A stretch of DNA of 64,000 bases from Sinohyriopsis cumingii. Taxonomy: Eukaryota; Mollusca; Bivalvia; Unionida; Unionidae. Under the pieces are notes generated by a model. The model did not search any database, was not told the origin of the DNA, and saw only the letters and a program-made list of their open reading frames with translations. A program made the position numbers and the translations under genes. Positions 1-64,000 of this stretch are shown in pieces. How positions within the stretch are numbered: the stretch's first letter is position 1; the number at the start of each line of letters is the position of its first letter. The DNA is taken from assembly GCA_028554795.2 (NCBI GenBank), contig CM068826.1:102426346-102490345 (forward strand). Reading direction: 5' to 3'.

Positions 1-337
1 CCATGCTGCTGCTGACCAGTTTGTTATTCAAGTACAAGTCCACTTCACTGAACAAGGAATGCACGAAATTATTGACGGGAGCTACTGCATCATCATCTTC
101 TAGGCTAGCGTTGGGTGGTTCAATCACTTTCAATTTTAAGTATAGGTAACTGCTATTCAGATCGATGTAATCTTCGGGCTGTCCTTTGATTTCAAACTCG
201 ATGGGAGCGGAATCGGTCAATGAGGAGACCGGGTAAAATTCCACCCACTGGGATTCTTGCATGGTCATCATGGTGGGGGGCATGGCAAACATATCCAGTT
301 CCGTCTTGGAACAAGCACAAGACTCTCGGTGCATCAT
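1..337 (-). CDS. Major capsid protein (double jelly-roll type), N-terminal 112 residues, cut by window edge
   Basis: The reading frame opens at ATG 335-337 (a second ATG follows at once) and is still open at base 1. The visible part shows the usual start of Polinton major capsid proteins. First comes a segment with WVEFYPVSSLTDSAPIEF. Then DYIDLNSSYLYLKLKV, the first strands of the first jelly roll, and then NNFVHSLFSEVDLYLN with the following LVSSS. In this family the full protein is several hundred residues and builds the icosahedral shell. The gene starts 14 nt after the stop of the pVI-like gene and has no TATA box of its own, so it is probably expressed from an upstream promoter of the capsid block. 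Confidence 0.85.
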   Translation of the reverse strand, partial: MMHRESCACSKTELDMFAMPPTMMTMQESQWVEFYPVSSLTDSAPIEFEIKGQPEDYIDLNSSYLYLKLKVIEPPNASLEDDDAVAPVNNFVHSLFSEVDLYLNNKLVSSSM

Positions 338-351
338 TTTTTTGTTCTTCC

Positions 352-768
352 TCAATAATCGAAAACGTCTAAGTCTCGAACGGTTCTTCTTTTCTTGGCC
401 TTTCTAACTTGAAGTCTGGTGAAAGGGTGTTTTCTGCGTCGTCTCTTTCTGCCTTGTCCTTGCTGAATGCCTGATTCGGTAGCGTGCAGGGCATTTATAG
501 GTGTGTCTCGTCGGCCTAAAATGTCTTTACCCGTTTGCAGCAAGACATTTTTGCCTGCCCTCATGAAGGCTTCTTTAGGGTTTTGTTTGTCGATGATGAC
601 ATTTTGGAGAAATTCTTTGCCTTGCGTCAGTGCCGCATCTTTCAAGGCGTGCAATCCGCGTGTCACCATCGGTTTCAACACAGGGGCCACCGAACGAAAG
701 GCCGATTTTAACATATCTCCTAAACCGTGTCCTCGCTGTCGTGCAACCCCTTGGTACACTGGATACAT
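352..768 (-). CDS. Small cationic capsid-associated protein (pVI/pX-like)
   Basis: This 138-residue protein begins MYPVYQGVARQRGHGLGDML, an opening shared by a conserved Polinton/adintovirus protein. Residues about 15-60 can form an amphipathic helix. The C-terminal third is strongly basic, with GRKRRRRKH near residues 105-113 and a second KAKKRR cluster, then an acidic end DLDVFDY. In adenoviruses, proteins of this sort line the capsid interior and help membrane escape or DNA packing. The equivalence here is inferred from size, charge and position between the two capsid genes. ATG 766-768 lies 3 nt beyond the TAA of the minor capsid gene, and the stop lies 14 nt before the major capsid ATG. 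Confidence 0.7.
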   Translation of the reverse strand: MYPVYQGVARQRGHGLGDMLKSAFRSVAPVLKPMVTRGLHALKDAALTQGKEFLQNVIIDKQNPKEAFMRAGKNVLLQTGKDILGRRDTPINALHATESGIQQGQGRKRRRRKHPFTRLQVRKAKKRRTVRDLDVFDY

Positions 769-771
769 GAC

Positions 772-1689
772 TTACGAATCGTGAGAAAGCCGTTTTCGAA
801 AATGGAGTTTCACCGTGACTTTTCCTTTGGTGAATGGAATATTTTGTCCCAGATCTCCTTTTATAGCAATGTTGACCGTGTCCAAATACGACTTGCTGAC
901 GGGCAAATAATGAGGATGTACAAATTCCCGGTGGACGTGATAGGTGTTTCCACCTTCCTGGTCACTGGTTGTGGTACTATCCACTTTGAAAGGAATGACA
1001 CGCAGTAACGGTACGGAGGTGTGTCCCACCACGTTGTACTCCACCACATCGGAGTACACAAACATCAAATTCAGTCCTTGGTTCAGTTCTACCGGTTTTC
1101 CAAAAGCTCTGTAAAAATCCATATTATTGTTGATCTTGGGGCTCCAATTGTTTCCGACCATTGTTGGATGTCCACCCAAAATTTCAAACAAACTACCATT
1201 GAACCTGAAGGACAACAGTTGAGTATCCTGAAATTTCATCAGTAAGCGACGAGCCACTTTATGGTACTCCAGGGTGACACTTTTTTTGACTCTGTTCAGG
1301 GCTTTGCCAAAGGCGAACTCGAACCTGTCCGCAATAGTGTCCACCAAATGTTGGCCACTAAAATAAAACCCTGCCGGAATTTTGAAGGTGTAGATTTTGA
1401 AGGCTGGATTGCTGGCTGGTTTTGTGTCCCCTGAAAACTCGATGTCAGTCATGGCTTCTTGTAATTGTTGGTTCAGGATTTCGACCTCAAAAGTGTTTTG
1501 CTTTTCAGTGATGTTTTTGATTTGTGTAGGGTAAATCATTTCTACTAAAGCCACTTCCCAATGAGCTTCGTGATCTAAGGGGATGGCTTGGGGTAATTTG
1601 GCCGTGTAACAGCACAACGTGTTGTGGGGAAACACCTCCATGGAACTGTCACTGGGCAAGGTTAAGTAAAATTCGTTTTGGTGACTCAT
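772..1689 (-). CDS. Minor capsid (penton-like single jelly-roll) protein
   Basis: The 305-residue protein starts MSHQNEFYLTLPSDSSMEVF. It continues with a WEVALVEMIYP segment, the characteristic N-terminal pattern of the Polinton minor capsid/penton family: a 'FYLTLPSNSS' opening, then a strand at 'W.VgL.Ei.YP'. Its length matches the family. It would form the pentameric vertices. The ATG at 1687-1689 overlaps the stop of the upstream membrane-protein gene as ATGA. The TAA at 772-774 sits 3 nt from the next ATG. No TATA box is seen in the expected interval upstream, so translation from a shared transcript is likely. The family assignment is firm; the vertex role is known from the family. Confidence 0.85.
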   Translation of the reverse strand: MSHQNEFYLTLPSDSSMEVFPHNTLCCYTAKLPQAIPLDHEAHWEVALVEMIYPTQIKNITEKQNTFEVEILNQQLQEAMTDIEFSGDTKPASNPAFKIYTFKIPAGFYFSGQHLVDTIADRFEFAFGKALNRVKKSVTLEYHKVARRLLMKFQDTQLLSFRFNGSLFEILGGHPTMVGNNWSPKINNNMDFYRAFGKPVELNQGLNLMFVYSDVVEYNVVGHTSVPLLRVIPFKVDSTTTSDQEGGNTYHVHREFVHPHYLPVSKSYLDTVNIAIKGDLGQNIPFTKGKVTVKLHFRKRLSHDS

Positions 1690-2093
1690 AATTCCAGAGT
1701 TCTGTGGCTCTCCGAGGGGTTAGTGGACGTCAGAGGCGTGTCTCCGCCCAAAATGGGGTTCTGATTGTGGTTGGAGTGGTGACTGGCACTGGCACTGGAC
1801 ACAACGTTCCCGTTCGAGGAGAATTTCAGGGAGGGATTGGGAAGCAGGTAACCGATGCAACTGCTCAATAAAATGGTCCACAATTGTTTGTCTCCTTGTT
1901 GCAAACTCAAATTGGCGATGGCTGCCCCGATGACACAATACACCACGAAGATTTGGCAGAAAAAGACGATTTGCGTTTTAGGCACACGTTCTCCACACCA
2001 CACCCACAAGGGTTGTTTTTGTAAATCTTGCACAGAAGAACTAGGGGAAGAAGGAGTGGTCGACGTAGCTGCGTCTGATGTGTGAAAGGGCAT
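1686..2093 (-). CDS. Conserved Polinton membrane protein of unknown function
   Basis: The product has 135 residues counting from ATG 2091-2093; a longer frame would need a GTG. A Ser/Thr-rich N-terminus is followed by VPKTQIVFFCQIFVVYCVIG, one transmembrane segment. A second hydrophobic stretch follows, ending in LSSCIGYLLPNP. The C-terminal quarter is polar, rich in Ser, His and Asn. This two-segment arrangement and the 'GYLLPNPSL' ending recur beside the minor capsid gene in Polintons, but no function is established to my knowledge. An internal membrane or membrane-fusion role in the virion is only a guess. The stop overlaps the next ATG by four bases (ATGA). A degraded relative is present at about 24.98-25.13 kb. 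Confidence 0.75.
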   Translation of the reverse strand: MPFHTSDAATSTTPSSPSSSVQDLQKQPLWVWCGERVPKTQIVFFCQIFVVYCVIGAAIANLSLQQGDKQLWTILLSSCIGYLLPNPSLKFSSNGNVVSSASASHHSNHNQNPILGGDTPLTSTNPSESHRTLEL

Positions 2094-2098
2094 GATGG

Positions 2099-3211
2099 TC
2101 ACTTCTTCTTTTTATAGTCGATGACTTGCGAAGCGTCGATCCAAGAATCGAAACTGGGTGGATATCCTTTCCAACGTACTTTGACTTCTTTGACACGTCG
2201 TTTGCCCACTTTACGGGTTCTGCGTTCGAGAATGCTTTCGATGTCGTACACGTCGTCTTCTTTTTTGGTCACACGTTGTAACTCGGGCAAATAAAACGTT
2301 CCTTTGAGTACTTCTCCGTTCATGTCTTCCAATTTATAGACGGCAGGATGACGGCCATGCACTCGTCCAGTGACGCGAAACAATTCGGTCGTCCAGTTAG
2401 GTAAGTAACCTTTGTCGAAAGTGCGTTTGGTTTTGCCAATGCGCACCCAATCTCCTACGGTCAACTCTCCACTTTTCTTGGGGACAGCCCTCGTCGGGGA
2501 CGTACCGAACAGACGCTCAAACACCAGCACTTCGTTGTCGGGAGTCACGTCTTGCGGGGCACGTCCGATGCTTCGATGGTAAGATTGGTTGTACGCTTGC
2601 ACCAGGTGCGGTAAGATGTCGATGTACTTCAGAGTGTGGTGATGCGTAAAATATTTCCACATGCGTTCTTTCAAAGTGCGTTGAAAACGTTCCACGATGC
2701 TGGCTTTGGTTTCGGGATTCTCGGTGGTAAAAAAATGAATGTCACGTTTCTTTAATTCTTTTTGGAAAGCTTGGTTCAGAAATTCGGTGCCTTTGTCCGT
2801 TTGCCATCGAAGAGGGCGACGACCGCTTTGTTTCAACACCCTTTGCAGGGCTCGCACTAACTCGCTGCTCGATTTGGAAGTCAAGGGCACGACCCAGGCA
2901 AATTTGGAAAAGACGTCGATGACACAAAACAAATATTTGTAACCACGATTGTAGCTGGCCAAATGAGAGACATCGGCTAAATCGGCTTGCCATTGATGAT
3001 CGATGCCTTCCACTCGGGTGCGACTTCTGGCAAACTTGCGTCGAATGGGTTTGTGTAAAGTGTAGGTAGCTTGTTCTTGTAACCATCGTTGCACTTGAGG
3101 TAAACGGAGACTTTTCAGTCGCGTTTTGGCAGCACGATACAATTTTTGAACTCCTGCGTAACCTGCAGGATGCGAGGGATCGTAGTAAATGCTGGCTAAG
3201 ACTTTTTCCAT
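2099..3211 (-). CDS. Retroviral-type (DDE) integrase with C-terminal chromodomain
   Basis: The 370-residue protein contains the rve integrase core. The catalytic triad reads D77 (WQADLADV), D139 (WQTDKGTEF) and E174 (KASIVERF), with exactly 35 residues after D139 to the glutamate spacing, i.e. DD(35)E. Residues about 317-366 form a chromodomain (DVYDIESILERR, then VRWKGYPPSFDSWIDASQV), which in such integrases directs insertion towards particular chromatin marks. It cuts and joins the element ends to host DNA in the nucleus. ATG 3209-3211 follows the proline-rich gene by 12 nt. No frameshift or missing catalytic residue is seen, so it could be active. A decayed relative lies at about 25.16-26.0 kb. 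Confidence 0.95.
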   Translation of the reverse strand: MEKVLASIYYDPSHPAGYAGVQKLYRAAKTRLKSLRLPQVQRWLQEQATYTLHKPIRRKFARSRTRVEGIDHQWQADLADVSHLASYNRGYKYLFCVIDVFSKFAWVVPLTSKSSSELVRALQRVLKQSGRRPLRWQTDKGTEFLNQAFQKELKKRDIHFFTTENPETKASIVERFQRTLKERMWKYFTHHHTLKYIDILPHLVQAYNQSYHRSIGRAPQDVTPDNEVLVFERLFGTSPTRAVPKKSGELTVGDWVRIGKTKRTFDKGYLPNWTTELFRVTGRVHGRHPAVYKLEDMNGEVLKGTFYLPELQRVTKKEDDVYDIESILERRTRKVGKRRVKEVKVRWKGYPPSFDSWIDASQVIDYKKKK

Positions 3212-3223
3212 TTTGTTAGTGTG

Positions 3224-3937
3224 TTAATAAGTCACCCACTCTTCGGTGATGCTACTTTGGGTGGGTCGAAAGGGTGGTTTGGAAACGGATTTACGTGTCC
3301 GATGGGCTACGGGAGTAGAAGTCGAAGGTAGTGGTGGTGGTGGTGGAGGTGGCAATGGAATGGCTTTGGTTTTCTTTTCTTTTTTCGCTTCTGGTTTCCC
3401 TTCTTTCTTTTTCACTTCTGTCGAAGGAGGCGTGGACATCATCTTTTTAACCCAAGCTTTCATTTCTTCTCGTTGGGGTGTGGGGGACGGGGTCAACAAG
3501 GATGCTGCAATCTTACTTGAAATGGGAGCTGCTGACGGTGTTTGAAACACTTCGCGTATCTCTTCTTCCTCAGGTCTTTGTGGGGTAGCATCTCTGGTGA
3601 CCCTTGGGGATGGTAGTGGTGGTGGTGGTGGTGGTAATGATGATGATGGTGCTGGACTTTTCATCAAGGTCTTAAAATCTTTTAGAGTGGGTAAAGCTGT
3701 TTCGTCTAAAGCTTTCTGGTGAAAGAGTTGCAGTCTTTGCAAGAGTTGACCGTACTTTTGCGATTTTTCTGTTTCGGACAAATCTTGGCGATCCATCAAG
3801 GATTGCAATTCGTGTTGTAACTGGGACATCTCGCTCAAATTGGGATTGGGAGGTAAATGCGGGGTGCGTTGTTCTTGCCAACGATGGTATTCCATCCATC
3901 GTTTGTAAGGCACTAAAGCTAGTTTTCGTCCTTCCAT
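3224..3937 (-). CDS. Proline-rich, charged protein of unknown function
   Basis: The 237-residue protein opens MEGRKLALVPYKRWMEYHRW. A Leu/Gln-rich helical segment follows at residues about 35-85 (likely coiled coil), where SQKYGQLLQRLQLF resembles a short motif seen in uncharacterised Polinton proteins from this position. The rest is disordered: two polyproline tracts (near residues 103-109 and 197-205) and a Lys/Glu-rich linker between them. No enzyme domain is visible. It may be a scaffold, tether or nucleic-acid-associated factor, but this is a guess. A TATA-like box on the minus strand at 3984-3991 lies 46 nt upstream of ATG 3935-3937, so this gene could head the long capsid/integrase block. 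Confidence 0.65.
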   Translation of the reverse strand: MEGRKLALVPYKRWMEYHRWQEQRTPHLPPNPNLSEMSQLQHELQSLMDRQDLSETEKSQKYGQLLQRLQLFHQKALDETALPTLKDFKTLMKSPAPSSSLPPPPPPLPSPRVTRDATPQRPEEEEIREVFQTPSAAPISSKIAASLLTPSPTPQREEMKAWVKKMMSTPPSTEVKKKEGKPEAKKEKKTKAIPLPPPPPPPLPSTSTPVAHRTRKSVSKPPFRPTQSSITEEWVTY

Positions 3938-3983
3938 GGGGTTGTCAGGGGTGAATTCTGAGATCTTGGGACTTCCGAAGGCC

Positions 3984-3991
3984 TTTTTATC
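3984..3991 (-). promoter_or_regulatory. TATA-like box (GATAAAAA) before the proline-rich gene
   Basis: Read on the minus strand the site is GATAAAAA followed by GGC. It overlaps the stop region of the preceding basic-protein gene and lies 46 nt before ATG 3937. The spacing matches the other TATA-ATG pairs of the element. The first base departs from consensus, so confidence is moderate. Confidence 0.45.
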
Positions 3992-4373
3992 TTGCTCCCA
4001 CCAGTCCTCCCAACATGGTTCCCAAGACTCCTTTCAGTATTTGGCCTAACAAGAGAGGTAAAATGCCTCCACGTTGGACCAACATCTTCTTTTTCTGACG
4101 AATGGGAATTTTCTTTTGAACCATTTTCCGAAGAACGTGACGATGTTTGCCTAAGCATTGTTTCTGGTGTTTGGACAAAGGGATCGTACCTTTCAAAACG
4201 TTCAAACAACATTCGCACACGGTATCGATGACCTCTTTGGAGGCCGTTTGAATGAGTTTTTTTCGTAGGGGTGGAGAAGCTTTGGACAGGACAGATAACA
4301 GGTCCCCATGTTTGGCTAAACGTGGTGGTAGTCCTTTCCTTTTCTTTCCTTGGGGTTTTCTGGAGGGTGACAT
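3987..4373 (-). CDS. Small basic virion core-type protein (pX-like), conserved in Polintons
   Basis: From ATG 4371-4373 the product has 128 residues; an upstream extension would require a GTG. It starts with a basic tail (KPQGKKRKGLPPR). A helical domain follows with the pattern LLSVLSKASPPLRKKLIQTA, then VCECCLNVLKGTIPLS, a basic helix, and KKKMLVQRGG leading into a hydrophobic C-terminus (ILPLLLGQILKGVLG). The last two blocks are hallmarks of a widespread small Polinton/adintovirus protein compared by others with adenovirus core or pX proteins. DNA packing or membrane contact in the particle is likely but inferred. The adjacent upstream gene appears to be a paralogue (see findings). A TATA box at 4428-4436 serves this gene. 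Confidence 0.75.
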   Translation of the reverse strand: MSPSRKPQGKKRKGLPPRLAKHGDLLSVLSKASPPLRKKLIQTASKEVIDTVCECCLNVLKGTIPLSKHQKQCLGKHRHVLRKMVQKKIPIRQKKKMLVQRGGILPLLLGQILKGVLGTMLGGLVGAR

Positions 4374-4427
4374 CTTTGAGTCTTCAGGAGCACCTAAAAA
4401 CACTGATACCCTACTCGGTCACAGGCC

Positions 4428-4436
4428 TTTTTTATA
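4428..4436 (-). promoter_or_regulatory. TATA box (TATAAAAAA) for the pX-like gene
   Basis: The minus-strand TATAAAAAAGG is 54 nt upstream of ATG 4373. It overlaps the TAA stop codon (4432-4434) of the upstream basic-protein gene, so the promoter and the neighbour's stop codon share bases. Confidence 0.7.
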
Positions 4437-5388
4437 CTGGAACGCGTCGCGACTGATTGTCTTTACGTTTTATCAGTTTGAGGACAGGCATGACACGTCG
4501 TGCAGGGGTACGTAACGGACTAAATCGAGCCAGTTCTTGCTTGGACAAATCCAGTAAACTTTGTAACATGCCCGATCTTTCATGGACTTTGATTTTGGGA
4601 GAAGGTACTTTGTGAGCAGCAGCCACTGCCGCTAAATTGGAAGGTCCTGCCACTGGGGAAGTTCTTTTGGGGGTCATCAACGGAGAAGTTCTTGGTGTGA
4701 TCAACGTCTCCAAGTACTCTTCAGTTCCTGGTGACATCAACGGAGAAGTGGACAAACGTGAGGCTGCCGGAGACGCTGTGGCAGGTCGTGGCTTGCGAGT
4801 GTAAGGTTGCGTCCTGGCCGAAGTGCCTCTCTTGCGACTAGTTTTCTTCTTCTGTGGACTTTTCTTTTTCTGAGGACTTTTTCTCTGTTTCTTTTTCTGG
4901 GGGCTTCTTTTCTTTTTCCGGGGTGATGGTGGTGGTGTCTGGTAAGAGGAGGGTCCCGCCACTGGAGAAGTTATTCTTCTTGGGGACCTGGTCTTTTTCT
5001 TTTTCTTCTTGGGGCTTCGTTGGACTTTTGTCTTGGGGATAACTTTGGGGGCATTAGGATCCCATCTTAAGAGTGAGCGAATGATGACCCCTCCTAGAGT
5101 ACCGCTCCCTCCAGGTTTCAAAATGATTTGTTTTTTGGTTTGAGTGTCGATGTGGGGATCGGCCAGTTGGACCAAAGCGACTTTGTTTCGATCGAAAAAG
5201 CGTTGGGTTTGATGAGGAATCTGAATGATTCCTTGGAGTAATTGACGTGCCGTCACCGTGAACCATCGTAAGACTTCTTTGAGACTAGCTTCTAAGACAC
5301 GGGCTCGTGTTTGTGGATCTTTTTCTCGACTGATGCCATACAAGGCACGAATCAATTTGACGGGAAGATGCGACTGAAGGGACGTCAT
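4432..5388 (-). CDS. Basic core-like protein with helical N-domain and long Lys/Arg/Ser/Pro tail
   Basis: From ATG 5386-5388 the product has 318 residues (a GTG two codons earlier is ignored). Residues about 1-110 are helical, and their motif order follows the neighbouring pX-like protein: an ALYG.S segment, EASLKEVLRW, LLQGIIQIP, and KKQIILKPGGSGTLGG. The remainder is disordered and very basic, with repeated SPKKK, SPQKKK and SPRKKK modules and repeated TSPLMTP/TSPVAGPS phrases. This looks like adenovirus core proteins or histone H1-like tails and suggests DNA condensation in the particle. Many S/T-P sites would allow phosphorylation. The TATA box at 5427-5434 precedes it. The function is inferred from composition. 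Confidence 0.65.
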   Translation of the reverse strand: MTSLQSHLPVKLIRALYGISREKDPQTRARVLEASLKEVLRWFTVTARQLLQGIIQIPHQTQRFFDRNKVALVQLADPHIDTQTKKQIILKPGGSGTLGGVIIRSLLRWDPNAPKVIPKTKVQRSPKKKKKKTRSPRRITSPVAGPSSYQTPPPSPRKKKRSPQKKKQRKSPQKKKSPQKKKTSRKRGTSARTQPYTRKPRPATASPAASRLSTSPLMSPGTEEYLETLITPRTSPLMTPKRTSPVAGPSNLAAVAAAHKVPSPKIKVHERSGMLQSLLDLSKQELARFSPLRTPARRVMPVLKLIKRKDNQSRRVPV

Positions 5389-5426
5389 GTTCACACTGTG
5401 TGAGACAGACGAAAAAGGGTCTGAGG

Positions 5427-5434
5427 TTTTTATA
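5427..5434 (-). promoter_or_regulatory. TATA box (TATAAAAA) for the basic core-like gene
   Basis: The minus-strand TATAAAAACC lies 38 nt upstream of ATG 5388, in the 54-bp gap after the ATPase stop codon at 5443. Confidence 0.65.
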
Positions 5435-5442
5435 GATTTTTT

Positions 5443-6180
5443 TCATGGGGAGTGAAATGAAGTCGAGGACGGAGACGTGTACAGAACAGGCCCTCCGTCT
5501 TGGCACCAGTGGTGAAACAAGTGGGTACGAAATCGCAAATCCTCGGGGGTCGTAGGTTTCAAATCGACGAGTAAATAGGCGTGTGGCGTTTGAGTGGCAT
5601 CGTCGTACGCCTGAGTCAGCCAAGGCGTTCCTAACTGTTTGGCTAAGACTTGCACTTGCGATTTATCTCGAGGGCTTTTAAACAAGACCACGTAATGCGC
5701 ATTGAGACTGATGGTGCGATGGGCTTTACTTTGTTGAAACAAATTTTGGGTGATGTAAACGACACTGGCATTACGGTGATGCCCTTTGCGCGTAAACCAC
5801 AATTTAATTTCTTCTTCGTCTTCTCCTAACATGTCGTCGAAAATGACCAAATGGGTTAGACGGGAGTCAGAGACGATGCCATCGTCTTCTTTAGGAATGC
5901 CTTCCACAAACACGATGGAATCGCCTTGACTTTCTCGCAAGAGGCTGTACGCCGATTGCCACTCTTTGTAACACCACACGATCCGTTGAGGGGGCCGATC
6001 GATCAAATGATGTTTATGTTCGATCAAACGTTTGACGAATTCGGTTTTGCCTGAACCGCTAGGTCCAGCAATGAGCATGTTAAAGGGATGGCGAAGATAC
6101 AAAGCCTCCCAACTGGCACGATCTAAGTGTTCGTCGATGACTTTGACAGTAGAGGGAGCAGAGACAGCAGAGGTAGCCAT
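5443..6180 (-). CDS. Genome-packaging ATPase (FtsK/HerA, A32-like)
   Basis: From ATG 6178-6180 the product has 245 residues; longer versions need a TTG. Walker A is GPSGSGKT at residues 39-46, Walker B LVIFDD at 111-116, and a sensor-type strand VVYITQNLF at 140-148. These define the packaging ATPase family shared by Polintons, virophages and large DNA viruses, which pumps DNA into preformed capsids. All motifs are intact and the length is typical. A TATA box lies at 6228-6235, 47 nt before the ATG. The stop is 54 bp from the next gene. The Pro/Ser-rich last 20 residues are outside the core fold. Confidence 0.93.
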   Translation of the reverse strand: MATSAVSAPSTVKVIDEHLDRASWEALYLRHPFNMLIAGPSGSGKTEFVKRLIEHKHHLIDRPPQRIVWCYKEWQSAYSLLRESQGDSIVFVEGIPKEDDGIVSDSRLTHLVIFDDMLGEDEEEIKLWFTRKGHHRNASVVYITQNLFQQSKAHRTISLNAHYVVLFKSPRDKSQVQVLAKQLGTPWLTQAYDDATQTPHAYLLVDLKPTTPEDLRFRTHLFHHWCQDGGPVLYTSPSSTSFHSP

Positions 6181-6227
6181 GGTATGAGAAATGTCACTTG
6201 TGACACGAAAAACAAACAAGACAAGAG

Positions 6228-6235
6228 TTTATATA
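6228..6235 (-). promoter_or_regulatory. TATA box (TATATAAA) for the packaging ATPase gene
   Basis: The minus-strand TATATAAAC is 47 nt upstream of ATG 6180, in the gap before the accessory cluster, and only about 16 nt from the cluster's AATAAA at 6251-6256. The end of one transcription unit and the start of the next are thus packed into roughly 80 bp. Confidence 0.75.
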
Positions 6236-6250
6236 CTTTTTCAGAACACG

Positions 6251-6256
6251 TTTATT
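6251..6256 (-). terminator. Polyadenylation signal AATAAA for the accessory-gene cluster
   Basis: On the minus strand AATAAA begins 8 nt after the stop codon of the membrane-anchored ORF (6264-6266). It is the first canonical signal after the 6.26-8.97 kb accessory genes and could serve as their common 3' end. Confidence 0.55.
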
Positions 6257-6263
6257 GAATGTT

Positions 6264-6650
6264 TCAAATATGAACACGAAAGACAAAAATACATACAACC
6301 CAAATAGTGATGTACAGGAATATAAAACACAGCAAAGCGATCAAAGTGGAATATAAACAAGTGTCTGTACAACATGTTTTGGGTAACCAAGATGTCCTAG
6401 GGACAGTGTGTAATGTTCTTACAGTCTCTACATGAGGTATTGTCACACAAGTGTCCTCACGGAATGACCTTTCAGGAATGTCCATGACAGTCCTGTCCTG
6501 AAGCGAGTGGTTGTTCTCGGTGACGGGTTCTTCTGGCACCGTCACTAACACGGGATGAAAAGTAACTTTTTTCCTTGAACAACTCTTGTGCATACTGGGC
6601 CACTTCTTGGGTCCAAGCCTCAAAACCCCCCTTTTTCCAGTCACGAACAT
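6264..6650 (-). CDS. Putative C-terminally membrane-anchored protein with a PP1-docking-like KVTF motif
   Basis: From ATG 6648-6650 the product is 128 residues; a later ATG at 6593 would give 109. It has a basic N-terminus, then RKKVTFHP at residues 26-33, matching the RVxF docking consensus for protein phosphatase 1. A polar, Thr/Pro/Glu-rich middle leads to one long hydrophobic segment (about residues 99-124) close to the C-terminus, i.e. a tail-anchored layout. Some viral and cellular proteins with RVxF motifs recruit PP1 to dephosphorylate eIF2-alpha; whether this one does is speculation from a short motif. The frame overlaps the next upstream ORF by 179 bp in another frame. Not recognised as a known family. 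Confidence 0.45.
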   Translation of the reverse strand: MFVTGKRGVLRLGPKKWPSMHKSCSRKKVTFHPVLVTVPEEPVTENNHSLQDRTVMDIPERSFREDTCVTIPHVETVRTLHTVPRTSWLPKTCCTDTCLYSTLIALLCFIFLYITIWVVCIFVFRVHI

Positions 6651-6813
6651 CTGTCCAATGAGGGTGTAAGTCACAAGCTACACACACATCGTCATACACG
6701 TCTTGGGTAGCTAAAAGTTGACGAATCTTTTTTTCCTGTTGAGGTCGAGAAGTATCCAGATGAAACCGCAAGGCTTTGAGCAAAAGGAGTTTTTCGTGAC
6801 CATTTAAGGCCAT
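6472..6813 (-). CDS. Small helical ORF of unknown function (113 aa)
   Basis: The ATG at 6811-6813 opens a 113-residue frame that overlaps the preceding ORF's stop by 10 nt and the following ORF by up to 179 nt, in different frames. The start, ALNGHEKLLLLKALRFHL, is helical. A later Trp-rich stretch (HWTDVRDWKKGGFEAW) is followed by a helix. The final 30 residues are polar, basic and lie in the overlap. No family is recognised. Because it continues a helical pattern begun in the upstream 74-residue ORF, the two could once have been a single protein now split by a frameshift, or the two parts of a spliced product. Neither can be decided here. Confidence 0.4.
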   Translation of the reverse strand: MALNGHEKLLLLKALRFHLDTSRPQQEKKIRQLLATQDVYDDVCVACDLHPHWTDVRDWKKGGFEAWTQEVAQYAQELFKEKSYFSSRVSDGARRTRHREQPLASGQDCHGHS

Positions 6814-7028
6814 GGAGGTGGTAAGTACTGATCGTAAAGAGTCCACAAAGAATCGGCTGGTAAACGAAATCCCAGAAAACAAGTCACTAAGACACACACC
6901 ACTTGTCGTCCCAAATTGAATGGATAAAGTTCTTGTAATAATCGATGGTAATGATCCACGGTTTGAATATGGTCATTGAGTTCCTTCCACGGAATCTGTT
7001 GAATGATATGTGACACAATCCGTGGCAT
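6804..7028 (-). CDS. Small helical ORF of unknown function (74 aa)
   Basis: The ATG at 7026-7028 opens a 74-residue frame rich in hydrophobic and aromatic residues (MPRIVSHIIQQIPWKELNDH, then a VVCVLVTCFLGF stretch). It overlaps the 3' end of the first F-box-like gene by 56 nt and the next ORF by 10 nt. A minus-strand TATAAAAT at 7038-7045 is only about 10 nt from the ATG. That is too close for a normal leader, so the box may serve the 6813 ORF instead. The hydrophobic segment faintly recalls a BH1-type helix but the spacing to a BH2-like segment is wrong. Function unknown. Confidence 0.35.
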   Translation of the reverse strand: MPRIVSHIIQQIPWKELNDHIQTVDHYHRLLQELYPFNLGRQVVCVLVTCFLGFRLPADSLWTLYDQYLPPPWP

Positions 7029-7500
7029 GGCAACTTGATTTTATAGTGTCTTTGTTTCGGAAGCAATAAAGGTAATTTCTAACCAAACACGTTCGTTCTC
7101 CAGTAGGGAATTTAAATGTTACATACTGTAACTGAAACGTCAGAGTTTGTCTAGATGTTTCGTCTTTTTCTAAGCAGATTCCATGTAACAAATGTTGGTA
7201 ATCCTTTAACTCGTCTTCCTCAATACGTTGCAGTAAGTGAATCTCCAAGTAACCAAAATTACGAACGTCTAGCCCATCATCATCATTCATATACTGAAAG
7301 TATTCAACAAGGTCTGACCAGTGAAAAAATTTCTGACGAATCAGTCCTCTTATACCATTCAGGTACCAGTGGTTAAAGATCTGGTGACGTAACGGATGCA
7401 ATTGTTCTTTACGTTTGACTTGTATTTTGACTAGCTCTCGGTAAATCCTTTCTCTCAACTCCTCAGGCAAGCCCAAAATGTACTCTTGTAAAGTATCCAT
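6973..7500 (-). CDS. F-box-like tandem family, copy A (175 aa)
   Basis: From ATG 7498-7500 the product starts MDTLQEYILGLPEELRERIY. The early segment LPEELRERIYRELVKIQV resembles the first helices of an F-box (LP.EL...I...L), which binds SKP1 in ubiquitin ligases; the match is short. The core then follows copy C: HPLR.Q/C.NHWYL, a GLI segment, FHW.D, an RIEEDELKDYQHL block and a region with T.KF. About 25 extra C-terminal residues run into the next ORF. Three such copies in a row suggest an expanding host-interaction gene family. A TATATAC string at about 7503-7510 lies too near the ATG to be a convincing promoter. Confidence 0.5.
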   Translation of the reverse strand: MDTLQEYILGLPEELRERIYRELVKIQVKRKEQLHPLRHQIFNHWYLNGIRGLIRQKFFHWSDLVEYFQYMNDDDGLDVRNFGYLEIHLLQRIEEDELKDYQHLLHGICLEKDETSRQTLTFQLQYVTFKFPTGERTCLVRNYLYCFRNKDTIKSSCHATDCVTYHSTDSVEGTQ

Positions 7501-7735
7501 AAGTATATACACTGTTTTTGGAATCGCTGGGTGGTAGCCAATAGCCTCGTCTAACTTTGTGCCTAATGTAATATCCACTCATAATCAGTCTTCTTGTACT
7601 TTGGAACAGAGCATAATTTAAAAACGGATGAATCACTTTGAGTTTACGTTTCACTTGTATTTTGACCAACTCTCGGTAAATGCGTTCTCTCAACTCCACA
7701 GGCAAAGCACGAATGTTCTCTTGTAAAGTATCCAT
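7463..7735 (-). pseudogene. F-box-like tandem family, copy B, truncated
   Basis: ATG 7733-7735 begins with the same 31 residues as copy C (MDTLQENIRALPVELRERIY and onwards to VKRK). Similarity fades after about 55 residues (LKVIHPFLNYALFQ compares with the HPLRHRCLNHWYL region), and the frame ends at residue 90 after unrelated sequence that crosses the start of copy A. It lacks the entire C-terminal half present in copies A and C. It most likely arose by tandem duplication followed by deletion, and the short protein may or may not be made. Confidence 0.55.
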
Positions 7736-7747
7736 GAATAGGTCATA

Positions 7748-8203
7748 CTAAATCCTCTTTGGTCTGACACAAGAAATGTACTCTTTGCACAAACATGGTT
7801 TCACTTCAGTGTCGAATTTAAATCGTTGAGTCACTAATCTACACATTACAATTCGTTCAGAAGTTTCCTCTTTCACCAAGTTGACATTGTGTGAAAGATG
7901 TTGGTAATTCGTTAACTCTTCCTCTGGAATTCGATGCAGTACGTTTACAATGATGTAACTACAATCGTCCATACCAAACCAATCCTTTTTAAAACTAGAG
8001 GATCGTTGATCAATGTCTGTCCAATGGAACACTTTCAATTGAATCAGTCCTTGTATAGCCTTCAGGTACCAGTGGTTCAAACACCGGTGACGTAACGGAT
8101 GCAATTGTTCTTTACGTTTCACTTGTATTTTGACCAGCTCTCGATAAATGCGTTCTCTCAACTCCACAGGCAAAGCACGAATGTTCTCTTGTAAAGTATC
8201 CAT
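7748..8203 (-). CDS. F-box-like tandem family, copy C (151 aa)
   Basis: From ATG 8201-8203 the product contains LPVELRERIYRELVKIQVKR at residues about 11-30 (F-box-like helices). It continues with a basic HPLRHRCLNHWYL segment, FHWTDID, and RIPEEELTNYQHL, then a Cys-containing C-terminus. It aligns along its length with copy A. The nucleotide sequence of the first ~110 bases is nearly identical to copy B, pointing to recent duplication. The stop lies 12 bp before copy B's ATG. No clear TATA box precedes it, so it may share the BIR gene's transcript. F-box function is inferred only from the short motif. Confidence 0.55.
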   Translation of the reverse strand: MDTLQENIRALPVELRERIYRELVKIQVKRKEQLHPLRHRCLNHWYLKAIQGLIQLKVFHWTDIDQRSSSFKKDWFGMDDCSYIIVNVLHRIPEEELTNYQHLSHNVNLVKEETSERIVMCRLVTQRFKFDTEVKPCLCKEYISCVRPKRI

Positions 8204-8232
8204 GAACAGATTATTATGGTAAAAAAGTTACT

Positions 8233-8970
8233 TCAATGTCTCGGTCCCACTAAAGGTAAGTAATGACAATTCGGTGACCATCGAGCATGTTCAACGTAGG
8301 CCGAATCTTGCGGTTCCCAGTGGTGAAATGACACACCACAACTGAAGCACTTGACTTTATCTCCTTCGCCCAAGTAGAAAAATCCGGCTCTGGCTAATTC
8401 TTCGGGGGTCGGTCCTCCCAGATACTTAGGCCATTTTCCTTTGAACGATTGAAGGCGATTTTCAAAGTCGCAGTATTCCGACAAACGCACAGGGAACGAA
8501 TATTCGTTTTTCACAGGTTCGTTTCGATGAGGGTTGGGTGACAGGAACAGGAGTTTGCTCAGGGCTGGATGACATCCGTAGGGGGGTAGACGTGAAGGTG
8601 AACATTCCCCTTTAAACCCGATAAAATGTCTAAAAGGACGAGCGGCATCGCTTTCGCATCCCTCAGGTTTGACACGCACAGCATCACTTTCCATGACAGG
8701 GGCAGTGAGAACAAAGTTCCCATGATGCTTTACGGCATCGCTCAGGTCACAAGGTACAGCATCGTATCCATCGCAAGGCTCACAATCGCACTCATCTGCA
8801 AACTCCGTTACGCAATTACAATGGTAACCACATGGACAATCGCAGTTTCCTTCCGGACATTTTCCGTCGCAATGCATGGGTCTTATCCATCCAGTATTAG
8901 TCACACTAGAGGAAGATACAACTTTTTTACAATCCCCAAACTGGAACGATGTCTCTTTCAAAGTATTCAT
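8233..8970 (-). CDS. BIR-domain inhibitor-of-apoptosis-like protein
   Basis: The 245-residue protein has one C-terminal BIR domain (residues about 162-241). It contains a central AGFFYLGEGDKVKCFSCG and the zinc ligands C208, C211, H228 and C235, giving the canonical C-x2-C-x16-H-x6-C spacing. Such domains bind caspases or IAP-binding motifs and block cell death. The N-terminus is unusual: a cysteine-dense cluster at residues 34-66 (about ten Cys, with CPEGNCDCPCGYHCNC), perhaps a second metal-binding module. No RING finger is present. A good TATA box lies at 9026-9036, inside the end of the polymerase gene. A host gene captured by a virus-like element is the likely origin. Confidence 0.88.
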   Translation of the reverse strand: MNTLKETSFQFGDCKKVVSSSSVTNTGWIRPMHCDGKCPEGNCDCPCGYHCNCVTEFADECDCEPCDGYDAVPCDLSDAVKHHGNFVLTAPVMESDAVRVKPEGCESDAARPFRHFIGFKGECSPSRLPPYGCHPALSKLLFLSPNPHRNEPVKNEYSFPVRLSEYCDFENRLQSFKGKWPKYLGGPTPEELARAGFFYLGEGDKVKCFSCGVSFHHWEPQDSAYVEHARWSPNCHYLPLVGPRH

Positions 8971-9015
8971 CTTGTTCGCTCGGTCTTGGTAGTCACAATG
9001 AACTATCGATCTTGC

Positions 9016-9762
9016 CTAGGGTTCCTTTTTTATATACAGACCAATACCAACGTGACCGTACGGTAAGGTGAAATGATTGGGAAGTCTCACTCGCTTCTGG
9101 TACACGATTTGATAGACTTTTTCCAAGGGTCGACTGACGATGTGGTGAGTGGGTAAACGTACAATCTTGTTCGGTTGATAGGTGGTCACTTTAAAGTTTC
9201 CATCCTCTCCCGATTGCAAGGCTTCTTTCAATACCCCAAAGTTGACCACTCGACTGGTACGATAATTCAGAGTCAGTCCTTTCACTTTGCACGTCGTGTG
9301 CACTTCTCCTTGTTTGTCACGGTATTCGTAGCCGTAATTTTTGGGACCGCCACTGACAAAACTTAGAATCTTGTCGTCGGGATGCTCGTCTGTCCAGGCT
9401 CCTAAACGGTCTCCTTCGATGTTAGGGTGATGTTGAATCGGATGATGGATGTAAATGCAACTGTCTGTGTCAAAGTACAGGACGCGTTCTTCTAACAGTT
9501 CTAAAGCTTCGTACAATTTTAAGCGAGCATGAGCTGTCACGTAAGCCGCAATGATGACATTTCCAAAAGGGTCGTCTTGTACAAAGTCCAGATCTTCTTC
9601 GTAATTGACCAAGATCAAATTCTCTCGAACGACGTCCACGTGTTTCATGTATTTGGTTTTGTCGTGAATCATCTGGAAGTAGCGGGAAGGTTCTGTCAAA
9701 TATTCCGTCTTGGGTAAACACGGTCGTTGTGCCATTTTACCCCACAAGCAATTTAACATCAC
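9016..9762 (-). CDS. polB: DNA polymerase B, C-terminal part (motifs B and C), separated by a frameshift
   Basis: This 248-residue open stretch is the C-terminal continuation of the polymerase upstream, in a different frame. It begins at the motif B core (MLNCLWGKM) and carries the catalytic motif C YFDTDS, with the two metal-binding aspartates at local residues 98 and 100 (about 9463-9471). After that comes the usual thumb region. The nominal first codon at 9762 is GTG, not a true start; homologous sequence continues upstream in this frame to the break near 9,815-9,828. All residues expected for polymerisation are present across the two pieces. Confidence 0.9.
   Translation of the reverse strand: MMLNCLWGKMAQRPCLPKTEYLTEPSRYFQMIHDKTKYMKHVDVVRENLILVNYEEDLDFVQDDPFGNVIIAAYVTAHARLKLYEALELLEERVLYFDTDSCIYIHHPIQHHPNIEGDRLGAWTDEHPDDKILSFVSGGPKNYGYEYRDKQGEVHTTCKVKGLTLNYRTSRVVNFGVLKEALQSGEDGNFKVTTYQPNKIVRLPTHHIVSRPLEKVYQIVYQKRVRLPNHFTLPYGHVGIGLYIKKEP
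9026..9036 (-). promoter_or_regulatory. TATA box (TATATAAAAAA) for the BIR gene, inside the polymerase coding end
   Basis: The minus-strand TATATAAAAAAGG lies 55 nt upstream of ATG 8970 and overlaps the last codons of the DNA polymerase (YIKK). It therefore has both coding and promoter roles. Confidence 0.75.
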
Positions 9763-9803
9763 TTTGGCAAACGATCGCCTGCCTTCGTTTTTCTCGATGT
9801 GGT

Positions 9804-12800
9804 CTAAAGTGATACCTTCTTGTTCTTATATTTCTCTTTGAATTGTATTTGGTCTTCGGGAGTGTGACACCAGGAAGGATAGCCGCTGGCTTCTTGCTTC
9901 AGTTTCAAAAAGGCATCCACGTAGTCGGCGAAAATGCCTTTCTGCCTGGGGTCACCCTTGCGGTATTGTTGTGTCTTGGGAAAGTGGCAAATTTCGTACA
10001 CTTCTAACAGTTGGTATCCCATGTCCAGAGCTTTGAACAATTCTACGCTGACCCAGGTTCCCGTCAAGGCCCGTTCTTCCTGGCTGTGCTGACAAGGTTG
10101 ATCTTGGTTGCACGTTTCGGCACAAGTACGGCACAAGGGAAACATCAGTTTGCCTTGACAATGGTGAGGTAAGACGGGATGGTATAGGTTCGTGGGAGGC
10201 AAAACTTTGCACTTGATCAAGCCTTCGTATTGTCGAATGTTTTTCAGGTCGATGTGTTCCGTCAGCAATTGCGGGTGCCCTACAGGAAAGCGACAATATT
10301 TACACACGTAGGGATACAGCGAACACACATCCAAGTATTTGATTTCTTCTCCTTTCTTTTCGTCGGCTTGGTACAGCAAACAGGTGGCATTGGTCCTTCC
10401 TCCGTACAAACTATCCCTCGGGTTCAGCGGGTCCATGAACTGGTAACTTTCCACGAGGCGTTTAAACTCGGGATCGGTTTTCATACGGTGATCGTACTCG
10501 TGTTCCCACATTTCCACCACTTGGTATCCTTGCTGTTCTAACTTTAGGCGTCGCTGACAAGTGTCCTGGTACAAGTCTTCCATGGTTCGTTGCAAAAACT
10601 GATTTTTAGTGCCACGGTCAGGGTAACAGACGGGACATCCGTGAAATAAGCAACCGTTAAACTCGTACACGATCTTGGGGTTTTCTAAGTCCCAGCCATC
10701 GACCGAATACGTTCCAATGGTCTTTTCGCCTCCTCCGTTGCGGGCATGCTGAATCCATTTGTCTTCCTTGTCGCACAAGTAATGTAACCAACGTAGGGCT
10801 TTGACCGAGTATTGACGCTTGACATAGTGGGTCGTTTGAGGACTGATGACAGCCACGGTGTTTTCAGGCATGAATCGTTGGCGGTACACTAAGGAACACG
10901 CTTTGGCAATGGTGCAAGCTTCTTTCAAAGGATCGACCCCTCCGTGTTCCATGAACAGTTCTCGAAATTTTCCACAGCAACGCCGTAAAATGTCCACGTC
11001 GGAACGACAATACTTTAGCATTTCTTCCTGAAAGTCGAAAGGGTCCGAGGCGTGAATCTGGTACCAAGCGTAGAAAGCTTCTCGTTGTTCGGTACGCATG
11101 TTGTCGGGGTCGTAATAGTGAACCTCAGGCAAATGGGGTAGAACAGCATGTTGATTGGCTTCCGTATTGAAAAAGTGTGGAAAGTACCCTTTAGCCATTT
11201 CTGTCATTCCAAACGTTTTAGGCATTCGACTCAAAGGCATGGCCAAGTAACTCATCGAATCTTTAAACTGCACTTGTCCCACTTGCATGAAAATGATTTT
11301 GGCTCCGTTCAAAGTGACTTTAGGACGTTCGGTGCCATGTTCCGTATAGTATCTGAGAAGAAACTGTCCATCGTATCCGGAGAAATTGTGAGCCATCACC
11401 GTGGCATGACGATGACAATCTCCGTAACGTTCGATGTCCTCTTGGCTCCACGTCTTGTCGATGGGGTCTAAGACCCATTGGGCAAAATCGGCTAACGTGT
11501 TTGGTCCCCGAAAGATTTTTTCACGCCCTCCGGGAATCTTGCTGCAGTGAGGGCAATGACTGAAGATAGGTTCTTGAATGCACTTCTCGCACGCTCGATG
11601 AGCCACGCAGAAATTAGGAATGTGAATGCCAGTCTCTTGCATGCATTCGAAATCGAAAAAGATGAAATTGCTTTTCTTCTTGTGACCGTCCTCTTTCTCT
11701 GGTGGGGGTTGGTATTTTTGCACGTAGCATTGGTGTTCCAAGTCCACGATGTGGAGACAAATGTGACATTTTTTCTTTCCTCGACATACGTGTGCCTTGG
11801 CAGCATTGGTACATATGACTTGTTCACACGTAGGGCACAATCTCAGGAGTTGACAAGCACATTTCTTCTGTGAACCTTGCGTTTTCAGATGTTGTTGGTA
11901 ACAGATAGGGCTGACAAACGTGCGCAGACAAGTGGAACAAGGCACTGGTTCTTCGCTCAGACAGGGTGAAGAGGCCAAACATCCTGAGCATTTCAATCCA
12001 CAATGCTTGTGTTGCTCTCGATTATTATAACCATGGTCACATTTCTCACAGTAATAACCGTATCCCAGAAATCCGGTGATACTGGTAATCGTATCGAAAT
12101 GGTCATCGTGATGATAAACATGAATGTATTTTCCGTCCTTAAAATCTTGGCCTCGAAACAATAGAGGTCCGCGCATTTCTTGAGGGTGCACTTTCATGGT
12201 GTATCGTGGAGCTAGGACATCTTGCAATTTTTGCATCTCAGGAATGCCGCAGGGTGTGTCTTTGGGCAGTCCGGCTTGTTGTAACAGGAGTTCTGCTTCG
12301 TTTCGTTGTTTGGCTCGGTCGGAACGTTGAATAGTGTCCCAGGTTCTTTTCCATTCTACCGTGTCGTTCTTGTTGGCATAGGTTCGTCCCACCACGATGG
12401 CACGGGCTAAACACATCTGGTCTTGAGGGTTGTTAATTCGGACGAGACTTGTTTTGGTGTTGCGAAGGTCGTCTACCAATAACATCTTTTTGCGTCCAGT
12501 CCCTTGAGGAGGAGAAACGTGGGTCATGTCCAGTGTGGCTTTTCCATCGGTGATGTCAAACTGGTCATTAGATTGTTGCACGTGTTGAATTTTGTCCATG
12601 ACTTTGGAAGCAGTCAATTCTGCAGGGGTGCTAAACTCGATCCAAACAGGGGATTTCAAACCGTCGTGTTGTATGGAAAGTCTCAAGCGATCGTCTTCTT
12701 TGGGTTGACATTGTCGCTTGAGTGCAGTGAGCAAAGAATCCCACACCTCAGTGATGAACACTTCTGCTTTCTCTAACGGCACTTCAGCCTTGAAATCTTT

Positions 12801-13064
12801 AAACTTCACCGTGTATTTGTAAGCCGTGGTTCTAAATTTTCTAGAGGAGCGCTTTTCCGTCTCTCGAATGGAATAGTACTTTTCAGGGTTGACAAAGGGT
12901 GGTGAACTTGGTTTAGAGGGTTCGGATTCTGGTTCACTCATGTCCTCTTCAAAATCACTGGCATGAATTTGTGCCAAGATTTCAGCCCTGGTACGAGGCG
13001 ATAGATCACGTTTCTGCCTCTTACTTTCTTCTTCTTTCTTCTCGAATGAATGGGATCGTTTCAT
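9804..13064 (-). CDS. polB: DNA polymerase B, main part: N-terminal domain, zinc clusters, exonuclease, motif A
   Basis: The 1,086-residue frame starts at ATG 13062-13064. In order it shows: a basic/acidic leader; the Polinton-specific N-terminal domain (SLVRINNPQDQMCLARAIVV at about 209-228); several Cys/His clusters (residues about 336-450); and Exo I (FFDFECM, D471/E473), Exo II (HNFSGYD, N560/D565) and Exo III (YCRSDVD, Y685/D689). A YEFNGCLFHGCPVCY block is followed by motif A DVCSLYP (D912). It stops at TAG 9804-9806 just before motif B because of a one-base shift near 9,815-9,828. The enzyme would replicate the element, probably by protein priming as in its family. A TATA box at 13112-13118 drives it. 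Confidence 0.95.
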   Translation of the reverse strand: MKRSHSFEKKEEESKRQKRDLSPRTRAEILAQIHASDFEEDMSEPESEPSKPSSPPFVNPEKYYSIRETEKRSSRKFRTTAYKYTVKFKDFKAEVPLEKAEVFITEVWDSLLTALKRQCQPKEDDRLRLSIQHDGLKSPVWIEFSTPAELTASKVMDKIQHVQQSNDQFDITDGKATLDMTHVSPPQGTGRKKMLLVDDLRNTKTSLVRINNPQDQMCLARAIVVGRTYANKNDTVEWKRTWDTIQRSDRAKQRNEAELLLQQAGLPKDTPCGIPEMQKLQDVLAPRYTMKVHPQEMRGPLLFRGQDFKDGKYIHVYHHDDHFDTITSITGFLGYGYYCEKCDHGYNNREQHKHCGLKCSGCLASSPCLSEEPVPCSTCLRTFVSPICYQQHLKTQGSQKKCACQLLRLCPTCEQVICTNAAKAHVCRGKKKCHICLHIVDLEHQCYVQKYQPPPEKEDGHKKKSNFIFFDFECMQETGIHIPNFCVAHRACEKCIQEPIFSHCPHCSKIPGGREKIFRGPNTLADFAQWVLDPIDKTWSQEDIERYGDCHRHATVMAHNFSGYDGQFLLRYYTEHGTERPKVTLNGAKIIFMQVGQVQFKDSMSYLAMPLSRMPKTFGMTEMAKGYFPHFFNTEANQHAVLPHLPEVHYYDPDNMRTEQREAFYAWYQIHASDPFDFQEEMLKYCRSDVDILRRCCGKFRELFMEHGGVDPLKEACTIAKACSLVYRQRFMPENTVAVISPQTTHYVKRQYSVKALRWLHYLCDKEDKWIQHARNGGGEKTIGTYSVDGWDLENPKIVYEFNGCLFHGCPVCYPDRGTKNQFLQRTMEDLYQDTCQRRLKLEQQGYQVVEMWEHEYDHRMKTDPEFKRLVESYQFMDPLNPRDSLYGGRTNATCLLYQADEKKGEEIKYLDVCSLYPYVCKYCRFPVGHPQLLTEHIDLKNIRQYEGLIKCKVLPPTNLYHPVLPHHCQGKLMFPLCRTCAETCNQDQPCQHSQEERALTGTWVSVELFKALDMGYQLLEVYEICHFPKTQQYRKGDPRQKGIFADYVDAFLKLKQEASGYPSWCHTPEDQIQFKEKYKNKKVSL

Positions 13065-13198
13065 CTTGAAAGCAAAAAGTCAAATGACTCAAGTTCAAAC
13101 ACCATAAACTACTTTATAGTCATAGCAGACCAGCGTATATAAAAGGGTGTGTGTCTTGTCCTTTCACTATTCATTTCACTCTCAAGCCGAACACAACG
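13065..13198. promoter_or_regulatory. Bidirectional TATA promoter between the polymerase (-) and zinc-knuckle (+) genes
   Basis: In 134 bp there are two outward-facing TATA boxes. TATAAAG on the minus strand at 13112-13118 lies 47 nt from the polymerase ATG. TATATAAAAG on the plus strand at 13136-13145 lies 53 nt from ATG 13199. Only 17 bp separate them, so upstream elements must be shared or overlap each other's start region. Confidence 0.8.
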
Positions 13199-13672
13199 AT
13201 GGAAGAGACTGACCAGATGGAACGTTTCGTCAGAGCTTTGCGAGGGGTCATTAGAAAATTCTCTTCAGACCAGCCTACGGACTACTCTCCTTCCTTTAGA
13301 GATAAAAGTCAAGATACTTGCTATATCTGTCAGAAGAAAGGGCATTGGTCTTCAGAGTGTCCAGACCGTCAAAAAAGAAAAAAAACAGGGGATAAAAAAG
13401 ACAAAAGTCAAGATACCTGTTATTATTGTAAAGAAAAAGGACATTGGTCTCCAGATTGCCCAAAAAAGAAACAAGAGGAGTCAGAAGAAAAGAGGAATTC
13501 TTCAGAAGAAGAGAGGGATTCTTCAGAGGAAGAGAGGGATTCTTCTGAGGAAGAAAGAAGACAGGTGAAGAAAAAGAAACAAGAGAAAAAAAGAAGAAGG
13601 GAAGAAAGCGAGGAGGAAGAAGAAGAGGAAAAGAGTGTGACGGTGAAGAAATTCAAAAAACAGAGAGACTAA
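13199..13672 (+). CDS. Zinc-knuckle (two CCHC) protein with acidic/basic low-complexity tail
   Basis: From ATG 13199 the product is 157 residues (frames starting at 13151 use a GTG). Two CCHC knuckles, CYICQKKGHWSSEC (41-54) and CYYCKEKGHWSPDC (74-87), sit in an internal duplication visible at DNA level (about 13,302-13,363 and 13,400-13,461). They resemble retroviral nucleocapsid knuckles, which bind single-stranded nucleic acid. The tail has three tandem SSEEER units (about 21 bp each) and long Lys/Arg and Glu runs. It is the only gene of the inner region on the plus strand, sharing a promoter with the polymerase, and ends with an ordinary AATAAA at 13751. A nucleic-acid-binding early role is plausible but not shown. 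Confidence 0.8.
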   Translation: MEETDQMERFVRALRGVIRKFSSDQPTDYSPSFRDKSQDTCYICQKKGHWSSECPDRQKRKKTGDKKDKSQDTCYYCKEKGHWSPDCPKKKQEESEEKRNSSEEERDSSEEERDSSEEERRQVKKKKQEKKRRREESEEEEEEEKSVTVKKFKKQRD

Positions 13673-13750
13673 ACAAGGAGACAGAAGAAATCAATGAACT
13701 TTTTATGAAAGTGTTGTGTTGTGAATTGGATTGTAAAAAATGGAGAAAAG

Positions 13751-13756
13751 AATAAA
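13751..13756 (+). terminator. AATAAA polyadenylation signal of the zinc-knuckle gene
   Basis: AATAAA lies 78 nt after the TAA stop of the zinc-knuckle gene. It contrasts with the histone-type 3' ends of the two neighbouring genes. Confidence 0.7.
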
Positions 13757-13891
13757 TGAATGATATAAGGTAAGAGTCTTTGAGTTTTGATTTTAAAATA
13801 AGAAGCTACACTCACGCACTCATACACAGACACGTACTATAAGGGTAAAATGGGTGGGGTTTTTTTTTGAGTTATTGGCAAATTGAAATTG

Positions 13892-13945
13892 TATTTCTTT
13901 TCGAGAAATGTGGGTGGCCCTGAAAAGGGCCTTTTTTCTTTATGG
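13892..13945 (-). terminator. Histone-type mRNA 3' end (stem-loop plus purine-rich downstream element), minus strand
   Basis: On the minus strand the sequence is GGCCCTTTTCAGGGCC (13916-13931): a perfect 6-bp stem with a TTTC loop. It is preceded by an A-rich AAAGAAAAAA flank and followed by ACCCACATTTC. About 13 nt after the stem comes a purine-rich CGAAAAGAAAT. This fits the replication-dependent histone 3' end, where SLBP binds the loop, cleavage follows an ACCCA-like site, and U7 snRNA pairs with the purine element. It sits 27 nt after the stop codon of the 192-residue ORF, a normal histone distance. Confidence 0.85.
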
Positions 13946-13958
13946 TGCAGGGGTGAGT

Positions 13959-14537
13959 TTAACCAATCAATTTTAACTGCCTTATGCCTTTGCCACGGCC
14001 AAGGCCTACTTCTGGACTGCGTAATGATGATAATGATTGGGTTGAAATCACTAAGGGTGGTACGGTAGGCTTAGTCACAGGGTTGACGTGTTTGGCTCGG
14101 GAAGGTCGTATTCTCTTCGGTCGTAATAAAGAAGTCTGATACATTTGTTTCAGACTTCTTAACTCCGCTAAAATGTCCAACAGTACCGTGACCGTTTGAT
14201 TTTCACCCTCTTGTTTCTTTGCTGCTACTACTTCTTCTTGCTGTTGCTGCTGTTGTTTTTTTCTTACCTCTTCTTCTTGCTGCTGTTGCTGTAGGAGAAA
14301 AACTTGTTCGGCTTCCTTTTGTCGTTGTATAAATTTCTCCAATTCTTCTTTCTGTCTCTGTCTAAAATTCTCCACTTGCGGTAATGAAGAAGGTAACGAA
14401 GGTTCCGGAACAAATTCTTGCGAGGAGAGAAAATCCACAAAATCCCAATTCACCTCTTCTGAAAGTAAGTCCGAGTTCCCTTGGGCGGTCTCCCCTGCTG
14501 GTGCACCCCAATGGATCGTTTTCTGAGTTTCCGTCAT
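13959..14537 (-). CDS. Glutamine-rich coiled-coil protein, outermost minus-strand gene, histone-type 3' end
   Basis: From ATG 14535-14537 the product is 192 residues. The N-terminal 50 are acidic. Residues about 55-105 are a Gln/Glu/Lys-rich predicted coiled coil with runs such as QQQQQEEEVRKKQQQQQQ (partly a CTG/TTC-type microsatellite). The segment VTVLLDILAELRSLKQMY may be a second coil. The C-terminus is basic (RPKRIRPSRAKH) and ends in GLGRGKGIRQLKLIG. No family is recognised. It shares a divergent promoter with the plus-strand ORF at 14757 and ends at a histone-like stem-loop 27 nt after its TAA, which predicts S-phase-limited, non-polyadenylated mRNA. It is not a histone: no histone fold is visible. 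Confidence 0.65.
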   Translation of the reverse strand: MTETQKTIHWGAPAGETAQGNSDLLSEEVNWDFVDFLSSQEFVPEPSLPSSLPQVENFRQRQKEELEKFIQRQKEAEQVFLLQQQQQEEEVRKKQQQQQQEEVVAAKKQEGENQTVTVLLDILAELRSLKQMYQTSLLRPKRIRPSRAKHVNPVTKPTVPPLVISTQSLSSLRSPEVGLGRGKGIRQLKLIG

Positions 14538-14756
14538 GTTGAATCACTGTCGCATAGATTGACTGCACACAAGCGCTAGCGAATCTATATTGACTACGTG
14601 ACGTCACAGACTGCTCTCTTCGGATTGGATGCGGGCTGACTGAATTCTGTAACGCGTGTTCGGATTGGTGAATGAACTCAATCCGTTTCAATCCTTTCTG
14701 TCCCTATAAATAAGCGCCGTTCACTGCATTGATTCACCTATTCTCGGAGCCTCAAC
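14538..14756. promoter_or_regulatory. Divergent histone-like promoter: CRE palindrome, two CCAAT boxes, TATA boxes
   Basis: Between two divergent ORFs there is TGACGTCA at 14599-14606 (CRE/ATF palindrome). Two inverted CCAAT boxes (ATTGG) lie at 14624-14628 and 14664-14668, each within a repeated TTCGGATTGG. TATAAATA lies at 14705-14712, 44 nt before ATG 14757. An AT-rich AATATAGAT on the minus strand near 14584-14592 lies about 47 nt before ATG 14537. Paired CCAAT boxes in a divergent spacer resemble metazoan H2A-H2B promoters. Together with the histone-type 3' ends this suggests S-phase control; promoter function is inferred. Confidence 0.7.
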
Positions 14757-14987
14757 ATGTGGACAGACGTTGAATCTTCAACCCTTGTGTCAACAATGAT
14801 GTTCAGGACGGACATGCTCATGTATGTCCGATCCAAGTGGACCGTTTTCCACAGGACCAACAGCAGCCTGTGGATAAGAAGAGTCTATATAGAGAGACAA
14901 GGTTGCCTCAAGAGGACTCTGATGTATGGCCCTGCTGTAAGACGAAGTTTGAGGACAAGAAGATGTCGCAAATGCCCTTTATGTTAA
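14757..14987 (+). CDS. Small Arg-rich ORF (76 aa) with histone-type 3' end
   Basis: ATG 14757 is the first ATG after TATAAATA and opens 76 codons. The N-terminal half is Met/Thr-rich. The C-terminal half is basic, with SLRTRRCRKCPLC at the end, loosely protamine-like. The TAA at 14985 lies 22 nt before a histone-like stem-loop. Caution: an alternative frame is open from 14774 to 14998 (75 codons) and reads as a more ordinary polar protein with a VWPCCKTKFEDKK segment, but it has no ATG. A short upstream exon, a frameshift or decay could have hidden its start. No family is recognised in either frame. Transcription is better supported than the exact product. Confidence 0.45.
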   Translation: MWTDVESSTLVSTMMFRTDMLMYVRSKWTVFHRTNSSLWIRRVYIERQGCLKRTLMYGPAVRRSLRTRRCRKCPLC

Positions 14988-15002
14988 GGGCATATTAACA
15001 TA
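14968..15002 (+). repeat. Overlapping inverted repeats just before the plus-strand histone-type stem-loop
   Basis: ATGCCCTTTATGTTAAGGGCAT can fold as a GCCCTT/AAGGGC hairpin, and TTATGTTAA is repeated inverted as TTAACATAA a few bases later. The two folds are mutually exclusive. They lie between the ORF end and the histone-like stem-loop and could affect SLBP access or simply reflect duplication. Confidence 0.5.
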
Positions 15003-15050
15003 AACCAAAGGCCCTTTTCAGGGCCAGCCATATTTCTCGAAAAGAGATAG
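15003..15050 (+). terminator. Histone-type mRNA 3' end (stem-loop plus purine-rich downstream element), plus strand
   Basis: AACCAAA precedes GGCCCTTTTCAGGGCC (15010-15025), a perfect 6-bp stem and TTTC loop. Then comes AGCCATATTTC and a purine-rich CGAAAAGAGATAG. The CCAAA-stem-loop-purine order is the textbook histone 3' end layout. The stem and loop are identical to the minus-strand copy at 13916-13931, and the following ATTTCTCGAAAAGA is also shared. It lies 22 nt after the 76-codon ORF and 11 nt after the alternative frame's stop. Confidence 0.87.
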
Positions 15051-15096
15051 TCTTTGAATTGCCTACCCCTTTTTTTAAAAATTTAAAAAAAAAAAA

Positions 15097-15271
15097 ATCC
15101 CATGTTAAATTCCCCTTGTCCGTAGATTGTCCCACGATTTATTCCCATGTTAAATTCCCCTTGTCCGTAGAGTGTCCCACGATTTTTCGCCATGTTAAAT
15201 TTCCATTGTCCGTAGAGTGTCCCAAGGGTGTTTTTAATGCTAATTCCCATTGTCCGTAGGGTATCCCTATT
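15097..15271. repeat. Four subterminal tandem repeats of about 45 bp at the element's right end
   Basis: Units on the minus strand begin GGGACACTCTACGGACAA (with variants GGGACAATCT and GGGATACCCT) and contain GGGAATTTAACATGGG or a close variant. Starts are near 15,271, 15,226, 15,181 and 15,136, a period of 44-45 bp. The outermost copy is most divergent. Short tandem repeats next to the terminal inverted repeat are common in Polintons and may bind a terminal protein or polymerase. Beyond this point the sequence turns AT-rich and gene-poor, so I take it as the element boundary. Confidence 0.8.
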
Positions 15272-16815
15272 CACTACTTGCAAATCATCAAATGGAAGTA
15301 TGTTGGTCCCAATATTATATACAACAAGGAATAAAATGTTAATATTATAGAAGTTAAGGCGCAAATATTGGGGTTAAATATTGTGTTCTGCAGGAAAGTC
15401 ATGTCATACAATCTTGACTTAACGGAACACTTCAAGCTTAGTTCTATCACATAGTCAGTGGAACTTGTCATTCAACCAAGATTCAACATGAAATCATTTT
15501 ATGAAGATTGTTCATTAACTTTGTTTTCTGTAGCATATTAACAACTTTCATTGTAAATGTTGCTTTAAAGGTATCCATCAAGAATATTATGTGATGGTTT
15601 CTCCACTTCGTTTTCATCCTTCTCTCCCATATTTATGGAATCCAGAGTTCGTGAACCTCAATCTCTTTCCACCATTCTCTATCCTCAGCATTGTGGTACC
15701 TGGATTGAACAGCATTTTTGTCTGAACCCAACTATCGTTACACAGACGACCGACTAGAATATACAATCCGTTATCTTCATGCTTATCAGCTGTGACATTG
15801 CCACATTTTGTTTTCTTAATTTGATTGATGTTAATTTATCGGCTTCTTTTGTGTCATACCTTACAGCACATTGTATATGCGATCTCGTACAGTTCGCTGT
15901 GGTGAATTAAAACGGGCTTGATCTTGTGAAAACAAAAGGTTTGTTTTCATTTAACGCTTCCAAGTATTTCATAGGATGACTGTTGATTAGTCCTGGAACT
16001 GCTGTCCCTCTTTCTGCCCCATTTTTAACTGTAGTCAAGGTTTTCCGTAGCCTTTTCTCCACTTTAGTTAGATCATTTTTAGTAGCCGTGTCTATAAGTG
16101 TTCATTCTCTAGTGTTCATTTTAGAACCTTCACTGGCACGACACCAGTTGAAACGTCAAAGCTACCACAATTACTGAAAGTTCAACCTAATATTGTCTGA
16201 CTGCGTCATTCTGTGTGGAGGATATGATGGACTAGTACGGGAAGGAGCAGTGAATTGACGGATCCATCATTTGTCGTCTTCACTCTTCTATCAATAGATT
16301 AAAAGAACAACTGTGCCGCCAGATCTCCCTGTGCATAAAATAAACCAATACAGTATGGACACCGGTCACAGTTGCCAGATTTGAAGTTCTCCCATGTCGA
16401 CCGATAACGCGCTTCCGGTCGTCTCTACTACCCCTTTTTATCATGTCACAGTTGTGGATGTAATTGGCTATATTCCTGAGTTTATCTTGGAGCTCGTTCT
16501 CTTTCACCTCTTGCACATTTCGGGGACTGTCAGCGGCCCCATCCTCCTCTGTACTGATTCATAACAGGTAAATCGAACTAATATATTTGCAATTGATTTC
16601 GCAACTTTAGGAGTTATTTTTGTATTTAGTCGGTTTGTTGACATTCGCTCTGTTTGATTCGGACATTTAATTGGATTATATGTCATTCAAGGGTGCTGTC
16701 TTAGTTTTCTATGAAGTCTTGGACTTTGGATATTCATCTCGTGTAGGATAGCCAGTTTAAGCCAATACGGTATATCATCTGAAGCAAAAGAGTCGTTCGA
16801 TTATGAACCGAAGTC
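15272..16815. other. AT-rich host flank without recognisable genes
   Basis: I see no coding signal, RNA gene or known mobile element. Open frames here are short and unsupported. Confidence 0.6.
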
Positions 16816-17589
16816 TTATTGCTCATCTTCAGGGGGCATGCATTCACTATCAGAGTCCTTCCTGTAATCCAAAACAAATACATATTAATAATTGTACTAT
16901 CGCCCATCACATCAATGAAATTATCCAGTAAATAATTAACTATAAACTAAATTAGTAGCACGTATACTCATCCTTTTTACACCATGCAAACCTAATTATA
17001 AGAGAGAATGATACTTAATGATGAAAATAGTCCAAATAAGCTTGTGCCAGTAGGACATGCAACCTATATATACATGTAAATTGTTAGATAATTGCTGCCC
17101 ATTACCAGATTGGAGCTAATTTCAATATGTAATCATTTAGATAATGCATGTGGAGTTTTACTCTCGTTTGACACTATTCTGAGGTGTATACTTTAACGTT
17201 GCTCTCAAAGGCAATTACATTATTGATAATATTTCTAATCTTAAAATATTTTGAAAAATGAAATAATAAATACATTATTGGGAAGATAATTATGTTAATT
17301 TTGTTTCGCGTAATATAAGAATCATATGATCACAATTCAATCCAATGTAGATAGTGTACGGTAGTTCTTCAATGACAGTTTATTCAGCGTGAAATTTGCA
17401 AAACTTGCAAAATAAATAAAATTCCATGTCTTTGATTTTTTGTAGCTGATGGCAGATCTTTATATTTAGGATATCCTCTGATAAAATGGCGTAAACATTT
17501 AATTACATTAAGATTTGAATATGTACTTCTATAATCAATTCATTGCAAGTCGTTATTAAGAATACCTACCACAGAGGTTTTCATTTTCG
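16816..17589 (-). other. Two candidate small 3' exons of a minus-strand host gene
   Basis: On the minus strand, 17,566-17,589 is flanked by TTTTTCAAATACAG and a following GTATTC. 16,816-16,861 is preceded by GGATTACAG and ends in a stop. Read in compatible phase they give an acidic tail ending KDSDSECMPPEDEQ, typical of a cytoplasmic C-terminus. They could be alternative last exons of the receptor-like gene whose tail exons lie at 22.3-22.6 kb, which already offers a stop codon. Splice motifs are short and the microexon is only 24 nt, so this is tentative. Confidence 0.25.
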
Positions 17590-17698
17590 CTGTATTTGAA
17601 AAAGAAAAAACACATGATTTTTTCAGCCGATATAGCACCATTCATTTTTCTCGTACTTTTGCTTTTCTGTATGAGATCAAATCCCCATAATATGCTAG

Positions 17699-17790
17699 AC
17701 CAGGAGTCTCAAACACGCGGCCTGCTGGCCGCATGCAGCCCGCCAAGCCGTATCCTGTGACCCGCATAATGATTGGCGTCACATAGTGTC
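17699..17790. mobile_element. hAT-like transposon end
   Basis: CAGGAGTCTCAAACACGCGG followed by CTGGCCGCATGCAGCCCG resembles the widespread GC-rich end of hAT elements that begin CAGGGGTCTCAAAC. The opposite end and the 8-bp target duplication were not found, so it may be a truncated copy. Confidence 0.4.
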
Positions 17791-18290
17791 ATGAGAGATA
17801 AACGGGGGTGGGGTGGGGTGGGTGGTGATGGTGGTCAATTAAGTCTTTAGTTGAATTAGAAGCGTTTGTATATGGTTTTTACTTTTTGTTTGAGAGAGAG
17901 AGAGAGACTTAAACAGGTCATAGGAAAATGCTTCTATTGAAAATTATGTTTGAACTGCCTTTGTGTGTGAAGGCGGATTTCTACGTTGTTAATTTTTGTT
18001 GCGAAATTACGATTTTTACTATCCAGCTTGATATCTTTTCACGGTGTTAGCACCATCTAGGATTATGTTGTCACTTTCTCAACTATTGCGCCGTTAATAT
18101 TTCGCTAGTTTGCGACTAGTTCAAAAAATGAAATTAAAAGAACCACCCGCTATATTTTTCCTACTATCTAAGCTTGGACACTGCAATTCAGTCCCAGACC
18201 GGATAGAAAATACTACTACAAAGTGCAAAAAATGGAAGTACAGCAAAACAAGACATTATTAATAAGCCTGTATTCGATAGATTGCCCGAT

Positions 18291-18292
<2 letters not shown>

Positions 18293-18330
<38 letters not shown>
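18293..18330. repeat. (GA)n microsatellite
   Basis: An uninterrupted GA run of about 38 bp is visible. Smaller GA runs occur at about 17,892 and 57,834. The open frame across it is an artefact of the repeat. Confidence 0.95.
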
Positions 18331-18334
<4 letters not shown>

Positions 18335-19397
18335 GGGGGTGGGATGGATATATTCGTTTTCCATAATTGGCAATGAGTTCTGCTAAGAACACACTAGTCG
18401 AGAGTGTTATTTCACTTAATTCGCTAAATATTTTGTCAGATCTGGTAGACGTCGAGACGTGGTCAATTTCACGTAACTGTTTCGACAGAACCGATGTAAT
18501 TTATTAAAACTAGTTCACTAATATATAGCCTTAAATTTTTCTGGTATTCGTGTCCTATTGTCATTATATTTGCCGCAGTATGTCATTTATCTGACGGGTT
18601 AAGGCTATTTAATTCTAATGGTATTCGAGGTTGAAATTGGAGTGGTTCGTTTTGCATAATGATGATTTTCTTTCAACTTTGATATTGAAAACACGCTTAA
18701 CATAGGAAAAGTTTGGTCGAACCCCCAACCCCAACCACCCGTTCCATTACTGGATCTTATTGCAGATTAATTACATTATTCACATATGGACTGACTAAAC
18801 TGTGAAACAGACCAGAAGCTATAGTTGTTAATTACGTAATGACACTTCCTTATTTAAAGTCTGATTAGCTCAAATGCATTTTTTTCCATTTATTATTTTC
18901 TTTCTCCCTTATCAAAATCGCTAATACTTCTTACAAATACAGGACGTGAAAGGTATTGTTAACTTCCGTGAATTATGTATTATAAAAGTAAATAAAATTT
19001 ATAAAAAATACTTTATAAGTTTGAACCTGGATATCACATTCTTTCCAAATACTTTACGGTCCAGGCGCATATCTGCCTATATGCAGAAACGTTGCTGCAT
19101 GTGAAAATTTTGACAAGAAAAAATAATGCATTTCAAACCAATTATTTTAATGATTTGTTAATTTTCTTGGAGGAGACCCCTGAGCCCCCACAAGCTGTAG
19201 ATGGTCATCCCCTCCCACAAACCTCCTCTAGTCGCTACAGTTATAGCCATGTACCGTTAAATAAATTACTGAAATGACATCTACTATCGATAGAAGTACA
19301 AACAGCATTTTCTGCTTCTAGATTATGGTTCATATACGTATAGTTTAAACTCATGTACATTGCTGTGAAATTAATTCTGATATATTAGGAGTGTACG

Positions 19398-19600
19398 TTG
19401 TTGTTATTATAGGGTTTAGCGCCATTTTTCAGCACAAGATTGGCTATACATGGCGGCCAGTATAAATGGTGGAGGAAGAACCGGGGAAAACCCCAAAAAG
19501 AACCACCGACCCACGAGAAACTAACAGCAAGGTTTCTCACATACCCACACTGGCCGAGCCAGAGACTTGAACCCACACAGACAGAGGTGAGATGACAAGG
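19398..19600 (-). mobile_element. tRNA-derived SINE, 5'-truncated, minus strand
   Basis: On the minus strand a Pol III B box (GGGTTCAAGTCTC) is followed by GTGTGGGTATGTGAGAAACC, a GGTTCTTCCTCCACCATTTA segment and TGGCGCTAAACCCTATAATA at the 3' end. The sequence matches the SINE at 54.02 kb along most of its length but lacks the A-box part. It lies in opposite orientation to that copy. Confidence 0.75.
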
Positions 19601-19745
19601 AGTGTTTATGGAATTGCTGGTATACCCATAGTGACTAAACTCTCCTAGATAAAATATTTAGATTGTGCTCAAATTGTTCAAATACGTTCTCTACTAGTCG
19701 CTGGAGTTTTGTTTATAGTTTGCAAAGAAATAAAACAAATTAGCT

Positions 19746-19749
<4 letters not shown>

Positions 19750-19785
<36 letters not shown>
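19750..19785. repeat. (GA)n microsatellite
   Basis: A GA run of about 36 bp, with a second short run at about 19,807-19,822. Confidence 0.95.
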
Positions 19786-19788
<3 letters not shown>

Positions 19789-22283
19789 AATCAACAGAGC
19801 ATAGAAAGAGAGAGAGAGAGAGATCTCAGGAAATATGTAGTGAATGTGACAAAGTACTGACTAAACGTAGGAAAGGATGAGAAATATTTGACAATTTACT
19901 TCTGAGTGAAGCAGAATTTAAATTACACTGAGAAACAGTAAATATGAGTATGAAAACGTTTTTATTTTCGGCATTGTGACTTGTGCCATGAACAAATTCT
20001 AACAAGACTTCAATTATTTCCTACTGGCTGAAGATTAACTTGTCGGATTAAACTATAACGCGGTTAACTGGAGGAAAGAAATGCTGTTATTCTTCGGTAT
20101 GAAGACCGTTCGTTTTTATGCTTCTTATCAACAGGAATGATAATGTTAGTTTGTGGCAGTAGTAGTTGAGTCATAGTAGCAACAAACGTAATGGAGGCAA
20201 ATATTTGAACTGAATATAAGTACACAAAAATCGCCGTTGTTACAAGTTATTAATGCAAATTAAAATCAATGCACACATGCTTACAATTTGACGACACAAA
20301 TATTTTATATAACACTTTTAAATCAATCAAATTATAGTATGAATTTTTTGCTTTCCAACTAGATTTATAACAAACTAACCACATCCTAAGGAATAAATGT
20401 TGATATTTGCCACTGTAGGCTCACAGTTAAATAAAATATAAAATATACAAACACAGGTAAACAGCTAGAATCTCTTGCCCATCGTACAAACCACGCAAAA
20501 TACCTGCATGTAATCTTTTCTTCAGTTTTCGTGTCCCCGATCTAATTTGGTCAATGTCATGAACTTTAGACTACCCACTAATAAACACATACATCTATAT
20601 TGCTCTCTGTGTTAAAAAAGAAATATATAATAAATATATGTCTATGTTTACATACCTGATTTCAATCCTGTTAGATCATCTACCATCTTCGGTAAGTAAT
20701 TCGATGCAAAGTGCGCGGCCGAGAGCGAAGCAGTGTGAATTTTTATCGCGTAAACGGGGGTGCGGTTTTCTGACTGATACACACAGGGTTGTAGGTTGAG
20801 CAGGACCTATGTATCGTTGTGTACAGCATGATGTAACATAAAATACCGACCAAACGAGGACGTGCTCAGATACGCCTATTTCAAGGTTTTTATCACTCGT
20901 TAAGGTCATGGCAGTCCATTTTATCCACTATTACAAAACGGGGACGTCCTGGTTTCGAGGTGTGTTGGGCTGTACTCACCCGTTTCGCGGCTTCACACAC
21001 ACACACACGCACACATACATACATACACACATACATACATATAGCAGCTACAGACAGACAATGCTACCACAGAGAGATAGAGAGAGGGAAGCGTTGATTT
21101 GGAAATGTCAGCTTTTAATTTATTCCCACTTAATAGAGGAAAACGATTCTGTCACACACATTTCTGAATATATTTGCCATTAGCGTATTTAAATCCCATC
21201 AATAAATAAACATGTATGGACGTTTTCCATCTTGTTACTTTCTATAAGCTGTCTGTGGTTACGATATATTTACACAAAATATATTTAGTTGTATGATGTC
21301 AATTGATGCACAAATTGTTTGTTGCAGTAAATAAATGATAGCTGCACAGTGAGCTGACTAACATAATAAGATAAGCAAAGGAACTAAAGTCTATCGACTG
21401 CTGCCGTATCTTCTCTTTATAGGAAATCAAACTCTCATACACTGTTCGTAGTGACCAGAAAAAAAATAAACAGAACATTATATGACATCACATATTACAC
21501 TCCTATATGTGTGGAATACTAATTGCACGTAAATGTGCAACAAAATTGAAGAAAAATTGTAAAACTGGATGCTTACTTTTCTGAAGCATGCAAACCTTTT
21601 GTATAAGTATCGTAACTATTCGTAGGTGAAATTTTGTTTCTCTAAAGTCTAAGTTTTTTATAACTAAAATACCGAAATAATGAACCAAACTTTCGTCTAT
21701 CCTCATTACTCCAAAATTTCTTACTGTACTGATATTTTAGAGATCTCAAACAGAGAAAATAAGAAAAACTGCGTTGATGTACACATTTTATTTGATTGCA
21801 ATACGTATTGAAATGTTTTGCGACAGTATTGTGTTTACATAGCTATATAAATTGTTTCAGTTCATTATGCAACGAAATTATAGTATATCAATGTAGTATA
21901 GGAAAGGTTCAATTGAAGTGTAATATACGTTTCCTGAAATGAGCCTTAGATAAGTATGTTCTACTACCAGATTTTCACTATACCTTAAGGTAAAACGCCG
22001 AATCTACTCGAATTTCACACGTGCATTTCAGCTTTCATTATTATACATTTCAATTTTGTAAAAAGATCACAATCGATTGTAGTCGGGATATATGATGTAT
22101 TATTATGACTGTTCTCGTACTTCCATTGAAATACTTATGCACACATATTCGACCCTAATAGTGCACATTTGGAACATAAAACATTTCTTTGTCTAACTCA
22201 TTGATTCCAGTTACTGTAAAATTGTACATAAATACATATTAACACGACACGAGACTAGACCATGAAATATTATATGCACCTAT

Positions 22284-22355
22284 CTATATTTTAATGGTAC
22301 CGCTCTTCTTTCTGCAACATTTACTACACATTGTCTTGTCCCATTGGTTGATTCC
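22284..22355 (-). CDS. Receptor-like host gene: last cytoplasmic exon
   Basis: The acceptor TTTCTTTTCAG precedes base 22,355. The exon reads in phase 0: GINQWDKTMCSKCCRKKSGT and two further residues plus Ile before TAG at 22,284-22,286. The phase matches the preceding exon, which ends on a complete codon. It is a short, basic, cysteine-containing tail. A CC pair near the end could be palmitoylated, which is inference. Confidence 0.6.
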   Translation of the reverse strand, partial: GINQWDKTMCSKCCRKKSGTIKI

Positions 22356-22502
22356 CTGAAAAGAAAGACAATTTTATTTAAACAAAACAATCTGTTACTA
22401 GAGATGAACGTTGAAAACACTTTGTAATCCCACTTTTTATACTCTTTTCTTCATTTAAAATTAGCAAATATTTGTTTATTTGTCCATTTATTCATTACTC
22501 AC

Positions 22503-22620
22503 CTGTGCATGAATCCGTAGTTGATCTTCAATCAAGACATTGTTTGCTACAAGACATACCCTAGTGTGATATTTCAGTTCTTTGAATGTAGTAGAGATAT
22601 TGTCAGTGCTCTCAGTTGGC
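22503..22620 (-). CDS. Receptor-like host gene: cytoplasmic exon (118 bp)
   Basis: Flanked by a good acceptor (TTTTATTTTATAG before 22,620) and a consensus donor (CACAG then GTGAGTAA after 22,503). Only one frame is open: one leading base, then 39 codons beginning PTESTDNISTTFKELKYHTR and ending LRIHAQ. It needs a phase-2 partner upstream, which is exactly what the transmembrane exon at 34.7 kb offers. No known signalling motif is recognised. A damaged relative of this exon lies at about 60.0-60.15 kb. Confidence 0.65.
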
Positions 22621-22997
22621 CTATAAAATAAAAGCTTACAAGCCGATTCTTCGGCAAGCTAGCTTGACAAAGATACTGACCAGTCAGCGTTCTGCACGCT
22701 TAGGTAACAAGGAGAGTACACTTACAACATAAACAATACCTGTTAATGCGGACAAATTTGCATGTTTAGTACAGACAATAATAGTAGCAATATGTAAAAA
22801 AAGAAGACACTTTGGGGATCAATGGGCATTTACATTACTGTCGCCATTATGGATGTATAACAGTCTGGGGTCAAGATATTAGCCCACACGATTATCATTG
22901 GGACACTGATTAAATAAGAATGAATGAGAATGTTAAATGAGAATGGTAATGTTAAAAATAACCATCGTGTGAAAATGACTATGACACTCGAGCGAAA

Positions 22998-23010
22998 ATG
23001 GAATGGTAAA

Positions 23011-23041
<31 letters not shown>

Positions 23042-23042
23042 G
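22998..23042. repeat. (CA)n microsatellite
   Basis: A CA run of about 30 bp at 23,011-23,042 with CA-rich borders. A second CA/CATA-rich stretch lies at 20,994-21,043. Confidence 0.9.
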
Positions 23043-24789
23043 ATAGAACTGCTTACACACTACACATACATAAACACAGACAAACAAGGTTGCGGATGAT
23101 TACACACTACACACATAATTTTAAGGGTTGTAAAAGTCATACACAAACGTAAAGTACTAATTGTTTCGGCCATGCTTGAATCTTGTACTCTATTTCTGAG
23201 AGAATTGGACAGTCGTTAAAAGAGCCATTGATATTGGTTACGCTCATCTTAGTCTCCACACCTCCCGGACCGTGCTACTTTTGTACGACATCATCTTCTA
23301 TACCCATCTCTACCGCAAGGATGCACATGTTCTAATCTGAATCAAAGATTACTGTGATCATGAAAATACACACAATAGTGTCCACACACCGTCGAATCTG
23401 ATCCTTTTAATCTCACACTATTGAATACAGTGGAAACGTTCTTTATTTTAGTTGAGTCTATCATATCATCCTCGAAAGGAGATAATTCATAGGAATCAAA
23501 ATATTCCACGATGTATTCGTTATAAAATTACTTGAATACTCAGTGGGTTCCTAGGTGATGACCGTCGTCCGTTTTGATGACATAATCTCAAATGTCTTTA
23601 GGTATAAGATCAGACAGTTCATCTTTAGCACACACTACTGAATTTTTAGGAAGTTGTGTATGAATTGTGTGTCAGAAGGATATGAAGTTTCCAGGTATTC
23701 CTCAAGTTTCTCACAGGCGTCGATATGTAATGATTTCACACTTGACATGTTCTTTAAAATTTCTGTTAATTCGGTCTATGAACTTGCAGTTTCGGTACGT
23801 TGTTGCAACATAACGTAGAACCATTTTGTCTCCGAGAGGGCAATATAGGTAAGGAATGTTTACTGCAGTTTACGCAAATCTTGCAAGAATGTTTCTTTTG
23901 CCACGAGTATGCGCGATTCTTCCACGTACTCTTTAAACGTTTCTTCTTGGCTTATCATCGAATATTGATGGTATTGCACTTGGTTAGGATAATGGATTTG
24001 ACAGTCATAACACTGTTTTCTGATACCAGTTAGACGGCGAGCAAACCAGAAGACTGTTTTTCTTGTTCAGATCATCCTAACAGTATAACTGTGTTGTGTT
24101 TGCCTTTCCTTTTTCATCTCCAACTGGTGCCGGTGACTGATGTAGCGTGTGTTCTGTATGGAAAAAACAAACATTCTCGCCTATGTCCACGTGTTTCATG
24201 CTTTATTGTATTAGTCTATGATCATTTCTCACAGACTGTCGATTTTCAGGGTATTGTCAAGTTTTGCGTACCGGGTCATGTTCACTATGATCTCGAAAGC
24301 CAGTGCAAACTGAAGTTCCACACGAAGTTGCCTTCATTTTATAGGGTGAAATTGCTCATCGTCGATGGTGTAGAGCAAATTTAAATCCCCCAAATAATAT
24401 TCTCCTGCAATAGTCTTACGAAATGGCATTGAGACCATTGGTTCATAATTGTCTTCTAAATTCAAATCAGAGTCAAGCAAGATCTCAAGTTATTTTCTGG
24501 GTAAGATTAGGATCAAAATGTTTGTTAAACAAAGTCTGATCCCCTCTGTTGAAGTCTCTCTTGGACCATGTTGAAGTGTTAGAACTGAAAAGTATTTTGA
24601 CCAATAGTTCCGTTGAGAGCTGAATTGTTGACGATGCTAATTATGGGAAATTTGGCCAGTTGACATTGGAAGACATTACCTTTGATCTTGGAATGGAGTT
24701 CAGTGACGGTTTTCACTTTCACTTTTGTAGACGATACTTGAATATTATTCTTGTGGTAGTTTGACTGATGTCGTTTCTCATTTGTAAGA

Positions 24790-25135
24790 CTTCCACATTT
24801 GGTTTGATCCTATGGGTTATGTGGTCTACTTGTGCAGCCTGAGGTAATTTGGCCGTGATACAAAATAATTTATTGCTGCGAAATCTTGTCTCGGAAGAGT
24901 TATCTATATCAAAAGAGAAAGATTTTTCACTGGTTCAAGAATATTGATGTGATTGGCAAAGATGCTACTGTCGGTATATTTTAACGAAGCATTGGGAAGA
25001 AGATAACCGTTAAAACTGCTGAGTAAAAATATACAGTTGTTTATCTTGTTGTCGTAAGCTCCAATGTGTCCGATTGCTGTTCCAATTATAAAAACACGCT
25101 ATAAAAATCAGGCAGATAAAGACAATTTAATGTTT
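24790..25135 (-). pseudogene. Decayed Polinton 2: minor capsid N-terminus and membrane protein
   Basis: At 24,843 the string GTAATTTGGCCGTG matches the intact element's minor capsid gene near 1,592, in the same orientation. At 24,990-25,135, GAAGAAGATAACCGTTAAAA and the following bases follow the membrane-protein gene (about 1,835-1,985). Many frameshifts and stops are present and no long frame remains. Further degraded capsid sequence may extend left to about 24.4 kb, but I cannot align it with confidence. Confidence 0.65.
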
Positions 25136-25159
25136 AAGAGGGATGAAATGTTGTGACTT

Positions 25160-26000
25160 CTTCATTTTATCGTAATTTTATCGTCGATGACTTTTGAAAC
25201 TGAAATCCAAAATCAAAGGCTGCTGGATATCCTTTCCAGCAGACTTTGACCTCTAAATACTATATTTTCACATTTTAGGTATTTCGTTTATAGAAAACGC
25301 TTTCAGGATCGTACACGTCTTTCTTGGTCACTTGTTGTAACTAGGGCAGGTAAAATGTTTTCCGCTCGTATCTTCCAAATGATAAGTAGGTGGGTTTCGT
25401 CCGTGTTCTTCTGTTCTGACATGAAACAATTCTTTTGTACAGTTGTGAAAAAATATATAAAGGTTCTTATTGTTAGTTTCCAATCAGAAACCAATCTTCA
25501 GAGTTTAAAACATTTTCGTCTGGTCTTTGACGTTTCAACAATCGAATAAAAACTCTCAATTCATTACAGGCATCACGTGTCTGGAGCACATCATAAGCGT
25601 CGATGGTAAGATTGTAAGCTTAAATCGACGTGGTAACACATCAATGTATTTGAGAGCATTGTCGTGAGTATAATATTTGCGCATACTTTCTTTCAAGGAC
25701 CTTTAAAAAACTTCCACGATACTGGCTTTAGTTTTAGGATTTAATTGGTGAAAAACTGAATCTTGATTTTCTCTTTCCTTTCTGAAAAAAATGGATAAGA
25801 ATTTCAGTGCCCTTGTCTGCTTGCCATTGGAGTTAGTTTCAACCACATTCTTTTAAGGCAGCTTGTAAAGTTCACACGGGAATTTAAAAGTCAAAGATTT
25901 TACTTAAGCCGATTGTGAAAACCAAAGAAAGACGCAAATCATATATACGAAGTTAAACGACAGGTGTCTTCTAGATCGGCTTTGCATTGACGATAGATTT
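25160..26000 (-). pseudogene. Decayed Polinton 2: integrase with chromodomain
   Basis: The region follows the intact integrase (2,099-3,211) in order and orientation. For example, GCTGGATATCCTTTCCAGCA at about 25,229 corresponds to the chromodomain WKGYP codons near 2,159. GATCGTACACGTCTTTCTTG at about 25,308 corresponds to the position near 2,240. The segment around 25,600-25,870 corresponds to the DDE core. Numerous indels destroy the frame. Confidence 0.75.
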
Positions 26001-26689
26001 CGGCTACTTTAAGCTTCATTCCTTTGAACGTTATGTCCTGTTGGTTTGTGTGACGTGTACGTTGATTGATATTGTAGCCATTGTCGTATATTTTACATAA
26101 GTAGACTTTAAAATTTGCTTCTAGATGCAAGATACAATTTTTTATTCGACCCGTAGCTAACCGTCTGAAATGGATTTTAGTAAATGAAGGATATTTTTTT
26201 TATCAATTTTGTTATTGCTCAGTGAGTTAACCAGCTTCCGATGTTATTCTCATCGTGCGTCATTATGTGGACAACGATGCTATTGTGTCCGACGAGCAAT
26301 TGGGATAATCGATTTTTGTTGGAATATTTCTCCGATTCTTACTTTTCCTCTTCTGCTGCCAAGGTTGTTGACATTAAACTGTTTTGAATCACTGAATTCT
26401 TGAAGTACTTATCAGCTCGAGTGTTTTAACCAGTGGGATTCAAAACTCTTCGAAATTTCATTTCTCTTTCTCATCTATCCCCTAGGCGGTGTATGATGTC
26501 GCCGCGTTTTGCATTTATGCGTCTTTATTGACATTCATAGAAATCTCCCAGTACAGGTTAACATTCTCTTCAAAAGATTTCAAGTAAAACAGTTTAAGAC
26601 GTTACGATAATTGGTCGCTATTCAACGAGATCAAAACAACGAGTTTAATAAAGTTTTCCTTTATTGTTGATGAGATAAATGCTTGCCCT

Positions 26690-29153
26690 GGATCCATCAA
26701 GTTATACGGTCGTTTGCAATATCGGACGATTAACTAGGTTTACCCACAAACAGTTCAGTACTAATGTAGCAAACCATGTTCTTTCTTCGTTTTGTTCTAC
26801 GCGTTCCAGTGTGATGCTTTCAAAGTGATAGGTACCATGGTTTGAATTTATCTTTCTCTTGTGGATTGTAACAGCAGGGAGGATAGCTTCTGATATTTCG
26901 GTTCAATTTCAGAACCTCTTTAACGTAGACTAAATAAATCCTGTTCTGGAATGGTTTATTGGTTGGTATTGTTCTTTGCCGAATTTCGTATGCTTTTAAC
27001 AATCTTGTCCACCGCTGAGAAAATGAAACAATTTGTCTCTATCCGACGTTCTTGTTAGGGTACGTTCTTGATCATTATGGCGACTTGATTGTTGTATATC
27101 ACACGTTTTAGGGGGAAACATTAGTTTTCTTGGCAATGAATGGCCAAAATGGAGGTACAAGTTTGTCGGGAGAAGAAATGACCATTTGACAAAACCTTAG
27201 TTTTGAAGAACATGATCCATGTCTATGTGTGCTATCATAATTTTAGAATGACAGGTATAAAAGTAAATATATTTGTTTACTCAAGAATACCACAAGCATA
27301 TATTAATATATGTCATTTAGTGTTCAGATTCGTCGACAATGTAGTAACAAGCACGCAGCATAGATTGGTCCTGCAAACGAGTCGCGTAGATTCAAACGTT
27401 CACTTTATTTATCCATCGTAGTTTTTTATGATTAACGAGAGGTCGAAATTCAGAATCTATTTTGCAACAGCACTAGTGTTCCCCCATACACTGAAATAAA
27501 CACCATACAATTCGTAAACTATATGAGGGTTTTCTAAATCCCAACCATCAACGGAATATGATCCATTATTATTGAAATCCAAAGGTTCTGAAGAGAGATA
27601 TTAGTTACAGGTGTAGAAAGCTGTGTTATTTTGTTCGCATACAGACGTGGTCGTAATAATACGCTTCAGACAAATGCCGAAACATAAAATGTTGTTTGCT
27701 TCAGTATTGAAAAGATGTGGAGACTAGCCTTGCTTCGTTTCAGTCAATCCAACGGTTTATGCATTTTACTCTAAGGCATAGTCAAATAACTACTAGAATA
27801 TTTCCACTGTATCTTTCCCATTTTCATGTAAACGATTTCAGCTCCTTTCATGGTCACTAGCAAAAATTTTGGTTCCTCTTTCTTAACAGTATTTCAAATG
27901 AAATTGTAAGACACATCCCAAGAAATTATAAGTAAGGACTGTAAAATATTGATGAAAGTCGACGTGATGATGTACCACCCCTTTGGTATATGAGACATTA
28001 GCAAAATCACAAAGAGTATAGGAGTCATGAAACATCCTTTTACATCCAACTGAAATCATTCTACGTTTCTGTCATGATGAAATAAAGATTAGAGAATACA
28101 ATAGTGACACGAGTCTCACAAGGCTATAATAGAAAATACAGTATCTTGAAAACAATCAAGGTTAAATAGTCAGCGCTATAGTCTCGTTTGATGAAATTAA
28201 TCTGGTCATCGAACAAATCTTCTGGTTCGTTGGGATTTCTTTGAATATAACACAGATGATCCATCTCAATGACTTAACCAACTTTTAACGAAAGTGTGAC
28301 TCAAAACAGGAAATCTCCTCAAACGACTTCATGGTACTCTTTCAGTGCTTAACGAGGAGCGAACACGTTATAAAGAGTTTGCATTTCAGGAACTCCGCAC
28401 TTATTCAATTTACTGTTCGCTTCAGTATGATTGCAGCTTTTATATAATGCTCTGTAAAAATCGTTTCTATTCTGGCCTATCGTTTCACTATGGACATGTT
28501 TCAGCTACCACAATTATACTGCTTAAATACAGTCTGATCTTGATCGTTGTTAAGCTGGAAGCTGTTTGCTACTGGTAAGTTGGCCCTCTGATAAAACGTT
28601 GCGTCGTCCTCTACTTCTTGGACGCGAAACGTGCATCACATGAATGGTGACATTTCCATCGGTCATATCAAACTCACCATCCATTTGTTAAACGTGCCGA
28701 ATTTTGTTAAAGAGTTTGGAATATGTTAATTTCATTTATGTACTAACATAAGATTTGAAACTGCCGTGACCGAAGGACAGGCACAGAGTATCACAATCGT
28801 TTGCATTATCAGTTTAGTTCCTTTAATATAGAATCCTGTAATCCAGTAATTTTGACAGTTGGCTTCTCTGCCTGGACATGAGACTTGAACTCTTTAAAGT
28901 TGACAGTGTAAGTGTAGGATGTTGGTTTTAAGGTTGCCGAAATTCCATTACTGAGTAGCTCGAATGTGAAAATAATCTTTAAAGGATACTGAACGACGTT
29001 CTTTCTAGATCTTTGAGGGAAGGCTGAGGATGAAGATGTTTTAGGTTCACTAAGGTCCTCTTCAAATCTTCTAGCGTGAACGTCTGCAAGATTGAATTGG
29101 AGAGTGATGGGTGACACAAAAGGTCGTCTTCGCTTGGCTTCTGGTGTCTCCAT
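26690..29153 (-). pseudogene. Decayed Polinton 2: DNA polymerase B
   Basis: Pieces of the polymerase occur in collinear order. 26,700-27,002 matches the motif-B region and the segment before it. 27,500-27,560 matches the NPK/VYEFNG block near 10,660-10,720. 27,640-27,900 matches the exonuclease region near 11,080-11,330. 28,590-28,800 matches about 12,495-12,720. An open N-terminus of 114 residues at 28,809-29,153 begins METPEAKRRRPFVSPITLQF and contains SYTYTVNFKEFKSHV, related to the intact copy's AYKYTVKFKDFKAEV. Large internal parts are missing. Only about 0.7 kb separates it from the integrase, against 5.8 kb in the intact element. Confidence 0.8.
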
Positions 29154-32100
29154 GGAAATTGTATCTTTTCATAATGGTGGATGACTCAGATCTGATTTTA
29201 CTACGATTACGTCTCTATCCATTATATTTAGAGCTATAGAATGCAAGTATTCAGTTTCAACCTGTGATGATTGCAAAGTCACATTTAACACTTCTCGTCA
29301 GAGATTTACAGACATTCGATAATATACATCCAGCAGGATTTCTGACTACTCATCCGCACTAAATAAAAGTGAAGATATATATTATGTCTATCAGATCCTG
29401 GGCTACGTAATAGCCATTATTTTCAGCATGCTCTTCAATCCAAACTACTTTAAGCATGTGAAGTCATCATGAAATATGACTTACATCACAAGCATAGTTA
29501 TGTGGAAGTGAAGAGTATACATTACAAGACAAAGTTACCTCAAGAGTGTATTGATCTGGGGATCTGTGATGAGGAGAAATATCCGAAGACCATCCAAGCT
29601 GTGTTGTATGTTCTCATATACAGATATACTACTCAAATGCTCAATTATGTTCAGTATATTGTGTGTTTTATGCTTGTGTATGTTTGAAAGCATTCCTATA
29701 TTGTGTGCGTGTGTGTTTGTGTGTGTAAGAAAAAGCAAAACTATAAATGTGTGTGATAGTGTATAATAATGTTTGTGTGCAATTATGTGCGTGTGTGTCA
29801 GTGTGTGTGTGTAGCACTACTCTTTTTTCTTATTTAACTACTCTGCTATTCTAATGTGGATGGTAGGGGATTTCGTTTTTATTTATTATGGGATAATGGA
29901 AAACTGATAAGAGTAACAGGGGGATTTAGTATTAGTCATAAGTTGTTTATATGATTTTTTGTTTTCTTTTTATAATTACCAAGACCTTGTCTCCGGAGTG
30001 CCATATTGGTGCTAAACCGCTAGGCATTTTTAACAGTATTTATTGTTTATATTCTCATTTAATCAGTGTCACAATGATAATTCTTGAAATAATATATTGA
30101 CCCTAGAGTGTCATTTTATTACAGAGTATTATACGTCCAAGACGGCGGCAATGAAGTCATTAACACTGACATCCAAATCTCATTTCGACCACCCAAGTGC
30201 CATGCATTACTTCACCAATGTAAAAACATGTTATAGACAAAAGTGACTGATTTAGGATTGATTGCATATCCTGTAATAATATTGGTTTAGAAATTGGAGA
30301 TATTCGAAAAATGTATCGATTTTTCAGTCCTGATTTTATATATTGATTACTTTCGAGAAATGCCGTATTAAAAGACGCTCCATAAGAAACCACACCATGA
30401 TTTGATTATAAAAAAAATGATTATAGATTAACATTTATGCAATATATAGGCTATATAGTCATAATAATGCTAAACATTCGAGTAGTCACAAACGCGGATG
30501 TTTGAAAATGTTGCGCCACGTTGATTAAGAACCTACATTAATAGTCAAAGGAGTGGTAGGAAAAGGAGGAGCGACAGTGGAAATAGTTACAGTTGCTCAA
30601 GTATAGGGCCTAGCTTACCACAAGACATACTAATTAATTACAGTTAAATGCATTTCAACACTTAATGAAATTAATTAAATTAATGAAAGTTAAATGCATT
30701 TCAACAATACAAATAAAAGGTTGCATGTATTTAATGAAAACTAAAAACACGTACAGCATATGCACAGAACTATTTTCATAACTATAAATGAATATATTCC
30801 ACTATCTAGTAGCAAATCTCTTTTCCAGTCACTATGACAATAAATACAAATTATATATGATCCAAGTAACACTCTTGTCCTCCACCATACGATTATATAA
30901 ATACTACATAGCCACCATAATCCAGAAAAAGTTGTTGGCTAATTATCAGGAATTTTTTATTGAAGACACCAACCTCTACCAATACCTTTAATCCTTCTGT
31001 ACGCTTAACGTCATTACCATTATGTGCAATTGTTTTTATTTTTACCAGTAATGAGGTCTTGTATTGATTAGAAATCTCTAAAAAGAGTCTGTGTACCTTG
31101 TATTGTGGAATATTGCTGTTCTTCCTCCGAATGGCCCCTTCTTTGGATATCTTCATATGCATTGTCAGCTGCCTTCCTGTAATTATATAATGTATCATGG
31201 TGATCCGTTTATACAATGGATCTTGACATATAGTATACGATACCTGATTCGAAATATATTTTTGTTTAACAAATAACACTGCAAGCCAATGCAACAAACG
31301 GTAAACCTCTCAAGAGTAGCTAAACACCCATTTCAAAAACAGATGAGCTCAAACGACTAGAACAAAATATATTCAAACAAAGAAGTAAAAAACACAAGAA
31401 AATAGAGTAAATATACATTAATTAAATTAATATTCCTGATTTTGCGAGTAAAAGCTGATTTAGAAAAAATTAAATACATAAAATTGAAACTTGTCTGCAA
31501 TTTAATTGCACTCCAAAATTATCTGCAAATACAGCTATATGTCATGGTGCTCTGAGAGATGGCGTTTAACCCCTAAATAGTAGCATGATGTTAGGTTAAG
31601 TGCAACTATAATAAGAAAATTGATTGTTTATTATTTCTAAACCTATTTACATGTAACGTATTTTATGTATAAATAAAACGTAATAAGTTTTGACTTTGTT
31701 GAAAAGTGTAGCTAAATCAATGAATGGTTGCTGATGCATCAATACTCCAGTATAAACATTTGTTACTTTATAGACTTAGCAGCACTTTGTTAATTCTTGC
31801 TTCCATAATCCTTCTTGCAATTCTTTTTAAACACCGCATTTGTGTCTATAATACGTAAAGAGCTAAAGTGATGCTGATGTTTACAAGATATTGTTTTAGA
31901 ATTATTATACGACAAATGGCAACATGAACATATGTTGTTTTTTAAAAAAATCTTTGTATCTGCTTTGAATAAAAGTTATTAAAACTGAGGTAAGTTCCTA
32001 AACACTGAGTAGTGTATAACCCTTAAGTAAGTTGTTCATGAGATGAAGCAGATAATTTCATACGGCAAAGAAATAACATGAAAACTACATAATCTTTTGC

Positions 32101-34140
32101 TTATTCTTCTGTCTATTTCAAAAATGTACGTTAAGTTACAGTTTTACTTGTGAAACTTGTCTTATAATTCTACATATTAATTGCTAAATACTATCAAAAA
32201 TGAATATAAGAAAACTAAAGCGTCTTGAGACCTAGATGATACAATTAATATTAATTGAATTTAGTGCGAGTCCAATGTAACATTCACATGATTATCTTTG
32301 CTCTTGATGGAAATGTTTTGGAGCAGGAAATTGACATGTTAAATATCTCCACAAAAATGTATCAAATCCGTTATTATTGCATGTTATTGAAGTCATCGGG
32401 AAAATAATTACTCTTATTTCCCTCATTTCACCAGGCGATTAGCTAACCAAACCAATGACAAATATTATTTGCATAAAGTACAAAGTAGTATGAAAGCCCA
32501 ACAGGAAATGCAATGTTTATTTAGTTCATCATCAAGTCATTTAATGCAAGTGCAAACATATCCAGAAATAACATTTTAACCTTTGCTTTTTGTTTATGCA
32601 CAAGTTAGTTTCTAATATAAGTAAGATGGTCTTTGTTCATCTGGCCTTATAGCTGAATGAAATAACTGTGTTCCATGAAACTATGGACAAATACAGGAAA
32701 ATATAAGGACGTTAATTGATATAGTAATAATTTAAAGATCATCAATGGGAAATCCATGGTCTGTACAATTGTTTTGATAGCTAAGCACCATAGATGCATT
32801 CATAACTAACTATTTGATGAATGTAAATGAAACTAGACAATATATAAGTCACTGAGGTGCATATTTGAAGAATGCAATGCTGATTATGTGATGTTATAAA
32901 CGATTGAGTCAAGATTTCTTTCTTACAAATGCACCGACGTTGCAAATTACTGGTTATAAGGTTGCGTTGTTGACAATTTAAACGATACTTTGGATGAATA
33001 CAAACAAAACTTGATTGAATATTGCTTCACTCAGCTGAGTTCTTCACTCTAGGGTAGGGCTACAGTATAAATAGGAAACATGAAGTTAGTTAGGTCCTTG
33101 AATTTGCGATTAGGCCATGATTATTTTCTTTTAGGCACTGCCACTGTAACTGTAGCAACGCTTAGACTGTCATTATAGAACTTATGAACACAAACATTTC
33201 TTGACTATTTTATATAGACAATGAGTTTAATTTTCCATTTTAGATAACAGAGAAAAATAATGAAAAGGCGTACACTGGCGATTGACTAATCGTGATGAGG
33301 AAGACATCCAATTTTAATCTTCACCTTTTCTACTTAAAAAATATAGTCTAACCTTGGACATTGTCACACAAACGAAATTCACATATTCTTGTTCCAACGT
33401 GTGCATGTCAATTATATGTCAGCCCTATTAATGCAATTTTGCATTTTAGGTTGAGCTCAAACCATCCAATATTCATATTCAGAGCATCAATAGTATCGTA
33501 CTTTTGTAACTCCTTTTTTGAAAGCCTTGACGTACCATTTTAAATCTTACTTACTTCTAAACTACGAGCCTGTGTTGATATATTGGCCGAATAGTTTAAT
33601 GTCTTTTAAAGATTAAATATGTGGAAATCTTTACAAATGAATCAATAGATTATACGTAGAAATGTAGAAATATATTCTAACGTACTCAAACGTATTAAGG
33701 AATTTAGTTATATTATGATTATGGAAAGACAGTTTTTATATTTTGGACCATAGATATATTACACACAAGATCACACCACAGTCTGCTTAGTGTACTTAAT
33801 CTCATGAGCAAACCATGACTGAAAAAAGCAATCAAACTTTGCAGCTATTTGTGCTACTTCAGATGTAGAAAAATAAATACATTCAATGAGTGCAAAATGT
33901 ATCACCCATAAATATTCAACGTATTATAATATGTATGTTACTGCTCATAAAATCAGGTATAGTTAAATTATTACTAATATAGCATGTGCATAGAATTGTA
34001 ATTAGTCATTTTGTAATTAGCTCGTCGCATATTTGCATTTAAAGCAACAACACCAAATTATCGTCATCCTATATCAACCCGTGTGGGCTTATGAAAAGCA
34101 TATTTCGAACTAAAGTTACAACTTTACATAACCTGCAGTT
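29154..34140. other. AT-rich intronic/intergenic DNA without recognised genes
   Basis: A GT-rich patch lies at about 29,699-29,812. A plus-strand frame at 29,469-29,687 contains LPQECIDLGICDEEKYPKT, which could be an exon remnant, but I find no clear splice sites. No other signal is seen. Confidence 0.5.
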
Positions 34141-34141
34141 T

Positions 34142-34281
<140 letters not shown>

Positions 34282-34689
34282 AAAGCAACTAAAATTATCT
34301 AACTTCAGTCAGAATTTTCCTGACTTCTAGCTGAAACAAATGCCAAATTTCTCTGATTCACTCGAACATTCCCATGCTTTTTAAAAATGTATGCTCTTCC
34401 CAATATTGTTATAACACGTTACCAAGTAAAAATGTTATTTATATGGCTAATATCATTTTGTAGTTTGGTCGGTGTCTAACATTTAACCGTTCACAATGAA
34501 AGTAAAGTTACTTTCATGAGATTAAATACATTTTAGCACTGTGCTACTTTGAGGACCTTTACGTTTTGCAGGGTGATATATTTTTTTTTACGTTAGAACA
34601 AACATTCATGTTTATCACGTCTTGATATTGCAAACGTTATGTTCATATAGCATAGGTTTTATTTTATTATTATAATCGAACACATTCAC

Positions 34690-34825
34690 CTTCTTTTCCG
34701 CCATACGATGACAATCACAGTGGTCACGACCAGAAGGAGAGCTGTAACCCCTCCTACAGTCCCTGCGATGATACCAATTTTAGCACTGGTTATCTCGATA
34801 TCAGCTCCTGTTCTTGATGTATTTC
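34690..34825 (-). CDS. Receptor-like host gene: transmembrane exon (136 bp)
   Basis: The acceptor GCATTTTTAG precedes base 34,825 and the donor AAGAAG|GTGAAT follows 34,690. In phase 1 the exon reads NTSRTGADIEITSA, then a strong transmembrane segment IGIIAGTVGGVTALLLVVTT VIVIVW and a stop-transfer RKR. The incoming phase matches the cysteine-rich exon at 38.5 kb and the outgoing phase matches the exon at 22.6 kb. If the donor is skipped the frame ends at once in TGA (34,686-34,688), giving a short-tailed form. Confidence 0.7.
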
Positions 34826-35234
34826 CTAAAAATGCAAATATACCCTTGTGCTAGCCTTGGCTCTACTTTCATAACTGAGATATATTCTAAAAGGAATTAA
34901 GGATTGAAACGACCAAAACAAAATATTTAAGTTTTTTACATTGAAAGTAAAGTATCATTGCCATGGCTTGTCTATTGCTATAGTATATGATTTTCGTTTT
35001 AGCAATCAAAGTGGGAGCTTCTCTGTACTTTTATTATCAGATACTGTGCTATTTTCTGAGATGTTTCCTTCTAATGAGAGTGTTCTTATTCAGGGAATAG
35101 AGTGCGGCTTTGTTAATGTTCCTCTCCATTGTGTAAACTTTTCATCAGACTTAGTTGCAGCACAGTGTATGCTTTTACCCGTTGAGGGCGTTCATTAAAT
35201 ACTAGGCAACGACCTGGCTGGAGATAAGTTGTGG

Positions 35235-35815
35235 TTAATCTACTTGTAACTGACAAGCCTTGTTTGGATCTATTGCTCTGATTTCGGCTGAAAAAATTGA
35301 TGTTCCATTTGTTAAGCGAACTTGCGTTGTGTTATTTCCACAAAGGAAGGCTGCAGCAGCCTTTTCCTCGTCCTTTGATCCATCCGTGTAAATTCTTGTG
35401 TAGTTTTTAAATTCGGCGAGGAGTTCATGGTAAGAGTTGTGGAAGACAGAAGGACTTGTCTCGGATTTTTTTCCATCGTGTAGCGTAAAAATTACTTTTG
35501 GTTGTTTAAGTAGCCAGAGTGGTGTGTTGGAGATGGACATTTTCTGAATTTTAGAAAGATCTATTTTTGTACTGTCAAGGCTGGATGAGATTCTAATGCC
35601 AAAGGAAGGTATGGCGTTTGGTTTATTTTCGTATAAGGGTTTGTATTTGGGTTGAAACACAGCCCAAAAAGCAGGATTCAGAGGGTTTGATTTTAATTTG
35701 AGAGCATACTGTGCGGAAAGCATTTTGCTATGATGCGATAACGGTGGCTCGTTCGCTTCAGCTAGTAGGCTTTCACACGGGGATGTTTTAAATGCTCCCA
35801 GAGCCAGTTTTATTC
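35235..35815 (-). mobile_element. Fragment of I/Nimbus-like LINE (RT end and RNase H start), minus strand
   Basis: A 162-residue frame (35,235-35,723) includes MLSAQYALKLKSNPLNPAFW and YTDGSKDEEKAAAAF followed by SIFSAEIRAI, the first motifs of a LINE RNase H domain. The sequence is a close relative of the LINE at 48.24-48.78 kb (MLSAQYAVKLRSSPLN there). Its upstream edge meets Gypsy sequence abruptly at about 35,816. Confidence 0.85.
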
Positions 35816-37070
35816 CCTGATGATGAATTGGATCAAGACAGAAATTCAGTTTTTGCTGGAAAATGATTTCATAGTTTTGTGTAAAAGTGACAGGAGTTCA
35901 CTATGTATACTTGTTCCGAAACCAAATAATACTTTCCGCATTTGCACTGATTATAGAAAGGTGAACAGTGTGACTAAAACAGATTCATTTCCATTACCAA
36001 GAATCTATGACTGCATTGATAAAATTTGAAATGCAAAGTATGTAACCGAATTCGACCTTCTGAAAGGATTTGGCAAATTCCTCTGACGGAAAGGGCAAAT
36101 GAAATTTCGGTATTCGTAACTCCAGATGGACGTTATCATTATAAAAGTGATGCCGTTTGGGACTAATGGTTCGCCAAGTACTTTTCAAAGTTCAATGAAC
36201 ATGATTACCTCTGGTCTAAATAGTTGTGATCAATAATGGCATCATCTACAACGAAATCTGGAAAGAACATTTCGTGACAATTCGGAAATTCTTTGGCAGA
36301 CTCACTGATGCGAGTTTGACAATTAATTTATGCAAAAGTGAGTATTGTCGCGCTTGTGTAACATTTCTAGGACATATCATGGGACTTGGACAAGTTAAAC
36401 CTATATATGCGAAGGTCAAGACTATCTCTCAATTCTCTGTGTCAATCAGTAAAAAGCAACTGATGCGATATTTTTGTATGGCTGGATACTATCGGACAAG
36501 TTTGTTCCAATTTTTCCATAATTGCTGAACCCCTGACAAATTTATTGAGCAAGAAAACCACGTTTCATTGGTCTGAAAAATGTCAGAAGACTTTTGAATA
36601 GTTAAAAGCAATATGTCAGAGTGTACCAGGTCGTACAGCTACAAATTTCAGCCAATCATTTAAACTGTCTGTTGATGCAAGTTATGTTGGGGTTGAAGCC
36701 TTAATGATTCAGAAAGATAAAGATAGTGTTGATTATCCAGTGTGCTATTATTCTAAGAAATAAAATAAGCACCAGAGAAATAATTCTAGAATCGAGAAGG
36801 AATGTTTGTCTTTGATATTGATATTACAACACTTTGAAATTTACATTATTTCAGCTCCTTCATCGATTAGTGTGTTTAGTGATCACAACCCCCCTCACTT
36901 TCATCGGCAAGATGAAAAGCAAAACTCAGATTTTACTAAGGTCGGGTTTGTCATTGCACGAATATAATATTGACATCAGTCACATCAAGGGAAAGTATAA
37001 TTTAATAGCAGATGCACTTTACTGTATATATAAATGTATTATTTCATATTTACTTTGTATCATTCATTAG
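35816..37070 (+). mobile_element. Decayed Gypsy-type LTR retrotransposon: reverse transcriptase and RNase H
   Basis: The frame at 35,820-36,029 reads LVPKPNNTFRICTDYRKVNS and FPLPRIYDCIDKI, the classic Gypsy RT opening. Shifted frames continue with FDLLKGFWQIPL and then VMPFGTNGSPSTFQ. An RT/RNase H region ends near 37,030 with YNIDISHIKGKYNLIADAL. Stops and frameshifts are frequent. Integrase, gag and clear LTRs are missing. AT-rich sequence at about 37,267-38,080 could hold an LTR, but I cannot define its ends. Confidence 0.8.
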
Positions 37071-37086
37071 ATTTTTTCTTATGTCA

Positions 37087-37194
<108 letters not shown>

Positions 37195-38482
37195 ACACGT
37201 ATAATTGACCAATGGTAAAAAATAAAGCTATTTTGATATAAATCTTTCTTTTTCTTTTATGGGGAAGTGTTATATATATATATTAAACTATTTATCTGTT
37301 AGATTTAAAACTTTTTGTATTCTATTACATTGCTATTGTTATGTAATATTGGTTACTGTATTTGATATTGTCTAGAATAGAGTTCAGTTATGTTTGTCAT
37401 GACTGATCTGTTTGACAGAAACATTGTATATAGTTACTGACCTTGTTTCAAAATCAGTGACAGTTTAAGTAAACAAATTTAAAATTTTTTAATTATCCTT
37501 CTCAGAGTAAGAACCAATAAATTGAATCAAGGTCATACCTGCTCGACGTGATATTTATCATGTAACAAACTTCTATATTTTCCAGAAGGATGAACTCTTG
37601 ACCCCCATTCGGCAATCTTTTTGCGTTTTAGTTAGTCTTATAACTGAAGAATTCTATTAGTGTGCCTTAACACTTGAGACATCAAGTTGTTTTATGTTGT
37701 GTCCAGTTTGGGCTGAGTTTTTGTTTCTTTCAAGTTATTGAAATTCAGGTGATTATTTTCCCTGGAAATACAAAAGTGCTCTGATAATTCTTGGACAAAG
37801 ACATTTACTGAAATTTGTACGGAATTTACAAACTGGAATACTATTTGAATCAAAAAGAAACTGTTGACATATCTATACAACGCTGACTATTACAGACGCC
37901 ATCGCCTTCCATCTTTAATTTTCATCGGGTTTTGAACTGTGATTCACTTAGAACTTTTCATTGTTAGGACCTGTATTTTAATTTTTGGATTACTTTTGGA
38001 TTTAATTCGCAAACCGTAAGTTCTATTTTCTCATTTTGTTTCACTTATTATTGTAGGAAAATAAAGTGTTTGTTACATTTTATAAAGCTTATTGTCTTCA
38101 CTCTTTTGTTACTTTTTTTAAGAGCATAGACTCGAAACACACCACTAGGCAACATTTTGCAGTACAATCTAATTGGACTGGTTCTATGCATGTTGCAACA
38201 AGTTTCATATTTTAACTGTCTGAAAAGAATGATATAACACACTGCCGGCCAATTGACATTGTAGAATTTCATCAAGCCATCGACTGTCTAATCCTTTTGG
38301 GTAGTATCTAACCAATTAATCCCAAATTATTACGTTGCGAATAGATTAAGTAGCCTATTCAAAAAATATTTTGTCTACTTCGCACAAATGAGGTATAAAT
38401 AATGAAGTATATATGAACCGTTTAAATCAACTGAAAATGTTATGGACAAATCACAGATGGAACATTATACTTGTCTTCGTAC

Positions 38483-38755
38483 CTGGTATACAATCTTTTG
38501 CGGTTTTGGATCCTAGTCCTACTGTAGTATTGCCAATGTCACAAGGAAGACAAGATGAATGCCCCCAAGACGGCTGATATGTCCCATATTCACAGGGCGT
38601 GCAGGATGTGGCTCCTGATAGGCTGTATGTTCCATCTGAACATTTATCGCAATATGATCGCCCAGTGGATTGTTGATATTTTCCAGGTTCGCACTGAATA
38701 CACTGGTATTCCTGGCTTTGAGTGTTCCTTTCGTAGTGCGATCCAGGAGAACAAG
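38483..38755 (-). CDS. Receptor-like host gene: GCC2/GCC3-like cysteine-rich exon (273 bp)
   Basis: An acceptor CATGTATTCAG precedes 38,755 and a donor CCAG|GTACGAAG follows 38,483. The exon is 91 codons long with phase 1 at both ends, the usual shape of an extracellular module. It contains two to three repeats of the ephrin-receptor-like/GCC2-GCC3 pattern: C.PG.Y, CEPGKYQQSTGRSYCDKC, CSDGTYSLSGATSCTPC and CEYGTYQPSWGHSSCLPC. Such modules occur in multi-domain cell-surface proteins. It links in phase to the transmembrane exon at 34.7 kb. Confidence 0.8.
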
Positions 38756-39030
38756 CTGAATACATGAAAATCAATAGTATAGTATATATATGTTTGAAAA
38801 AAATTGAACAAAGTTGAGCAAGCCGACATATAGAGCACCAATGAATCCTGTTTTTTTTACCAAAGTTACCTTTACCACTGATTTTGACCTAAAAAGGTAA
38901 CCCACATAACGAGAGAATCCATATATCGGTGATTGATGATATAACATATATTAGTCAAATTTCGATGTCATAGGAAGCGGCTACTCCTAATAGGAAACTA
39001 GGTTACATTTAGAAAATATATTTAGAAAAA

Positions 39031-39148
<118 letters not shown>

Positions 39149-39545
39149 AACTGACTACGAGCAGTGCAAAACTAGTATCGAGCTAGCCTATGCGCTTTCG
39201 ATTCTTAATGAGTATTTTTCAAAGGCAAATACAAAACATAGACAAGACAAACAAATAAAACAGACAAACTGTTGTTTTTGTAAAACTTTACATGACTATG
39301 AGTTGTTGCGGATGCTGATATATATTGTATATTGAGCTAGACATCGATGAGCCATAGCGTCATCAGTTATTTTATGTAAATTTATGTACGGGCAAATTTA
39401 ACCCGGATATTTCATTGTTATAGTTGTAATTATAGGTTATTGGGTGACTAATAAGCAAATTTAGAGAATTATTGAAAAGATAATATACCGGCTGCACAAA
39501 GGTAATTTTGTTTGTAAATAGCCGTCTTTTTCTAGTCTTCTTGGT

Positions 39546-41410
39546 TTAAACGCTTGGTTTCAATGTTCTAAGGCGGCGTATCCAGTAAGATTCCTTTTCT
39601 TTCCTGGTTTCGGAACTCCATTTGAGGTTGTGAGCATATGCTATAAGTGTTATATCACTGAAAGTGTGGCCATAGGAGGACAAGTGTTCTGCTACTGGGC
39701 TTCTGTACATCTTCTTTGTCATCCAGTCAGATCTATGAAGGTTTATCTTTTTGTGTAGCTTTTCAGTTTCCCCGAGATATTGGATGCTGCAGATCTTACA
39801 TGTGATGAGATAAATTACATTCTCTGTTTTGCACGTTTTGTTTGATCGATGTATGTTCATATGTTTGCTATTCACTGTGCTAAAATGTTCTGGTTTCTTT
39901 CATATGTTGGCAGGTTTTGCACCTTTTATCGCTACAGGAGCCATATTGACTAGTGAGGTCTTGGTTATTGATTGGCGATAGCTTCGCCCTGACCAGGATG
40001 TCCTTGAGGTTGTTTGGTCTCCGGAAGGCTACTACAGGTTTGTTCGGGTGTATTAACTTTAGTGCGTCTCTCGATTCCACGATGGGCCAGTGTTTCCTGA
40101 TGATTTTACCTACTTTGAGGTTGTCGGGATGGTAGGTCAGGATACATGGTATCCTATCAGCCTTTTCCTTCTCTCTATATTGCAGTAGGTCATTGCGGTT
40201 TGTTTGTTTCGCCCTTTGGGTTGCCTCCGCAATCAGGTCTTTGTCAAAGCCTCGGTATACAAATGTTTAGCTAACTCATCGGACCTTTGTTGAAATGTTT
40301 CATCGTCGGAGCAAATTCTGCTTATCCTCAGTGCCTAGCTATATGGTATGTTTCTAATGCAGTGTTTTGGATGGCAACTGGTTAGGAGATACTGGTGTTT
40401 CTCGGTTGGTTTACAGTATATGTCTATATGGAATTTCTTTTCTACCAGTCTGGTTGTGGTGTCCAGGAAAACGTGGTTTGAGTTGGAGACTTCTGCCGTG
40501 AATTTTATTGAAGGATGGAAGCTGTTTGCCTTTGATATGAAATCATCCAGATTTTCTCTTCTATTTTGCCACTTCATTTCTATATCATCGATGATAAGAG
40601 TTGATCCTCCAGTTTTCCCATACAAATATATGCATACGAAGGGGCCATTTTTCTATACATTGGGGTTACATTGATTTGCAGGTAGTTTTCGTCATTAAAT
40701 TCAAAGTTATTGAGTTTTAGGACAAGCTCCAGGAGTTTGACTAGGAAGTGAGTGGGTGGACCGTCTATTGTTCTTGTTTCCCATGCTTCTCTACACGCCT
40801 GTATCCCTTCGTTGTACATTATGTTAGTATATAAAGATGTGACGTCTAAGGAAACAGGTAATGTATATGACAGTATTAGTTTTGCTTTTTATGAGGTAAT
40901 CTGTTGTGTCCCGAAGATATGACGGTAATTTGTGGACATATGGTTTCATGAAATGTTCGAAATATGTTGATATCCTTTCTGTGGGATGCCCGTTACAGAA
41001 GATTATAGGTCTGCCCTGGTTTCCTTGTTTGTGGATTTTAGGTAGAAGATAAAATCTAAATGCCTTTGGGTTTTCTGGGCTTAAGTAGTTTTTCGTTTAC
41101 TGGTCTATATGCCCAATTTGGTACGCCTCGACAATTATATTTGTGATGGTTTTTACATATTCCAATGTTGGATCATGGTCTAGTTTATGATAGAACCTAG
41201 CATCACTTAGTTGATTATTTGCTTGAAGAATGTAGTCTTCCCTATTCATAACGACCACAACGGAACCCTTATCTGCAGGCTTAATTATGATGTCTGTTCT
41301 TTTCAGTGATTGAAGCACATATTTTTCTCCTTTTGTCAAGTTAGATATATGTTAGTATGGTTGAAGTGTTGGGAAATGTCGTTCTCAACTGAGTTGATAA
41401 AGGCTTCTAG
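39546..41410 (-). mobile_element. Penelope-like retroelement with GIY-YIG endonuclease domain, decayed
   Basis: Minus-strand pieces lie in the expected order. 41,097-41,339 carries LKRTDIIIKPADKGSVVVV and NREDYILQANNQLSD (RT N-terminal region). 40,335-40,819 carries [40 protein letters not shown] and KPTEKHQYLL (RT end). 39,546-39,875 carries NVIYLITCKICSIQYLGET and PVAEHLSSYGHTFSDITL (GIY-YIG endonuclease, C-terminal). Frameshifts interrupt the gene in several places, so it is not active. Penelope-like elements prime reverse transcription at nicks or chromosome ends. Confidence 0.88.
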
Positions 41411-43296
41411 ATTCATGACTAATATAATATATCGATCTGGGTGTATATTATTATAAAGCATACGTAAAATCTAAGCAAATACCAGTACATTGATTTATGG
41501 TTGCATATGAATATTTTCTTATACAAAATATACCAGACTAAACAAATTGAAACTAACCAGAACAGCATGTCTCCTTTATATTTAAAAAATATTAAATTTA
41601 CTAGACCACACCAAAACTTCTAGATCACAATAAAAATTTGAAATTACTAGACGAATCTGATTATCAAGACAATTAACAGTAATGAACAGATAAAATAAAA
41701 AGCAGTAAGGAATCTTTTACCGATATCACAAAATTTCCGAAAATTACAATGTAATGACCTTGAAAGTTTCCAGTGAAGTTTAAATATCCCTGAGCAGTGT
41801 TGTTCAAGTGATTTTCAACATTTTAGACTGAATGAAGGATATTTTTTCTTGTGCTCTTAAATTGTTTTCCTCTAAGGCATTTCACATATTTTAATGTTTA
41901 CGTGTTGTACCATATATCTACTGTTATATTAGTGAAACCATGTATCTAAGATACAGAATCAGCGAAAACAAACAATCAACATTAAATAACATGGTCAAAA
42001 TTAATGCTATCTTCACTGCCATTTTCAGCTTAGCCACAACAGGTACGCAACAATATATGTAAGACCCAATATTACCATGTCGCATCTGATTTAAGACTTT
42101 AATTTTAGTGCTTAAACATTATATGCACTATCATTTTAATTAATCTGAAATTTTCAAAGTTTCTACAGTAGATATACTTCTACTCTGCACTGTTCCAGGG
42201 TTTGCTTGATAGATACGAGCTTTCAAGAATTCTTGCAGCAGAGATTCAGAATATTGTTTAGCGTCGTAAAAACGCTGCGAAGAAATTAAGGAAAGAACAG
42301 ACGGGAAACCTAACTTTTTACACTGTTTACAACATAAGGTGTCTATTGAAATAGATAATTTGGCAAGATGATAGCACTAATTAAATGTCATTTCAAGTGT
42401 GTTAGCATCAACTGTTATGCAGACAATATCGTCTTCTACAATCAGATCTTTAGCACGGGTGATAAATATTGATCTCAGTAAATTAGCTTTTGAATAAATA
42501 TCAGTGAAATAAAACAAATTAGGGTGATACACACTTGTTGTCAACTTGAATGTCGAACTTTGAATAATTTGGGGTCTAGTATGGATTACTTTACTGGATT
42601 ACAGGAATACAGTCAGTGATCTTCATTTGACATTTAAAAAGAATTGCTCTGAATTGAATTATTGTGACAGGATATAAAATAATAGGTAGCATTGGAACAC
42701 AATATTGTTACCGTTAATATTGACGTATTTACTTACGGTTAAATGAAGTGCACCAAAAGGTGCAGCTTTTCCTGTTCTGCGCAATATTTTTCAGCAAACT
42801 AAATGACACAGCTAAATTAGTTTGAATTAGGTAGTTTTATCTTTATCTATGACCCCCTGCGGGTCCGGGTTTGTGTCTTCACTACGTGTCGTAAGAGGCG
42901 ACTAAATACAGGCAGCCTGTTTGCCGTGGGTTGCGTCCCATGTCGGGGGAGGAAAGGATCCTAGTAGTAGAGCAGAGGCTTTCCGATGCAATGCACTACC
43001 TTGGCCTCTACTTATTCTAGATGGGTGGTCTGGATTGGCCTAGTCTCGATTAATCGGCTTGTAACGCTAAGCCCTAGGAGGACTTAATTTACTTGCTCAC
43101 TTTCTATATTTGTCTCCATGTATCTCTCTTGCTACCACCGTTGCCCCTACTTTCAACCCCAAACGTGTTTACAAAAATGAAATTAGGTAGTCTGCTTGTA
43201 TAGTGCGAATGTAAAGCACATACTGAGAACATCCGACAAATTAAGACCTTTCATGACATACCAGTAATTTCTTTCGCACACACATCACTTAACACA

Positions 43297-43986
43297 TTGA
43301 AAGGCGTCATTCATTGCCCTGACTTGGCTGGAGCCAGCGACAATGAAATTTGCGAAGGGATGAAGAATGAAGGTGTCACTGCAGCCCGTATACTTCGCAT
43401 CAAACGAAACAACATTCTACAGGACACCAATAGCATTATACTCACCTTCAACAAACCAACAGTACCTAAAATGGTCAAGGTTGGATTCTTACAAGTCAAG
43501 GTTGAGGTTTATATACAAAATTTCCTTCGATGCTTCAAATGTCAAAAATGCGGCCACCATGAAGACCGATGCCCGGGAACCCAAGTATGTAGCCGATGCA
43601 GAGACCCTTCTCATCACGAATCCGAGTGCAGAGCCACTCCGCAGTGCGTCAACTGTGGAAAGAAGCACCATGCTAATTCAAAGGATTGTGACACCTGGAA
43701 ACATGAGAAGGAAATACATAGGGTTAAATGCACCTCCAGCAGCCCCTATCCAGAGACCAGAAAGCTTGTACAAGCTAGAATTTACCTCCTCGGCCCGGCC
43801 TTCTCAACTGTAGTGAAAATCAATCCCAAAACAACGAAGGACGCTCAGACACAGACAGATCCACCCGATTCAACGTCAAGTTCTAACACCCCCATTACCA
43901 AGCACAGAAAAACACGGCATCTTCTCAAACATCTTTTAATAATATCCCACCACAGAAATCACCAAGGAATAAAACCAAGTCTCTAG
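43297..43986 (+). pseudogene. LINE ORF1 (gag-like) with three CCHC zinc knuckles
   Basis: The 229-codon frame has no ATG at its nominal start (TTG at 43,297), so the true N-terminus is lost or shifted. Three knuckles follow one another: CFKCQKCGHHEDRC, CSRCRDPSHHESEC and CVNCGKKHHANSKDC. ORF1 proteins of this kind bind LINE RNA. The frame ends at 43,986; sequence with KWSDDSIKLYNRFGD continues ORF1 in another frame to about 44,100. Confidence 0.8.
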
Positions 43987-44109
43987 CAAACAGACAGCAA
44001 AAGTGGTCCGATGACTCCATCAAACTTTATAACAGGTTTGGAGACATTGAGAGTGTCACGTTTACCCCGACAAAGAGTAGCCCCAGTTTGAAACATCTAT
44101 AATCAAGGT

Positions 44110-45665
44110 AATTCTGACAAGCCATTGTTTGATGTTAAACATTGCCGCAGGGTAGCACTAATCCCTTGCGTAAGATTACCGTGGCTAGAAGTGGAGAGCC
44201 AGACCTAGGAGCTGCGAGGCCGCCAGATAGTCAATTATCACCTAGATGTGGAAACGTTTGTCCAGATCAAAAGAAGTTGCCCGAAGAAGTGGGAGTGTCT
44301 TAACTTCTTTTCCCTGCAGACAGACAGCCAGGTTGAACTGGCCGCTAAGACGATTGGACAGGGTCACAGCGTCACCCAATCAGAATCGAGATAGGGGACA
44401 GACCCTGATTTGGCTAGAATGAGATCTCCGCGTCTTCCGGCAAGAATTAGTTCGCTAGAGAGATTGCCCAGAGTAGGATAGCGTAACTCCGAACAGCCAT
44501 TCGTTATTGGCGGGAATATCTTAGAACAGGAAATTCTAAGTACAGACAGCTTCAAATAAGGTTAGTGAGCTAGTTGTTCGTTCTTTGCGGAATGCGACTG
44601 CATTTTTAATTGCAGGTCGTATGTATACTTTATTATTACTAGAATTTTAGTACGAAGAATTACTTTGTGGTGTTAATATGTTTGCATATTTTGAAGAAAT
44701 GAGTTGATATTTGCTAAGAATTATATAGCTTGCTAGCCGTCGTAAGAGTTAATATTGTAATTCGCTATGTGGGTATTTTATAGTAGACTAGCACATGTGT
44801 TCATGTGATTATAGATTTTGCCATTGTTGAATATTTGTGTAGCTTGTGGGAGTGTAATGTACAGACATGCGTCTGATTGTTATCAGATTGTAGTACAATG
44901 AGATTAAATATATATGTGTATATACTGATGTGACGCAATGTATTGATGTCTGTATGACAATTCGCTGATACCGTGTTGTTACGCCATTATTTACCCTGCA
45001 AGAAGTGTGTGGGAAATTTTGATGTATACGCATGCGTGACAGAAACCGTAATAGCCTTATCTGATGACTAATTGTTGATCTAGTGTGAGGTGAGATTCGA
45101 TAAAACATATGTTAACGCCTTGTGGGTTTTCACAGGAAGCTTTTAGGGACAGACCAGTTACAGTTTGGTCCCGTAGTCTCAGATAGAGAGACGGAGGAAA
45201 GGAGAAGAAAGGAGAGAAGTCAGGAGAAGTTGAAGTCTAGGAGGAAAAGGGGAGAGAAAGGAGGAAGAGGAAATAGGGAGCGAAATTGGAGGAGAAGATA
45301 GTCGAGAGGGAAACGGAGTCGAAGGCGGTGTTGGAGGAACGGAAGGAATGAAGGAATTAGCGGGAAAGAAAGAGATGAGTAGACGCAAGAACAGGGGAAA
45401 ATCGAACTAACACTGTAGATCACGGGATGAATTAGGCTGTCACTTGGTCGAGGGAAAGACGGGTGATTGAGAGTTTATCGTTTTAAATTATCGAATTTAT
45501 TAAATTGTTATTAATTGAATTTCATCTTCGTGTTCTCTATAATTTAGCCGTCGGCATTGCTGACTGGGGGCTCAGAGCTGTAAATCTACCTCGTCACTAA
45601 TTTAACTTTCTAACCCCACGAGCCCGGGTGGAACTGTCATCATAATTTAATTAATATATATTGGA
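44110..45665. mobile_element. Insertion of unknown type inside the LINE (possible LTR-derived sequence)
   Basis: Between the end of ORF1 and the start of the endonuclease region there are about 1.5 kb unlike the LINE. The left part is GC-richer and the middle AT-rich. A purine-rich tract (about 45,182-45,400) follows, then GCTGACTGGGGGCTCAGAGC. The last string resembles sequence just downstream of some LTRs. No matching ends or target duplication could be found by eye, so the limits are approximate. Confidence 0.35.
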
Positions 45666-45834
45666 AGAACCCCACCCCAATGCGTGCAACCGTCACAGAG
45701 AGCATGGATGCAGAAGAAACTGCTTCATGTGCTTTAAGGTGGCTCCAAACCTACCAACACAAAATTCTTCCCCGTACTTCTGGGACATGTGCAACATAGA
45801 TTGCCTCCCCACAATCTTCGAAAATTTGAAAATA

Positions 45835-48800
45835 TAACGAAGAACGCCATCGTACAATGGAACTGTCGAGGACTTAAAGCCAACTACAATGATATTCTTC
45901 TGGTTTTGAATTAACATGACCCTGCAGTACTATGCCTTCATGAAACATTCTTGAAAGATACGGATAATATCACACTTAAAAACTACTTCCTGTTGACAGG
46001 GCCTCAGAAGAAATGTCTGCTGTTGTGAACAATAGAGCCCCTCATAGCGTCATCCCTTTAAACACAAACTTGCAAGTCATTGCTGTAAGCGTCACTCTAC
46101 ATCGAGTGATTACCTTTTGTTCTATTTACATACCACCAAACACCAACCTAGTACCAAACAAAGTAGACAGTCTTGTTCAACAACTTCCCGCACCTTTTTA
46201 TACTCGGGGTTTGTTTTAATGCCCATAACATTTTATTGGGATCAAATCACAAAAGTGACAGAGTCGACAAAGTAACACGATTTGTGTCTATATAACACCA
46301 AATCACCGACATATTTACACCCAGGAACGGGTACATACACGTATTTCGGTTTGACAATTTGTTCTTCTTTTTGCTTTTGGGATATAAATGAAATGTTGCT
46401 GATGACCTTCACGGCAGTGATCACTTTTCAATCTTCTTTGAAAATATTAACTCTACAATTAACGACGCAGTTCCACAATTAAATATAAAGAAAACCGACT
46501 GGGCTAAGTTTGGAACACTCTGTATAACTCGGCTGAACGAGGTTACAGTTTGCAACGTGAATGACCTTACTCACCATTTTACTTCTATTTTAACCGAGAT
46601 TGCAGAAGAGTCCATTACCAATTCCTCACCGAACTGTAAAATAACCAAAACATTTGGTCACTAAGGAATTTAAGGAATCCATTAGACAACGCCGATAAGT
46701 ATTGAAGAAAAAAATTATAATAGTCCCACGCCCGAAAATTTAAGTAACTACCGTATTCTCTGAGCCAAAGCTTGCCGCACAATCAATGGAAAGTAAACGA
46801 GCATCATGGAAGAAATATGTTTATTCTTTAAACTCTCGTTCCTCTATTACGAAAGTTTGGTAAACTATCCGCAAAGAAAACGGAAAGAGAAAACACAATT
46901 CTCTCCGACATCTGAAACTGAACAAAAACAATTTTAGTTCAAAATGTGACATAGCAAAGATTCCTGCTGACAGTTTCTCGAAAAAATCCTCATCATTTAA
47001 TTACTCATAAGCCTTCCGAAGATTAAAAACTCATAAAGAAAAGTCACGTTTAAAATTCACATCTAACAACTCGGAAAGTTATAACCAACTGTTGTCGCTA
47101 TTGGAGCTTGTGGAGGCTTTAGACGAAGCCCATGATACATCCACTGGGCCTGACGAAATTCATTACCAGGTTTTGAAACACCTTCCAAAATCATCATTAA
47201 TAACTCTCTTGAAAATCTTCAGTGATTTATAGATTAATGGTAATGTACTTAAGATTTGGAAAGAAGCAACAGTAATACCCAAACTAGGTAAAGATAGCAC
47301 AGATCCTACTAGCTATTGACCCATTGCACTGACAAACTGTGTGTGCAAAACAATGGAACGAATGATCAATTTTCGGATTGTATGTTACTTCGAACTAACA
47401 ATTTAATATCACCTTTCCAAAGTGGCTTTCGATATGGCCGTAACACCAATGATCATCTGGTTAGACTGGAAACATTTATTCGCGACGCATTTATCAAGAA
47501 GGAACATTTAGTAGCGGTTTTCTTTGATTTAGTAAAGGCCCATGACACAACATTGAAGTACTGTTTACTAAATGACCTGAAAGATCTGGGTCTGAAAGGC
47601 CGTCTGTCCTCTTTTATATCAAACTTTCCCCCAGACAGAGAATTCAAGGTACGAGTGGGCTACACCCTCTCAGATCTGCACAAGCAAGAGATGGGTGTGT
47701 CCCAGGACAGTATTTTGTCTGTTACGCTTTTCAACATGAATAGCATCACCAAATGTTTGGCTCCTGGCGTTATACGTTGATGACTTTCTAATTAGTTATC
47801 GATTAAAGTACATGCATACAATTGAAAGACAACTACAACAAAATATCAACGAGATTCAAAATTGGGCCAGTGTTAACAACTTCAAGTTCTCGAAAGCAAA
47901 ACCGGTATGTATGCATTTCTGTCTGTTAGGAAGGCATCATCAGTAACCGAAATTCACGCTGGGTGGAACACCAATTTCAGTTGTTGAGGAAACAAAGTGT
48001 TCAGGTATTATTTTCGAAAGAAAACTGACTTTTATTTCACCCCTAAAGAACTTGAAATCTTAATGTTTGAAATATCTACTTAAAGTAGTAGCGCACACTG
48101 ACTGGGTAACTGATAGAAAAGTCATCCTCAAATTATATAGAACGTTTATTCGCTCCAGACTGAACTATGGTTGCGTTGTTTATGGTTCAGCCAGAAAGTC
48201 TTATTTGAAAATGCGTGATCCAAATCATCAAGGAATAAGACTTGCTCTGGGAGCATTTAAAACATCCCCCTGTGAAAGCATTCTCGCTGAAGCAAAGAAC
48301 CACCTTTATTACATCGTAGAGAAATGCTTTCAGCACAGTATGCTGTCAAATTAAGATCTAGCCCTCTGAATCTTGCTATTTCCGCTGTTTTTCAACCGAA
48401 ATACAAAACCTTATACGAAAATAAACCAAACGCCGTATCTTCCTTTGGCATTGGAATATCATTCAGCCTTGACGGTACCAAAATTGATCTTTCTAACATT
48501 CAGTAAACGTCCATCTCCGAAACACCTGACTGGCAACTTATACAATCAAAAGTACTTTTTACGCTACACGATCGAAAAAAATCCGAGACAAACCATCCCA
48601 TCTTCCACAACTCTTATCATGAACTCCTCACCGAATAAAAAAATACACAAGAATTCATACTACTGACGGATCAAAGGATGATGAAAAGGTGGCTGCAGCA
48701 TTCGTTAGTAGTAAACACAATAAACGTTCGTTTACCAAATGGTACATCAATTTTTCAGCCGAAATCAGAGGAATAGACCTTGCTCTGCAGTATATCGAAA

Positions 48801-49339
48801 ACAAACGTACTATAAATAGCATCATCTTCAGTCGCTACGCTATAGAAAACTGAAGAACCCATCATTGACCAATATTCTCATCAACAACACTGACCTGAGT
48901 ACCTCACACAATATAGTATACTGTTGGTTACCTAGCCATATTGGTATTAAAGATAATGATAAAGCAGATCGCGCTGCTATGATGGCCCTATCCATCGACT
49001 GATTTTAAAGTACTGTATACTGATTTTAAACCTAGTATCAAAGAGTCTTTACGCCAGAAGTGGCACGCATCGTGAAATGATGCAGCGAATAACAAAATTC
49101 ATGCCATCAAGCCAACCCTAGGAGAATTGACTCCTTCCTACAGAACCATCCGTAGGGAGGAGGTAGTCATTGCAATAATTCGAATTGGTCATACGCATGT
49201 AACCCACTCCCACATACTAAAAGGCGAAGACCCGCCAGAGTGTGTTTCATGCCATGAACCATTCACTATTAAGCACTTTATGATAGAGTGTTTCGACATG
49301 CAACCTACGCGCGATCAGTATTACAATGTGCGTAAATGA
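45835..49339 (+). pseudogene. LINE ORF2: endonuclease, reverse transcriptase, RNase H, zinc motif
   Basis: The endonuclease start is visible as NAIVQWNCRGLKANYNDILL followed by HDPAVLCLHETF (45,840-45,950). The reverse transcriptase includes STGPDEIHYQVLKHLPKSSL, PFQSGFRYGRNTNDHL and AVFFDLVKAHDT (47,140-47,540). In the RT active-site region the expected tetrad lies close to VIR*-type breaks and is not intact in one frame. RNase H includes TDGSKDDEKVAAAF and WLPSHIGIKDNDKADRAA (48,660-48,980). A C-terminal CVSCHEPFTIKHFMIEC closes the protein. At least ten interruptions are seen. Confidence 0.82.
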
Positions 49340-50042
49340 AGGAACATTTTGATACAATAAACATCACTTGTATTATGGAATTCCTGAAAGAAGTAAACAT
49401 TTACTCTAGTCTATAACTTGTATGCCATCACCATGATCATTTTTATATAATGTATTATACCGTCCCCTATTTTCAGTAAATTTTCATCTGTCTTTATTAA
49501 CATATACCATTTACATCCCCCGTTGATCTGGACACTTTATATATTACCCTTACCATCTTCTCGTTTTACTTTCAGCTATTTGGTTTTGTTATCGCTGGTC
49601 GATATGAAACCTGTATCATTCTTAAATGCTCAGACATATAACATTTTGTATGGCGCTAATTATCCTAACAGTGATGGTGCGCAGTGAAAATACAGTCAAT
49701 CAATCAATCAATCAACATTTATCTTTGGACATCATACTACCAAGTCTGACTTACGCTCTATTTTTTTATTTAGCATTAATTTATTTTTCTAAAAGTTTAG
49801 TTTTGTCTATGCATTTGATTTCCAGAAAATAACTTCGTTCTATTAGCAGATTTCAAGACATGCTGTTGCATGCATTTCCTTTAGCCTTAAAATGAATCGC
49901 TCTACGTTTCTTTTGTTAGTTGCAGAATTAAAACAAATAACGAAAGTCTTTGATAATAAATTTGTATTGCCAACCTATTTATTGCTATGCAAATGTGGTA
50001 CATTTTGAGTATTTTGTTTAGAAATTACCAAATCTATTTTAA

Positions 50043-50043
<1 letters not shown>

Positions 50044-50084
<41 letters not shown>

Positions 50085-50119
50085 CATTATTATTGTTATT
50101 ATTATTATTATTATTATTT
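50044..50119. repeat. (TTA)n microsatellite
   Basis: About 75 bp of ATT/TTA units with one CATTATTATTG interruption. The Asn-rich frame on the minus strand is a repeat artefact. Confidence 0.95.
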
Positions 50120-53100
50120 GTTAGAGAATCACTATGAAAGGGTAGGTAACGTATGTGTATGTGTATGTCTGGTTGGGTGGCGAAGAGTGGAGGTGGAACA
50201 ACTATATAAAAGATTTTAACTATTGGAGCTGTGACAGCTGTATTGGATATCCGACAAGCACAATTTGCACACAGGACCAACTGGAATGGGTTAAATATGT
50301 GTGTAAAGTTTCAAGACAATCTTACAAGTAGTTTAGGAGGAGTACCGATAACAACCTTGAGCTTAGGGACAGAAGGACGAACCATGGACAGTCCCATAAG
50401 CTCTTGTGGTATATGATTAAAACCGCTAAAATGTAGATACTATTGAAAGTATCGACTAAAAGGAATATAGAAAAAGAAAAAGAAAGATATTAAAAAGAAA
50501 AGAAAAAGAAATAGAGCGAAATATTGTATATTTCATCAAGACTCACAAATCTTTGGGTGAACATTATTTGTGATACTACATGTTTGCTCATTAATATGCA
50601 TCGCGAAACACTAAGTATAATTATGAAAATGTTTGATCTCTCGACTGGTACTGTGTATAAGGTTTCCAGCAAGCAAGTTCGTTTCCAGTTAGTACAAGAT
50701 CGACTTGTCAGATTTACCTTCATCTATGTAAATGGGAGGGAAGAAACGGTTAACATTATTAATGACTTGATGAATGTGTAAGGAATGTGTCGTTATGCTC
50801 TTTCTCAATAATAATGATGATGATAGTAATGATTATGCTGATGATGATGGTGATAATGTTGATGATAACGGTAGTAGTAGTAGTGTTAGTAAACCAAATG
50901 GGGACATATATTTAAACTGCATACCAAATTACCCAAGCACCTTTTGTTACAAGCTTATAACGAAAATAAATTTGTTTAATTTGAATGATTTTTAATTTAT
51001 ATTACAGTGTATTTCCTTATTTACCTTCGCAAATTTGTATTTTAAAGCATTTGTGCACATCCAAAAAATGAGTAGTGAAAGATGCACTGACAATGGCAAT
51101 TTTAATAAAGTTTGTCTTTTTTATTATCGAATAAAAGAATGATGATATCTATATTAGAAAGACTGAAATTAAAATAAACTAATGTTGAAAACTGCACTAC
51201 TTGATATCGCGATTCCCAAAACACCAAGACAAGAGTACAGTCTGCATTTAGACGTCTTCTAACATATAAAGGGCCCAGTCGTATAAAATATGTCAAATTT
51301 TACGAGAATTATTATTGAAAGGAAAACATAAATTAGAATAGATTTGGGGGCGGTAAAAATCAAGAATGTATACATTTTCAGTGACATTGAATCATTCTGA
51401 AACCGATCATCATTCAAATAATTAGCAGATTTGGTTCTGTAAAAGCTCAGCTAGACTTAATGACCAAACTTATGAATAAACCCACATGATAGGAAAAATG
51501 AGTTGTGCATACGGAATTAAAAATAAAACCGAGAAAAATACAATTTAGCATAACGATCAGACGTGAAATGGATAATGCCATAGGATCTTTATCTGACACA
51601 TTATCAAGAAACAAGCACAAAATACGACGTGTATGATTAAAACAACTGAATATTTAACACTGTACATAAATAGTTATCAACCACTCAGTTGAAACTAGTT
51701 TGTGGATGTGTGAAATAACATCAAGGACGCTTTTTACGAGTTAAAACAAAACTCAAAGACATGGCAGTTTGGATCGCTTCAAAGATTAGGCAGACCATGT
51801 CTTATTAAAATAGAATATATCTAAAACAATTGAGCTGCAAGTGAAGGGCATAACAGCACACTTAACAGCAAATTAGTACCTCCGTAAGCAATAAAAGATT
51901 ATCTAATTTGGCAATTTCACCACCTGTAATATTCGAGAGTATGATACATAATTTAAACTGTTATTTTGTGTTCCCACATTATCGTCATATCCTGACTTGT
52001 CTATTAACCTATAATTTGTGAAATGCTACCAGCGAGTAGTGACTTGCAGAAGAGAAAATATATCTTATTTTTTATACTTCACTATCGTTTAATAGATGGC
52101 CAGGTGCTAGCTCCCAAAAATGGTTCCATGCATAAGACTGATTGGCCACAGGTGGAGTTGTTGCTTTTATTGGCATAAGAATATACGTTGACAGACGAGC
52201 AAACAGGCCGTTGAGAGTAAAATGTTTTCTCTTTAAAAATACTAGCTAACTATTTTATGTTAAATTTAGAGCTCCTTAGAAATACTGCAAGTGGTGGGTA
52301 AAATGTTTACTTTCACCCTTTCTTCGATTTTCATTTCTACAACGTTTATCTTAGACATAATTATAACCTTCAGAGAATAGGTGTGAGTTGCAAATTGACA
52401 TATATTTATATCATCATCAGCCCTTGTTTTCGTCTACTTTACAAAATTTATGATATTCAACAAGGAATACGTCATTATGGGAAATACAATAGTAAACCAT
52501 TCTTTATAATAGTTTCAAGAAAAACGCCTTCAATATGGTTATAGGAAGTTACGCTTGCGGATGTAACCGGTGAAGAAAACAAGTCGTCAGACAGTGTTAG
52601 GGGTGGAAGGGATAAAAAAGAAATCAACTATTCCAAGGCTACTTTGATAGTATTTTTAAATTAGAGACAATCTTTAGAAGAATGTTTTCCACTTGTTCTA
52701 AAACAAACTGTCTAAAAGGGTGTATTCGTTTATCAAAATTAGCCTAGTAATCATAGTTATGATATGATGACGTTAACATAGACAACGATGACGTTCGCCT
52801 TATTGATGTCTATGTTGTTATAATAATGCAAATTATGATGGTTATTATGGTGGTGGTGGTGTTTAAGCTCAAGTTATGGTAATATATGGACATCTATATC
52901 AAGTGTATTAAAGACACCTTAAATGATATTGACAAGGCAAAAATTATCTAGCCAATATATTCAATAATATGAATATATAACAATGTACTTATGATGATAT
53001 ATTTAATGCCATCTGTAATAGATAATTGGTACCGTATGTCTATATTAATTGCTTATGGTTTGGCACGTTTGAACAATTAATTAATTTTATTATATATAGG

Positions 53101-54023
53101 ACACATAATATATAATTAGTTGGGTACGAACCAAACAATCCACGAAGTTGCTGCAATAATTACTGGTTCCAACCTATAGATGGGTTTTGTTGATGAACTT
53201 ATTGAAAAGTCAAAAAGAATGTGAATATTAAAATCAAAATGTCTAGGGACGGTTAAATAGAAATGCTCTCAACAAACACATTTGACAATGATTAAGATAT
53301 GTACTATACATCTTTGGCAGGAAAAGATAATTAGCTAAGGATTATTAAATACCCAATGTTTTGACATATTCACGCTGTTCGTTTGTTTTCATTTCAAAAT
53401 GCCAGAGTACATATTGTAAACAGTTGTCAGAAGGTCAGTTTATTATATTTGCGTGACAAATATGAAATGTTTCAATTTAGGACTGTTCTTGTTCGAGCCG
53501 TCTCTCACGGATAATCCAAATTACCATGGCAATAATTTTTGCAAATAAATGGGTTTTAAATTGTTTACCTAGATTATGTCTGCCTAGTAGTCACATAAAA
53601 TAGCATATGGCCAAAAAAAGTGTGCCAGTGAGCTGGATTTTGTGGAGATTTCTTCCAGTGTCGACGTCATGTTATGAAAACAGTTCTTTAAAAGTTACTC
53701 TGTATTTGTAATTCATTTATATTTGTTGACAAACCAAAATCATTTATTAAAACTTGAAAGTCATTTACACCATGATATTGTTTAATCCCATTTAGTTCTG
53801 ATCAGCTTTTTTGTAAATATAATTATTGAAATCTTTCTCCTACTAACAACACCAGCCCACATTTGAGAGCAAATCGACATACTTCTTACATAGCTAAAAT
53901 CACATGTCAAAATGATTTGTCAAATTTAGTTAATTTATGTTGCGCCAGTTTTCAGAAATCATTGCTTTTCAGAAGTCATTAAAATGTTTATCGATGTTTT
54001 AGTAACGGTGAGCATATTTGTTA
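50120..54023. other. AT-rich DNA without recognised genes
   Basis: A plus-strand frame at 50,231-50,416 (SSLGGVPITTLSLGTEG inside) looks mildly protein-like but has no supporting splice or family signal. The GATGATGAT-type patch at about 50,813-50,885 is low complexity. Nothing else is supported. Confidence 0.5.
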
Positions 54024-54275
54024 GGGGCCCTGAGTGGCCAAGTGCTCTAAAGCGCTCTCCGTTACGGATCACTGCCATCTCACCTCTGTCTGCATGGGTT
54101 CGAGTCTCGGATTCAGCCAATGTGGGTATGTGAGAAAGCTTGCCAGCAGCTTCTCGTGTGTCGGTGGTTCTTTCCGGGGGTTTTCCCGGGTTCTTCCTCC
54201 ACCATTAATACTGGCCGCCATGATAAGCCTATCGTGTGCTGAAAAATGGCGTTAAACCCTACAACAACAACGACA
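54024..54275 (+). mobile_element. tRNA-derived SINE, full-length, plus strand
   Basis: It starts GGGGCCCTGAGTGGCCAAGT with an A box (TGGCCAAGTG, 54,035-54,044) and a B box (GGGTTCGAGTCTC, 54,096-54,108) at tRNA spacing. A conserved body with GTGGGTATGTGAGAAAGCTT and TTCTTCCTCCACCATTAATA follows, ending ATGGCGTTAAACCCTACAAC with an ACAACA tail. The same family is present truncated at 19.4-19.6 kb. Such SINEs depend on a partner LINE for movement. Confidence 0.88.
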
Positions 54276-57200
54276 TATTCGTTGTTGGATCGGCATTAAT
54301 TGCACATATATGAAATGTACTCTTGTCCGGGTGTTTTATGCTTAATATGGTACGACAGGTTTGGGAAGAGGGCGTTAAATCTATTCTACATTTAGCACGG
54401 GTAGCCACATTTGGTGGCAGATCAAAATTGCAAAAACTAATGAAAGTCGTGTATACCAGAATGCTTTCAGCTAAATTCGGTCTAATTTTGTTGAAAGGAT
54501 TTTGAGAAGTTGTGGTTTAAAGTATTGTTTATTATTTGGTCTTGGCTATCATATTTGATAGCAGTTCAGCACTATCTAAATATAATTTTAAAATATCTAC
54601 TGTCAATATATTTTGTCTAATGTGGACAAATTATGGAGGAAAGAGTTTATTTAAAGGGTTGTTTAATAACAAACGCCATATATGATGGCGGATCTGCAGC
54701 CTGTTGCAAAGCTAAACGCCCATTATTCTTCTCCTTTATGCATGTTTTGTTTAGCAGGTTTTGAGAAGAAGTCTTTTAATTTTGCTTCCATTTTAGTAAT
54801 GAAAACAATATTGATGGCTGATCACCGTCATTAGCGCAAATTGAAAGCGCCTTGTCTGATGCATCTAGCAAATATGGCTAAATTGTGTTATACATGTTTT
54901 GTTTCTTTTTTTTGTGACTTATTGGCGTATGTTGAACAACTTGGGAGACAGTTTATCATATAATGCTGTATAGAACATTTCGTACAAATTAGTTAAATTG
55001 TTATCTAAAGGTTTAAAATAGCAAATGTTTTAATGGTCAGCTTTTACCGGTCACTACAACTTTGTTACAAACTGAATTCCCCGTTTTAAATAACAATAAC
55101 AATTTCACTGGTTATAGCACGCCCTCTCTCGCATCCTGAGATTCTTGTTATCAAGCAGTCTCATTTGTATGGGGCATTCTCATCCCTAAATTTTACAAAT
55201 GCCGACAAATGATTAAATTTTAAAATGAATAATATTTCCTCTTACCTACTAAGAAACCGTAGGTGCTCTTCGTATTGTTTATTTTTGAGGCACACTCTTC
55301 ATATGCATGGATTTAATTATCCATTCTGTCAGTGAAGATAAAACTGAATTACTGCGTCAATAAAAATAATTTGTGACAATTTACAATAATTGTAGAACAG
55401 CGACCACTTACAATTTATATTGCACATCCAATGCTTAGAATTGTGCATTTTGACGAGATAATTCATGTTTTCATACGAAAATGAAGACAGTTTTGTTTTC
55501 CTTAATATATGTCTTGCGCGGATTGATACGGTAAATATTGCTGGGATGGAGATCCTATTGCAACATGACAGAGAACTCCTAATAGATTTAAGAAAGTAAA
55601 ACCATTAAACTTACTTTAATAATTGCGAGTTAATTTGTAAGGATTTTGGCTGCTATTTTTTATTATTTATATATTCAGACTTCAATGGTGTGTGTTGGCT
55701 GGCTTGCAGTATATTTCGGTAACAGATTATGTACCCAAATTTCCATTGTCAGTTCATTTCAGTTTACAATTGACATTAATCAATGCATGGTTTTCTTTAT
55801 CGTTGTTTTAGGCATTTTTATTCTTGTGCTTACAGTTACATTCGCTACTTATACAGTTTGTTTTACTATTGTAATCAAAAGTTTTATAAACAACGTGTAC
55901 CATTTCTCGGTTAGTGTAACATGTATACGATGCAGTATGAGTGACACATAATAACGAATATCATTGGGTCATACAAGTTATGTCTCTGACAAATTACACA
56001 TTTCACGAAGAAGACTAATTATCAAAAGGTTAATACTTGAAATCTTTCTTTTGTTATTTGGACTTCATTTTTAGGCATTCTTCCCGACACCTTTTTACTG
56101 ATTAATTAAATGGATAGAAGAGAATCAACATTCTTGACATATCGTAAGTTCTATTCATCTTGATGTAGAGAGAAATTGATAAAAAGAAGAAAACAATCGA
56201 GTAGCCCAAATATGGAAATACAGCTGTGAAGAACGTAACTAAAGGCATATATATTTCCTAAATAGAAATAAGTAGTACAAAAAGTGATATAGCTACTGTT
56301 GCGATATAATTTCTCTCAACATATAAATTTGTATATCACGTTATGAAATATAACATAAACTCCCATATTTTGCAACGCCATTGGAAATATTGTATAAAGG
56401 TATAGTAATAATTACAGAATCTCTATATATGCAAAATATACGTTAATTAGATTCATTATCCCTATTCCCTAACAGATTATATAAATTTTATACATTAAAA
56501 TAAAAACCTAAGTAAAATTTACTTTATCGCGAAAGATGGGTTATCGTACTTGAATTTTCTTGTTTGGTATGATCCACTTTGTCAGCATCTCGCACTATGT
56601 CAGTACTCAGTTATCCGTTCCGTTATGTCCTCGACATTGTATTCCAATATGTCCGCACGTTCTGTTATACCCACTCTTTTTGTTGCGATATTTTCGCACT
56701 GTTTCTAGTGTGGTGACATAATCCACAACATTCGGCCTCACCCTTTGCTCATGCACCCTTTCATTCTTCGTTTTCTTTTGCATCACATTATTTTCTGCGT
56801 GTAACACAACTATTCAAAATTATCTTGTTAATATTCAAAAAAATGTTTTTATCCTTTCAACTTTTATCGTTTATGGATGGCGTTATCTTCCTATATGTTG
56901 TCTTTTGCAATTCATAGATTCAGATTTGAAGAGCTTTACTTTTAAATTCACACAAAATAGTAATTTTTGTGATTAACTGCCGTTAAAAATATAACTGCTA
57001 CTATTGCTACTACTCGTTTGTCTACTCCACAGTCATTTGTAAAATTATTTATATCTAGATTAGTGCAGTTTTGTCCAGAGAAATAACTCCGATAGCAACA
57101 CGCAAATTATCCCTTCTGGAAACAAGCAAATGTTTTAGCAGTTCTCACTCCATAAGGTATTCAAATTGGATAAACTTTAACAATTTAGTATATATAAATT

Positions 57201-58045
57201 GACAGCATACTGGTACATGTATTAATAAATAATTCACGGAATCTCTTTAGATTTGATTAATTAATAAGATTATTCAAAAATGTTATCACCGCTCATTACC
57301 TATGTTATGGTGCGATTACTTAAGTAGAGTGAAGTCAACACGTTTAAATCCGGTGCTGGATGACATATTTCCTTATCCATGGAGCAGAAACACGGTTTTC
57401 AATCCGTTACAGCCTAGCTTTCGAAATATTCTCACTTAAAATGTTAGATAACATGTTAATGATAAATATACGATGTAAAATACCCATCTGTCGATCCTTC
57501 CAGTCAGTTATGTCAGCACACCACAGGAATGTTTTATGCAATGCTTGAAGTCACACTAATGCACTTAGTTTATTGTTATATTTATATTCCTTATGGTTTT
57601 ACAAATAATTAATTAAAGGATGAATACTTAAATATGTAGGAGATAGATGCAAAGAAATATAGAGCTGAATAATCGCATTAATAAAATTATAGAAAATGGC
57701 CGGAAAGAAGGAAACAAATTGATATTTAAGGACTGATACACGAATAGAATGAGGAGTGAACTGGAGAAAGGAAGACTAGCGCACAGACAGAGATATATCT
57801 GAACAGAGAATCTACCAAATGAGAAAGAAACGAGAGAGAGAGAGAGAGAGATAAATTGGAAATTATGTTGTTTATACATTAATGTATTATTTAGGTCTTT
57901 TGTATTTCTACATTTATACATGGGTCGGATGATTCTATCACATACCTTTCAATAAGGGTGGAATAGAACTTCATTGGTTTAGAAAACAATGTAATAACAT
58001 TTGTATAAATAATAATAAGTGGTATTACTTAAAACGTATGCTTAC
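54276..58045. other. AT-rich intron-like DNA without recognised genes
   Basis: A consensus-like donor on the minus strand near 55,255 (TAG then GTAAGAGG) has no convincing partner acceptor. A short similarity exists between about 55,483-55,540 and 60,519-60,575 (GAAAATGAAGA then GCGCGGATT). Confidence 0.5.
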
Positions 58046-58112
58046 CTGGTACTTCTGATTGAAGGATTAGTCCAAAACATGATTTGATTAGCATAAGTAT
58101 GTGTAACAACAT
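58046..58112 (-). CDS. Receptor-like host gene: signal-peptide exon
   Basis: ATG at 58,110-58,112 starts MLLHILMLIKSCFGLILQSE and runs to VPG with a strong donor (CCAG then GTAAGCAT) after 58,046. It gives 22 codons plus one base, i.e. a phase-1 exit, the same phase required by the cysteine-rich exon at 38.5 kb. The sequence is a plausible hydrophobic signal peptide. The linkage to the downstream exons over about 20 kb is inferred from strand, phase and protein logic; further ectodomain exons may lie between. Confidence 0.55.
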
Positions 58113-58369
58113 CTTCGAGTGATCAGTCTGACAATACCTATAACCCGTTAGAAAAACAGTTTTGTTCCTCATTGAGATAAGTATAATGCAGAAAAAATGT
58201 AGGTCTTAAAAATATTCAGATGCTATTTTCCTGTTGACAGTACTTCTGGCACTTTTAAGGCGTCTTTAAAGATGTGTCTTTGTGTAATTTGGATTTTTAA
58301 CGTAGCTTAAAAATTTTTCACTTATAACGCTATGATGTCCGCAGTTTATAGTGATGTGTAGCTCTGAAC

Positions 58370-58545
58370 CATCATGCTGCAGACATATAGCATGATGTCC
58401 CACCGAGTCACATTATCCTGACACCAAGCCGACCAGTCATAACACTAACCTCTTAATGCTGAGCGCCAAGCGAGGCAGCTGTTAGTACCATTTTTGTAAA
58501 TAAGTCTTTGGTATGACTCGGCCGGGGATCGAATCCACAAACTTC
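58370..58545 (-). repeat. Dispersed SINE-like repeat with a B-box-like motif
   Basis: On the minus strand GTGGATTCGATCCCCGGCCG contains a B-box-like GATTCGATCCC, followed by GAGTCATACCAAAGACTTAT. This resembles tRNA-related repeats common in mollusc genomes. A 5' A-box part is not visible. Confidence 0.45.
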
Positions 58546-59929
58546 TCTAAAGATGAATGCATATGTTAAGAACAGAAAAATAATTTAAGCACTTAACAAT
58601 AACGACTCAAGCAGTTATCGGTTTTATTGGTAAGAAACAATACACAAAAGTAAATGGATCAACAAGATTTTGAATGATAAACTGAGCAACGGTATAACAA
58701 TGAACGTCTTTATTAATGTGCAACACTGTAATACTTAGACAAGGATTGATAACACTTACATAGGACTCATGATACTAATTCGACCCAAAAACAACATATG
58801 AAACACCCTAAACATGAATCACTTTCAATTTATAATGTATGTTCTGTGTAGATCCATCCTCGATGTGAGTGTATGTCTAGCGCTGTAAACGACAGTAATA
58901 ACGTAATTAAAATATTCATGAAAATCTTCGACTACTAGCATATTTTCTATCTACAAACCACTCATAAACAAATATCTAAAAACATCATACATTAAACTTG
59001 TGAAATACTAATCATAAATAAACAAGTTATGATATTTTTTTAAATATATAAGCTCACTTATGTAATACGAACAAGCATTTTGTAAAGTAAGTCTTTTATT
59101 CATATGTGATTATTATTTCTAGAAAAATCTGACTATGTGTTACTTCTAATACCTCAATGATTGAAGTGAAATTGTGCCCATTGTCATACCCTATAAATTC
59201 CTATTTTAATGTCATTGTAAAAAATCTAAAAAAAATCGAAAAGAAGAAATAACGGCATTCATGTGGTATTGATTGTTATGCGGATTTAAACTGCCTGTGA
59301 TACTGTCCTTATGGTATACTTTTCTAACATCTTTACAGTGGTTGCCAGTTCCTTTTTCATTAAAATTATAGATTATGAATGCAGCACAGGAAAGGTGACA
59401 CCAAGGACAATTTAAATAGGGAACATATCTTTTTGATTACTGAATATTATCGGGATCATTAATGAGGAGCACGTTTTAGCAGAGGATACACTATATCCAA
59501 GTCATTCCGTACGTTACGTGCTATTTAACCGCAATATACCGGTGCTGTAATCCTCGGATAAAGACCTTGTGCCACATGAAGTATACTGTAACTCAATGCA
59601 AGAACAAAACTTAATTGAAGGTACATACATAACAATATTAAAAATTTCAAATTATGAAATATCAGCTAGTATAAACTCTGCATTACGCTGAGGGTTACCA
59701 TGCTTGTATTTAGGACAACAAAATCGCCTATTATACTCGGATAATATACAAACATCTGAACATTACTGAGTATTGTTTATATTTCGTAATTTGACCATGC
59801 TTTCTTAAACTAATTACATTGATTTACTGCATAAAATGTACATAAAATAAACATTAACAGGTAATAAACTAGACTATCATGTATTGCAATATATTTTTAA
59901 TAACCAAACCTTACAACTTTCTGTAGTAT

Positions 59930-60270
59930 AGATCTTTGTAATCCGAGTTTTAATAATGTTTAATTCACTCGCAATTTGCAAATGATTGTTTATTTTATTC
60001 ATTGATTCCTCCTTCCATTATTCTCCTGTACACTGATCCGTATGTGGTCTTAAATCAAGATATTCTTTGTTGTGAGAAGTGGCCTAATATAAGATTTATA
60101 TGTACTGTTAGTCTGACTGAAAAGAATTCTAAATTATAATTTACAAAGTTATTTGTAACTGATTTTTAGGCAAGCTAGCAATAGACAAGGCTGCTGACTA
60201 GTCAGCGTCATGCACGCTGACATTACATTGAGTATAAAGCATAACTCAAACTAAACCTGGTAACGCAGAT
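59930..60270 (-). pseudogene. Duplicated, damaged copy of the 22.5-22.6 kb receptor exon and its introns
   Basis: 59,970-60,150 follows 22,460-22,620 in the same orientation. The exon end ACTACGGATTCATGCACAG is matched by a diverged CATACGGATCAGTGTACAG, but the donor GTGAGT has become GAGAAT and stops occur in the frame. Adjacent intron sequence is also shared: GGCAAGCTAGC, then a GACTAGTCAGCGT or GACCAGTCAGCGT segment, at 60,171-60,210 and 22,653-22,700. This indicates a segmental or tandem gene duplication. Confidence 0.7.
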
Positions 60271-60884
60271 ACTTTTGGCTAGAAAGGACATTCAACAATG
60301 GAACAATTATGCTTCAAACTTGATTGACGGTTACTTAGTTTTATGTAATAGGAGATCATCAAAAACCGTTTCGAGTTTGTTTTTCCATCTGGTGTAAGTG
60401 TGATGAACGATTGTACTACTACTACTACTCTGTAATATTGCAATATTTAGGACGGTGACGTTTTATTAATTAGCTCAGCTTGTGTATTTTGTCATAATAA
60501 TAACTTTTTCTATAAGAAAATGAAGAGATTTATTAGTTCTGTTAGCACATTTGTTGCGCGGATTTATACACTTACCACTATTTGGCTGGCTAATGTAAAA
60601 ACATAATATGTCTATTGACTAGTGTCCCGTTTACTTTAAGGTTTTTAAATTCTCCTGTTATTGGTTCGAATAACACATCCAGTGAGCTTCGAAGCACACA
60701 AGTTGTGTGATGTACTTTTATCTTAGAAGAAACCACCATTTTATCTTCAGCAGTAGCTTTAAAAACGGTCGCAGACGTTCTCGCTACTGCTGGAAATAGA
60801 GAAGTTTCTTTAGAAATGGATTTTTCAATTGTTTCATCAAATGAAGAACCATGGATGTTAAATCAGGTTAGGCAGGCATCATCA

Positions 60885-62565
60885 TGCTGCGTGGTTTTCT
60901 GTGTACATACGCGTTAGGAATAAGGTAATTCTGCAGGTGTACTAAATCGGCGTCATACTGGAGATTTCATATTTTGCGAACCATCGTTAAACTCAAACTA
61001 TCTTGATCTTTGACTTGGCACTGTCGTGGAGACTTGCTCTAGTATGGACAAAAGTGTGAAAAGTAAATTTTGGCTATTTCCGTAATTACAAACGTTTTAG
61101 GCTACATAATTCAGTAATCGTTCAACTGCACTGGTCCTACTTTCACGACAAGGAGTTTGGCTCCATCCATGGTGACTTTTGGACTTTGTTCTGAAAAAAT
61201 TTCAAAAGGAACGGTTCTTCGTATGCGAGAAACTGTCAGCCATCACGCTGGCATATAAATGGCAGTTCCCGTAAAGCTGAATGTCCTCTTCAATCCAAGC
61301 GTCGTCGATAGGGCACAAAATCTATTCTGCAAATTTTGATGAGTACGGGGTTTCCAAAAGACTAGTTCATGTCCTCCCAGAATCCTACTACATTTGGGAA
61401 AATGAAACAATATAGGCTCTTATATGCACTTCTCACAAGCAGGATCAGCAACGAACAATTAGAGAGGTGAATGGGTACATTCAAAGTAAATATATAAAAA
61501 TCAAACTGTTTATATGTGTTGCTGCGCTGGGCTTCCTTGAAGCTTTCCTCAAATTCACTCTCATATTTTTATGTAGCATTGATGTTCAAATGTGTTCCTG
61601 TTGAGTACTGGTTCGAATAAATGTCCACAATTTCAATAATACTCAAGCACGTTTCTTTTGTTGAATTTCTTTCACGCGATGTTCTTCTTAACAAGTGGGT
61701 GTGACAGATTTGTGCTTGCAATTCAAGCAATTAATTATTTTTTCCGTCAAGAACGCATGGCCAGAACGTTAACATTCTCCATGCATGTATTTTCCCCGAT
61801 GGCGAAATCATTGGGCACATTTCTCACAGCAATAATCGTATCAGAGAAATCCTGATTTTTAAGTTATATTATTCAACTACTCTTGATTAATATACGTGAG
61901 AACCGCGAATCATTTTGAGGATACACTTTCAATATATTGCGGTTTAGCATTTTAAGAATGCCACATAATTATCTTTGGAAATTCCTGCTTGCTGTAAAAA
62001 GAGTTCTGTTTATCTTTGTTGCTGAGGCTTTTCCGATTTTCGAATACACTCCCATTGTCTTTTTTTTCATTTCACGGTTTTATTTTTGTCGGCGTATGTT
62101 CGATTCACGGCTGTGACCCGTAATAAACACACCTGGTCTTCTAAGTTGTCATCATGGGCAATAATGTGTTTGGTGCTGTTATTTTCATCCACCAATAACT
62201 CATTTCTGCCTCTGTTATCTATACGAGGTGAAATATGGATCGTGTGAAGAGTGGCTTTTTCATCGGACATTTTAAACGCGTCGTCACATTGTTAGACGTG
62301 TTGAATTTTGTAGATGACTCTTGATGGTGTTAATTATGTCTTTTGCAAAACATGATCCAGATAGAAGTTTTAAAACTGGATGAATAAAGAGTCTATAACA
62401 TATAATCCCAAAATCTGTAATAAAACTTTCTCGGACGACACGTTTCACACGTGAACTCTTTCAATGTCATCCTGTAGGAGTAAGCCGTGGTTCTAAACGT
62501 TCTAAAAGTCCATTGTCGCTTCTCTTGTAGTAAACTAAATACTCAGGATCTACTGAACAACGCCG
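60885..62565 (-). pseudogene. Decayed Polinton 3: DNA polymerase B N-terminal half, rearranged
   Basis: 62,067-62,270 keeps an open 67-codon frame aligning with residues about 180-250 of the intact polymerase (DEKATLHTIHISPRIDNRGR, then RTYADKNKTVK; the intact copy has RTYANKNDTVEW). 61,070-61,640 matches the exonuclease II region (about 11,200-11,640) and 61,640-62,060 the zinc-cluster region. 62,280-62,560 continues towards the N-terminus. However, 60,885-61,050 matches about 12,600-12,730, so that segment is out of order. No capsid gene is seen nearby. Confidence 0.75.
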
Positions 62566-63214
62566 TCATCGCATCTTATGTTACTCTGGTTTCTTCTCAG
62601 CAAAGAGTGATCGTATCGTCTTGATTGTTGATTCAGATATGATATAACTAAGACAGTTCTCTCTATAAATATCCCTACATCTACCTGTCCGATAATTATT
62701 TACTAAAGTGTACATTTGCCAAGGTAGAATTGCCCACGAGCAATAGAAAGCTATGCGATTTTAGTTTTGAATCTTGCAATGACTCTCAACTTTACACGAG
62801 TCACGAGAAATAATTATCTCCACTGTTTAAGTGTCAAAACATTTTCAAACAGCGAAATAATACGATACACTTCAGTAGATAACGTTTCGATAAAAATGGT
62901 TCAGTTCGCGAATTCATAACAAGATTCCAAAATCACTATCGTCTGCCTGCACTAAATTTATAAAAAGTCGCATAATAGATATTATTTTATCAAACTGCCT
63001 GTCTCGAATTTTAAACAAAACACTTCATTTTATATCAATAACAAAATACAGGATTTCAAGAACAATTACATATTAACGCTGATACATCGTGGGACGAATT
63101 GAGAATAAAATAAGAAAAGATACTTAGTTATTCTGAATCTGCCGATGTTGAAATCAAGGATATTTATTATGAAAATATTTAAAAATCAAAAATGTCATCA
63201 GCATCAACGTTCTG

Positions 63215-64000
63215 TATATGATCCTGTTCCCAGACATAAGACTTTTTCGTTATGGACCGGGAGGTTCTGGTAAAATAACACGTGTGATCGAATAATTGCA
63301 TGGATTTGATATAATGGTGTTGACCCCTACACATAAACTCGCCAGGGAAATGAACGGACGAGGAGTTTAATCGCATACTTATCATAGCTTTTTCTAGATG
63401 GAAGGGAGATACATGGACGCCTAAACGAATGGGTGAAAAATATATTCCAAAGATTATTATTTGGAACGAAATACTTACAGTGTCGCTGAAGACATTAAAA
63501 ATATTTCTTGATTGGTTACGGACAAAACATACTGCTGTTATAATGTGTGGTGATCATGGTAAACCGCCTCCTTTTGCTAGATTGTCTCCCTATGAATGGT
63601 TAAAAACACGTGTTGAATATTATGAGGAGAAAACTGATGCTCATAGAGAGCTTGGTCCAGAATTAAGAGAGCACAAGAAATTAATCATGCTACAACCAAA
63701 TAAAATTCAGTGTGAAATAATGCGTGAGATAATTTCAGAAACTCCTATGAACAATTTTTGAAATTTATAGAGACCAGATGATTTGATAGTTGCACGTAGA
63801 AAGATAGTGCGTGATTCATTTCAACAACAATTGTTTCTGTTACATAAAGTAAAGTTTTGAACTGTACCTGTACCATTGTGTTATCCCCCAGCAGTTTCTC
63901 GACGACAAAATTTCGACGGTGAAATTTCAGGTTGTGGTAGTAAACAAAATCTTGAGCTAAATGATATTATTTTAGTTCCTGTCAGTGTTATTGAGAGCAC
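63215..64000 (+). pseudogene. Decayed superfamily-1-like helicase, continuing past the window edge
   Basis: Walker A is readable as RYGPGGSGKITRVIE (63,254-63,274 for GPGGSGK; one residue differs from the usual GK[ST]T). LTPTHKLAREMNGRGV follows in the same frame with stops between. An open frame at 63,429-63,761 gives GEKYIPKIIIWNEI (Walker B region), TAVIMCGDHGKPPPFARLSP (motif III-like) and VEYYEEKTDAHRELGPELRE. Sequence up to 64,000 (WRPDDLIVA-like, then NLELNDIILVPVSVIES) keeps the same reading sense. The proposed Walker B acid is N instead of D, and several stops are present. Its parent element is unknown; it lies next to Polinton 3 but on the opposite strand. Confidence 0.65.

Follow-up and report, generated by a model that had tools for sequence, protein, structure and literature searches.

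Histone-type 3′ signals follow the terminal accessory genes of a Polinton in the bivalve Sinohyriopsis cumingii

The DNA analyzed here is a stretch of 64,000 nucleotides from the bivalve Sinohyriopsis cumingii (the window; positions refer to it unless another sequence is named). It holds the right-hand part of a mobile element whose left end lies in the sequence to the left of the window, L031. The element runs from position 5258 of L031 to position 15278 of the window, a length of 20,021 bp, and has AGTAGT/ACTACT ends and a 6-bp target-site duplication (Table 1). An earlier note on this DNA, made from the letters alone, had called it a Polinton. This identity is supported by genes for a DNA polymerase B (PolB), an integrase and an ATPase, as well as by the terminal inverted repeats (TIRs) and the 6-bp duplication; a capsid-like gene and a weakly protease-like gene are further candidates. 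According to PMC8097293, Mavericks/Polintons duplicate 6 bp of their target, end in a repeated AGT motif and have accessory regions on the flanks of the core. The element shares these features, with its AGTAGT ends, and has genes for PolB, an rve-chromodomain integrase and an ATPase, along with the capsid-like and protease-like candidates. Adintoviruses, the proposed virus form of Polintons, have the same core gene set.

Table 1. Features of the element, by position in the window or, where indicated, in L031
Feature	Position	Strand	Remarks
Left stem-loop within left TIR	L031 5573-5528	-	Histone3 35.6 bits, above cut-off
Left stem-loop, internal	L031 6378-6333	-	Histone3 31.0 bits, below cut-off; E 1e-5
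Left stem-loop, internal	L031 7206-7161	-	Histone3 31.0 bits, below cut-off; E 1e-5
Integrase (rve + chromodomain)	2099..3211	-	Pfam; 35% identical to L081 integrase
Packaging-type ATPase	5443..6219	-	Pfam Pox_A32, E 1.5e-7
BIR-domain (inhibitor of apoptosis-like) gene	8233..8970	-	Pfam PF00653, E 4.7e-23
PolB C-terminal part, separate ORF	9016-9762		Assigned by position and motif
DNA polymerase B, organellar/viral type, main part	9804..13064	-	Pfam PF03175, E 1.5e-36
Zinc-knuckle gene, end of core unit	13199..13672	+	Pfam zf-CCHC on longer ORF 13151-13672
R192 histone-type 3′ processing signal (putative)	13892..13936	-	Core 13916-13931; purine-rich AAAAGA 13896-13901; Rfam RF00032
Accessory gene R192, 192 aa, no known family	13959..14537	-	ORF
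Shared divergent promoter region (putative)	14538..14756	.	Motifs by eye; 91% identity to window, 18 right ends
Outermost gene on the right, R76 (accessory): 76 aa, basic as judged by eye, without known family	14757..14987	+	ORF
Right terminal inverted repeat	15002..15278	.	~45-nt tandem units; terminal ACTACT; 86% match to L031 5576-5257
R76 histone-type 3′ processing signal (putative)	15005..15050	+	Core 15010-15025; purine-rich AAAAGAGA 15040-15047; Rfam RF00032
Target-site duplication TGCAAA	15279..15284	.	Identical 6 bp at L031 5252-5257, left of element

Of 2021 PolB relatives, 120 were listed, and those with a name belong mostly to oysters and other bivalves, followed by echinoderms and a few others. 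Compared with solved structures, the integrase matches retroviral integrases and chromobox proteins. Two core proteins are encoded in L031, left of the window. The capsid-like protein (260 aa) is 33% identical to a 428-aa protein of L081, a distant Polinton contig described below; the latter was named from its position and size and has no Pfam match itself. The protease-like gene matches Peptidase_C5 at E 0.0084 with 16.2 bits, below the cut-off of 21.3. A search of the host genome with the zinc-knuckle protein scored 150 copies out of 61,453 candidates. Since these scored copies are all 99-100% identical, the element appears to be a young, high-copy Polinton that has undergone recent expansion.

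The right end carries two divergent accessory genes, R192 and R76. The region between them contains CTATAAATAAG ahead of the plus-strand gene, TGACGTCA and two ATTGG motifs (inverted CCAAT), all recognized by eye. The earlier note took the two genes for the outermost ones of the element; this is right for R76 only, and R192 is its divergent partner at the same end. For R192, PHROGs gave no match at E 0.1 and Pfam gave none better than E 0.1; R76 has no Pfam match at E 1. This agrees with the earlier view that neither gene encodes a histone. There are 20 homologues of R192, in short public contigs, and one public homologue of R76, which is 64% identical. In its structure model (mean pLDDT 67.9), R192 is a predicted coiled coil with a long helix spanning residues 53-137. 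The model of R76 is poor (mean pLDDT 60.9).

The 64 kb window was scanned with Rfam. It contains two matches to the Histone3 family (RF00032, cut-off 34 bits) and no other family reaches its cut-off. One match follows R192 on the minus strand (41.2 bits, E 9.6e-9) and the other follows R76 on the plus strand (35.6 bits, E 1.2e-6), where it sits within the right TIR. Both stem-loops share the 16-nt core GGCCCTTTTCAGGGCC. Each is flanked by A-rich sequence on the 5′ side and by ACCCA or AGCCA 3′ of the stem, and AAAAGA follows approximately 14 nt downstream of the stem. The distance from stop codon to stem is 27 nt for R192 and 22 nt for R76. Histone-type 3′ signals behind both genes, placed 20-30 nt past the stops, had been proposed from the letters alone, and the scan, the flanks and the measured distances bear this out. 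The predicted RNA folds are stable, with z-scores of -3.97 for the R192 signal and -4.05 for the R76 signal; 0 of 200 shuffled sequences were as stable for either. Chance as the origin of the stem-loops is ruled out by the Rfam E-values, these folding controls and the conservation described below.

The host has its own histone genes in tandem units of approximately 8.3 kb, and its 114 H4 matches lie mostly in such units on other contigs. The unit in L095 comprises H4, H2B, H2A, H1 and H3, and behind every one of these genes there is a Histone3 stem-loop (35.0-39.4 bits). The core of the H2B stem-loop is identical to the 16-nt core of the element. The H4, H3 and H2A cores differ from it in the loop, and the H1 core differs in one stem pair. 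The downstream element is TAGAAAAGA in H4, H2B, H1 and H3, and CCGAAAAGG in H2A; in the mobile element it reads TCGAAAAGAGA, TCGAAAAGAAA or CTAGAAAAGA. Between 39 and 48 positions are common to the 3′ ends of element and host over approximately 60 nt (~64-80%), with the R192 signal closest to H2A (48/60), and this likeness extends beyond the downstream element. When the right end was compared with one host histone unit by blastn, the histone 3′ ends matched, the best being H2B with 82% over 57 nt; H2A, H3 and H4 also matched. As the 3′ ends are alike even beyond the downstream element, a host histone gene is the probable source from which the signal was captured.

Two other origins were considered and rejected. 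If an entire histone gene had been captured, promoter included, more than 3′ ends should match; in the blastn comparison with one host unit the matches were histone 3′ ends and the remainder were of low complexity or due to chance. Proximity to host histone genes, or insertion into a histone cluster, does not fit the position of most H4 matches in units on other contigs or the count of histone open reading frames, 0 in the 75 loci described below. The Rfam U7 model gave no match in the host genome, and none in 14 control genomes either.

The accessory genes thus described resemble replication-dependent histone genes in the stem-loop, its flanks, the spacing, the purine-rich element and the short distance between stop and stem. 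They are unlike them in that no histone is encoded and in that they belong to a mobile element dispersed over the genome. As reported in PMC6210712 for another bivalve, Lucina pectinata, histone mRNAs have a stem-loop close to the stop, with purine-rich elements in only some of the genes.

The left end of the element, in L031, contains three further stem-loops (Table 1), all on the minus strand, which is the outward direction there. The one within the left TIR stands 19 nt past the open reading frame 5588-5971 (left-127), and the one at 6378-6333 stands 26 nt past the open reading frame 6400-6708 (left-102). The third, at 7206-7161, comes after what is probably a gene, interrupted by an in-frame stop in this copy. 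Of the five stem-loops in the window copy, three score above the Rfam cut-off and two below. There is no AATAAA or ATTAAA within 300 nt downstream of R192, R76, left-127 or left-102 (0/4). The core units end differently. The protease-like gene, which ends the core minus-strand unit, has AATAAA at +111 after its stop, and the zinc-knuckle gene, which ends the other core unit, has it at +79; both are without a stem-loop. The element therefore has two classes of gene ends, one with a stem-loop and no AATAAA in the four terminal genes, the other with AATAAA and no stem-loop at the ends of the core units. The absence of a hexamer is not a strict property of histone 3′ ends, since poly(A)-type hexamers (AATAAA/ATTAAA) also occur near host stems: 36 and 91 nt past the stem start in H4, 222 nt past it in H2B, and 41 nt before it in H2A.

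The position of the stem-loops bears on a different reading, in which the hairpin acts at the DNA level, as a part of the terminal repeats that serves replication, packaging or transposition, and its histone likeness is secondary. Each TIR does hold one stem-loop, and these two are identical to each other in the window copy. Three of the five stem-loops lie outside the TIRs, however, and those tested are in the sense orientation to a gene, just past its stop. Moreover, the loop, the single-stranded flanks and the downstream purine element are conserved and resemble those of host histone genes, and a DNA hairpin would need none of these. We consider this reading distinctly improbable.

The copies of the element in the host genome show the same arrangement. 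A Histone3 scan of the 2.9 Gb genome scored 75 loci out of 589,472 first-look candidates, all 75 above the cut-off. All 75 are ends of this element family, and 0 of the 75 have a histone open reading frame within approximately 1.5 kb. This list was chosen by stem-loop score and does not rank the genome as a whole. It omits the two stem-loops of the window itself as well as those of the host histone genes (35.0-39.4 bits), so the count marks the family as a main source of matches and is no sign that histone genes are without them. In 27 of 30 loci scanned with Rfam, another Histone3 match (E <= 0.5) was present. A sense stem-loop lies within 150 nt after the stop in 49/49 copies of R192 in which the C-terminus was reached (two were dropped), in 52/52 of R76 and in 20/20 of left-102. 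The corresponding counts are 1/52 for the zinc-knuckle gene and 0/1 for the protease-like gene. Left-127 gave a stem-loop in 19 of 33 matches; the 14 without one appear to be low-complexity cross-matches, and those listed coincide with the E/K-rich zinc-knuckle gene. No antisense stem-loop was seen among the copies examined for the gene ends.

A pattern search that allowed up to five mismatches to two templates, and that favors intact stem-loops, found 156 of them in 77 sequences. The six standard pairs are kept in 139 of the 156, and 151 show a TTTC loop. From stem to purine element the distance is 13-14 nt in 149. At pair 1, A-U replaces G-C in 24. In ten copies taken from across the list found via the zinc-knuckle gene, 20/20 stem-loops are present, 19 of which are perfect and one of which has a G-U pair.

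Loci chosen by their stem-loops give a biased view of conservation; we therefore relied on copies found via another gene and on unselected stem-loops, and the conservation set comprises only those that had not themselves selected their locus. In the R76 core, these copies differ at 19 of 3040 sites compared pairwise (0.6%), as opposed to 839 of 2941 fourfold sites of the gene in the same copies (28.5%; 20 of 23 copies used, three having been left out of the fourfold count for length or stop). There is thus strong selection on the signal, at least after R76. The R192 stem-loop keeps its six pairs in 20 of 26 unselected copies and has 11 changes in 416 core sites, compared with a synonymous divergence of 0.12 for the R192 gene, measured from the window copy. 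The R192 signal is less constrained than the R76 signal. Among 18 right ends, a set biased by its choice, the identity of the core is 0.949 for R192 and 1.000 for R76, that of the open reading frame 0.929 and 0.797, respectively, and that of the promoter 0.912.

This conservation is relevant to the proposal that the captured histone 3′ ends are passive terminators. In this view, mature mRNAs arise when transcription reads through to cryptic poly(A) sites, or both routes are open, as for some human histone genes. The pre-mRNA of human H2AC18 can go either way according to the account in PMC9756948, and the ~64-80% likeness of element and host 3′ ends over ~60 nt, which continues past the downstream element, also speaks for it. 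Against it, the four genes have no AATAAA or ATTAAA in 300 nt, and the R76 stem core differs approximately 45 times less often than fourfold sites. We regard this proposal as quite improbable.

The genes themselves are also under selection. Measured against the window or the L031 copy, dN/dS is 0.12 for R76 (52 copies), 0.18 for left-102, 0.33 for the zinc-knuckle gene and 0.41 for R192 (49 copies); left-127 gave no value. R76 is coding, on the basis of its dN/dS of 0.12. These values can be set against the idea that the stem-loops are decoys for SLBP or U7 that change the host cell cycle or chromatin, with the proteins incidental. At least 150 near-identical copies of a neighboring gene and five stem-loops in the window copy would suit a decoy. 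However, the linked open reading frames are under selection (dN/dS 0.12 to 0.41, left-127 being without a value) and the stem-loops are placed just past gene ends. We hold the decoy explanation to be very improbable.

According to the earlier note, the idea would be refuted if every related element lacked the stem-loops; the relatives examined here did not refute it. With a PolB profile, built from 27 of the 120 listed matches plus the window, six contigs resembling Polintons came up among genome records of bacteria and archaea, presumably as contaminants. The signal is present in one of these six distant contigs, L081, whose PolB, integrase and capsid-like proteins are 36%, 35% and 33% identical, respectively, to those of the window element. 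Its Histone3 match at 8335-8380 (+) scores 35.8 bits (E 7.9e-7), and its core, GGCCCTTATCAGGGCC, has the loop TATC. The core stands 28 nt past an 89-aa C2H2 zinc-finger gene that has no likeness to R76. The stem-loop faces the contig end and is followed by AAAAGAGA and, by eye, repeats. The other five contigs gave no stem-loop, and none of the six spans a complete element (3.6-12 kb examined). The signals exist in sense orientation and match the 3′ ends of host histone genes, and an unrelated gene of a distant Polinton has one as well.

A collection of viral sequences was searched by integrase, by the R192 family (19 of the 20 matches aligned, P0020 left out), by the PolB profile and by two stem-loop patterns, and gave no relatives. 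Two contigs from this collection that came up with a third stem-loop pattern were rejected because they have no stem. One R192 homologue, P0013, runs past the usual end of the protein. By eye, its extra residues seem to be the translated stem-loop and downstream element, although this is a weak observation made on the protein only.

As outlined in PMC9756948 and PMC5011920, the histone stem-loop binds SLBP, U7 pairs with the downstream element, and cleavage yields an mRNA that lacks poly(A) and is linked to S phase. For the whole set of observations we propose, with a probability of about 0.83, that the element makes two classes of mRNA: the core genes would be expressed via AATAAA and the accessory genes via the histone 3′ processing of the host. 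The core units (polymerase, ATPase, integrase, capsid-like, protease-like and zinc-knuckle genes) end at ordinary AATAAA signals. The short terminal accessory genes end, a few tens of nucleotides past the stop, in a 3′ signal of the replication-dependent histone type. This signal is made up of a 6-bp stem with the loop UUUC, a cleavage region of the ACCCA type and, approximately 14 nt further on, a purine-rich element. SLBP and U7 snRNP of the host would cleave the accessory transcripts past the stem-loop and leave mRNAs without poly(A), which would be stable and translated mainly in S phase. Expression of the accessory genes would thereby be coupled to the replication of host DNA, a time at which the element can draw on nucleotides and replication factors. 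SLBP/U7-processed mRNAs without poly(A) are the most likely products of the accessory genes. The arrangement suggests that the genes at the edges of the element are expressed through the DNA-replication-linked histone pathway of the host.

Element and signal each belong to a known kind; to our knowledge, a Polinton-type element has not been joined with a histone-type 3′ signal before. Should the explanation hold widely, this would be, as far as we know, the first time that a mobile or viral element takes over, for genes other than histones, the single mRNA pathway of animals that does without poly(A). Bracoviruses carry viral histone genes. Histone-like genes are present in adomaviruses and a tailtomavirus according to PMC11071296, in the main text of which "stem-loop" and "hairpin" do not occur. 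Likewise, "histone", "stem-loop" and "polyadenyl" each have 0 occurrences in the main text of PMC8097293 on Mavericks/Polintons, and the histone-type 3′ ends of the accessory genes set the present element apart from Polintons as described there. Among the titles and abstract openings listed from searches of the open-access literature, none tells of a Polinton, adintovirus or other virus whose genes have histone-type 3′ ends.

If this explanation is correct, non-histone genes with complete histone-type 3′ ends would break a rule, as the signal is otherwise used by animals for histone messages. They would offer a natural system in which the function of the stem-loop can be studied apart from histones. 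Such transcripts would escape RNA-seq based on poly(A) selection. The accessory genes of the element would be linked to the host cell cycle, a link that small DNA tumour viruses make by other means. We see an even chance that animal Polintons have an old and widespread second class of genes, in which accessory genes close to the ends would be licensed by replication through SLBP and U7, with the capsid and polymerase genes expressed through poly(A).

The stretch from R76, the outermost right accessory gene, to its stem-loop is present in at least two versions among near-identical Polinton copies (the window copy and L096–L115). Synonymous divergence from the window copy is 0.91 for R76, much higher than the 0.12 of the adjoining accessory gene R192. 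The right ends of the copies are thus mosaic, probably through recombination. Compared by eye, the two left internal gene units have promoter-side and 3′ sequence in common, which would fit the duplication of a cassette made up of a gene and its stem-loop. The BIR-domain gene is possibly an anti-apoptosis gene.

Features of the Polinton
Feature	Location	Remarks
R76 gene	window 14757–14987	
BIR-domain gene	window 8233–8970	within the Polinton
Three related ORFs in tandem (MDTLQE...)	window 6973–8203	82–95% alike in places
Sequence common to left internal units	L031 (host DNA with the left end) 5990–6330, 6770–7150	

Some public genome records of bacteria and archaea also contain Polinton-like contigs (L077–L082), presumably as contamination. 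Matches to the zinc-knuckle protein are spread throughout the host genome; the 99–100% protein identity over 150 scored copies points to a very recent expansion of the Polinton in this host.
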